A stretch of DNA of 37,925 bases, from positions 1 to 37,925 of the forward strand of contig JABITN010000104.1 of assembly GCA_018700525.1 (NCBI GenBank), given 5' to 3'. Shown here in pieces: positions 1 to 37,925 of this stretch (within the stretch, counting starts at the first letter, position 1; each line of letters starts with the position of its first letter). The notes under the pieces were generated by a model that was not told the origin of the DNA, made no database searches, and saw only the letters and a list, made by a program, of their open reading frames with translations. This stretch comes from Opitutales bacterium. Its GTDB lineage: Bacteria; Verrucomicrobiota; Verrucomicrobiia; Opitutales; Opitutaceae. Made by a program: the position numbers and the translations under genes.

Positions 1-1
1 A

Positions 2-382
2 ATGGTCGAATGGGCTCAGGCGACAATCGAATCGAAATACGTTTTCCTTCTCGCATTGAATGGAGCGCTGATTCTGGTCGGCTGTTTGATGGACATTTTC
101 TCGGCGATAATCGTGATTGTTCCGTTGATCGTACCTTTGGGGGTTGTATTTGGAATTCATCCGGTTCACCTCGGAATCATTTTTCTGGCGAATTTGCAGT
201 TGGGATATCTGACCCCGCCGATCGGTATGAATTTGTTCCTCGCTTCCTACCGATTCGGTAAGCCGATGTCGGAAGTGATTAGGGCTTCGTTTCCGTTGTT
301 GATCGTATTCGCAATTGGGGTATTGTTGATTACTTACGTCCCGTTTTTGACGACATGGCTGCCGAATCTGCTTCAGCAATAG
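2..382 (+). CDS. dctM: TRAP transporter large permease (DctM-type), C-terminal part
   Basis: This is the last ~126 residues of the large membrane subunit of a tripartite ATP-independent periplasmic (TRAP) transporter, which imports organic acids or similar solutes using a sodium or proton gradient. The fragment has three or four hydrophobic segments and the family's conserved C-terminal signature, here LGYLTPPIGMNLFLASYRF, followed by a final membrane helix (FPLLIVFAIGVLLITYV). The gene is cut by the window edge: a full DctM is about 430 residues, so the ATG at base 2 is not the real start. The small permease and the periplasmic binding protein would be expected upstream, outside the window. 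rsmE starts only 4 bases after its stop, so the two may be co-transcribed. The substrate cannot be inferred. Confidence 0.9.
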   Translation: MVEWAQATIESKYVFLLALNGALILVGCLMDIFSAIIVIVPLIVPLGVVFGIHPVHLGIIFLANLQLGYLTPPIGMNLFLASYRFGKPMSEVIRASFPLLIVFAIGVLLITYVPFLTTWLPNLLQQ

Positions 383-386
383 CGCC

Positions 387-1088
387 ATGAATATTGTTCT
401 CTTCGAGTCGGATGAAATAGGCCAGCCACTGGTGCTTTCAGATGAGCGGGCAAAGCATATCCTAGGCGTTTTAGGTCGCCAGAAAAGCGATACGTTCGAT
501 GCTGGCGTGATCGATGGAAAACGAGGCAAAGCGACAGTGGATTCGATCGGAACCGAGTCGATTAGTCTTAGCTTCGACCTGCAGCATGAAGAGCCTTCTT
601 TGTATCCGATTGATTTGATTGTGGGATTGTCGCGCCCGCAGACAAACCGAAAGATTTTGCAAGAGGCCACGTCGATGGGAGTACGGAGTCTGTCGTTCGT
701 CACCACGGAGCGAGGCGAAGCGTCATATGCGACTTCGAAGCTTTGGACTACCAGAGAATGGCGTCGTCATGTAGTGGCTGGCGTCGTACAGGCGTTTACA
801 ACGCGAATGCCGCAGGTATCCTTTGGAATCAGTTTGAAAGTTGCACTAGAGGCGAAGGCGAATGCCGAAGTTAAAATAGCTCTAGATAATTACGAAGCTG
901 ATTTGACTTTAAGCGAGGTCGATCGTGGAAGCGACTCAATTGCCTTGGCTTTGGGGTCGGAGCGCGGTTGGAGCGGAGCGGAGCGCGAGATGTTGCGAGA
1001 GCATCATTTTCAGTTGGCCCATCTCGGTCCGCGTCCTCTTCGCACGGAAACGGCAGTCGTTGCGGGAATCGCGGTGCTGCTGAGATAG
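387..1088 (+). CDS. rsmE: 16S rRNA (uracil1498-N3)-methyltransferase RsmE
   Basis: RsmE methylates N3 of U1498 in 16S rRNA using S-adenosylmethionine; it is a SPOUT-class, trefoil-knot enzyme acting on the assembled 30S subunit. At 233 residues the length is typical. The N-terminal part (about 1-70) matches the PUA-like RNA-binding domain, and the C-terminal part carries the SAM-binding knot motifs: ALALGSERGWSGAEREM at about 187-203 and the terminal LGPRPLRTETAVVAGIAVLL. The ATG lies 4 bases downstream of the TRAP permease stop, and no other start fits better. It converges on rsmD, so two 16S rRNA methyltransferase genes face each other across a 292-base gap, although their targets and folds differ. 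Confidence 0.95.
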   Translation: MNIVLFESDEIGQPLVLSDERAKHILGVLGRQKSDTFDAGVIDGKRGKATVDSIGTESISLSFDLQHEEPSLYPIDLIVGLSRPQTNRKILQEATSMGVRSLSFVTTERGEASYATSKLWTTREWRRHVVAGVVQAFTTRMPQVSFGISLKVALEAKANAEVKIALDNYEADLTLSEVDRGSDSIALALGSERGWSGAEREMLREHHFQLAHLGPRPLRTETAVVAGIAVLLR

Positions 1089-1140
1089 TTCCGCCGTTTC
1101 AATTAGGAGTGTAGGCTCGCAAGAAGGCCACGGATTGTTC

Positions 1141-1284
1141 GAACCTATTGGCCCGAAGGGGCACCTATTTGTTTCGCAGAAACAACAAGCGAAGCGTTGT
1201 TAAAAATCGAATCGGTTGAAGTGTTTCAACAACGGTCCCGCTGGGCTAGACCTTGTGTCCCCGCTGCGCGAGGCTAATAGGTTC
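1141..1284. repeat. dispersed MITE/REP-like element, copy 1
   Basis: A 144-base element lies in the tail-to-tail gap between rsmE and rsmD. Its ends are inverted repeats: GAACCTATTGGCC at the left against the reverse complement of GGCTAATAGGTTC at the right, with one mismatch. A diverged copy in the same orientation lies at 34506-34645; the two share GAAACAACAAGC, ATCG-ATTCGGTT and CGGTCCC blocks in the same order. Inside are smaller palindromes, including GTTGAAGTGTTTCAAC and a stem AACAAC...GTTGTT. It has no open reading frame. Size, ITRs and dispersion fit a miniature non-autonomous transposon or large REP-type element; the mobilising enzyme is not in the window. Confidence 0.7.
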
Positions 1285-1352
1285 TCGTTTTGTGAGAAAA
1301 GGTTTTTTGGCAATGCTTCTTAGTTATTCTCTTGAGGGCGTTTATTATAGTA

Positions 1353-1373
1353 CTCGGCATTAAAAATGCCGAG
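1353..1373. terminator. hairpin between convergent rsmE and rsmD
   Basis: A perfect 9-bp stem, CTCGGCATT / AATGCCGAG, with a 3-base AAA loop lies 7 bases beyond the rsmD stop codon. It is followed by only short T runs on either strand, so it is not a textbook intrinsic terminator. Its place in a tail-to-tail gap suggests it ends transcription from rsmD and perhaps from rsmE as well. Confidence 0.55.
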
Positions 1374-1380
1374 CTCGTTT

Positions 1381-1938
1381 CTACGCCCTTCGGTAGATGC
1401 AGGCGGTTGCTTGGTCTTTGCCTTTGCCGATACGTTTTTTTAGATTCCATCCGGAGGGTTCGAACTCTAATCGTCCTGGCATTTCGAATACGACTATTCC
1501 ATTGTCGTTAAGAAGGCGGTCGAAGGTGGAGAAGAGATTCTTTTGGATCGATTCGATGATCTCGTAGGGGGGGTCGGCGAATATGAGGTCGAATTTTTGG
1601 TCGACTAGTCCGTTCGCCTTGATGGCATCGGCTGTTTGGGTGGACGTATCCAATTGCGCAACTCCCATGCTTCTGGCGACGATTGGGATATTTTCCTTTA
1701 TCATAGTGCAGGCTTGGCGGTTCTTCTCTACGAAAACAGCGGAAGCGGCGCCGCGACTCAAGGCTTCGAGTCCGTAGGATCCAGTTCCGGCAAAGAGGTC
1801 GCATACGTGGACTCCTTCGATGCTTTGGCCAATACTTGAGAATATCCCTTGGCGGAGGCGGTCCATGGCGGGTCGGTGAACGGCGCTTTTGGAAACGCGC
1901 AATTCGACGCCACGGGCTTTACCTCCTGAAATTCGCAT
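1381..1938 (-). CDS. rsmD: 16S rRNA (guanine966-N2)-methyltransferase RsmD
   Basis: RsmD methylates N2 of G966 in 16S rRNA within assembled 30S subunits, with SAM as donor. The 185-residue length is normal. The N-terminus MRISGGKARG matches the family's typical start, which fixes the ATG. The Rossmann SAM-binding motif is CDLFAGTGSYGLEAL at about 46-60, the acidic residue binding the SAM ribose is E71 (FVEKN), and the catalytic motif is DPPY at 122-125. It is the last gene of a minus-strand run that starts with the HDOD gene; the ExbB-like gene ends 44 bases upstream. Its link with those envelope genes is probably only positional. Confidence 0.95.
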   Translation of the reverse strand: MRISGGKARGVELRVSKSAVHRPAMDRLRQGIFSSIGQSIEGVHVCDLFAGTGSYGLEALSRGAASAVFVEKNRQACTMIKENIPIVARSMGVAQLDTSTQTADAIKANGLVDQKFDLIFADPPYEIIESIQKNLFSTFDRLLNDNGIVVFEMPGRLEFEPSGWNLKKRIGKGKDQATACIYRRA

Positions 1939-1982
1939 GCTGCAGGAAGCCGTTGAATCGTCGCCGGTTCAAGGTTGATTTT

Positions 1983-2705
1983 CTATGACCGTGGCAGGCT
2001 CTCGCAGATGGCGTTGGCGCGTTGAGCGTTTTCAACGAGCTGGTTGTTGAGGCGGTTGTTGAAATACGAGTAGGCGATCATTGCGGGTATTCCGATGCAG
2101 AGGCCTGTGGCGGTGGTGATGAGGGCCTCGCCAATATCACCCGCTAGCAATTCGGGTCGGCCCATGCCACCGGCTGACATGGTTTGAAAAGCGCCGATCA
2201 TTCCGCTGACGGTTCCGAGAAGGCCGATCATTGGAGAAACGGAGGCAATAACGTTAATATAGTGTATCCATTGGCCGATGTTATGTTCTTCCAATTCGAA
2301 TTGTTCTCGCACGGTTTCGTCGACTTTCTCGCTTGTGGCGAAAGCGGAATCAGAATCGAATTTGGGCAAGCCTGCGGCTAGGGAACGCCCTAGAAGGCTT
2401 GGGTCTTGACGGGCAGCCGTAAAGGCTTCGTCAATTTTGCCTTTTTTGCATAGACCTTCGAGTCGGTCTGCTAGGGCTTCGTTGCCGAATCGCACGGGTT
2501 TCGTTTCGCGGGTACAGTGAATAGCGAGATAGATGAGCGTCAGCGAACAGATACTGAGGGGAACCATAGCCCACCCGCCTTGTTCGATCATGCTCCATAG
2601 ACTTGAGCTAGCGGTCTCCGGGGAACTTTCGGATTGGGCGAGCAAGCTGGCCCCGGGTACAGCGAGCGAGAGGAGAATGAACTGAGTGATTCGGAGAGTG
2701 ATCAT
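1983..2705 (-). CDS. MotA/TolQ/ExbB-family proton channel protein
   Basis: ExbB/TolQ proteins form inner-membrane pentamers that, with ExbD/TolR, turn proton flow into force on periplasmic partners such as TonB or TolA. This 240-residue protein has an N-terminal signal-like segment (about 1-23), a first membrane helix at about 42-62 (MVPLSICSLTLIYLAIHC), a cytoplasmic loop, and helices two and three at about 150-170 and 190-212. Family motifs are clear: GLLGTVSGMIGAF before helix two's end, and GEALITTATGLCIGIPAMIA in helix three. An extra N-terminal signal-like stretch is common in Verrucomicrobiota and Planctomycetota versions. It follows two secreted TPR proteins on the same strand. No ExbD or TonB gene follows; rsmD does, so its partner must be elsewhere. 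Confidence 0.88.
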   Translation of the reverse strand: MITLRITQFILLSLAVPGASLLAQSESSPETASSSLWSMIEQGGWAMVPLSICSLTLIYLAIHCTRETKPVRFGNEALADRLEGLCKKGKIDEAFTAARQDPSLLGRSLAAGLPKFDSDSAFATSEKVDETVREQFELEEHNIGQWIHYINVIASVSPMIGLLGTVSGMIGAFQTMSAGGMGRPELLAGDIGEALITTATGLCIGIPAMIAYSYFNNRLNNQLVENAQRANAICESLPRS

Positions 2706-2723
2706 GATTGCTAAGGGTAGGTT

Positions 2724-3659
2724 TTAGGGCGATCCGACGAGTTTCGATAGAGTCTTCGCGGACCTTTCCTGGACAGAGTTGGATGTTGGACGGAAATAGA
2801 AGCGCTCTGGATCATTCGATGCTATCGAATCTAATTGTTCGATTACATTAGCGCGTCGAGAGTCGATGGGCCAAGGGATTTCGCGGCTCCGCATTTCCTC
2901 GAGGAGCTCTCTAGCGTATAGAGAATGGCCTGATTTGTGGGCGGCAACGATTGCGATTTCGTAGGTTTGGGAAAGGTGACGGGGGAGGTTGGGCCTTGAA
3001 AAGACAATTGGATTCAATGCGACCCATAGGGCATGATCCGGTTCATCGGCTTCCAAGGCAATTTCGGCCAGAACGTTCCAGGCGAAAGTGGATTCGCTGG
3101 CGGATTTCTCGGAATCAATCCATCGTTGGGCATAGAAAGCGGCCTCTTCTCGGTGCCCCATCGTCCACGAAGCCGTCATTTGGAGTTCTTCGATACTGTC
3201 GCGCGTTTGAGTGGCCCGAAGTTTCAATCGCCAAAGCTTAGCTTGGTCGAGGCAATCGTCGCCTCTTCCTGTATGGAGGTATGACTTGAGTAGCATAATG
3301 AACAGTTGTTCATCTGCTTCGGAAAGAAGATCGAGGTAGGGGATACGTTTGTTGACCAAGGGCTCGAGCAAACTGGTCGCTTGATAGCGGTCGGCGGAAT
3401 GGAAGCGGTCGATCGCTTCATGCCTAGAAAATGAATCCGAGAACTGAATACCGAGAATTTCGTTGGTATTTAATCGCCGTTCGATCTCGCTTTGGCCTTC
3501 CTTTTGGATAATCGAAACGAATTGAGCCCTTCGGCCGCTTAGGTCACCCTTCAGGATTCTTCCGCTTTTTAGTTCGATGGTATCGCCTAGGCAAAAATTC
3601 GTGTTAACTAAAAGTAGGAGGCAGAGTATTCGTCTTTTCGAATTTGCTAGTACTTTCAT
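2724..3659 (-). CDS. secreted TPR-like protein of unknown function
   Basis: A 311-residue protein with a signal peptide (about 1-25, ILCLLLLVNTNFCLG). After it comes a short β-rich segment with the pattern GDTIELKSGRILKGDLSG, a small SH3-like module often seen at the start of secreted Verrucomicrobia/Planctomycetes proteins. The rest (about 80-290) is helical, with paired-helix spacing like degenerate tetratricopeptide repeats. Its ATG overlaps the stop of the 937-residue TPR gene by one base (TAATG), so translation is probably coupled. The ExbB gene follows 18 bases downstream. I infer that the three form one envelope complex, with this protein as periplasmic adaptor; no enzymatic motif is visible. 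Confidence 0.75.
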   Translation of the reverse strand: MKVLANSKRRILCLLLLVNTNFCLGDTIELKSGRILKGDLSGRRAQFVSIIQKEGQSEIERRLNTNEILGIQFSDSFSRHEAIDRFHSADRYQATSLLEPLVNKRIPYLDLLSEADEQLFIMLLKSYLHTGRGDDCLDQAKLWRLKLRATQTRDSIEELQMTASWTMGHREEAAFYAQRWIDSEKSASESTFAWNVLAEIALEADEPDHALWVALNPIVFSRPNLPRHLSQTYEIAIVAAHKSGHSLYARELLEEMRSREIPWPIDSRRANVIEQLDSIASNDPERFYFRPTSNSVQERSAKTLSKLVGSP

Positions 3660-6472
3660 TACTCTCCCCCTTTTTCGATACTTGAATTGTTTTTGTCTGA
3701 TAGGTTTTCCAGGAGAGATTTGGCTTCTTGGAATTGGAGAGTATTGGTGAATTCGGATCGATTTAGGAACTCGTCGAGCGTTTCATGAGCCTTGGCCGGT
3801 TCGTCGATTTCCGCGAGATGTACAGCGCTGCCCAAATAGCCTTTGGCGGCTGCGTCGATGACTCCTGGATACAGAGTGAATACGCGCTGATAGTAAGCGA
3901 TAGCTTGTTTGGCTTCGCCTTGGCTGGATTTTAACTCCGCTAGGGCGATGAGGGCATCGGCTTTTTGTTGGCTATCGGCCCAGCGGAACGAAAAAATTCG
4001 TTCGAGCGTCTTCTGAGCTGCTGCGTATTCGCCAAGGCGTGAACGAATTCGACCTTCGAGGGCGAGGGCTTCTATGTAGATCGAACTATCGAAATCGCTT
4101 TCCGGGATTCGGCTGAGCCATCCCAGCGCGGTATCGAATTGATCCATGTTCATCGCTTTTCGGGCGAAACCGAAATAGGCGAATGATCGATAGGCACTTC
4201 CTGGATACGATTTGATGAGGCGTTCTAGCATTGACACGCCGTTTTCGAAATCTAGTTCGACGAGATTGAGACCGATGTGGGCTAGGCATGCTGGGGAAAA
4301 CGCTTCGTCCGGGATTTCGTTGGCAATCTTGAGGATGATTTCTTTGCTGCGGAAAGGCTGTCCCTGTTCTCGTCGCTCTAGAGCTTCAAGCAATCCGAAA
4401 CGAGCTGCGAGAGCGAGACGGCCCTGTTCGATGGTTTCTCGATAGGAGAGCGGTAGTTCGAATGGCCGAAGCGAGTGGCGCATTCGCATGATTTCGAGCA
4501 GGGTTTCCGATTCTAGATTGTCGCCATACTTTTTGATCGTTTCGTCGAGAGTTGCTAGGGCGCCTGGGTTATCGTCGTTCTCCCATTGGGTTTGGGCGGT
4601 TATAAGGCGAATCTCGATCGTTCGATAGGGATCTTGGCTTATCTTTGCTTGGCGCCGCAATACCGCGAGGGCATCGTCGGGACGTCCAAGCTTGTTGTAG
4701 GCGTCGCTTGACTGAAGAGCAGCTAGATGAGCGAGTTCTGGAAAATCCGCGGGAATTGATTGGTAACGCTGTACAGCCTCTTCGAATCGGTTCTGAGCGA
4801 AGAGGCAGTCGCCATGTAGGAGCTGACCTTCGAATTGTCTGGGATGGTTGGGGTGATCGATAAAGAATGATCGTAATAGCGTTTCCGATTCGTCGTATCT
4901 ATAAAGAGAATACAGTGAGGTTGCCGCGCGATACGAGGATTCGCCTTTCAGTTCGCGGTTTTCGGTTTCCTTACTGAGTGCGTTGAAAACGGCGAGGGCC
5001 GCCTCGAAGGAACGATCGAGAAAGTGACTGATTCCGGTCCACAGTTTGGATTTTTCGTAAAGGGGCGTTTCGAGGTCTGTTGCGACGACGTGTTCGAAAT
5101 CGTTTCGAGCGGCTGAATTCTCGCCGACACGCAAATAGCATTGCCCTCTTTGGAATAGGCTGGCGGTTCGCAATTGGGTGTCGGACGCCCCGTTGGCTAA
5201 TTGGCTAAGCGCTTGAATGGCCTCTTCGAATCGTCGCCCATCCATGAGCGTATGGGCGATTAGGTACAAAGCATCGTCAACCGATTCCGAACTTGGATAG
5301 CGAGCCAAGTACTCCCGAGCGATTTCGACGGCAGAATCGTAGCGGCCTAGTTCTTTTGCGGCTAGAATCCAATGAAACTGTCCTTGTTCTGCTACGTCGC
5401 CTTCTGAAAAGCGGGCTACGCTTTCGAAAAGCAGCCAAGCTTCGTAAGGGCGATTCGAAAGTAGGGATGCGCGGCCTCTCCTCAAGAGGAGGGCGTCGGA
5501 GTAGTCATCCGCTTGGTTAAGCGCGTCTAGTTGTGCGGTCGCGGAACGTAGAAGCTGTTCGTAGAAATCGGTCCACATGATGCCGGCCATTCCGACCGAT
5601 TGTCGCCGACTCTCGAAGATGCGTTTCAGTTGATTGAGCTTGTCGGTTTGTTGCTGGATCAAGCTCTCCTTGTTTGGGACGAGCTGGTAGGCTTTTAGGG
5701 CATCTCGGGGACGATTGTTGGCGAGGAGGGCGTCGCCTGCTTCGATCGAGAGAAATGCGAGCATGGCCAGTTCGGGCATCGTATCCGAGTTCCATGGGCT
5801 CTCGAGTAACAATTTGGATACGTTGGAAAAGTTTTCTTGTTTGAGGTATTCGCGCGTGGCGAGTAGGCGAGCTTGCGTTCTAATGCGGATTGCCGCGTCG
5901 CTATCGACTACAGATGAGAGAATTTCAAGGGCTACTTCAGCTTGATCGTTTTTAAAATTTATATCAGCTTCGTGGATACGCGCGATGCTCTGTTGTGAAG
6001 CCGAATGAGAAGATTTCCGAAAAACCTCGAAAGCTTCGAGCGCAGCTGGGAAATCGCCGTTTCGCTTGAAGGCTAGCGCGATGGAGTATTTCGCGAAAGT
6101 TTCCTGGCTATAGGCAGGATTGTCCTCTTGGAGAAACGTCTCGAGGGAGTCGACCGCTTGCTCGTAGAGGCCGGCTTTAAGAGAGGCGTAGCCCGCGAGG
6201 GGCATAATTTTCTCGCTCAGGCGGGATTCGCGCCATTCGGGTTCGTTTGAATAGAGCGATTGAAGTTTTCGGAATGCACTTGCGGCCTGAGGGTAATCTC
6301 CCTGTGCGAATGCTTGAGAACCGCGATCAATCAATCCGGACATAGTTTCGTATTCAATTGTCTGCGACAAGCATGTCGCAGAAGCAGCTACGGCGCAGAA
6401 TACTATCGCCAATAGAGCCCGCCGAAAGGGCCGGTCTTGCGATCGTACAGGAGTTGGAGGTTCTGTAGTCAC
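3659..6472 (-). CDS. large secreted tetratricopeptide-repeat protein
   Basis: A 937-residue protein, almost entirely tandem TPR-type helix pairs. Typical units include a segment near 55-70 (AFAQGDYPQAASAFRKLQSL), one near 555-575 (FAQNRFEEAVQRYQSIP) and one near 845-865 (QGEAKQAIAYYQRVFTLYP). Residues 17-38 form a hydrophobic export signal after a basic, proline-rich leader (VRSQDRPFRR), so most of the protein should be periplasmic. The architecture resembles the long TPR proteins that precede exbB in Verrucomicrobia and the YbgF/CpoB-type coordinators of Tol systems, but no coiled-coil N-terminus like CpoB's is evident. It shares a TAATG overlap with the next gene. A scaffold role in an ExbB-energised envelope complex is inferred. 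Confidence 0.85.
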   Translation of the reverse strand: MTTEPPTPVRSQDRPFRRALLAIVFCAVAASATCLSQTIEYETMSGLIDRGSQAFAQGDYPQAASAFRKLQSLYSNEPEWRESRLSEKIMPLAGYASLKAGLYEQAVDSLETFLQEDNPAYSQETFAKYSIALAFKRNGDFPAALEAFEVFRKSSHSASQQSIARIHEADINFKNDQAEVALEILSSVVDSDAAIRIRTQARLLATREYLKQENFSNVSKLLLESPWNSDTMPELAMLAFLSIEAGDALLANNRPRDALKAYQLVPNKESLIQQQTDKLNQLKRIFESRRQSVGMAGIMWTDFYEQLLRSATAQLDALNQADDYSDALLLRRGRASLLSNRPYEAWLLFESVARFSEGDVAEQGQFHWILAAKELGRYDSAVEIAREYLARYPSSESVDDALYLIAHTLMDGRRFEEAIQALSQLANGASDTQLRTASLFQRGQCYLRVGENSAARNDFEHVVATDLETPLYEKSKLWTGISHFLDRSFEAALAVFNALSKETENRELKGESSYRAATSLYSLYRYDESETLLRSFFIDHPNHPRQFEGQLLHGDCLFAQNRFEEAVQRYQSIPADFPELAHLAALQSSDAYNKLGRPDDALAVLRRQAKISQDPYRTIEIRLITAQTQWENDDNPGALATLDETIKKYGDNLESETLLEIMRMRHSLRPFELPLSYRETIEQGRLALAARFGLLEALERREQGQPFRSKEIILKIANEIPDEAFSPACLAHIGLNLVELDFENGVSMLERLIKSYPGSAYRSFAYFGFARKAMNMDQFDTALGWLSRIPESDFDSSIYIEALALEGRIRSRLGEYAAAQKTLERIFSFRWADSQQKADALIALAELKSSQGEAKQAIAYYQRVFTLYPGVIDAAAKGYLGSAVHLAEIDEPAKAHETLDEFLNRSEFTNTLQFQEAKSLLENLSDKNNSSIEKGGE

Positions 6473-6514
6473 ATTGCGAATGCGTTGAAAGGAGGGAATT
6501 ATGCCAGTCGTCTT

Positions 6515-7378
6515 CTAGATCAGCATAGAAAATAGATTTTGGCGGTCGTTGAATTCCATGCGGATATAGTCGAAAAGGGAAACGAGGTCGGTGGCGTCAA
6601 AGTTTAACGTTTCGAGCGCCCAGCGGATGGTGTCAGGATATTCGGCCTCTGGGTCGAAGTCGGCTAAGTGGAGGGCTAGCCAGCGCGATAGCGTCAAAAT
6701 CGCGGTGCGTTCGACAAATTGGGACGCGTGGATTGGACTATTCTGTTGTCGAATGGGTTGCCAAATCTCGGAATCGAATTGCCAGTGTTTGAGCAGCTCG
6801 AAGCCCGCTTTCCAACTGGTAATGCCCAATAGGGTCTCTTCGATTTCATAGAGGGAGCCTTCGATTTCCGAGGCGCTTAAATCGACAGTCTGTTCTACCT
6901 TCTCAAGATAGAGGTTGATGGCCAGTTTCCCGATAGCGTGAAGCAGTCCGGCAATATAGGAGGTGTTTATGTCGTAACCCAGACGTTTGGCAATCGTTTC
7001 GGAGGCGACGGCGACGGCGATGCATTCATCGGCGTATTCGGTTGCCGTAATTCCGTAGGCAGGCATTGCCTGGTAGAAAGAGTCGCGAGCGATGACAATG
7101 CTGAGAACTTTGTGGACCTCGTTGAATCCGATTCGAGCGATCGCGGACTCGATATCGGAGAGTTTGACTGCTCCTCCGTAGTAGGCACTGTTGGCGACTC
7201 TTAGGACGTGAGAAATCAGTGAAGGATCCATTTTCATAATGGATGCGATGTAATCGAGCCCCACATCGTCGTTGTCGATGAGTTTCGATAGCCTAGCGAA
7301 AATCTTTGGAGAGGCGGGCAGGCTAATAGAATACTCTAGGAGCAAAGGGATTGAGATTTTTCTAATTTCCTTGAACAT
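6515..7378 (-). CDS. HDOD-domain signalling protein
   Basis: A 287-residue protein built on the HDOD domain, a relative of the HD phosphohydrolase fold found in bacterial signalling proteins and generally lacking full catalytic residues. Recognisable parts are LPASPKIFARLSKLI (about 20-34), IMKMDPSLISHVLRVANSAYYG (about 47-68), the helix DIESAIARIGFNEVHKVL, and AGLLHAIGKLAINLYL (about 143-158), where a true HD enzyme would have H-D. There is no fused receiver, GGDEF or EAL domain. It is the first gene of the minus-strand run, 42 bases upstream of the TPR gene, and may set the expression or activity of the envelope unit; that is inference. No strong Shine-Dalgarno is visible before the ATG. 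Confidence 0.88.
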   Translation of the reverse strand: MFKEIRKISIPLLLEYSISLPASPKIFARLSKLIDNDDVGLDYIASIMKMDPSLISHVLRVANSAYYGGAVKLSDIESAIARIGFNEVHKVLSIVIARDSFYQAMPAYGITATEYADECIAVAVASETIAKRLGYDINTSYIAGLLHAIGKLAINLYLEKVEQTVDLSASEIEGSLYEIEETLLGITSWKAGFELLKHWQFDSEIWQPIRQQNSPIHASQFVERTAILTLSRWLALHLADFDPEAEYPDTIRWALETLNFDATDLVSLFDYIRMEFNDRQNLFSMLI

Positions 7379-7770
7379 GCGCTAGTGTTTATACTCTACG
7401 TTCGAATGGATTCGCCAAGACAAATTGGCGTTAGCGTTCTTTTGAGACTCGGAAAAAAGGAATGTTCTTTCAGAACCGGTAAAAAATTGTCTTGAGGGGA
7501 TGGTTTAGAACTTTACCGAACGAACTGGCGAGAGGGCGTCTCGAAGTCCTGAATGCTCTCCCCGAGGGATGCGTTCACCTTGCGACCGGCCTGAGCACCG
7601 AGCTTGGGCAGTTGTTTGATCACTCGTTCAGTGATCTTATAGCCTCGGCTCACGCTTGGCTTCTCGGTTGGTGAACGTGTGGCCTGGGTTCTTCGTAATG
7701 AAACGATACTGCATTGCTGGTGGTATCTAGCTGCTACGGGGCATTTCTAAACGATTCAACCAGTTTCGAT
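7379..7770. other. intergenic gap with no intact gene
   Basis: A 392-base gap lies between the divergent side of the HDOD gene and the end of the secreted protein at 7771. It holds a short inverted repeat (CGCCAA / TTGGCG, 7413-7430) and, on the minus strand, a coding-like stretch broken by a frameshift, listed separately. I see no RNA gene, insertion-sequence end or convincing promoter. The plus-strand base skew changes sign near here. Confidence 0.6.
7513..7714 (-). pseudogene. degenerate coding remnant, family not recognised
   Basis: On the minus strand an ATG at 7714 opens 25 codons (starting MQYRFITKNPGHTF) ending at TAA 7637-7639. A second frame then stays open to TAA at 7513-7515 and reads SRGYKITERVIKQLPKLGA followed by QAGRKVNASLGESIQDFE. 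Joined by one frameshift near 7640 the two would make a small basic protein with the look of a DNA-binding or transposon-related fragment. I cannot name a family. An open frame on the opposite strand (7492-7674, TTG start) competes with this reading, so the call is weak. Confidence 0.25.
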
Positions 7771-8556
7771 TCATTCGGCCGGGAGAGTTTTCAAGAAACT
7801 CTCGGAATTCTCCTGGGCAAAAACGATGCTTCCGCGATGCCGACCGCTCGGCAAACGAAGATCCTTCCCGATTAGAAAATCGCCCCCGACTGTTTTCTCA
7901 ATGCCGAGAGAGGCATCGAATAAGCGACGCCCAACGAAGCGAAGATCAGCATCGGCTTTGATAAGCGTTCGCGGTTCGCCGTAACAACCGAACCACCAAA
8001 ACCCGCCATTGAAGAACGCGGTCTGTATTCCCATTTCCGTGTGGCCGCTTGCCATCGCGATTCGTTTCACGAACACGCTATCGCTCGTGTATTCGTAAAC
8101 GTAGTTCTCTTCGATTCCCGGAGGCAAGCCTCCCACTACATAGAAATGATCTCCGTGACGATCAATGCCTCCTGCTCCATGAACGACTTCCGGGAGGGTC
8201 CGTTTCCAAACCAGTGAAAGATCCTCCGCATCGTAAGCGTATAACCAAGAATCGGCTTTTCCCGCGGGTTCGTTGAACGCGCCCAGATTGACGGCTACGT
8301 AAAGCATGCCCTCGGAATAGCAAAGATCCCCATGGTGACTTGGCACAGGGGCGTATGCGATCTGCTTTCCCTCGAAATCCGTTTTAACCAAATCCACCGT
8401 GAAGGACCAATAAATCGATTCCTGCCCATCGACCGCGATCCCCTGGAGATGACCACCGTAGTCGCCTTCGCATATAATTTCCGCCGAAGCACTTAGTATC
8501 GAAATTGCGGCGAATAAAGTCAGGGTATCGAGGATGAATCGTTTTGATCGGATCAT
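7771..8556 (-). CDS. secreted β-propeller-like protein, function unknown
   Basis: A 261-residue protein with a signal peptide (about 1-25, ending SILSASAEI). The mature part has the short β-strand/turn rhythm of NHL/SMP-30-type propellers: segments such as GHLQGIAVDGQESIYW, GDLCYSEGMLYVAVN and GAGGIDRHGDHFYVVGG alternate with charged turns, and aromatic residues cluster near the end (FFNGGFWWFGCYG). At about 235 mature residues it would form a small propeller or half of one. No catalytic motif can be assigned. It is divergent from the larger propeller-like gene at 8672, sharing a 115-base upstream region, so the two may be co-regulated. A role in binding or processing an extracellular sugar is a guess. 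Confidence 0.7.
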   Translation of the reverse strand: MIRSKRFILDTLTLFAAISILSASAEIICEGDYGGHLQGIAVDGQESIYWSFTVDLVKTDFEGKQIAYAPVPSHHGDLCYSEGMLYVAVNLGAFNEPAGKADSWLYAYDAEDLSLVWKRTLPEVVHGAGGIDRHGDHFYVVGGLPPGIEENYVYEYTSDSVFVKRIAMASGHTEMGIQTAFFNGGFWWFGCYGEPRTLIKADADLRFVGRRLFDASLGIEKTVGGDFLIGKDLRLPSGRHRGSIVFAQENSESFLKTLPAE

Positions 8557-8671
8557 AGAATTGCGTTTTCAACCTGCTCGAACGAACAGCTCTCCGCAAG
8601 CCGCCATCCTGCTTTACCGGAAACGGGCTTTATAGTTAGCAGCGATTGGCCGAGCGGCTTATAGACTAGAC

Positions 8672-10699
8672 ATGATATCGATGGCAAAACGACTCGTGTT
8701 TCTAATCCTATTGGCATTGCCGTTGCTCAAGGCTGGGGCGGCGGAGATGTCTGAAGCCCGAGACTTGGGAATTCCAATAAAGGGGGTCAGTTGGGTACGG
8801 CTTCACGCGGGTAAAACCGCCGATGGAGCCCCTTCGCTACTGGCCACAATGAGCCAAACCAATGGGGGACTTTTCGTGATCGATATCGATCTGGATACGG
8901 GACACTGCACCCAGTTCGCGGTCCAAGATCGAAAAAACTCGAGTTTCTCCACTGCGACTTTCCGCAGCTTGCAGACGGGCATTCTTTACATAGGGTCCGC
9001 CTGGGATGGGCACCTCCATCAATTCGACCCGGCCCGGCCCGGAAAAGGGATCGAGGACCTCGGGCCGATTGCCAAAGGCGTTACCTTTCCAACTGGTATT
9101 AACGAATCTCAGGACGGAGCCATTTGGATAGGGTCCTACCCGGGAGCTAATCTGACGAAATTCGAGCCGAAATCGAAAATTTTCACTTCATTCGGACGCA
9201 TGGATGAGAGCGAGCAATACTTGTATCCGCTGGCAGGTGACGATGGTTCGCTCGCGGCCTTGGTTCGCGTCGTCCGTCCTCACCTTGTTGCAATCGATCC
9301 GAAAACCGGCGTACATCGAGAGGTCGGCCCTTCAATAACGGATACACTGGACAAAAGCCAATTCCTCCGATTCTTCAAAGGAACCGACCGACGCTTGTAT
9401 CTCGACTCCCACACGGGGAAATACCGAATCGAGGGAACGCTCCTCGTTTCAGTGAAACACCTTCCCGAACCAATGGCCGGGATTCATGCCGCCGGAGAAC
9501 ATCGCTACCAAAATCCTTTAGTCATGCCTGGAGGTTGGCAAGCTCATCTGATGGATGATGGCGGCGGCAAGGGCTCGGGAGCTCCTCGTCGTATTCTTCT
9601 CTCGAATACGGATCCACTCGTGGCGAGCCGAATCCTTAACTTGGACTGGGTCGGCGGCGGTTCCAATGTACACGTCATCGAACTCGGACCGGATGGCATG
9701 CTCTACGGATCCAGCTATCTTCCCAACCTGCTTTATCGCGCATCGCTTGATGGCTCTAAACTCGACCACCTGGGACAACATACGTTCGCCGCTGGGCAGG
9801 CCTATTCAGTCACCAGTCTCGACGAGAAGGTATACCTCGCATCTTATCCCCAGGCCCGCCTCTCGGTCTACGATCCCAAACGGCCGCTCTCATTCGGAAT
9901 CGAGGCAGGAGACAATCCCCGTGATCTCGGTCGTTTGGACGATGTTGGCTATCGCCCCAACGCGATGATTGCTTCGCCAGATGGGAAACTCTGGATTGGA
10001 TCCGGACCGGACTATGGACTCATGGGCGGCACCCTCGCTTGGTACAATCCGAAAACGGAACAAAAGGCATCCCATCGGGCCATCGTTCCCGATATGTCCC
10101 CCTCGTCTCTCCTATGGCTGCCCGAGTCCGAAAAGCTCCTGGTCGGAATGAGCATCGAAGCCGGAACCGGCGCTACGATCACGAAATTCGATGGAGCCTT
10201 TGCTCTGTGGGATCCGAAGACCGATTCCCTCGATTGGTCCGGAGATTTTGGCATCGAAGGGTTGGCCGACGTGACTTCCCTCGCTCTGGCGGGCGATGGT
10301 CTCGTTTACGCCCTAATAGGCCGTGGTGATCATGTCGTTTCAGCGGGCGCTCCCGAGATCGCGCCTCGCATCGCTCTAATCGATGCGAAGAGCCGAACCC
10401 TCGTATCCTCAGCTTGGTTACCTGATGAATTCGGGCCCTTATCCTGGCATGGGTCCTATTCCTTGCGAACCGGTCCTGGAGGTATCGTCTATGGAGCGAC
10501 CGGCTACTGCATCTTCCGCATCGAACCCGGCACCTGCCAGGTCGAACGCATTTGGCAACGAGACCAACCCGAAATGCGATCCGGCGCTTGGCGCACCGCT
10601 CTTTCCCCGAACGCTATCGACATCGTCGGCCCCATCGTTGGCAACGAATTCTACTTCGCCACGGGCTGGCTCCTCCGGTCGATTACTTTGCCGGAGTAG
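8672..10699 (+). CDS. large secreted β-propeller-like protein
   Basis: A 675-residue protein with a signal peptide (about 4-24, AKRLVFLILLALPLLKAGAAE). Two starts 9 bases apart are possible (ATG 8672 and ATG 8681); the second gives a more standard signal peptide, and neither has a clear Shine-Dalgarno. The mature part is made of repeated propeller-like blades, for example GILYIGSAWDGHLHQFDP, GAIWIGSYPGANLTKFEP, GMLYGSSYLPNLLYRASL, KVYLASYPQARLSVYDP and KLWIGSGPDYGLMGG. This X-h-W/Y-I/A-G-S/T pattern recurs at least six times, resembling YncE/virginiamycin B lyase-like or SMP-30-like propellers. No active-site set can be named. It ends 34 bases from the convergent PQQ dehydrogenase, another propeller enzyme. 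Confidence 0.75.
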   Translation: MISMAKRLVFLILLALPLLKAGAAEMSEARDLGIPIKGVSWVRLHAGKTADGAPSLLATMSQTNGGLFVIDIDLDTGHCTQFAVQDRKNSSFSTATFRSLQTGILYIGSAWDGHLHQFDPARPGKGIEDLGPIAKGVTFPTGINESQDGAIWIGSYPGANLTKFEPKSKIFTSFGRMDESEQYLYPLAGDDGSLAALVRVVRPHLVAIDPKTGVHREVGPSITDTLDKSQFLRFFKGTDRRLYLDSHTGKYRIEGTLLVSVKHLPEPMAGIHAAGEHRYQNPLVMPGGWQAHLMDDGGGKGSGAPRRILLSNTDPLVASRILNLDWVGGGSNVHVIELGPDGMLYGSSYLPNLLYRASLDGSKLDHLGQHTFAAGQAYSVTSLDEKVYLASYPQARLSVYDPKRPLSFGIEAGDNPRDLGRLDDVGYRPNAMIASPDGKLWIGSGPDYGLMGGTLAWYNPKTEQKASHRAIVPDMSPSSLLWLPESEKLLVGMSIEAGTGATITKFDGAFALWDPKTDSLDWSGDFGIEGLADVTSLALAGDGLVYALIGRGDHVVSAGAPEIAPRIALIDAKSRTLVSSAWLPDEFGPLSWHGSYSLRTGPGGIVYGATGYCIFRIEPGTCQVERIWQRDQPEMRSGAWRTALSPNAIDIVGPIVGNEFYFATGWLLRSITLPE

Positions 10700-10733
10700 A
10701 CTTTAGTTGTCTATAGAACGATTGTCTAAACCT

Positions 10734-12908
10734 TCACGGTAATTTGAAGGCCACGTAAGCATCGCCCATGGGTAACCTGAGTTTACCTCCGCCTGTGGCG
10801 GGTACGACGATGTATTGTTCGCCGTTGGCTTCGTAGATACTGGGAGCAGCGGAGGCGTTGAAGGGTAGCTCGTGTTCCCAGAGCTCTTCTCCCGTGCTGG
10901 CATCGAATGCGCGGATTTTCAAATCCCGTGTTCCCGAACAAAACACTAGCCCACTCGCCGTTGCGACCGGCCCACCGTAATTTTCCGTGCCCGTTTTCTC
11001 GATACCTCGCTTGGTCAGTTCGGCGTATTCGCCTAGCGGCACTTGCCATTTGAGTTTTCCGGTATTGAGATCCAGGGCATTGAGCGTTCCCCAGGGCGGT
11101 TTGCTGCCATGGTAGCCTTCGTGATCATTAAGGCGCTTGAATCCGAGAAATTTATAGACCGGTCGTTCTGGGGCGGACTTCGTTTGGCCACTTGTTTCGG
11201 GACGGTCTTTCTCGAAAACATAGTCCAATAGATTTTGAAGGTCCTGGCCTTGAATATGCGGCGCCGCAGGCATGAGGTTCTTGCCGGTTTTCAGTAGCTC
11301 CGTAACCGCTTCCTCGGTTGAGCGATGCTTCAATCCAATCAAAGGAGGAAACTCGCCTGTCCCTTCTCGATTGGGTCCGTGACAAATAATACACTGCGAT
11401 TGATAAACCTTCCGGCCCGGCGTTTCGGGCAATTTGCTCTCGTCGACAAAGTCTTCCGGGGCCTGAGTTAAGGTAATATACCAAGGGAAATTGTTTGCAT
11501 TAACAAACATGGTTTGCGTGTTGGGATCGACCGCGACACCGGACCATTCCCCACCTCCATTGACGTTGTTGATAACGTTGGGTTTATTTAAAGCATTCGG
11601 AACGAGCCACCCTATCGTGGCGCCTTCTAGCTGTTTGAGTACGGAATTCCGATTTTCTTCTCCAATATCCGTCACGCGCTCCATCGAAAATTCCTGAGTC
11701 GCGAATGGCTCTGGTAAATCGGGTTTGGGTTGATACGGCCACGTGACGAATCCCGGCAGTTTGGAGGCTGGAGCCCGCTTGAGTTTGAACGGGAAAATCG
11801 GTTGACCGGTGACGCGGTCCAGCAAGAGCGTATTCGCTAGTTTGCTGACGGCTCCGACGACATCCACCAGAGCGCCATCCCGTTCGATGGTTGCTAGAAA
11901 AGGCGGTCCGGGAATATCCATATCCCAAATGTCATGCCGCACTTCTTGGAAGTGCCAAAGCCGTTGGCCCGTTTTGACATCGATAGCTATGAGACAATTG
12001 GCAAACAGGTTTCGCCCGCGATGCCGTTGCCCCATGAAATTGGGTTTCGGCGACCCCGTTGTGACATAGGCGATCCCACGCCCACGATCCATGGTCAGAC
12101 CGCTCCAGGCGTTAGCGCCCAAATCCATTTTATCCCAGGTCTCATAACCGAATTCTCCTGACTGAGGAAGGGTATGAAATACCCAGAGTTGTTTTCCCGA
12201 GCTCATATCGTAACCATAAACATCTTTTGAGAAACCAGGAAAAATAACGGTGTTCCCATACACTGCCAGAGGTGCCGCGCAGGTATCGGGAATCTGAATT
12301 ATACCGTCGTTTCCGAAATCGGGATCCAATTTCCCACTTATGGCCAACAGCGCGATAATCTCCGTCCCGGCAGTGAAAAGGACCCGATCGCGTTCACGAT
12401 TGGGGCCACGCCAGTATGTGATCCCGCGCCGCGAGGTTTTTCCCTTCGGAGCATAACGCCAAAATTCTTTCCCCGTAGCTCCATTCACGGCTACAACATG
12501 ATTGCCTGAAGTAGGGGCATACATGATACCGTCCACAATGATCGGATTCACCTGAACATTGCCTGGTTTATCACCGCTCCGGTAAATCCACGCGACTTCC
12601 AGCTGATGGACGTTCGCGCGGGAAATTTGCGTCAGACCAGAGTATTTACTTGAGGTATAGTCGCCATGCGAGCGTGGCCAATTTCGATAATCCTCACGGG
12701 GCTGCAAACCATCCGTTGGGGTAAGATCCGCTGAAGGTGACGCAGGAATAGTCTTATATTTCGGCAATGTCGCTCTCTCAGCCGCATCCTCGATCGCCCA
12801 ATAGTTCAACGGCTGACCTTCCTGAGCCTGCAGTGATAGTAAACTTACAAATAGAGAGAGATAGGCGCATCCCTTAAAAACCGTATTCTCAACCCGCACG
12901 AAATTCAT
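10734..12908 (-). CDS. PQQ-dependent dehydrogenase with inserted cytochrome c domain
   Basis: A periplasmic quinoprotein that should oxidise an alcohol or sugar with pyrroloquinoline quinone and pass electrons to its own haem. The 724 residues begin with a signal peptide (about 11-29), followed by eight-bladed PQQ propeller repeats, with typical W-docking segments such as GATGKEFWRYAP, SSGKQLWVFHT, KTGQRLWHFQ, NTGKLKWQVPLG and STGEELWEHELP. A c-type haem motif CIICH (C506, C509, H510) sits in a ~70-residue domain inserted before the last blades; M546 of NLMPAAPH is a plausible axial ligand. This layout matches the soluble glucose-dehydrogenase-like quinoprotein family common in Verrucomicrobia and Planctomycetes. 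No pqq synthesis genes are in the window, so the cofactor source is unknown. Confidence 0.9.
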   Translation of the reverse strand: MNFVRVENTVFKGCAYLSLFVSLLSLQAQEGQPLNYWAIEDAAERATLPKYKTIPASPSADLTPTDGLQPREDYRNWPRSHGDYTSSKYSGLTQISRANVHQLEVAWIYRSGDKPGNVQVNPIIVDGIMYAPTSGNHVVAVNGATGKEFWRYAPKGKTSRRGITYWRGPNRERDRVLFTAGTEIIALLAISGKLDPDFGNDGIIQIPDTCAAPLAVYGNTVIFPGFSKDVYGYDMSSGKQLWVFHTLPQSGEFGYETWDKMDLGANAWSGLTMDRGRGIAYVTTGSPKPNFMGQRHRGRNLFANCLIAIDVKTGQRLWHFQEVRHDIWDMDIPGPPFLATIERDGALVDVVGAVSKLANTLLLDRVTGQPIFPFKLKRAPASKLPGFVTWPYQPKPDLPEPFATQEFSMERVTDIGEENRNSVLKQLEGATIGWLVPNALNKPNVINNVNGGGEWSGVAVDPNTQTMFVNANNFPWYITLTQAPEDFVDESKLPETPGRKVYQSQCIICHGPNREGTGEFPPLIGLKHRSTEEAVTELLKTGKNLMPAAPHIQGQDLQNLLDYVFEKDRPETSGQTKSAPERPVYKFLGFKRLNDHEGYHGSKPPWGTLNALDLNTGKLKWQVPLGEYAELTKRGIEKTGTENYGGPVATASGLVFCSGTRDLKIRAFDASTGEELWEHELPFNASAAPSIYEANGEQYIVVPATGGGKLRLPMGDAYVAFKLP

Positions 12909-13094
12909 AGGCCAAAGGTATAGCGTGTTTTTATTTCACAATGCAAGGATGCTCGCTCTAGTTCGGCAGGTCCGAGCGTAGCACCCAGACTGGCTGATTT
13001 ATCAGGGCAGAACAATTTCTTTGACCGCGGGCGTCGGCGAATAAGAATAGCCAACAGACCCAAGAACATCTACCCTTTAACAATCACGTTTTTT

Positions 13095-13553
13095 ATGAAC
13101 CACTTCCTTACACGCTCTTCCAACGCATTCGTTGACTCCTTCCATTTCTCGGCGACTGCCCTCCGCCGTATCGCGATCAAGCCGCTCCTGGTTCTCGCGG
13201 CCATTAGCCTGTCCTGGGCATCCGCCAGCGCGGCGAAAGGACATCCCAAGACCAGCGGATGGGACCTGCTTTTTGCCGATTACCTCTCGAATGCGGAGCT
13301 GACAGAGGGCGGTTGGGAACAGAAGAAGGGCGTTCTCGTTGCCAAGGATCATTTCACCATCTGGACGAAGAAATACTACGCGAATTTCGTCTTGGATCTC
13401 GAATTCAAGGTGGCGAAGGAATCCAACAGCGGCGTATTCCTGAGATCGGGCGACACCACGAAGGTGCTCGAAGTGCTGGAAGTGCAAGTGCACGAGTCCC
13501 AGGCCCAAGCCCCGGTCTGGTACCGTAACATCCCTATAAAGGAATTGAAGTAG
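13095..13553 (+). pseudogene. DUF1080 (3-keto-disaccharide hydrolase-like) gene with in-frame internal deletion
   Basis: A 152-residue open frame with a signal peptide (about 26-47, cleaved near SASAAKG) and the first half of a DUF1080 concanavalin-type domain: GWDLLFADYL, then TIWTKKYYANFVLDLEFKV and NSGVFLRSGD. At VLEVQVHES (about 130-138) the family normally continues for 70-85 residues; here it jumps after QAQA straight to the family's last strand, PVWYRNIPIKELK. The reading frame survives, but the second half of the β-sandwich is lost, so the product is unlikely to fold as the parent did. Short similar blocks (AGGCCC, AAGCCC) lie at the junction and could have mediated the loss. Alternatively it is a genuine minimal variant. 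Confidence 0.7.
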
Positions 13554-13969
13554 CCAGAGTGAGGAGATGAAAGGGTCAACTGTATGCAATTAAATAGATC
13601 CAGTACCTGAATACGTTCACTGCGTACTCTAGATGGAAGTGACTATGTAGGTCTTCCCTTTGACTGCTAGTACTTCGGCCAATATCAATATGAATAGCGC
13701 CACTCATTCGTCGCGAGGATCGTGAGGGATGGTTCGTCCAGACTTTCTCGAATGAATAGGATCCGCTCCGCGGGCATAATCGCTTAACTTCGTTGCACAG
13801 GAGGATTCGATCGATCCGTTTCATTAATTCATCAACCCTATTGACTTACGATGCAATCCTACCCCGTGAAGCAAGAATTTCCGATCTCGACGAACGAACT
13901 CGGTTCAGAATCGATTCAATCGGTATTGGGACCTTTACAAATTGCATCTCGAAGCGATTGTTTTCCCAG
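13554..13969 (+). other. leader region before the ABC operon, no gene seen
   Basis: This 416-base stretch precedes the ABC ATPase. The ATPase frame is open back to a TTG at 13793, but the extra 59 codons (rich in R, S and I, without similarity to ABC proteins) look non-coding. No clear promoter, riboswitch or terminator was recognised; it probably holds the operon's promoter. Confidence 0.5.
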
Positions 13970-14671
13970 GTGACGAAAGGACTCTCGACAGAACTAAAAG
14001 CGGATAAATTTGTTCTCGAAGCGCGCAGCCTGAGCAAGTCTTTCGGCGATCGCACGCTTTTCACGGAAGTAAATCTCGAGATCCGCCCTGGGGAAATGAG
14101 CGCCCTGCTTGGGCCCTCCGGAGTGGGGAAGTCGACCCTTCTCAACTGCCTGGAGGGCGTGGAGACTTACGACTCGGGAAGCGTTGTTATTGACAATCAA
14201 ACACTAGAGTCCCTGGACGAGGATCAGATGGCGCTTCTCCGACGCGAAAAGATTGGCACTATCTTCCAGTTCTTTCATCTGCTTCCGACGTTGACCGCCT
14301 TCGAGAATATCGAGCTTCCCCTCCAGCTTATCGGAATGCCGGAAGAAGAGCGGCTTCAGTGCGTATTCAGTTTATTAAAACGTCTCAATATCGATCATCG
14401 AGCGGATGCTTTTCCTGCTCAACTGAGCGGCGGTGAAATGCAGCGGATAGCGATCGCCCGGGCAATAGCCCATCGCCCGAAAATTATTTTCGCAGACGAA
14501 CCTACAGGCAATCTGGACGAAAAAAGCGGCCGGGAAGCGCTTCAGCTGCTCACCGAGCTTTGCCAGGAAATCAACACCGGTTTGCTTATGGTCACTCACA
14601 GTCAGGATGCCGCAGCGTATTGCGATTTTCGTTACACATTGGCAGACGAGAGACTAATCCAAAATGCCTGA
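13970..14671 (+). CDS. ABC transporter ATP-binding protein (LolD/MacB-type)
   Basis: The ATPase of an FtsX-type ABC system. From the GTG at 13970 the protein has 233 residues, the normal size for LolD-like ATPases; the frame also runs back to a TTG at 13793, but that would add about 59 atypical residues and no ATG is available. Motifs: Walker [10 protein letters not shown] (about 48-56), Q-loop [15 protein letters not shown], signature [16 protein letters not shown], Walker [13 protein letters not shown], and H-loop MVTHS. The [11 protein letters not shown] extension is typical of the MacB/LolD branch. Its stop overlaps the permease start by 8 bases (ATGCCTGA), so translation is coupled. With the permease and the AttH-like protein it forms a three-gene unit that probably moves a lipophilic or envelope substrate. 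Confidence 0.9.
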
Positions 14672-17282
14672 ATCGAGAAAAGGAGATCGATTTCCCTTGG
14701 TTCTGCTCCGGACAATGGTATCTCGCGTCATCTTGAGGCGTTGGCGAATGCAGGCCCTGAAGACCCTTGGCTTGCTCAGCATCGTCGCGCTTGGCGTATC
14801 CGTTTTCCTCTCTATAGGTTTGACCAATCGTGCCTCGATCAAATCCTTTCAATCTTTTACCGAACTCGTCGCTGGCGAGAGCCAGTTTAGCGTTCGCTCC
14901 ACTATCGATACCCTCGATATGGAGGATGCCGCGGTTGTAAGACGCAGTCTCCAAGATACCGAAGCTTCTCTGTTTCCAACCCTTGAGCTTATTGTGGGTT
15001 TGGCAGATGGCTACGTAGAACGTCCTGGTCCCATCTATAAATTGATCGGTGTCGATCTTCTCGCATCCGCAAGCCACCTATCGAAAATCGGCCAGAGCTC
15101 GTCCTCTGAATCGGTCTCTGCCGAAGGAAAAAACGTCTTCGATCACCTGAGCGAGCAAAACGTCTTCTTCGCGTCAGCTAATGTCGCAGCGAACCATAAT
15201 TGGCAAAGAGGTCAGACGGTTCCCTTCTTCATGGGCGAGTCCGTGGTTGATCTCAAATTCAGCGGTTCGATTCCCATCCAAAGCGAAAGCGCGGACGACG
15301 CAATATCAGCTCTGGTGATGGATCTTTTTGCATTAGCTAAGATCGCCGAACGTTCGGATGAAATCGACCGTATTGAGATCGTGTTACCTGAGGATCAGCG
15401 ATCTACCACTAACCTCTCGCGCATCGAATCTCTCCTTGAGGAAAACAATCCTGGTCATTGGATCGTCGAATCTCAATCCGCACGGCAGCAGAGCGGAGCT
15501 GTAATGACGCTTGCCTTACGATCAAATCTGCGAGCCCTTTCTGCCCTTTCGCTCATCGTCGCGCTCCTCCTCGTCTTTCAAGCACTCGACAGTTCCGTTT
15601 CACGCCGCAAGAGCGAAATGGCTACGCTACGCTCTCTCGGAGTATCCCCGAGAACGATACAGCAGACCTGGATCATCGAAGCGGCTCTGATCGGAGCGGT
15701 AGGCGGTATGATGGGAATTGGGCTTGGGTCGATCACTTCGCGTTTTTCTGCAGCGATGGTCAACGATACGGTGTCGACCCTCTATTATTTCACGAACGGT
15801 AGTGGACTGAGTTACGAACCGATCGAGATCTTTTTTGCCTGGATTGTATCGATCGCTTCCTGCATTATCGCTGGTTGGTTTCCGGCCCGTGCTGCTGCCC
15901 GCACGCCCCCGACTCAGTTGCTAAAAAGTAAGTCACAATATAGTGAATACAAGCAGAGCGCTTACGTGAAATTGTTTTTCGCTTCCGCCCTCGTAGCAAT
16001 TGTCGCATACCTTTGTCCACCGTTACCAGCAGCGAACGGCCATGCAATTCCCATCGGCGGTTATATTCTCGCCCTCGCTCTCATCGCGCTAGTCATTGGG
16101 ATGGCCTGCCCTTCGCTCGAATTTCTACCCCGGATTTTTCGCTCTCAATCGCCAAGCGTGAAAATTGGTCTTAGTCGCTTTCGAAAACCCGTCGCGCGTC
16201 ATCGATTGGCTCTCGGCAGCGTAATCATTGCGGTCGGAATGACGTCCGCGATGATGCTTCTGATCGGCAGTTTTGAAAGGACTGTCACCGCATGGATGAG
16301 TCAAGTCATCCAAGCCGACGTTTACATCCGTTCTACCTCCGCGGCTACGGCCAGCGCTAGCAATCCAATCCGAAAAGAAACTTACGATTCGCTCCTAAAA
16401 GATCCCGTAGTCGTTGATGGAGGAACTATCTCGTGCTTCGACTTACGCTTTCGCGGACAGGACACGCTTCTCCTCGGGTTCGACGCGGGTTACTTGATGA
16501 GGAAGCCACATATCTCTTGGATAGGATCCACTCCCGATCTCAATCGAATGTTAACCGAAAACGGGGCGATCATCAACGAAAGCTTCAAGGAACGCTTCGA
16601 TGTAGAAATCGGCGACCCGATCTCCATTGAAACGCCGATCGGGGAAAGGGCTCTATCTATAATTGGTATACAATCGGACTTCGGCAACGAGCGAGGCAGT
16701 ATTGGGGTGGACAAGACGTTCATTTCAGATTGGATGGGACACGAAAGAGCTCAGGGGCTGGCCCTTCATCTCGCGGAAGGAGCGGATCTGAGAGTAGCTA
16801 TCCAAGAATGGCAGGAACGCTATCCGGCCCTCGACGTTTTCTCTAACCGCCTGCTGCGTGAGCAGGCTTTGAAAGTCTTCAATCAAACCTTCGCGATCAC
16901 CTATGCTCTTGAAATGATCGGCTTGTTCATTTCAGTCGCGAGTCTTGCGGCTATGCTATTTAGTTCTTTGCTAGAGCGAAGGGGTGAGATCGGCGCGCTC
17001 AGACGCATTGGAATGTCCCGCAAGGCACTGTCCCAAGCTGCCAGCGCCGAAGGACTAGGTATCTCTGGTTTAGGAATACTGTACGGTATCCCCCTTGGAC
17101 TTGCCCAAGGCTGGGTGCTCATCCGCATCGTCAATAAACAATCCTTCGGTTGGTCGCTTTCTATATCTGTTCCTTGGATAGAACTCCTTCTCCTTGCCAT
17201 CGCCGTTCTGGCGACCGGAGCATTGATTTCCAAACGCATCGGCTGGTGGAACAGCGGGCTTCGCATCGAACAAGAAGAATGA
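14664..17282 (+). CDS. FtsX-family ABC transporter permease, double FtsX
   Basis: An 872-residue membrane protein, the permease for the preceding ATPase. It has a first helix at about 32-52 (LGLLSIVALGVSVFLSIGL), a large periplasmic domain, then an FtsX block at about 290-415 with RRKSEMATLRSLGVSPRTI between its helices. A second periplasmic region follows, and a second FtsX block lies at about 745-870 with RRGEIGALRRIGMSRKAL. The R-x-x-E-[IM]-x-x-L-R-x-[IL]-G signature occurs once per block. Fused two-module permeases of this size are known in YbbP-like and AttF/AttG-like systems. Such proteins usually extract or move lipids and lipoproteins or transmit force rather than import small solutes. 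It overlaps the ATPase by 8 bases and the next gene by 4 bases. Confidence 0.9.
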   Translation: MPESRKGDRFPLVLLRTMVSRVILRRWRMQALKTLGLLSIVALGVSVFLSIGLTNRASIKSFQSFTELVAGESQFSVRSTIDTLDMEDAAVVRRSLQDTEASLFPTLELIVGLADGYVERPGPIYKLIGVDLLASASHLSKIGQSSSSESVSAEGKNVFDHLSEQNVFFASANVAANHNWQRGQTVPFFMGESVVDLKFSGSIPIQSESADDAISALVMDLFALAKIAERSDEIDRIEIVLPEDQRSTTNLSRIESLLEENNPGHWIVESQSARQQSGAVMTLALRSNLRALSALSLIVALLLVFQALDSSVSRRKSEMATLRSLGVSPRTIQQTWIIEAALIGAVGGMMGIGLGSITSRFSAAMVNDTVSTLYYFTNGSGLSYEPIEIFFAWIVSIASCIIAGWFPARAAARTPPTQLLKSKSQYSEYKQSAYVKLFFASALVAIVAYLCPPLPAANGHAIPIGGYILALALIALVIGMACPSLEFLPRIFRSQSPSVKIGLSRFRKPVARHRLALGSVIIAVGMTSAMMLLIGSFERTVTAWMSQVIQADVYIRSTSAATASASNPIRKETYDSLLKDPVVVDGGTISCFDLRFRGQDTLLLGFDAGYLMRKPHISWIGSTPDLNRMLTENGAIINESFKERFDVEIGDPISIETPIGERALSIIGIQSDFGNERGSIGVDKTFISDWMGHERAQGLALHLAEGADLRVAIQEWQERYPALDVFSNRLLREQALKVFNQTFAITYALEMIGLFISVASLAAMLFSSLLERRGEIGALRRIGMSRKALSQAASAEGLGISGLGILYGIPLGLAQGWVLIRIVNKQSFGWSLSISVPWIELLLLAIAVLATGALISKRIGWWNSGLRIEQEE

Positions 17283-18421
17283 AATCGAGCATTCGAATAA
17301 TAAAGCGCTTCTCGGTAGGGCTTGGCTTGAGTATTCTGCTTTTGCCATTCGTATCTTCGGAGCCGCTAACCCACGAAAAGGAAGGCTACTCGATCCCGTT
17401 TTTGGGATACGACTTTGTCTTTCCTCGAGACCATGGCAGTCATCCTGACTTTAGAACCGAGTGGTGGTATATCACCGGCCACCTCGAGAGCGAGAGTCCC
17501 AAACGCTCATTCGGCTTTCAGATAACATTCTTTCGTTCAGCGACCCTCCCCGAAAATGAAGAAAGCCAAGATTCAATGCCACGCCAAATCTTTATGGCAC
17601 ATGCCGCGATTCTTGACAAGGACACCGGTATTTACACCCATGAAGAGCGTTTCAATCGAGAAGGCTGGAACGCCTATACTGACACCCAAACCCTCGATAT
17701 TGCAAATGGAAACTGGCGGCTCCAATTATTGGATACTAAGTCGGAAGAGATGGAAGTCAGCTTTTCCATCAAGGCTAATAACCGCCAAACCCTTACGCTC
17801 GCTCCGCTCAAACCAAAAGTCTTTTTCGGCGATAAGGGAGTCTCGCGTAAAGGCGAGAATCCCACCGCCAAGAGCTATTACATCACTTTTCCGCGTCTCC
17901 GTGTGAGTGGCACCCTGATAGACAGCCAAGAGGAACTAGAGGTTACTGGTGTGGCGTGGATGGACCACGAAATTAGCAGTAGCCAACTTTCTCAGGGTCA
18001 AATAGGCTGGAATTGGACGAGTCTCATCATGGACGACGGCACCGAAATGATGGCCTACGTGATGCGCCGCGAAGACGGGCAGGTCGACCCCTTTTCCACG
18101 CTCTATCTGATTGACGCAACAGGTAAGCTCACGCGCATCGATTCAGACGCTTTCTCGTGGGACCCTAAGACGTATTGGAAATCCGATGACACAGGGGCGA
18201 ACTATCCTGTCGGTTACGAAATCCGGTGGACCCATCCAAATGGCGAAAAACGCTCCCTCAGCGTGCGAACGCCGCACCCTAATCAGGAGATTATTGGCTC
18301 GATCGGAGATTTTTGTTACTGGGAAGGAGCAGGTACGGCTTATGATGAAAGCGGCAATGCAATCGGAAAAGCCTACACGGAGTTGACTGGTTACAACGAG
18401 AGTCTTTACGGAAAGTTTTAG
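17279..18421 (+). CDS. AttH/CrtC-like lipocalin-domain protein
   Basis: A 380-residue exported protein of the CrtC/AttH family (hydroxyneurosporene synthase-like, two lipocalin-type barrels). The ATG at 17279 overlaps the permease stop in ATGA, which fixes the start over earlier in-frame codons inside the permease. A signal peptide spans about 10-28. The family's N-terminal signature is DHGSHPDFRTEWWYITGHL at about 52-70, and the second-domain signature is VTGVAWMDHEISSSQL near 222-237, followed by a W-rich strand GWNWTSLIMDDG. AttH-type proteins are found beside ABC genes in Agrobacterium and many proteobacteria; the partner substrate is not established, and a lipid or lipophilic metabolite is a plausible guess. 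Nothing nearby suggests carotenoid synthesis, so the CrtC reaction is unlikely. Confidence 0.88.
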   Translation: MKSSIRIIKRFSVGLGLSILLLPFVSSEPLTHEKEGYSIPFLGYDFVFPRDHGSHPDFRTEWWYITGHLESESPKRSFGFQITFFRSATLPENEESQDSMPRQIFMAHAAILDKDTGIYTHEERFNREGWNAYTDTQTLDIANGNWRLQLLDTKSEEMEVSFSIKANNRQTLTLAPLKPKVFFGDKGVSRKGENPTAKSYYITFPRLRVSGTLIDSQEELEVTGVAWMDHEISSSQLSQGQIGWNWTSLIMDDGTEMMAYVMRREDGQVDPFSTLYLIDATGKLTRIDSDAFSWDPKTYWKSDDTGANYPVGYEIRWTHPNGEKRSLSVRTPHPNQEIIGSIGDFCYWEGAGTAYDESGNAIGKAYTELTGYNESLYGKF

Positions 18422-18594
18422 ATCACGTTTGTTATCAGCCTCCACGTCGCTCACGATTTGAATTACCTTAGTTGCTCTGCTTGGCAGTCAATAAATTCAA
18501 GGCCAAGTGCAAGTGAGTGGGGTTACGGTCTTGCTTTGCTGCTTCGTAGCCGGTCTCTCTTTGTTTTGTCAGCTTCATTCAAATTAAATGAATC

Positions 18595-19632
18595 ATGTTG
18601 ATTTTTGACGCGCACCTTGATCTCAGTATGAAAGTGCTGGAGTGGAATCGTAACTACACGTTACCATTGCATGAAATTCGCGAACGTGAATAGGGACAAA
18701 CCGATCGGGACGGCCGGGGCAACGGTACAGTCTGTTTTCCGGAGATGCGAAAAGGGGGCGTAGGCGTTTGCGTGGCGACTTTGATCGGTCGATACGTTAA
18801 GCCTACGAACCCACTGCGTGGGTGGTATTCTCCCGAACAAGCCTGGGCCCAGACTCAAGGCCAACTTGCGTGGTATCGGATCATGGAAGAAAAAGGTGAA
18901 TTGTCGCAGATCAAGACAGCCGCTCAACTGAATGCAGCGGTCGAGCTTTGGTCGGATGATCCTCCGCCCGGAACGCCGATTTATTAGCTACTAAGCTTGG
19001 AAGGGGCCGATTCTATGGTGACGATTGGTGATGTTGAGCGAGCTTACGGGGAGAGATTGCGAGCCATAGGTCCGGCGAACCTTGGGTCTGGGGTATGCGC
19101 GCAGGGGACTGATGCTTCAGGCGGGATCGGCTTCAAGGGGAAGGAATTGCTCAAGGAAATTGACCGCTTAGGGATCGTTCTGGATGCGGCCCATCTCTGC
19201 GACGAATCCTTCCGGGAGTTGATGGATGTTTTTGAAGGGAGAGTCTGGGCGAGCCATTCGAATTGCCGAAAGCTGGTTCCTAAGGATCGCCAGTTTACCG
19301 ACGAACAGCTGAAGGAGTTGATTGATCGAGGAGCGGTCATCGGAGCCTCGCTCGATGCTTGGATGATGGTTCCGGGTTGGATCCTTTGGGAGACGAAACC
19401 CGAGGATGTCGGGGTGAAGCTGGAGCATATTGTCGACCATATCGATCACGTGTGCCAACTTGCAGGGAATACGCTTCACGTCGGCATCGGTTCGGACCTG
19501 GACGGCGGATTTGGCCTTGAGGAATCGCCGATGGATATTGATTCGATCGCCGACCTTTTGACCTGCTTTATTGAGGGGGCTAATGCAGAAATATGCGGAC
19601 GTTCCGCATCCGATTACGATGGTGTCGAATGA
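18595..19632 (+). pseudogene. membrane dipeptidase (M19) gene with two in-frame TAG codons
   Basis: One continuous frame from ATG 18595 (starting MLIFDAHLDLS) encodes an almost full-length M19 renal-dipeptidase-type zinc peptidase of about 345 codons, but is interrupted by TAG at 18691-18693 (codon 33) and TAG at 18985-18987 (codon 131). Neither stop is accompanied by a frameshift. The zinc-site residues are all present: HLD in DAHLDLS, Glu in SLEGADS, His in DAAHLCDES and ASHSNC, and Asp in GSDLDGG. After IADLL the last ~30 residues no longer match the family, and the usual HGN-W C-terminus is missing, which suggests a further frameshift near 19560-19630. Most likely a recently inactivated gene. 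Amber read-through is less likely because TAG ends intact genes here (rsmE, rsmD). Confidence 0.85.
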
Positions 19633-20085
19633 TTTGGTTTCCATTGATTGGGTAGTGTTGTCGTCCCGATGGAAGAGAAGGGTTCTGTTAGCCGAGGATT
19701 AAGGAATGCGTAAGGCAATGTTTACGTACTGCGGTAGGTATTTGATTGCTGGACTGCTGGGGCTTTTCGAGGATGTGATCGTCGACAAGCTCGATCTCGT
19801 TTTGAGTCGGTGATTGAGGGCTTTGGGGGGCGCGGGTTTGTCCTTCAGACTGGTTTCCCGCGATCAATGCGATCCGTGGAAAAGGGTTCTGTGAATTGTT
19901 CGGTGGATAATTCTATCAGGTAAGTTATTGATTAACAATTTTTTACGAATTCTGTTTGGGTTTTGAATTTTCTTTCTAGACAGAAGAGGCGTTTGGTGTA
20001 GTGTGCCGCTCTCTAATCGTGGATCCAGGGAGAGCCTTGTATCGATTATTCGGTTAGATAGTAATAGTAAAAAAATAATACACAC
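19633..20085 (+). other. gap before the cold-shock gene; leader and weak coding-like fragments
   Basis: The first part carries short coding-like pieces in several frames, for example a 35-codon frame at 19706-19813 and one starting at ATG 19574 in the frame opposite to the dipeptidase end; none could be assigned to a family. The last ~170 bases are AT-rich and should contain the cold-shock gene's promoter and 5' leader. I could not settle on a -35/-10 pair. No Shine-Dalgarno lies in the bases just before the ATG (the sequence is A-rich, TAGTAAAAAAATAATACACAC). Confidence 0.45.
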
Positions 20086-20280
20086 ATGGCAAAAGGAACA
20101 GTAAAGTGGTTTGATTCAGAAAAGGGCTACGGTTTCATTCAACAGAGTGAAGGCGGCGACGATCTTTTCGTGCATCACACCGAAACAGATGGGTACGCCC
20201 TAAATGAAGGCGACACTGTCGATTTCGAGATTGGCGAAGGTCGTAAAGGGCCTTGCGCAACGAATGTAAAGAAGAGCTAG
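20086..20280 (+). CDS. cold-shock domain protein (CspA family)
   Basis: A 64-residue single-stranded nucleic-acid-binding protein of the CspA family, an RNA chaperone with one OB-fold. RNP1 is KGYGFIQ (13-19) and RNP2 is LFVHH (27-31); the N-terminus MAKGTVKWFD is the canonical start. It differs slightly from E. coli CspA after RNP2, with HHTETDG where FSAI is common. The gene stands alone: a broken dipeptidase lies upstream, and a strong intrinsic terminator 79 bases downstream closes the transcript. The A/T-rich leader without a Shine-Dalgarno could support temperature-dependent translation, as with other csp genes, but no defined cold-box motif was found. Confidence 0.95.
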   Translation: MAKGTVKWFDSEKGYGFIQQSEGGDDLFVHHTETDGYALNEGDTVDFEIGEGRKGPCATNVKKS

Positions 20281-20358
20281 CAGTCCATCTCGGACCACTT
20301 GACTTGCAGAGGTTTTATCCGCAAGGAGAAAAACGTCTGCTATTTACTTTCAAAAACC

Positions 20359-20386
20359 AAAAGGAGAAGCTTCGGCTTCTCCTTTT
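20359..20386 (+). terminator. Rho-independent terminator of the cold-shock gene
   Basis: A perfect 12-bp stem AAAAGGAGAAGC / GCTTCTCCTTTT closes on a TTCG tetraloop (20371-20374) and runs into a short T tract. This is the clearest intrinsic terminator in the window. It lies 79 bases after the cold-shock stop codon and about 90 bases before the amidase, so the two genes should be separate transcripts. Confidence 0.9.
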
Positions 20387-20474
20387 TCGTATCTGGATGG
20401 ATCGCACGGAAGTCGTGAAAGGGTTCGGAAGGAGTTGAATTGCTTCCGATTGGCGTCGGCGATTCTATATAGAA

Positions 20475-22091
20475 ATGAATACCCCGAAAGCTTTGTCTAT
20501 TTTTCTACATTTCGCATTCTGCATGGTTTTGCTTTCCGCCTGTCGGCCGCGAACGGTGGATGTTGGCGAACCTTTCTCGGACTATAATGATTTTCCGTTG
20601 TTGGAATTGAGCATCGCCGATTTGGCGGAAAAAATGGCAAGTGGCCAATTGACCGCCGTGTCGATTACGGAGATGTACTTGGAGAGGGTAGAAGCCATCG
20701 ATCGCTCGGGGCCGAACTTGAATTCCGTGATCGAGTTGAATCCCGATGCCTTGCGCATCGCCCGTCAGTTGGACCAAGAGAGAGCTGAAGGCAAAACGAG
20801 GGGGCCCTTGCATGGGATCCCCGTGATGATTAAGGACAATATCGATACGGCTGATAGGATGATGACTACGGCAGGCGCGTCTGCTCTGATGGGTAACTAC
20901 GCAAAGGAAGACGCCTTCCTGGTTAAGCGATTGCGTGAAAGCGGAGCGGTTCTTTTAGGCAAAACCAATTTAAGCGAGTGGGCCAATTTCAGATCTACTC
21001 GTTCTTCGAGCGGTTGGAGCAGTCGGGGCGGCCAGACCCACAATCCCTATGTCTTGGATCGAAATCCTTGCGGGTCGAGCGCGGGTTCGGGCGCAGCGGT
21101 TTCTGCGAATCTTTGCGTTGTTGCGATCGGTACGGAGACGAACGGCTCTATCGTTTGCCCTAGCGCCAGCAATGGCGTAGTGGGTCTCAAGCCAACGGTT
21201 GGATTGATCAGTAGGAGCGGAGTGATACCGATTTCGTTTTCACAGGACACTGCTGGGCCTATGGCAAAGACGGTCGCCGATGTGGCCCTATGTCTTGGAG
21301 TTCTCGTAGGGGTGGATGAAAAAGATAGAATGTCAGCGGAGAGCTCGGGCCAATTTTTGACGGATTACACTCCATTTTTGAAAATCGACGGATTGAAGGG
21401 GAAACGGATTGGAGTGTGGCGGTCTAAATTCGGTTTTCATGAAGGAGTCGATGCGGCCCTCGAACCCGCCCTGAAAGCGATCGTCGAAGCGGGCGCCGAG
21501 CTGGTTGACTTGGAAACGATCATTGAGAATGCGAATGAACTTCGCGAGCAGGCCTTCGCTTTGTTGCAATACGAATTTAAGGATGGCGTTAACGCGTACT
21601 TGGAGACTGCTTCCCCAGCGACGGGAGTGAAGAGTTTGGAGGATATTATCGCTTATAACTATATGCATGAAGGCGAAACCATGCCGTTTTTCAAAATGGA
21701 GATCCTCGAATTGTCGCAGGCTAGGGCAGGTCTCGGGGAGGAAGCCTATTTGACTGCAAAGCGTTTGATTCAGTCGGCCTCGCGAGAGGGGATAGATCGT
21801 GTTATGCATGAACATCGGCTTGATGCGATCCTAGCGCCGACAGGTGGACCGGCATGGTGCACGGATTTGATTAATGGAGATCATTTTGGCAGCGGTAGCT
21901 CGACGCCGGCTGCTTGGGCTGGCTACCCGAATATTACGGTGCCCGCTGGGTTTGTTGAAGGGTTGCCGGTAGGTATGTCTTTTTTCGGAAGAGCTTGGTC
22001 AGAGGGCGAGTTGATCAGCATCGCGTATGCCTTTGAGCAGCTGACCAAAGCGAGAAGACCGCCGGAGTTTAAGGCCTCTATTTCGAATTGA
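20475..22091 (+). CDS. amidase-signature lipoprotein
   Basis: A 538-residue amidase-signature hydrolase that cleaves C-N amide bonds; the natural substrate is unknown. The N-terminus has a lipoprotein signal with lipobox LLSAC (Cys23), so the mature enzyme should be anchored in the envelope rather than cytoplasmic, unlike GatA. The Ser-cisSer-Lys triad is visible: K120 in PVMIKDNIDT, S201 in NPCGSSAGSGAAV, and S225 in GTETNGSIVCPS. The length fits the secreted/lipoprotein branch found in Verrucomicrobia, Bacteroidetes and fungi. It follows the cold-shock gene's terminator and so has its own promoter. A role with the neighbouring broken dipeptidase in using peptides or amides is possible but unsupported. 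Confidence 0.92.
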   Translation: MNTPKALSIFLHFAFCMVLLSACRPRTVDVGEPFSDYNDFPLLELSIADLAEKMASGQLTAVSITEMYLERVEAIDRSGPNLNSVIELNPDALRIARQLDQERAEGKTRGPLHGIPVMIKDNIDTADRMMTTAGASALMGNYAKEDAFLVKRLRESGAVLLGKTNLSEWANFRSTRSSSGWSSRGGQTHNPYVLDRNPCGSSAGSGAAVSANLCVVAIGTETNGSIVCPSASNGVVGLKPTVGLISRSGVIPISFSQDTAGPMAKTVADVALCLGVLVGVDEKDRMSAESSGQFLTDYTPFLKIDGLKGKRIGVWRSKFGFHEGVDAALEPALKAIVEAGAELVDLETIIENANELREQAFALLQYEFKDGVNAYLETASPATGVKSLEDIIAYNYMHEGETMPFFKMEILELSQARAGLGEEAYLTAKRLIQSASREGIDRVMHEHRLDAILAPTGGPAWCTDLINGDHFGSGSSTPAAWAGYPNITVPAGFVEGLPVGMSFFGRAWSEGELISIAYAFEQLTKARRPPEFKASISN

Positions 22092-22116
22092 TAAGAGGAA
22101 CCAATTTGAGATGGAG

Positions 22117-22233
22117 CTAGGGTTGCGCCTCGAACCGGTATCCAACGTCTCGGATAGTCTTGATATACCTTGGACGACTGGGGTTGTCTTCGACTTTCGA
22201 GGGTAACGTCGTGACGCAGCGGTCGCCGGAGCT
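22117..22233 (-). pseudogene. C-terminal remnant of an OmpR/PhoB-family response regulator
   Basis: On the minus strand a frame ending at TAG (22117-22119) encodes VTTLPSKVEDNPSRPRYIKT followed by IRDVGYRFEAQP. This is the end of the winged-helix DNA-binding domain of OmpR-type regulators, whose consensus here is L-R-x-K-[LV]-E-[DG]-[DN]-P-x-x-P-R-x-I-x-T-V-R-G-x-G-Y-[RK]-F. One conserved arginine has become proline (TLPSK). The frame hits a stop at 22234-22236, and no receiver domain or histidine kinase is found nearby, so only about 38 codons remain. Confidence 0.75.
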
Positions 22234-22371
22234 TTAAAAGATTCTTTTCCTCTTACGCGGCCGCGGCAAGCGATGACCCTAAAGTAAAAATGTCTACCTT
22301 TCCGTGAGCAGGCTTAATAAAGTCGAAATTGGATCAGAGCAGCCCGATGAATGTAGACGCTCTGTTTGCCG

Positions 22372-22599
22372 CTACCCTTTAATCCGATAGGCTTCCCAGT
22401 GCTTGACGAGTAGGTCGACCACTTTCGGGTAGTTCTTGCTCAAGTCGGTGGTTCCCCCGACATATTTTGCCAGATTGTACAGTTCGTCCTGTTTCTTCGT
22501 TTGCACGAGTTTCCAGTCGCTCATGCGTAGCCCCAAATACGAGAAATGCGAGGCAGGTAATAAACCCTTTCGGACTATACAGTGCTGTGGATTTATTTC
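22372..22599 (-). pseudogene. C-terminal remnant of a sulfatase
   Basis: A minus-strand frame ending at TAG (22372-22374) reads YLGLRMSDWKLVQTKKQDEL then YNLAKYVGGTTDLSKNYPKV and HWEAYRIKG. This is the characteristic end of arylsulfatase/polysaccharide sulfatases (family S1): G-x-R-x-[GS]-D-W-K-L-[VI], then E-L-Y-[ND]-L, then D-x-[ST] and a terminal W-x-x-[WYL]. The frame is open for 76 codons without an ATG start, and the catalytic N-terminal region with the C/S-x-P-S-R formylglycine motif is missing. This is a dead fragment of a gene type that is usually abundant in marine Verrucomicrobia. Confidence 0.8.
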
Positions 22600-22755
22600 T
22601 CATGGGTATTGGTTAGACGAATTGTCGACGTCTATGCTGGGAGACTCGCCGTTAGGGGTGGGCAATGTTACTCCGCAAAAACGCCGAATCGTCAAGGTGC
22701 CAGAGATTAGGGGGCTTTACTAGGAGCTTGCCCTTTGAAGCTTGGCGTCACTTAG

Positions 22756-23646
22756 ATGTTTTCCATGGCTATCGCGAAATTTCCGGCTACGGTCACCATG
22801 CCTGAGGCGTCGCTACCGTATCCGACGATTCTAGATTTTCTAGAGAGGCGTTTCCCGAGGATTGATCGGCAAACATGGCTGAAACGGATTAATGCAGGCA
22901 AAGTGCTCGATAAGTTACGCGAGCCGATAACGTTGGAAACGGGCTATGAGCCGCTTGAAAAGCTCTATTATTTCCGAGAAGTGGAAGCGGAAGTTCCTAT
23001 TCCTTTTCAAGAGTCGATTCTCTATCAGGACGAAAATTTCCTAGTGGTCGATAAGCCGCATTTCTTGCCTACGACCCAAGGCGGTCGATTTGTAGAGCAG
23101 AGCTTGGTGCATCGCTTGCGAGAGCGGACGGGCAATGATGCGATCGCACCGATTCACCGCATTGATCGCGAAACAGCGGGTTTGGTAATGTTCTCGCTTA
23201 ATCCGGACAAACGAGCGGATTTCCAATTGCTTTTCGAAAATCGTTTAGTGACAAAAGTGTATCACGCTATTTCGGGATGCGTTCCAGTGGGCGATGTTCG
23301 CGAGTGGCATGTGGAGAATCGCCTTGAACGCGGCGATCCGCCTTTTCGCATTCAATCAGTCTCAGGGAATATTAATGCTAGATCGCGTATAGAACTTATG
23401 GGCACTAACGGAGGAAGATCCTATTTTTACTTGTATCCTCTAACCGGGAAGAAACACCAACTCCGCCACCACATGGCTTCGATAGGCTTTCCAGTTGAAA
23501 ACGAGAAGTATTATCCGGAGCTGCAAAACGAGTCGCCGGATAACTATGAAAAGCCGTTGCAGCTCCTTGCAAAGGAACTGCGTTTCGATGACCCGGTGAA
23601 TGGCGAGTCCAGGCATTTCGTCTCAAAAAGAACACTGAATTGGTAG
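22756..23646 (+). CDS. RluA-family pseudouridine synthase
   Basis: A 296-residue enzyme that isomerises uridine to pseudouridine in tRNA or rRNA. The catalytic motif HRIDRETAG has Asp137; the conserved start of the domain is ILYQDENFLVVDKPHFLP (about 88-105), and the late motif TGKKHQLRHHMASIGFPV is also present. An S4-like N-terminal segment (about 22-62: TILDFLERRF, INAGKVL) precedes it. The layout resembles the RluA-like RluA/TruC group; the exact target base cannot be named. Two ATGs (22756 and 22765) lie close together and either may be used. It ends 5 bases from the convergent DUF6702 gene. Confidence 0.9.
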   Translation: MFSMAIAKFPATVTMPEASLPYPTILDFLERRFPRIDRQTWLKRINAGKVLDKLREPITLETGYEPLEKLYYFREVEAEVPIPFQESILYQDENFLVVDKPHFLPTTQGGRFVEQSLVHRLRERTGNDAIAPIHRIDRETAGLVMFSLNPDKRADFQLLFENRLVTKVYHAISGCVPVGDVREWHVENRLERGDPPFRIQSVSGNINARSRIELMGTNGGRSYFYLYPLTGKKHQLRHHMASIGFPVENEKYYPELQNESPDNYEKPLQLLAKELRFDDPVNGESRHFVSKRTLNW

Positions 23647-23651
23647 TTCGG

Positions 23652-24158
23652 TTATCGATTGTTCTCCGGCAGCTCTTTCCACTTGTCTTGTTTTTCGAAT
23701 ACGAGGGTACGGGTTTGAGAGCCGAGAAGAATATTTACGGTGTTGACCTGTTCGGAAATGATTTCTCGCAGGGCATCGTGGCGCATCGCGAGAGAGTTGG
23801 GAAGGGGGTTTACCGCTTCCTGGAATACAAGGATCTCGTCGCCTTCTAGTTCTGCTCCGATGAGTTTGAGTTCTACGAGCTTTTCGTTGGAACGATTGAT
23901 AATCTGAAATCGCTTTTCGACGTAGAGGGCTAGCTGGGCTCGCGCTTCGAGCGTATCCAGAGACCACTGCGGGTCATTTAGGATTTCGGAAAGGGCTAGT
24001 TCGACGTCGTGATTATGTAGGCGGTGGACAATTTCTATGGTTTCAGTATTCTCGTTGAGCTCTATCGTCGTTAGTCCTTCGGGGACTCGATGTGCTAGGG
24101 TTATGCTTGCTCCGAAGAGCAGCACTGAAAAAATGTAAAGCAACCAGGATCGAGTCAT
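23652..24158 (-). CDS. DUF6702-like exported protein
   Basis: A 168-residue exported protein with a signal peptide (about 1-22, LLYIFSVLLFGASITLA) followed by HRVPEGLTTIELNENTETIE, which matches the start of DUF6702-type proteins (H-x-[FY/V]-x-x-x-x-T-x-I-x-x-[NE]). The remainder is β-rich with a conserved-looking ELVGAELEGDEI-like turn near 110-120 (here LKLIGAELEGDEI). It begins 8 bases after the stop of the M1 metallopeptidase, so the two are one transcript. The same pairing, peptidase then DUF6702, is familiar from Bacteroidota, which suggests a joint envelope role; the function of DUF6702 is not known. Confidence 0.72.
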   Translation of the reverse strand: MTRSWLLYIFSVLLFGASITLAHRVPEGLTTIELNENTETIEIVHRLHNHDVELALSEILNDPQWSLDTLEARAQLALYVEKRFQIINRSNEKLVELKLIGAELEGDEILVFQEAVNPLPNSLAMRHDALREIISEQVNTVNILLGSQTRTLVFEKQDKWKELPENNR

Positions 24159-24166
24159 CGCCTTAA

Positions 24167-26686
24167 TTATTCATCCGCGATCTTGAGGGGGACGTCCTTC
24201 TCGTCGCTGTCTTCCCCGCCTTTGACGGGGCGCAGCTTTTCGAGCATGTCTGCCATCAAGTCTTTTTTCTTAGGATCCGATTTGTAGAGTTCGAGACGGG
24301 AGCGTTGAATGCGGCTAGGGAATCGGTTGTTCGAATAGTCGGCGTCGGCGATTTCGTGGCGAGCGTCAAGTTCGACGGATTGCATCGCTTGATCGCGGAT
24401 AAGCATTTTTGTAACCTTTTTATGGTTACGCCTCCAAATTTCGGCGGGAATCATGATCGAATCGTGTGATCCGTCTTCGTTGGCGATTCGAAGCGGAATG
24501 GGCATGACCAGGCCGCCTACGTTTTCGAAATCGATGAAGTAGATGTATTGCTCTTCTTCGAGCGCTCGTTCCAGAGCTGCTTTTTCCCAATCCTTGAGAC
24601 CTTTGATGAGGGTGTTGTATTTGTTACGGTCTTTATTCGTGACGGTGAGAGGATCGTTCTCATTGTAAAAGTCGGCAAGTTCTGGTCGGCGGTTTAGTCG
24701 AAGGGATAGACCTTGTTCTCGGTTGTGGATCTGGGGAAGGGGTTCAGGGTTTTCGAGGTCCCGTTTTTCACGCTTGAATTCCACTTCGATATCCGGATCT
24801 AGACTTGAAACTTGATATTCTCTTACGTCGAGTATGCCGAGGTCTACGTGGTCGGTGCTGTAGAACCAGCCCCGCCAGAACCAGTCTAGATCGATGCCGG
24901 ATGCGTCTTCGAGTGTACGAAAAAAGTCGGCTGGAGTGGGGCGTTTGAATTGCCAACGTTGAGAGTATTCTCGGAAGGCGAAGTCGAAGAGTTCTCGGCC
25001 CATTATCGTTTCTCGCAATATGATCAAGGCGCACGCGGGTTTTGCGTAGGCGTTGGCTCCGAATTGAAGAATCGAGTCCGAGTTTGTCATGATGGGCACT
25101 TGGTTCTGGCTGGACATGTATCCAGAAATTGAATCGAGCTTGTTGCCGTTGCTCGTAGCACTTTCGCGAAATTTTTCCTCCCACTCGGTTTCGGCGATGT
25201 ATTGCAGAAAGCTATTGAGACCTTCGTCCATCCATGTCCATTGGCGTTCGTCGGAATTAACGACCATTGGGAAGTAAATGTGTCCAATTTCGTGAATGAT
25301 TACGCCGATGAGTCCGGTTTTGGTTCGACGAGAATAGGTTGAATCCGGTTGGTCTTCGGAATCCTCATCATTTTCGGAAAGTTTGTCTTTGTTTTCGGAG
25401 TCCTCGTCAGAATCCTCGTCGTCTCCACTTTTTTTGTAGGGATCTGGTCGATACCCGTTGAATGTGATCATCGGATATTCCATGCCGCCGCCCTTCCAGG
25501 TGTTGACCGATTGGGAAGTAGGATAGGGATAGTCGAAGGAAAGGCGTGAATACACTTCCATGGTGTGGACGACTGCTTCGGTGGAATAGGTCGCCCAGAT
25601 GGGCATGGCTTCATTGGGATAGAAGGACATTGCGAGCACTTCCTCTTGCTCGGCTCCTTCTTGCCTATGGATCATCGCATCCCAAACAAACTTGCGGGAA
25701 CTCGCCCAGGCAAAGTCACGTACGTTCTTGGCTTTGAAATTCCAGGTCTTCGTTCCTCCGGATTTCTCCTTTTCGTTTTCCAGAGCTTCTTCGGGAGTAA
25801 CCAGGAAAACGGGTTTGTCTGCTTGGCGCGCTTCATCCAGGCGGTCGCGTTGTTCGCGACTGAGAACGTTAGTCGGGTTTTGCAATTCCCCTGTTGCCGA
25901 GACTATATGGTCTTCGGGTACGGTGATCGCGACTTCGTAGTCGCCGAATTCCAGCGTAAACTCACCGCGTCCTAGGAATTGCTTGTGTTGCCAACCTGTG
26001 TAGTCGGTGTAGGCAACAAGACGCGGAAACCATTGGGCGAGAAAGAATATATAGGTGTCGCTTTCCGTGAAATGCTCGAAGCCATTGCGGCTTCCGACAC
26101 GGGTGTTGTTGATGATGTTGAAGGCCCAGTCGATTTTGAATGTGTGGCTATCGCCAGGCTCTAGCGCTTTAGGCATATCGATCCGCATCATCGTATCCAC
26201 AATCGTGTAGCGCAGGTCGTTGCCTTTGGCGTCAGTTACGCTAGTCAATTCATGGCCATGCTTGCGGTCGTCGTAGATTTGATTGCGGGCTAGGGCGCTA
26301 TAGCTGAGTTGATCTTTACTGGACCCGGCGGTTTCGGTAACGCGAGCGGCCGATCCATCGGCGAAACGATTCTGATCTAACTGTAGCCAAATGTAACGAA
26401 GCGTATCGGGCGAGTGATTTGTGTAGGTAACGGTTTCGGACGCGGTGATGCGTTGGAGCGATTCGTCAAGACTCACGTCGATTTTGTAGTCGGCTCTTTG
26501 TTGCCAATATTGGGAGCCAGGAGCTCCGGAAGCTGCCCGAAAAACGTTAGGCGATGGCAGGTCGACGTCGAGCTGACGAAATGCGTCATAGTAGCTGCCT
26601 TTCGTTTGGCGAATGGCGTCGGCGTTAGCTAAATTGGGAAGGAGTGATAGGATGACGGAGAGAATGAGAGACGGGAAAACTTTCAT
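24167..26686 (-). CDS. M1-family zinc metallopeptidase, exported
   Basis: An 839-residue secreted gluzincin aminopeptidase-like enzyme. A signal peptide spans about 1-22. The zinc motif is HEIGH (465-469) with the third ligand E488 in DEGLN, the HExxH-x18-E spacing of M1. The exopeptidase-type motif preceding it is GGGMEYPMITF near 398-408, corresponding to the GxMEN loop of aminopeptidases but with Y-P, as in the secreted bacterial M1 group of Bacteroidota and Verrucomicrobiota. Between these two motifs lies a long acidic insertion (about 415-450) made almost only of D, E, S, N and K. Residues after about 700 are unassigned. It forms an operon with the DUF6702 gene. Role: peptide use or envelope protein turnover. 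Confidence 0.92.
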   Translation of the reverse strand: MKVFPSLILSVILSLLPNLANADAIRQTKGSYYDAFRQLDVDLPSPNVFRAASGAPGSQYWQQRADYKIDVSLDESLQRITASETVTYTNHSPDTLRYIWLQLDQNRFADGSAARVTETAGSSKDQLSYSALARNQIYDDRKHGHELTSVTDAKGNDLRYTIVDTMMRIDMPKALEPGDSHTFKIDWAFNIINNTRVGSRNGFEHFTESDTYIFFLAQWFPRLVAYTDYTGWQHKQFLGRGEFTLEFGDYEVAITVPEDHIVSATGELQNPTNVLSREQRDRLDEARQADKPVFLVTPEEALENEKEKSGGTKTWNFKAKNVRDFAWASSRKFVWDAMIHRQEGAEQEEVLAMSFYPNEAMPIWATYSTEAVVHTMEVYSRLSFDYPYPTSQSVNTWKGGGMEYPMITFNGYRPDPYKKSGDDEDSDEDSENKDKLSENDEDSEDQPDSTYSRRTKTGLIGVIIHEIGHIYFPMVVNSDERQWTWMDEGLNSFLQYIAETEWEEKFRESATSNGNKLDSISGYMSSQNQVPIMTNSDSILQFGANAYAKPACALIILRETIMGRELFDFAFREYSQRWQFKRPTPADFFRTLEDASGIDLDWFWRGWFYSTDHVDLGILDVREYQVSSLDPDIEVEFKREKRDLENPEPLPQIHNREQGLSLRLNRRPELADFYNENDPLTVTNKDRNKYNTLIKGLKDWEKAALERALEEEQYIYFIDFENVGGLVMPIPLRIANEDGSHDSIMIPAEIWRRNHKKVTKMLIRDQAMQSVELDARHEIADADYSNNRFPSRIQRSRLELYKSDPKKKDLMADMLEKLRPVKGGEDSDEKDVPLKIADE

Positions 26687-26847
26687 AGTTTATGACAGGT
26701 TTGACGCGAATCTTGCGGATCGGTATGCAGTAAAGAGTCGGGGTAGATAAAATGAGCGGGAAAGATGCGGGGAGCGCCCCCTGTTTGCAATAGTTAAACG
26801 CCGATTGTCTGCAGGAGGACTGGGTGGAGTTGTGACTTCCTGTCGGG

Positions 26848-27240
26848 TTAAAGCTCCGAAATGTAGCCTTCGCATTGCCTGGCAACATCACCTTGCTTTT
26901 CGTCTCCCTCGTGCATGTAGATGCGGTAGCGGAAGGTGATGGATTCGCCTGCAGGGATTGTCAAGTTGCCTGTGCCTTTGGGTTTTTTCTCGAAATCGTG
27001 TACGCCGAACGTGCTGTTGACCAGTCCCGAGTAGTCGCACCACGCTGCTCGCTTCCCCCAGCTGTCGCCGTCGCGAACGCCAGTGCTCTGGGCTATGTGA
27101 CCAGTGGATTTGCCGATATTGAATTCGTTCGGTTTCAATCGCATGCTTTCGGCTAAGCGCAATGCCATGGAGCCTTCTTTCGTATCGTAAACACGGATAC
27201 ATTTAAAAACGGAGGACCCATAGTGAAGGCCATGGGTCAT
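26848..27240 (-). pseudogene. DUF6807 (PmoA-like) gene, truncated and internally deleted
   Basis: A 130-codon open frame whose residues 19-72 (DTKEGSMALRLAESMRLKP, then GKRAAWCDYSGLVN) match the middle of DUF6807 proteins, secreted or cytoplasmic proteins of unknown function common in sugar-degradation loci of Verrucomicrobia and Planctomycetes. Directly after CDYSGLVN the frame jumps to STFGVHDFEKKPKGTG and IPAGESITFRYRIYMHEGD, the family's C-terminal strand pair. The usual ~30-35 residues between (V-G-[IV]-A-[IL] ... W-H-V-R-x-Y-G-L) are missing. The first half of the family (about 180 residues) is also gone; upstream bases 27241-27535 hold stops in this frame. It is therefore a decayed gene although its last segment is open. 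Confidence 0.72.
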
Positions 27241-27535
27241 TATGTGGACTGTTGCGTCTCTTCAGGGGACAAGGTCTCCCTTGTGCCAGATAAATTCGGT
27301 TTCTTCCATGGTCGTAGCGCCGTCCAGTTTTATTTTATCGATGAAACGAGGTTCGTGCGTTCGCGATCAAAAGTTCTTTAGGAAATTTGCTTTCTTGATC
27401 CATCGCTTGTATCGCATTGCGATAGAAAGATTAAGGCTTAGAGACAACGGGTTTCGGTTTGCCTGGAATCGAACGCAAATAGAGTTGATAGAAAAAACGA
27501 GTTACTATACTTCATTTTCACTGGTATCATTAGCA

Positions 27536-30418
27536 ATGCCCCGAATAACAGCAATATCCGCAGTTTTCCATCTGGTCGCTTCAATCGTTTCGTTTCACTT
27601 ATCCGCGGTCGATTTCGAGACAGAGGTGGCGCCGATCTTGGAGGCGAAGTGTCTTAGTTGCCACAATCCGAATATTCTCAAGGGCGATTTTTCGATGACG
27701 ACTCGCGCTAATATTATGGCTGCGGGCGAAGATATTCTGATCCCCGGGAACGCGGATGATAGCGTGCTGCATTGGATTACGTTGCCATTGGGGCCCGATG
27801 AGCCGGCTGAAATGCCGGAAAAGGGCGAACCGTTGACAGAAGCGGAGGCCGCTAAACTGGGAGCCTGGATTGACGAGGGCGCTCAATGGTCTGAAGCGAT
27901 CGTTCTCAAAGAAGCGTCCAAGGCGGATAAATCGTGGTGGGCGTATCAACCGATCGAAGAATCGGAATTGAGCAGCGTCGATGCGTTTGTCGAAGAAACG
28001 CTTGAAGAGGTCGGATTGGCTTTGAATTCCGAAGCCGATCGGCGCGTTCTGATTCGGCGAGCCACTTACGATCTTATCGGGCTTCCGCCGACTGCGGAAG
28101 AAGTAGAAGCATTTGTCGAGGATACAGATCCGAATGCATACGAAGCCTTAGTCGATCGATTGCTATCGTCGCCGCACTATGGCGAACGCTGGGGACGTCA
28201 TTGGCTCGATGTCGTTCGTTTCGGGGAGAGTGTTGGCTTCGAGCAGAATTGGCTTGTTGAAGATCTCTGGCCGTTTCGGGATTACGTGATTCGTTCGATC
28301 AACGAAGACAAGCCGTTCGATGCGCTCGTGCGGGAGCACTTGGCGGGAGACGTTATTGGGGCGGGCGATCCGAATGTGGAGATCGGTTCTGCTTTTCTGG
28401 TCGCTGGGCCATACGATACGGTGGGTAATCAGGACGCAGCTCAGGCGGCTCAGATTCGAGCGAACACCTTGGATGAAATGATTAACACGTCCAGTGGAGC
28501 CTTTCTAGGCATGACTTTGAGTTGCGCTCGATGCCACGACCACAAATTCGATCCGATTAGTCAGGCCGATTACCATCGTGCCTACGCGACGTTTTCCGGC
28601 GTACGGCATGGATCCGTGCCATGGGCAAAGGCTCAATCGAAGCGGGAGCGATCCGAGGCGCTAAAGCCGTTGAACCGAAAGCGCTCTGATCTTGAGGCGG
28701 GAATTGAAACCTTGGATGCCGAGATATTGAAAAGGGGGCTCGAAAACTTGCCGGAATATCAGGCCATTTGGACGCGTCCTCCCGTGGATAGAAGAGGTGT
28801 CGAAGAAACGTTTGATTCAGTATCTGCGAAATACGTGCGCTTGATATGCGAAGCACAAGATTTGAATCCCCGGAGCAATACTGGGTTTAGAATTGAAGAG
28901 TTCGAAGTGTGGTCCGACGCCGAGACGCCGCAAAATGTGGCCTTGTCCGTCAATGGAGGAATCGCGCGCGGTCCCGCTCGGATTAACGAGGATTTTCCGA
29001 ATGTCTATGGTCCGCAGCATACGATCGACGGGAGGGTGGATCAGCGATTTATCGCGACCTCGGATCATTTAATCATAGAATTGGCGAAAGCGACGCCGAT
29101 CAATCGTGTCCTGTTTTCCAGTGCCCGATTGGAACAGGCTCCGGATTTGTTCAAATTCGCGTTTGTCGCGGATTACCGGATAGAGGTTTCGATTGATGGC
29201 GAGAAATGGCAAGAAGTGGCTCATGGACGCGATCGGAGACCGGTCGCTGTCAAACCGCTTAATCCAGCTCGTAATTCTGAGAACACCAATCCAAGCCATC
29301 TCCATCACAGATTGGCTCGAATTGTGGCGACAGCCGAGGAGAATGCTCGGAAGCAGGTATGGAAGAAAGAATTGGCTCAGTTGAAAAAGGAGATCGGGCG
29401 TGTTCCAGTGCTCCCGACCGCATGGATTGGCAAGCGCAATGAAACTGATGCCGAAGGTCCGTTTCATGTTTTTATCGGTGGAAGCCCTCGACGACCCGGA
29501 GACACCGTGGTTCTTGGGAGCTTGTCAACATTGAGCGAAGCTCTCGAGGGTTACGAATTGGGTGAGGATACTCCAGAAGCTGAGAGACGATTGAAATTTG
29601 CCCAATGGATCACTCATCCGGATAATCCTCTGACGCCACGCGTATTGGCGAATCGATTGTGGCATTATCATTTCGGAATAGGAATTGTGGATACGCCCAA
29701 CGATTTTGGATACATGGGAAGTCTTCCTACGCATCCGGAATTACTCGATTTTCTCGCCGACCAATTGAAGAAGAACGATTGGCGCATTAAGCCGATGCAT
29801 CGGATGATCATGACATCGAAAGCGTATCGACAATCATCCGATTGGAATAGGGCGTCGGCTAAAGTAGATGCGGCTAGTCGTTTCTTGTGGCGTTTCCCCC
29901 CTCGAAGACTGTCGGCCGAAGAAATCCGCGATACGATTCTTCATGTTACAAAAAATCTGGATACAAAAATGGGTGGGCCTGGATTTCGACTCTATCATTA
30001 CATGCGAGATAACGTATCGACTTATGAAGCACTGGACGAACATGGTCCAGAAACGTATCGGCGGGCGGTCTATCATCAGAATGCGCGAGCATCTGTGGTG
30101 GATCTGATGACTGAGTTCGATCAAGCGGATTGCACGCTTTCGACTCCTAAACGCTCTCGAACGACAACTCCATTGCAAGCCCTGACCCTGATGAATCACC
30201 AGTTCACGTTGGACATGGCTGATGGTCTTGCGGAGAACGCTCGTTCGACGGCAGGCGATGATCTAGCTGCCCAAATAGACGCGGTTTATCGTTTGGCTTA
30301 TCAACGATCGCCTGAACGAGCGGAGCGAAGAAAATCGATCGAGCTGGCCGAGCAGCATGGTCTGCGAGCCTTGTGCCGCGCCATTCTCAACTCAAGCGAA
30401 CTTATTTACCTAGATTGA
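27536..30418 (+). CDS. planctomycete cytochrome c / DUF1549 / DUF1553 protein
   Basis: A 960-residue exported protein of the PSCyt1-PSCyt2-PSD1 type. The frame extends upstream, but the ATG at 27536 gives a proper signal peptide (about 1-24) just ahead of the first domain. Order: planctomycete cytochrome c (about 25-110, haem motif CLSCH at 39-43), DUF1549 (about 130-350, with LIGLPPTAEEVEAF and HYGERWGRHWLDVVRFGES), a discoidin/F5-8C-like β-domain (about 440-570), then DUF1553 (about 690-950, with LTPRVLANRLWHYHFG and TPLQALTLMNHQF). The second CARCHDHKFDP motif near 330 could also bind haem. The DUF1501 gene follows with no gap. Function is unproven; these pairs are believed to serve oxidative sugar or polymer degradation at the cell envelope. 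Confidence 0.93.
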   Translation: MPRITAISAVFHLVASIVSFHLSAVDFETEVAPILEAKCLSCHNPNILKGDFSMTTRANIMAAGEDILIPGNADDSVLHWITLPLGPDEPAEMPEKGEPLTEAEAAKLGAWIDEGAQWSEAIVLKEASKADKSWWAYQPIEESELSSVDAFVEETLEEVGLALNSEADRRVLIRRATYDLIGLPPTAEEVEAFVEDTDPNAYEALVDRLLSSPHYGERWGRHWLDVVRFGESVGFEQNWLVEDLWPFRDYVIRSINEDKPFDALVREHLAGDVIGAGDPNVEIGSAFLVAGPYDTVGNQDAAQAAQIRANTLDEMINTSSGAFLGMTLSCARCHDHKFDPISQADYHRAYATFSGVRHGSVPWAKAQSKRERSEALKPLNRKRSDLEAGIETLDAEILKRGLENLPEYQAIWTRPPVDRRGVEETFDSVSAKYVRLICEAQDLNPRSNTGFRIEEFEVWSDAETPQNVALSVNGGIARGPARINEDFPNVYGPQHTIDGRVDQRFIATSDHLIIELAKATPINRVLFSSARLEQAPDLFKFAFVADYRIEVSIDGEKWQEVAHGRDRRPVAVKPLNPARNSENTNPSHLHHRLARIVATAEENARKQVWKKELAQLKKEIGRVPVLPTAWIGKRNETDAEGPFHVFIGGSPRRPGDTVVLGSLSTLSEALEGYELGEDTPEAERRLKFAQWITHPDNPLTPRVLANRLWHYHFGIGIVDTPNDFGYMGSLPTHPELLDFLADQLKKNDWRIKPMHRMIMTSKAYRQSSDWNRASAKVDAASRFLWRFPPRRLSAEEIRDTILHVTKNLDTKMGGPGFRLYHYMRDNVSTYEALDEHGPETYRRAVYHQNARASVVDLMTEFDQADCTLSTPKRSRTTTPLQALTLMNHQFTLDMADGLAENARSTAGDDLAAQIDAVYRLAYQRSPERAERRKSIELAEQHGLRALCRAILNSSELIYLD

Positions 30419-31867
30419 ATGAATGACCCCTTGAACAGCTATTCTCGCCGCCGATTTTTAGGCGATGTCACTACTGGACTTATGGGTGTAGGGCTGAGCC
30501 AGTTGCTGGATCAAGACCTCTTTGCCGCTCAAGCCAAGGCATTAGGTTCTTGGGAGCCTGGTGAGAGTATGACTCATATCAAGCCTAGAGCGAAACGCGT
30601 GCTGCAGATATTTTGCCCTGGGGCGGCATCGCATATGGATCTATGGGAGCATAAGCCGATGCTCGAGAAGTATGATGGCAAGCCACTGCCTGGCGAAGAG
30701 AATTTCATGTCTTTTCAAGGCAAGAACGGTCCATTAATGCGAAGCCCTTGGGATTTTAAACCTGCGGGGCAGAGTGGGAAAATGATATCTTCGATGCTTC
30801 CTCATATGGCTCAGCACGTGGACGACATCGCGTTTTTCCACGGGATGCAGTCCAAAACGAATACGCATGGACCCGGATGCGTATTCGCAAATACAGGACA
30901 TGATACGGAGGGGTTTCCGAGTGCGGGAGCTTGGGTTAGCTATGCCCTGGGCAGTATGGCTGATAACCTGCCGACCTATGTAGCGATTCCGGATATCCGC
31001 GGCGAGCCGCCCAACGGGAAAGCCAATTGGAGCAATGGGTTTTTGCCAGCCAAGCATCAAGCGATTTCCATGGCAGCTCATAAGCCTATCCGCAATTTGG
31101 AGACTCCCAGTTCGATTGGTTCGAAGGAAGAGCAGCGCACTCGTGAAATGACGCGATTTCTCAATGAGCGTCATGCTTCTAGCCGATCGGAGGAGACTGA
31201 GCTACAAGCTCGAATGAGAGCTTACGAGCTAGCGGCGAAGATGCAGCTTTCAGCCCCGGAGGCGAGCGACTTCAAAAGCGAGCCGCAGCATGTTCATTCT
31301 TTGTACGGCACCGATTCGAAAAATTCGTTGAAGGCCTCCTATGCCGAAAATTGTTTACTGGCTCGCCGTCTTCTCGAGCGGGGCGTTCGGTATGTGAATC
31401 TCTATTGCGCTTCGCGGGCGAGTGGGGTGGACGGTTTGTTGAACTGGGATGCACACAAGACGCTTAAGGAAGACTACGACCGCCATCTTCCGGTATTCGA
31501 TCAGCCGACCGCTGCGCTTTTGGCGGACTTGAAGCAGCGTGGCCTGATGAAAGACACGCTGGTAATATGGACAACTGAATTTGGCCGTATGCCTACGCGG
31601 CAGAATGGTACGGTCGGTCGCGATCACAATCCGGACGGGTTTACTCTTTGGATGATGGGCGGCGGCGTAAAGGGTGGAACCAGCTATGGAGCGACGGACG
31701 ATTTCGGGCGACGAGCTGAGGTTAATCCGACGAGTATTTGGGAATTCTATTCAACCGTGCTTCACATTCTCGGGCTCGATTACAATCAGCTGTCCTGGTA
31801 CCATAATGGTTTGGACCGTCGACTGACGGATGTCCATGGGCGGGTGATTAAGGACGTGCTGGCGTAG
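30419..31867 (+). CDS. DUF1501 protein with Tat signal
   Basis: A 482-residue protein of the DUF1501 family (alkaline-phosphatase/sulfatase-fold superfamily). The N-terminus has a twin-arginine signal (SRRRFLGDVTTGLMGVG), so it is exported folded. Family blocks include KRVLQIFCPGAASHMDLWEHKP (about 60-81), the middle GERGVRYVNLY-like segment (here LERGVRYVNLYC) and TLVIWTTEFGRMPTRQ (about 380-395), followed by GRDHNPDGFTLWMMGGG with the conserved His. Several of these Asp/His positions correspond to metal ligands in the superfamily. The ATG begins immediately after the TGA of the DUF1553 gene, so the two are co-translated, as is usual for this pair. Its enzymatic reaction is not established. 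Confidence 0.93.
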   Translation: MNDPLNSYSRRRFLGDVTTGLMGVGLSQLLDQDLFAAQAKALGSWEPGESMTHIKPRAKRVLQIFCPGAASHMDLWEHKPMLEKYDGKPLPGEENFMSFQGKNGPLMRSPWDFKPAGQSGKMISSMLPHMAQHVDDIAFFHGMQSKTNTHGPGCVFANTGHDTEGFPSAGAWVSYALGSMADNLPTYVAIPDIRGEPPNGKANWSNGFLPAKHQAISMAAHKPIRNLETPSSIGSKEEQRTREMTRFLNERHASSRSEETELQARMRAYELAAKMQLSAPEASDFKSEPQHVHSLYGTDSKNSLKASYAENCLLARRLLERGVRYVNLYCASRASGVDGLLNWDAHKTLKEDYDRHLPVFDQPTAALLADLKQRGLMKDTLVIWTTEFGRMPTRQNGTVGRDHNPDGFTLWMMGGGVKGGTSYGATDDFGRRAEVNPTSIWEFYSTVLHILGLDYNQLSWYHNGLDRRLTDVHGRVIKDVLA

Positions 31868-31891
31868 AGCTACCTAACAAGGTAGGGCTAC
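31864..31891. terminator. stem-loop overlapping the DUF1501 stop codon
   Basis: GTAG-AG-CTACCT-AACA-AGGTAG-GG-CTAC folds into a 6-bp stem extended by a 4-bp outer stem across a small internal loop. It includes the TAG stop codon of the DUF1501 gene. There is no T tract, so intrinsic termination is uncertain; it may instead stabilise the mRNA 3' end. Confidence 0.4.
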
Positions 31892-32004
31892 GGCATTCTG
31901 GCGTGCTGCTCAGTCTGAGAGAGTCCCATAAATGAATTTTCCGTGTGAATTGAACTGGCGAGCGGGATCGCTGACTCAGAGAGCGTTGCGTTTGATTCCG
32001 GTTA

Positions 32005-32598
32005 ATGCGACCGGCACCGCTTGTGAGGGTCCCGGGAGTGGATGCGGTTTATCTGAAAAAAGCTCTGGATATAGGAGCTCACGGGGTGCTGATTCCGTCT
32101 GTGAATACCCCGGAAGAAGCCCGGCAAGCAGTATCGTTTTCTCGGTATCCACCTTATGGAGTCAGAGGAGTCTCGGGAATGACGCGCTGTGCGGGGTTTG
32201 GAAAGAAGCTTGATGAGCGATTGGAGTTAGCTCACGAGATTACGTTGCTTATCGCTCAAATTGAAACCAAGTCAGGATTGAAGAACGTGGATTCAATCGC
32301 TGCGGTCGAAGGGATCGACATACTGTTTGTGGGGCCCATGGATTTGTTGGTTAGCCTAGGCATTGCTCGCCAGTTGGAACATCCTGATTTCAAAGCTGCC
32401 GGCGAAAAGATCGTCGATGCGGCAAAAAGGCATGGTAAAGCGGCTAGAGCGTTAGTTATTGATGGCAATAAGTTGGCGGATTACTTTGGCAAAGGGTTCA
32501 CGTTTGTCGGAATCGGGTCGGATGGGAGCATTATCGCAGCGGGGATGAATGCGGTGCTGGAAAATAAGAAAATGCCTTGGGTGAGTAGGCTTTCATAG
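32005..32598 (+). pseudogene. HpcH/HpaI-type aldolase gene lacking its N-terminus
   Basis: The frame encodes 197 residues that match the last three quarters of class II 2-keto-3-deoxy-sugar-acid aldolases (HpcH/HpaI family, which cleave 2-keto-3-deoxy acids to pyruvate and an aldehyde). Recognisable parts: PLVRVPGVDAVYLKKALDIG, then GAHGVLIPSVNTPEEAR, the metal/substrate site AQIETKSGLKN, and FVGPMDLLVSLG. The family's first ~60-70 residues, including the catalytic His of the EH-[AG]-P segment, are missing; in this frame a stop lies just upstream (TGA, 12 bases before the ATG). Another frame (31932 onward) is not homologous. A full-length relative elsewhere could compensate. The remnant is probably inactive. 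Confidence 0.75.
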
Positions 32599-32647
32599 GC
32601 AGATGAGGAGATCGGCCATTGCTTTTGGTAGACGAATTTAAGATACT

Positions 32648-32652
32648 AGGAG
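32648..32652 (+). promoter_or_regulatory. Shine-Dalgarno deciding the start of the DUF1080-like gene
   Basis: AGGAG lies 7 bases before the ATG at 32660 but only 1 base before the ATG at 32654. The spacing favours 32660 as the true start. It is one of few clear ribosome-binding sites in the window. Confidence 0.6.
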
Positions 32653-32659
32653 TATGATA

Positions 32660-33343
32660 ATGAAGCAACTTTTGGGATGGGCGTTGAGCCTGTTGTTTGC
32701 CGTGACTGCGGTTGGGGGCGGTTTCGTGCTATCGAAGCCAGGGAAGCTGCTCATGAAAGAGAATTTTGATGGGGCGGATTTACCTGAGTTATTTACTGTA
32801 GGGGTAGGTGATTGGGCGATTGTCGACCATACGATCCGAGGTCGTCAGCAGGCGGCGGATAAACACACGGCTTTTCGCAAGATCTATTTGGATCACCAAG
32901 ATGTGATTTACCAATTCGATATGAAAATCGAAGGCGAAGCATTTTCGCAGATTTTGATTAATTACGATCTATCGCACATTGCTAAATGCGTTACTCGAGT
33001 AGATTCGATTAGCGTGTTTAAAGTATACGAAGGCGGGAAGCGTAAGCAGATGGCCAAGGAAGGGCGCGATCCAGGAAAGGATCCGATGAATGGCAAATGG
33101 GACGAGAAGACTTTTGCGATGGATACGGGTGCAGTGAATCTCAAAAAGGGCGAATGGTATCGAGTCACGATCGAGATGATCGGAGATCGGCTAGCGATGG
33201 AGGTAGATGGTGTCCGCGTGGAGGGAACGCATATCGGTATCACTGAAAAGAAGACCAACTATGGTTTTCAAGCCGGAGGGATAGAGGGCTATGTTTACTA
33301 CGACAACATTCGTGTCTGGGAAGCGTTGCCTTTGAGGCGATAG
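32660..33343 (+). CDS. secreted DUF1080/LamG-like protein
   Basis: A 227-residue exported protein (signal peptide about 1-21, LGWALSLLFAVTAVGG). The mature part is a jelly-roll β-sandwich of the concanavalin/DUF1080 type: KENFDGADLPELFTVGVGDW at the start, HQDVIYQFDMKIEGEAF in the middle, KKGEWYRVTIEMIGDRLAME, then GFQAGGIEGYVYYDNIRVWE at the end. The W-x-[VI]-x-D-x-x-[IL]-x-[GC] strand and the final Y-[YV]-D-N-[IV]-R-[VI]-W are typical of these domains. The start at 32660 is chosen for the AGGAG spacing. It lies between an aldolase remnant and a sugar ABC ATPase (20 bases downstream), suggesting sugar-polymer handling, but no catalytic residues can be pinned. Confidence 0.8.
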   Translation: MKQLLGWALSLLFAVTAVGGGFVLSKPGKLLMKENFDGADLPELFTVGVGDWAIVDHTIRGRQQAADKHTAFRKIYLDHQDVIYQFDMKIEGEAFSQILINYDLSHIAKCVTRVDSISVFKVYEGGKRKQMAKEGRDPGKDPMNGKWDEKTFAMDTGAVNLKKGEWYRVTIEMIGDRLAMEVDGVRVEGTHIGITEKKTNYGFQAGGIEGYVYYDNIRVWEALPLRR

Positions 33344-33363
33344 GTGAATTGGTTACTTAGATT

Positions 33364-34491
33364 ATGGCGCAGGTTGTTCTAAATCAGTTAGAGAAAATTT
33401 ATGCGGGCTCACGAAAGGGCTCGGATTTTCGGGCGGTCAAAAAGATCGACCTAACCGTCGAGGACAAGGAGTTCATGGTTTTGGTGGGCCCTTCGGGTTG
33501 TGGAAAATCAACTACGCTACGCATGATCGCGGGTTTGGAAGAGATTACCGATGGAACGATTTCTATCGATGATCAGCTGGTAAATGATGTGGCTCCGAAG
33601 GATCGCGATATAGCGATGGTGTTTCAGAGTTACGCTCTCTATCCCCATATGACCGTGTTCGAGAACATGGCCTTTGGCTTGAAGTTACGTAAGTATCCAA
33701 AGGAGGAGATCGAGCGTCGTGTAAATGAGGCGGCTCAGGTACTGGGTTTGGAAACGATGCTTCAGCGTAAGCCGAAGGCGCTTTCCGGAGGGCAGCGCCA
33801 GCGCGTCGCAGTTGGTCGAGCAATTGTTCGTCAGCCAAAGGTGTTTTTGTTCGACGAACCGCTTTCGAATCTCGACGCGAAGATGCGCGTTTCTATGCGG
33901 GCGGAGATATCCAAACTGCATGAGCGTTTGCAAGCGACCATGATTTACGTTACCCACGATCAAGTGGAAGCGATGACGATGGGCGATCGCATATGCGTGA
34001 TGAATGATGGCGAGATCATGCAAATCGACGAACCGCTCAATATCTACAATCGTCCGGCTAACTTGTTTGTCGCGAGCTTCATCGGTAGCCCAGCAATGAA
34101 TCTCTTCAAGGGAGCAACCGTATTCAAAGAGGGAGGGCCCGTTTTCGAAGAGACGAATGAAACTGGGAATGGATTCTCGATTCCATTGGATGGAGATTTG
34201 GGAGAAAAAGTGAAGAATCTCGACGGCAAGGCGGTCGTATTAGGTATCCGGCCTGAACATACTAGGATGCTAGAATCCGAATCGGAACCCACGGTAGCTG
34301 TCGTAACGGCAAAAATCGAACTAAGCGAACCAATGGGATCGGAGACGCTCGTCTACTTGGATACAGGAGCTAATAGCTTTATCGTTAAGGAAAGGGGTCA
34401 CGTAAAACTATCCAACGACCTATACGTAAGCGTCGCGATCGATCCCGAGAAGGTTCATCTATTCGATCGGGCGACCGGCGAGGCAATTTGA
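33364..34491 (+). CDS. ugpC: sugar ABC transporter ATP-binding protein (UgpC/MsmX type)
   Basis: A 375-residue CUT1-type ATPase that powers import of sugars or glycerol phosphates. Walker A GPSGCGKST is at 42-50, the signature LSGGQRQRVAVGRAI at about 140-154, Walker B VFLFDEPLSNLD at about 160-171, with H-loop YVTHDQ. The C-terminal ~130 residues form a TOBE-type regulatory domain (from IGSPAMNLF to RPEHTRM and VHLFDRATGEAI). It stands alone: neither permease nor binding-protein genes flank it, which fits a shared 'MsmX-like' ATPase serving several transporters, a known arrangement in Gram-positives and some Verrucomicrobia. It may share a transcript with the DUF1080-like gene 20 bases upstream. 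Confidence 0.92.
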   Translation: MAQVVLNQLEKIYAGSRKGSDFRAVKKIDLTVEDKEFMVLVGPSGCGKSTTLRMIAGLEEITDGTISIDDQLVNDVAPKDRDIAMVFQSYALYPHMTVFENMAFGLKLRKYPKEEIERRVNEAAQVLGLETMLQRKPKALSGGQRQRVAVGRAIVRQPKVFLFDEPLSNLDAKMRVSMRAEISKLHERLQATMIYVTHDQVEAMTMGDRICVMNDGEIMQIDEPLNIYNRPANLFVASFIGSPAMNLFKGATVFKEGGPVFEETNETGNGFSIPLDGDLGEKVKNLDGKAVVLGIRPEHTRMLESESEPTVAVVTAKIELSEPMGSETLVYLDTGANSFIVKERGHVKLSNDLYVSVAIDPEKVHLFDRATGEAI

Positions 34492-34505
34492 GGTTTATGG
34501 GTAAT

Positions 34506-34645
34506 ACTTATTGTCCTCGTGAAGCGGGGACACCTATTTGATTCGGAGAAACAACAAGCAAAGCATCGTTAGAAATCGATTCGGTTAAGGGATATTGAAC
34601 AGCGGTCCCCCGTAGCGGGCCTATCAAGTTGAGCCTAATCAATTG
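34506..34645. repeat. dispersed MITE/REP-like element, copy 2
   Basis: A diverged copy of the element at 1141-1284, in the same orientation and of nearly the same length (about 140 bases). Shared blocks in order: ACCTATTTG, AGAAACAACAAGC, GTTA-AAATCGA-TCGGTT, GGTCCC and GAG-CTAAT. Its left arm CCTCGTGAAGCGGGGACAC is the inverted form of copy 1's right arm GTGTCCCCGCTGCGCGAGG, with two mismatches, which confirms the terminal inverted repeats of the consensus element. Like copy 1 it lies in a tail-to-tail gap, here between the UgpC-type gene and the dehydratase. Confidence 0.7.
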
Positions 34646-34669
34646 CAATCATTGTAGGTCCCACGCCGG

Positions 34670-34709
34670 AGTCTCGACGTAGCTACGACGCAATGCTGCG
34701 TGGATTTTG
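34670..34709. repeat. short repeat with GTAGCTAC core, copy A
   Basis: This 40-base block, centred on the palindrome CGTAGCTACG (34678-34687) and ending GCTGCGTGGATTTTG, resembles the block at 37753-37792. Both lie just beyond a minus-strand stop codon in a convergent gap. Similarity is good but not perfect, so the relation needs an alignment. Confidence 0.4.
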
Positions 34710-34712
34710 TTA

Positions 34713-36680
34713 CTAGGAAGTTTCGTTTTGTTCTGCTTGGAGACCTTTTTCGATGAGTTCGGCGATCCGGTCGGCATCGTAGATGCAACCGGCCCAAGAT
34801 CCGCCGCTGGCGTTTTGAAGAGTTGCCCAGAGACGGGTGTCGGTCGGTACGTTCGAGTCGGCTTTTAAATTGGGGTGACGCGATCGTTTGTTAAACGCGG
34901 CGTCGTCCTCGGTTATTACGTCTACCGAACCGTCCAGGTTTCGAGTATCGATTACGATTTGAATGGTATCGCCATCGCGGATACGAGCGATTGGTCCATC
35001 GGCCCAGGCTTCGGGGCTGATGTGTCCGATACAGGCTCCTGTAGATACGCCGGAGAATCGACCGTCTGTAATCAAAGCGATTTGTTCGCCGCCTTTCATG
35101 TGCTTGAGGGCGGATGTGATTTGGTAGGTCTCGGGCATTCCGCAACCGGGGCCGATGCCCATCAGGACGAGCGTATCGCCTGGTTTGACGGTTCCGGCTT
35201 TAATGGCGTTGATGGCATCTTTTTCCGAGGTCATTACGCATGCGGGACCTTCGTGTCGGTAGAAGCCGTCGTCGCCGATTCTATCTGGCGAGATAGCTGT
35301 GCTCTTTACCAAGGCTCCTTCGGGGGCGAGATTGCCTTGGAGGAAGGTGACGGTGCTGGAGAGTCCGCGTTCGCGAGCTTGTTCGGGCGACATGATGACT
35401 TCGTCTGGATCTATGCCGTCGAGTTGACGTAGCTTCTCTTTGAGGTGCTGACGTCGTTCGGAGTTTTCCCACCAATCAAGGTTTTCGCCCAGCGTGCGAC
35501 CGGTTACAGTGAGCGCATCGAGTTTGAGTAATCCAAGCTTTCTTAGGTGGAGCATGACTTCAGGAGCGCCGCCTGCCAGAAAGACTTGAACGGTCGCGAA
35601 GTGGCGTGGCCCGTTGGGAAGCGAATCGACGATCCGAGGAACCATGCGATTGATGCGTGTCCAATCTTCGACAGTCGGTTGACTTAGTCCCGCTTCATGG
35701 GCGATTGCGGGGATGTGTAATACGAGATTCGTCGAGCCGCCGATTGCTGCATGTACGACCATGGCATTGTGGATGGAGTCGTCGGTGAGGATGTCGCTGG
35801 TTTTAAGATTGGCTGCTTCGAGTCCGATGAGTGCCTGGGCGGAGCGGCGAGCCATATCCTTCCAGATGGGAGCTCCGCTCGGGGAAAGCGCTGCGTGCGG
35901 AAGGGTTAGCCCGAGAGCTTCGGCGATCACTTGGCTAGTCGCAGCGGTTCCCATGAATTGGCAACCTCCGCCAGGAGTGCCGCACGCTTTGCAGCCCATT
36001 TCGGCGGCGTATTCGAGTTCGATTTCGTCCCGAGCGAAACGCGTGGCGAGCGTTTGGACTTTCCCGGCGTCTTCGCCTTCCTCAGCTAGGAGCGTGACTC
36101 CTCCGGGAACGAGTATAGTCGGCAAATCGGGCGAGCCTGCTAGAGCCATTAGCATAGCAGGTAGGCCTTTGTCGCAAGTGGCGATTCCCAGTACCCCGCG
36201 GCGTGTTGGAAGCGAGCGTATCTGTCGCCTGAACACAATAGCAGCATCATTGCGGTAGGGTAGGCTATCAAGCATACCTACGGTGCCGTTGGTGCGCCCG
36301 TCGCAGGGATCGCTGCAATAGGCGGCAAAGGGAATGGTGCCGCTTTCGGAAAATGAGCGAGCGGCCTCTTCAACGAGTAGACCGATCTCCCAATGACCGG
36401 TGTGATAACCGAGTGCGATTGGCGAGCCATCGGGTGCTCGGAGTCCACCCTGAGTACTGAGAATGAGAAACTGTTTGCCGAGTAGGAGTTTTGGGTCCCA
36501 ACCCATGCCAGCGTTTTGAGTCCACCCAAAAAGGTCGCCGCTGGCCATGCCGCGCAATTGATCGGCTTGCAGCGGTAACGTACCTGAAGGACCCGCTGCG
36601 TGTGTGTTGAGCGTGTAGAGATTGTCGTCTGAAAAATCGAGCAGTTCGTTGAGAGAGGGCATGGCTCTATCCGATTTCAT
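34713..36680 (-). CDS. yjhG: YjhG/YagF-type D-xylonate dehydratase (IlvD/EDD family)
   Basis: A 655-residue Fe-S dehydratase, the exact size of E. coli YjhG and YagF, which dehydrate D-xylonate to 2-keto-3-deoxy-D-xylonate. The match runs end to end: THAAGPSGTLPLQADQL, GDLFGWTQNAGMGW, SDPCDGRTNGTVGMLDSLPY, RSLPTRRGVLGIATCDKGLP, MGCKACGTPGGGCQFMG, ATIHNAMVVHAAIGGSTNL-like NAMVVHAAIGGSTNLVLHIP, and ARFSGVSTGACIGH-like GRFSGVSTGACIGHISPEAW. Cysteines C126, C169 and C240 are placed as cluster ligands in the family. It is transcribed away from a divergent esterase. The matching aldolase is not nearby in intact form; an HpcH/HpaI-type remnant lies 2 kb away. Other aldonate substrates cannot be excluded. 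Confidence 0.92.
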   Translation of the reverse strand: MKSDRAMPSLNELLDFSDDNLYTLNTHAAGPSGTLPLQADQLRGMASGDLFGWTQNAGMGWDPKLLLGKQFLILSTQGGLRAPDGSPIALGYHTGHWEIGLLVEEAARSFSESGTIPFAAYCSDPCDGRTNGTVGMLDSLPYRNDAAIVFRRQIRSLPTRRGVLGIATCDKGLPAMLMALAGSPDLPTILVPGGVTLLAEEGEDAGKVQTLATRFARDEIELEYAAEMGCKACGTPGGGCQFMGTAATSQVIAEALGLTLPHAALSPSGAPIWKDMARRSAQALIGLEAANLKTSDILTDDSIHNAMVVHAAIGGSTNLVLHIPAIAHEAGLSQPTVEDWTRINRMVPRIVDSLPNGPRHFATVQVFLAGGAPEVMLHLRKLGLLKLDALTVTGRTLGENLDWWENSERRQHLKEKLRQLDGIDPDEVIMSPEQARERGLSSTVTFLQGNLAPEGALVKSTAISPDRIGDDGFYRHEGPACVMTSEKDAINAIKAGTVKPGDTLVLMGIGPGCGMPETYQITSALKHMKGGEQIALITDGRFSGVSTGACIGHISPEAWADGPIARIRDGDTIQIVIDTRNLDGSVDVITEDDAAFNKRSRHPNLKADSNVPTDTRLWATLQNASGGSWAGCIYDADRIAELIEKGLQAEQNETS

Positions 36681-36794
36681 TTTCCCAAGAAGGCAATGTC
36701 GGAATGAAGTTCGTATTTGGCTGTCGTCGATTGAATGGGGACCCTATCCTAATTTAAAGTTGCAACAACGATGCCGAAAATGTGCAGTGGAAAT

Positions 36795-37706
36795 ATGAAT
36801 TGGTTACTTCGCGTTTGCATTCTCCTTTGGGGCTCGGCGACCAATGTCGATGCAATTGCAAAAGAGACTGATACTTCGAATCCCGAACCGATTTATACTT
36901 TGTCTCTGTGGCCTGCAGCAATGCCTGGCGACAATGGAGTCGTGGGGGAGGAAACGTCTAACAATTGCGGAATCAGCAATATTTCTAAGCCGACACTGAG
37001 CGTTTTTCTGCCCTCTAATCCAAACGGGAAGACCGTTCTTATTGTGCCAGGGGGTGGTTATGGGAACGTATGCGTCAATGTTGAAGGGACGCCTCAAATT
37101 GATGGTTTACTTGAGCAAGGGATTGCGGCGTTTGTAGTGAAATATCGGTTGCCGAACGGAAATCGGAACGTTCCGATGTGGGATGGCATGCGGGCTCTTC
37201 AGATAATCCGAGCGAACAGTGAGCGTTGGCAGATAGATCCTTCGAAGGTCGGCGTCTGGGGCTTCTCGGCTGGAGGACACTTGTCTAGTTTGCTTTCGAA
37301 TGGAGTAGGTGAGCCCTATCCGGCCCCAAAGGATTCGATTAGTCGGGAATCGCCTGTCCCGGATTTTTCAATTTTGTTTTACCCAGTTATTTCTATGGAC
37401 GATTCCATTGTTCATCGCGGTTCTCGGCGTAATTTGTTGGGAAGCGATGAGCCGAGTCGTTCGGATATTGCGGAATTTTCGACAGATAAGCGGATAACCG
37501 CAAGCACGCCTCCGACTTATTTGATCCACTGTAAAGACGATAAGGTGGTTCCGATTGAAAATTCGAAAGTCTATTTCGAGAGTCTACAGGCGGAAGGGGT
37601 TGAGTCGGAGTTGCATGTTTATGAGGAAGGTGGACATGGTATTGGGGTGATGAATACTAATAAGGAGTGGGAGTCGCAGCTGAATGCCTGGTTGGCTAGG
37701 CGTTGA
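36795..37706 (+). CDS. secreted α/β-hydrolase, acyl-sugar esterase-like
   Basis: An exported α/β-hydrolase of the acetyl-xylan-esterase-like/BD-FAE group. I place the start at ATG 36795, which opens with a clean signal peptide (NWLLRVCILLWGSATNVDA); an ATG at 36771 in frame adds 8 residues. The oxyanion segment is VPGGGYGNV (a variant of H-G-G-G), the nucleophile elbow GFSAGG, the acid in HCKDDKVVP, and the His in EEGGHGIGV. About 303 residues is normal for the family. The domain begins at SLWPAAMPGDNG, a phrase shared with many Verrucomicrobia/Bacteroidota esterases. Next to a xylonate dehydratase it could remove acyl groups from xylan-like glycans; this is context, not proof. Confidence 0.9.
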   Translation: MNWLLRVCILLWGSATNVDAIAKETDTSNPEPIYTLSLWPAAMPGDNGVVGEETSNNCGISNISKPTLSVFLPSNPNGKTVLIVPGGGYGNVCVNVEGTPQIDGLLEQGIAAFVVKYRLPNGNRNVPMWDGMRALQIIRANSERWQIDPSKVGVWGFSAGGHLSSLLSNGVGEPYPAPKDSISRESPVPDFSILFYPVISMDDSIVHRGSRRNLLGSDEPSRSDIAEFSTDKRITASTPPTYLIHCKDDKVVPIENSKVYFESLQAEGVESELHVYEEGGHGIGVMNTNKEWESQLNAWLARR

Positions 37707-37752
37707 AGGAGGCTCATGCTAAATCGCTAAAAGGTATTTGAGAAACAACGCG

Positions 37753-37792
37753 AGTCCCTCGAGTAGCTACCTCGTAGCGCAGCGTGGTTTTG
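37753..37792. repeat. short repeat with GTAGCTAC core, copy B
   Basis: The block AGTCCCTCGAGTAGCTACCT ... GCAGCGTGGTTTTG resembles the block at 34670-34709. Just before it (37734-37749) the sequence GGTATTTGAGAAACAAC echoes the start of the 140-base element, which suggests a decayed third copy of that element. Confidence 0.35.
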
Positions 37793-37809
37793 AGCTCCGT
37801 TCTTGATTT

Positions 37810-37925
37810 TTAGCCCTTCGAAAATAGACCGAGCCGGTAGGCTTTGCCGACGGCGGAGGGGGCGTTGTTGACTTGGAGTTTTTCGTAGATATGGCTGACA
37901 TGGGTGTCTACAGTCGAATAGCCGA
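37810..37925 (-). CDS. LuxR/NarL-type response regulator, C-terminal part
   Basis: The last 37 codons of a helix-turn-helix regulator, read on the minus strand and cut by the window edge. The sequence GYSTVDTHVSHIYEKLQVNN followed by APSAVGKAYRLGLFSKG matches the LuxR-type DNA-binding domain: the recognition helix (x-S-x-x-T-V-x-x-H-V-x-x-I-Y-x-K-L) and the final helix (A-x-x-x-A-x-x-x-G-L-F). Receiver domain and start codon lie outside. The stop TAA is at 37810-37812, convergent with the esterase gene. Confidence 0.85.
   Translation of the reverse strand, partial: GYSTVDTHVSHIYEKLQVNNAPSAVGKAYRLGLFSKG

Follow-up and report, generated by a model that had tools for sequence, protein, structure and literature searches.

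The window, a 37,925-nt stretch of DNA that makes up the whole of contig C145 in a 4.80-Mb draft genome of 268 contigs from an Opitutales bacterium, carries two copies of a short hairpin-bearing repeat. Database matches place both between convergent genes, as an earlier note made from the letters alone had described. Copy 1 lies between a gene matching RsmE (+, 387–1088) and a gene matching RsmD (−, 1381–1938), and copy 2 between genes for a UgpC/MalK-type ABC ATPase (+, 33364–34491) and a YjhG/YagF-type dehydratase (−, 34713–36680). Alignment places the two copies where the note had put them and recovers the ordered blocks common to both.

Copy 1 (1141–1305) is an inverted pair of half-elements with the ends GAACCTATT and AAAGGTTT, delimited by blastn and by matches to R2, a covariance model built from 13 left halves. 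Its left half-element (1141–1203, +; R2, 89.1 bits) comprises, all on the forward strand, hairpin A GGCCCGAAGGGGC (1150–1162, triloop GAA), the conserved spacer ACCTATTT (1163–1170), hairpin B GTTTCGCAGAAAC (1171–1183, triloop GCA) and hairpin C AACAAGCGAAGCGTTGTT (1184–1201, triloop GAA). A linker (1204–1225) leads to the inverted right half-element (1226–1305, −), a weak R2 match of 18.8 bits in which hairpins C′ (1234–1252), B′ (1257–1274) and A′ (1283–1297), likewise on the reverse strand, were assigned by eye. Terminal inverted repeats had been proposed, and copy 1 does carry a 13-nt end repeat, GAACCTATTGGCC/GGCTAATAGGTTC, that is 92% complementary. The proposed extent of 1141–1284 is correct at its start and too short at its end; copy 1 reaches about 1305, because its right side continues with a third hairpin and another AGGTTT end.

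In copy 2, the left half-element (34504–34572, +; R2, 67.2 bits) contains hairpin A GTCCTCGTGAAGCGGGGAC (34513–34531), hairpin B GATTCGGAGAAAC (34540–34552) and hairpin C AACAAGCAAAGCATCGTT (34553–34570), all on the forward strand. Hairpin A of this copy resembles hairpin B′ of copy 1, and by eye 17 of 19 bases of the arm CCTCGTGAAGCGGGGACAC match copy 1's right arm read in inverse, in agreement with the note. The right half (34596–34650, −) is decayed; it gives no match to R2 and was recognized by eye from a remnant hairpin, GGTCCCCCGTAGCGGGCC at 34604–34621, and a CCTAATCAA end. A different dispersed repeat (CCCACGCCGGAGTCTCGACGTAGCTACGACGCAATGCTGCGTGG…, 34660–34709) adjoins copy 2, with at least 23 occurrences in the congeneric genome G006 and at least four elsewhere in the source genome. 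In another relative (G003; L248, G003:C383), sequence matching window positions 1–1090, with the gene on the left side of copy 1, runs on into a match to positions 19758–20411, so gene order breaks off at the gap that holds copy 1.

The family is built from a half-element of about 63 nt, the smallest unit to recur, which has the layout RAACCYATT–hairpin A–ACCYATTT–hairpin B–hairpin C–TAA and occurs alone or as an inverted pair. Within it, the spacer ACCYATTT is conserved, and hairpin C follows the consensus AACWAGCG…CGWTGTT before the closing TAA. Our alignment holds 186 rows, consisting of the best 150 of 161 matches from one search (set A5) and all 36 matches from another (set A6); 152 rows could be parsed through their spacers, with at most two changes allowed per spacer, and 34 were left out. 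Among the parsed halves, hairpin A is 13 nt long in 83 of 152 and reaches up to 42 nt in four, while hairpin B is 13 nt long in 90 of 152. When halves are paired, their 3′ ends face the centre and the outer ends read RAACCYATT…AATRGGTTY; across 176 outer flanks the end consensus is TC followed by RAACCYATT, with its inverse on pairs.

The earlier note took an inverted unit of 140 bp as the element. Among 142 places drawn from the matches listed, 42 have that ‘+−’ arrangement, whereas 92 show one half only at the model threshold, 7 are ‘−+’ and 1 is ‘++’. Because the model was built from left halves and right halves score low, pairs are under-counted and singles over-counted in this tally. An AATRGGT-like word (at most one change) lies 25–150 nt downstream of 48 of 87 testable singles, while two control stretches have it for 23 and 27 of the 87, and the exact word occurs 9 times, against 2 and 5. 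Part of the apparent single halves may thus hide a weak right end. The pair as the sole unit is rejected or at least weakened by the 92 single places, some of which may conceal a right half.

The repeat is dispersed, as the note had supposed, and the source genome holds many more than the two copies whose sole presence would have spoken against that idea. The resemblance exceeds what chance would give: a blastn search with copy 1 returns 33 matches there at E ≤ 10, of which 16, including copy 1 itself, fall at E ≤ 5e-5. R2, whose E-values (like those of the later model R3) are rough, finds 31 half-element matches at E ≤ 1 and 25 places at E ≤ 0.1; one of these, the match inside a gene at 32881–32948, reaches only E = 0.087 and is probably due to chance. 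A search of 57 relatives' genomes at E ≤ 0.001 gives matches in 12 genomes: all 11 genomes of the genus, the source included, with 2–30 matches each, none of 26 others in the family, and 1 of 20 others in the order. With stricter filters, R3 is positive in 10 of 372 genomes of the order, and all of its matches above 37 bits fall within the genus. Two sites look, by eye, common to several species (L080/L082/L094/L096 and L084/L085/L091).

Beyond the genus, nine weak stretches from other genera and families (G039, G043, G067, G123, G367 and G375; 30–36 bits) were inspected by eye. In most, a spacer precedes each of two GNA hairpins and a form of hairpin C follows, with quite different stems, as in the G123 example AATCCTGTT-CGCGAAGCG-ATCCTGTT-CCGGCGCAGCCGG-ATCAAGCGAAGCGTTGTTAA; hairpin A is absent from one G043 stretch (L319) and hairpin C from the G367 stretch. 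Given their low scores, we treat these stretches as probable relatives of the half-element family. Searching a genome collection described as covering 84,980 species for exact occurrences of the hairpin C consensus yields 25 stretches, from Opitutales, Opitutaceae and Opitutia MAGs, one Verrucomicrobia MAG (AV11) and one Vibrio; the Vibrio and AV11 matches are dismissed as chance, since by eye the other hairpins are absent. In one set of stretches (L153–L176; jk18x7bins.13, 287ce), half-elements lie, by eye, amid other recurring short phrases such as ATCCGTGCTCATCCGTG and CTTTGTGCCTTTGTG.

The note recognized no described family, and we found none for the element. Rfam gives no match for the window at gathering scores or for the two copies at E ≤ 1, which rejects or at least weakens membership of a known RNA family. 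A plasmid or phage origin was set aside, as neither collection has a blastn match at E ≤ 0.01, and viral contigs hold no exact match to the hairpin C pattern. A literature search that covered few of the subscription journals found no published description of the half-element family.

Gene context was compiled from the 186 rows, to E 0.1, plus 12 of 13 further matches, giving 147 places and, with exact repeats removed, the 142 counted here; copies in relatives come from among the matches listed, and genes were called by a scoring of ours that was compared with database matches at four genes of the window. Of these places, 48 are convergent gaps, 62 tandem, 14 divergent and 17 contig edges. The one remaining place is called inside a gene and is the weak match with E = 0.087 noted above, so the scatter through coding sequence that the note had set against its proposal is not seen. 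In the source genome alone, the 25 places divide into 12 convergent, 8 tandem, 2 divergent, 2 at an edge and 1 inside a gene. A circular chromosome has as many convergent as divergent gaps. The excess of 48 over 14 is therefore significant (p = 8.7e-6), also with five orthologous copies dropped (43 versus 14, p = 7.7e-5). The tail-to-tail gaps of the note are thus favoured but not exclusive, with 62 of the 142 listed places in tandem gaps, where 41 of 62 copies lie nearer the upstream gene's stop. REPs are reported to favour the same gap types (PMC3733652).

This placement bears on a reading of the element as RNA, in which a 3′ untranslated structure ends or protects transcripts and the fold is kept because mRNAs carry it. 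The convergent bias and the closeness of tandem copies to the upstream stop both favour such a reading, as do a terminator-like site called over hairpin A of copy 2 (34512–34532) and a run of six T starting at 1303, six bases past hairpin A′ of copy 1. Against it, the terminator scan calls none inside copy 1, and the two copies lack Rfam matches. Single halves in tandem gaps lie 18 on the gene strand and 14 on the opposite strand (n = 32, p = 0.60); this absence of a strand preference speaks by itself for neither DNA nor RNA, but the GNA loops described below would reach the mRNA in one orientation only. A separate terminator-like hairpin of ordinary type, CTCGGCATTAAAAATGCCGAG, lies at 1353–1373, between rsmE and rsmD and outside copy 1.

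The main feature of the family is how its stems vary. In the 13 aligned left halves, both sides vary in 9 of 17 pairs, and covariation is 0.297, compared with 0.117 in shuffled alignments (0 of 500 as high) and at most 0.108 when slid; further pair types do not exceed shuffles (12 versus 10.8; 137 of 500). The structure used in this comparison was drawn from the same 13 sequences, and the pairing was therefore retested on model-found halves, using only the unpaired spacers to place the arms. With arms so placed, the arms of a hairpin A pair with each other at 4.22 of 5 positions (49 distinct sequences), against 3.02 between copies, and those of hairpin B at 4.35 of 5 (68 distinct), against 2.71, with 0 of 2000 shuffles as high in either case. 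For hairpin C, the variable positions of AACWAG and CGWTG hold bases that can pair in 99 of 116 halves with G–T counted, and in 82 without; the best of 5000 shuffles, G–T counted, gives 79. The alignment rows are related and the shuffles ignore kinship, but the number of distinct stems, which include GCCTC, GCTGC, GCTCC, GCGAC, GTTCC and others, makes common descent alone an unlikely source of the matched changes. The rule of variation is that stems vary if both arms vary together, while loop edges and spacers stay constant.

The inverted pairs also fold better than their shuffles as RNA (z −2.4 for copy 1 and −5.8 for a second copy, L017), which answers the folding check set by the note and counts for the RNA reading. 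As DNA, the same pairs fold with z of −2.4 and −5.0, equally far beyond shuffles, which counts against a specifically RNA fold. Stems that vary in matched pairs beside fixed loops suggest that what is kept as the repeat spreads is a fold, perhaps of single-stranded DNA.

Matched stems might also arise in the absence of selection on the fold, if template switching or the swapping of whole hairpins rewrites them. Template switching can perfect short inverted repeats, and hairpins look exchangeable between positions, as with hairpins A of copy 2 and B′ of copy 1; other hairpin units are also nested in loops. Neutral rewriting, however, gives no account of the kept G and A at the loop edges beside a free middle base, nor of the near-absence of TNC loops in the same reading. 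We consider it improbable.

The loops themselves are the second constant feature. GNA triloops occur in 36 of 49 distinct 13-nt hairpins A and 50 of 68 distinct hairpins B, with all four bases found at the middle position, and the antisense form TNC occurs in none and one, respectively. In hairpin C, where loops are counted per half rather than per distinct sequence, 49 of 53 three-base interiors (53 of 116 halves) are GNA. Control hairpins outside elements, taken as perfect 5-bp stems with 3-nt loops where the element stems included imperfect ones, show GNA in 31 of 353 and TNC in 37 of 353. Four-base loops are GNNA in 11 of 16 cases, of which 3 are of the RNA-type GNRA form, and TNCG in 0 of 16. 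Stable DNA hairpins are described in which a d(GNA) triloop is closed by a C–G pair; they form a family, and the contacts that close their loops are similar to those of RNA GNRA tetraloops (PMC5815330).

By analogy with that DNA family, the loop type leans toward a DNA fold. Loops of this DNA triloop type, together with the lack of a terminator inside copy 1, mean that a transcript-ending RNA is not favoured. The structured RNA ending two transcripts that the note had offered is thus possible, with the six T at 1303 and the site at hairpin A of copy 2 on its side and the loop type and terminator scan against it; we regard an RNA function more generally as unlikely, though with some weight.

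A DNA fold could also act in place. Under this alternative, C(GNA)G hairpins extruded by supercoiling would bind a chromosomal protein such as gyrase, a nucleoid protein or a terminus factor. The occurrence of copies in 11 of 11 genus genomes and the two sites apparently common to several species are in its favour, whereas the number of matches per genome ranges from 2 to 30 within one genus and the gaps differ between species. Convergent gaps are expected to be less negatively supercoiled, which also counts against it. A precedent for extrusion exists in phage N4, whose promoters need these loop edges and this closing pair if their hairpins are to extrude at physiological supercoiling (PMC4496689). 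On balance, a cruciform-bound protein seems distinctly unlikely as the main explanation.

The inverted ends RAACCYATT/AATRGGTTY, together with the possibility that some singles are decayed pairs, would suit a classical MITE in which a DDE transposase moves the inverted pair through its terminal repeats; these ends, however, occur as inverted repeats on pairs only, and 92 of the 142 listed places have one half at threshold. No direct repeat marks a target duplication at the ends of the 42 pairs, where the best excess over cross-pairs is 0.07. Absence of target duplication is the expectation for Y1-type and not for DDE-type movement. A classical MITE would also leave the matched changes inside three separate hairpins unexplained. 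We rejected this candidate, or at the least hold it weakened, for want of target duplication, and judge it very improbable.

Comparison of gaps between species gives a mixed picture of presence and absence. In G006, a different palindrome occupies the copy 1 gap in place of the element, and in G003 the copy 2 gap is without it; at a third site (L268), the element is present in G002 and G005 and absent from G010. R2 at E ≤ 1 finds nothing in the empty gaps (L239, L252, L283) and recovers the G005 copy at 25.8 bits. Neither an exact empty site nor an excision footprint was seen in these gaps, which are too diverged for one. The G006 gap matching copy 1 (L239:1340–1500, convergent) holds a long palindrome, GTAGCTCAGTGCTTTAGCC…GGCTAAAGCACTGAGCTACT. 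In the source genome, the 15 best other blastn matches are 72–96% identical to part of copy 1, so present-day activity is unsupported.

The note had proposed a search for a Y1/RAYT or DDE transposase with matching ends. Y1_Tnp genes occur in 8 of the 11 genus genomes. The three with no Y1_Tnp match (G005, G008, G010) have 2, 5 and 3 R2 matches, and the other eight have 6–30, a trend drawn from 11 related genomes, some incomplete, with kinship uncorrected. Among 30 Y1 loci, covering about 1.5 kb on each side where the contig allows, no intact Y1 gene lies beside an element, and the matching gene proposed by the note was thus not found there; in G007, one broken gene (L148) has an element nearby at E 2.2e-7, and one more locus has a match at E 0.54. 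The source genome does contain a gene for a REP-associated tyrosine transposase (L032:138–740, G000:C126; NF047646, 110.8 bits against a cut-off of 80), flanked by two copies of its own 33-nt repeat, the inverse of which carries GTAG. This locus is probably a REPtron whose sequence is unrelated to the half-element, and those different flanking repeats, with the outcome at the 30 Y1 loci, reject or at least weaken the idea that the element is the REP of the source genome's RAYT. Elsewhere in the same genome (L031:1501–1785, G000:C12), a Y1_Tnp match with an internal stop is what is left of an IS200-like gene.

Another small hairpin unit, YTGTCNCGNCGWAGC…GNGAAGNCGGA, has 43 occurrences, spread over 5 of the 11 genus genomes. 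By eye, this unit lies within the GNA loop of either hairpin B or hairpin C in L016, L019, L113, L185, L187 and L191, and seemingly also in the loops of another repeat, of an ATCCTGC type, in G006. For 27 copies of the small unit with flanks, and taking the best of 25 registers, the flanking arms pair at 3.04 of 6 positions, compared with 1.97 between copies; some of these copies were sampled because they lie inside a half-element, and the figure leans to that extent toward loop insertion, which it fits.

The half-element family is a dispersed hairpin repeat, nearest to the REPINs, with the unusual rule that loop edges and spacers are kept and stems are free. Like REPINs as described in PMC3116915, it is short and extragenic, can stand as an inverted doublet with a spacer (42 of the 142 listed places), is predicted to form a hairpin in single-stranded DNA, occurs as singles too, and shows compensatory changes in its paired region. 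It differs in that its halves are about 63 nt with three hairpins each, its stems vary while its spacers are kept, GTAG is lacking, and linkage to a RAYT is absent at the loci examined. The GTAG- and CGTC-tagged REPs, reported in O. terrae and R. baltica (PMC3733652), similarly lie mostly in tandem and convergent gaps, downstream of coding sequence, and are often inverted dimers. These REPs are palindromes of 20–40 bp with a tetranucleotide tag, whereas the half-element has three hairpins over 63 positions and other loops; a GTAG or CGTC foot tag is absent from the element ends (176 outer flanks) and from the spacers. The element may thus work like a REPIN, while with neither a GTAG/CGTC tag nor a single 20–40 bp palindrome it is not classed as a REP.

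Three other systems share part of this architecture. Firstly, Class 3 TnpA-Y1 genes from Planctomycetes, Acidobacteria and Proteobacteria are associated with atypical DNA secondary structures, sometimes in high copy; as described, those structures lie on either side of the Y1 gene and carry a CnGA foot (PMC6006769), whereas the element has the end consensus TC followed by RAACC and flanks no intact Y1 gene among the 30 loci. Secondly, the early-promoter hairpins of phage N4 are, like those of the element, small, with a C–G closing pair and loop edges of 5′ G and 3′ A, and are extruded by supercoiling; the N4 hairpin is a promoter and not a dispersed repeat, and the likeness drawn here is one of shape (PMC4496689). 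Finally, the repetitive hairpin-forming elements of sponge mitochondria are dispersed intergenic hairpins, including double and triple forms, in which stems are kept and loops vary, the reverse of the Opitutales element (PMC2800124).

Taken together, we infer, tentatively and at somewhat less than an even chance, that the half-element is a non-autonomous mobile repeat recognized as folded single-stranded DNA, in the manner of a REPIN. Its strand would fold when single-stranded, at a replication fork or through cruciform extrusion, and a trans-acting enzyme would recognize the C(GNA)G hairpins as a shape, with the spacers giving position. Selection at this recognition step would keep the fold, and would account for matched changes among copies scattered through one genome. 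Those copies would persist where they are least harmful, downstream of genes.

A broader view, which we put forward as unlikely but worth stating, is that of a mobile family coded by DNA shape across Opitutales families, in which fold, spacers and loop edges are inherited, stems are free, and GNA loops serve as landing sites for nesting hairpins. An enzyme recognizing C(GNA)G hairpins by their shape would, to our knowledge, belong to a kind not yet described. The usual definition of a dispersed hairpin repeat in bacteria rests on conserved sequence. The feature kept here is a fold, with a loop known as unusually stable in DNA. A kept fold makes the question of DNA or RNA directly testable for such repeats, and the many stems of this family offer a natural library for finding the enzyme.
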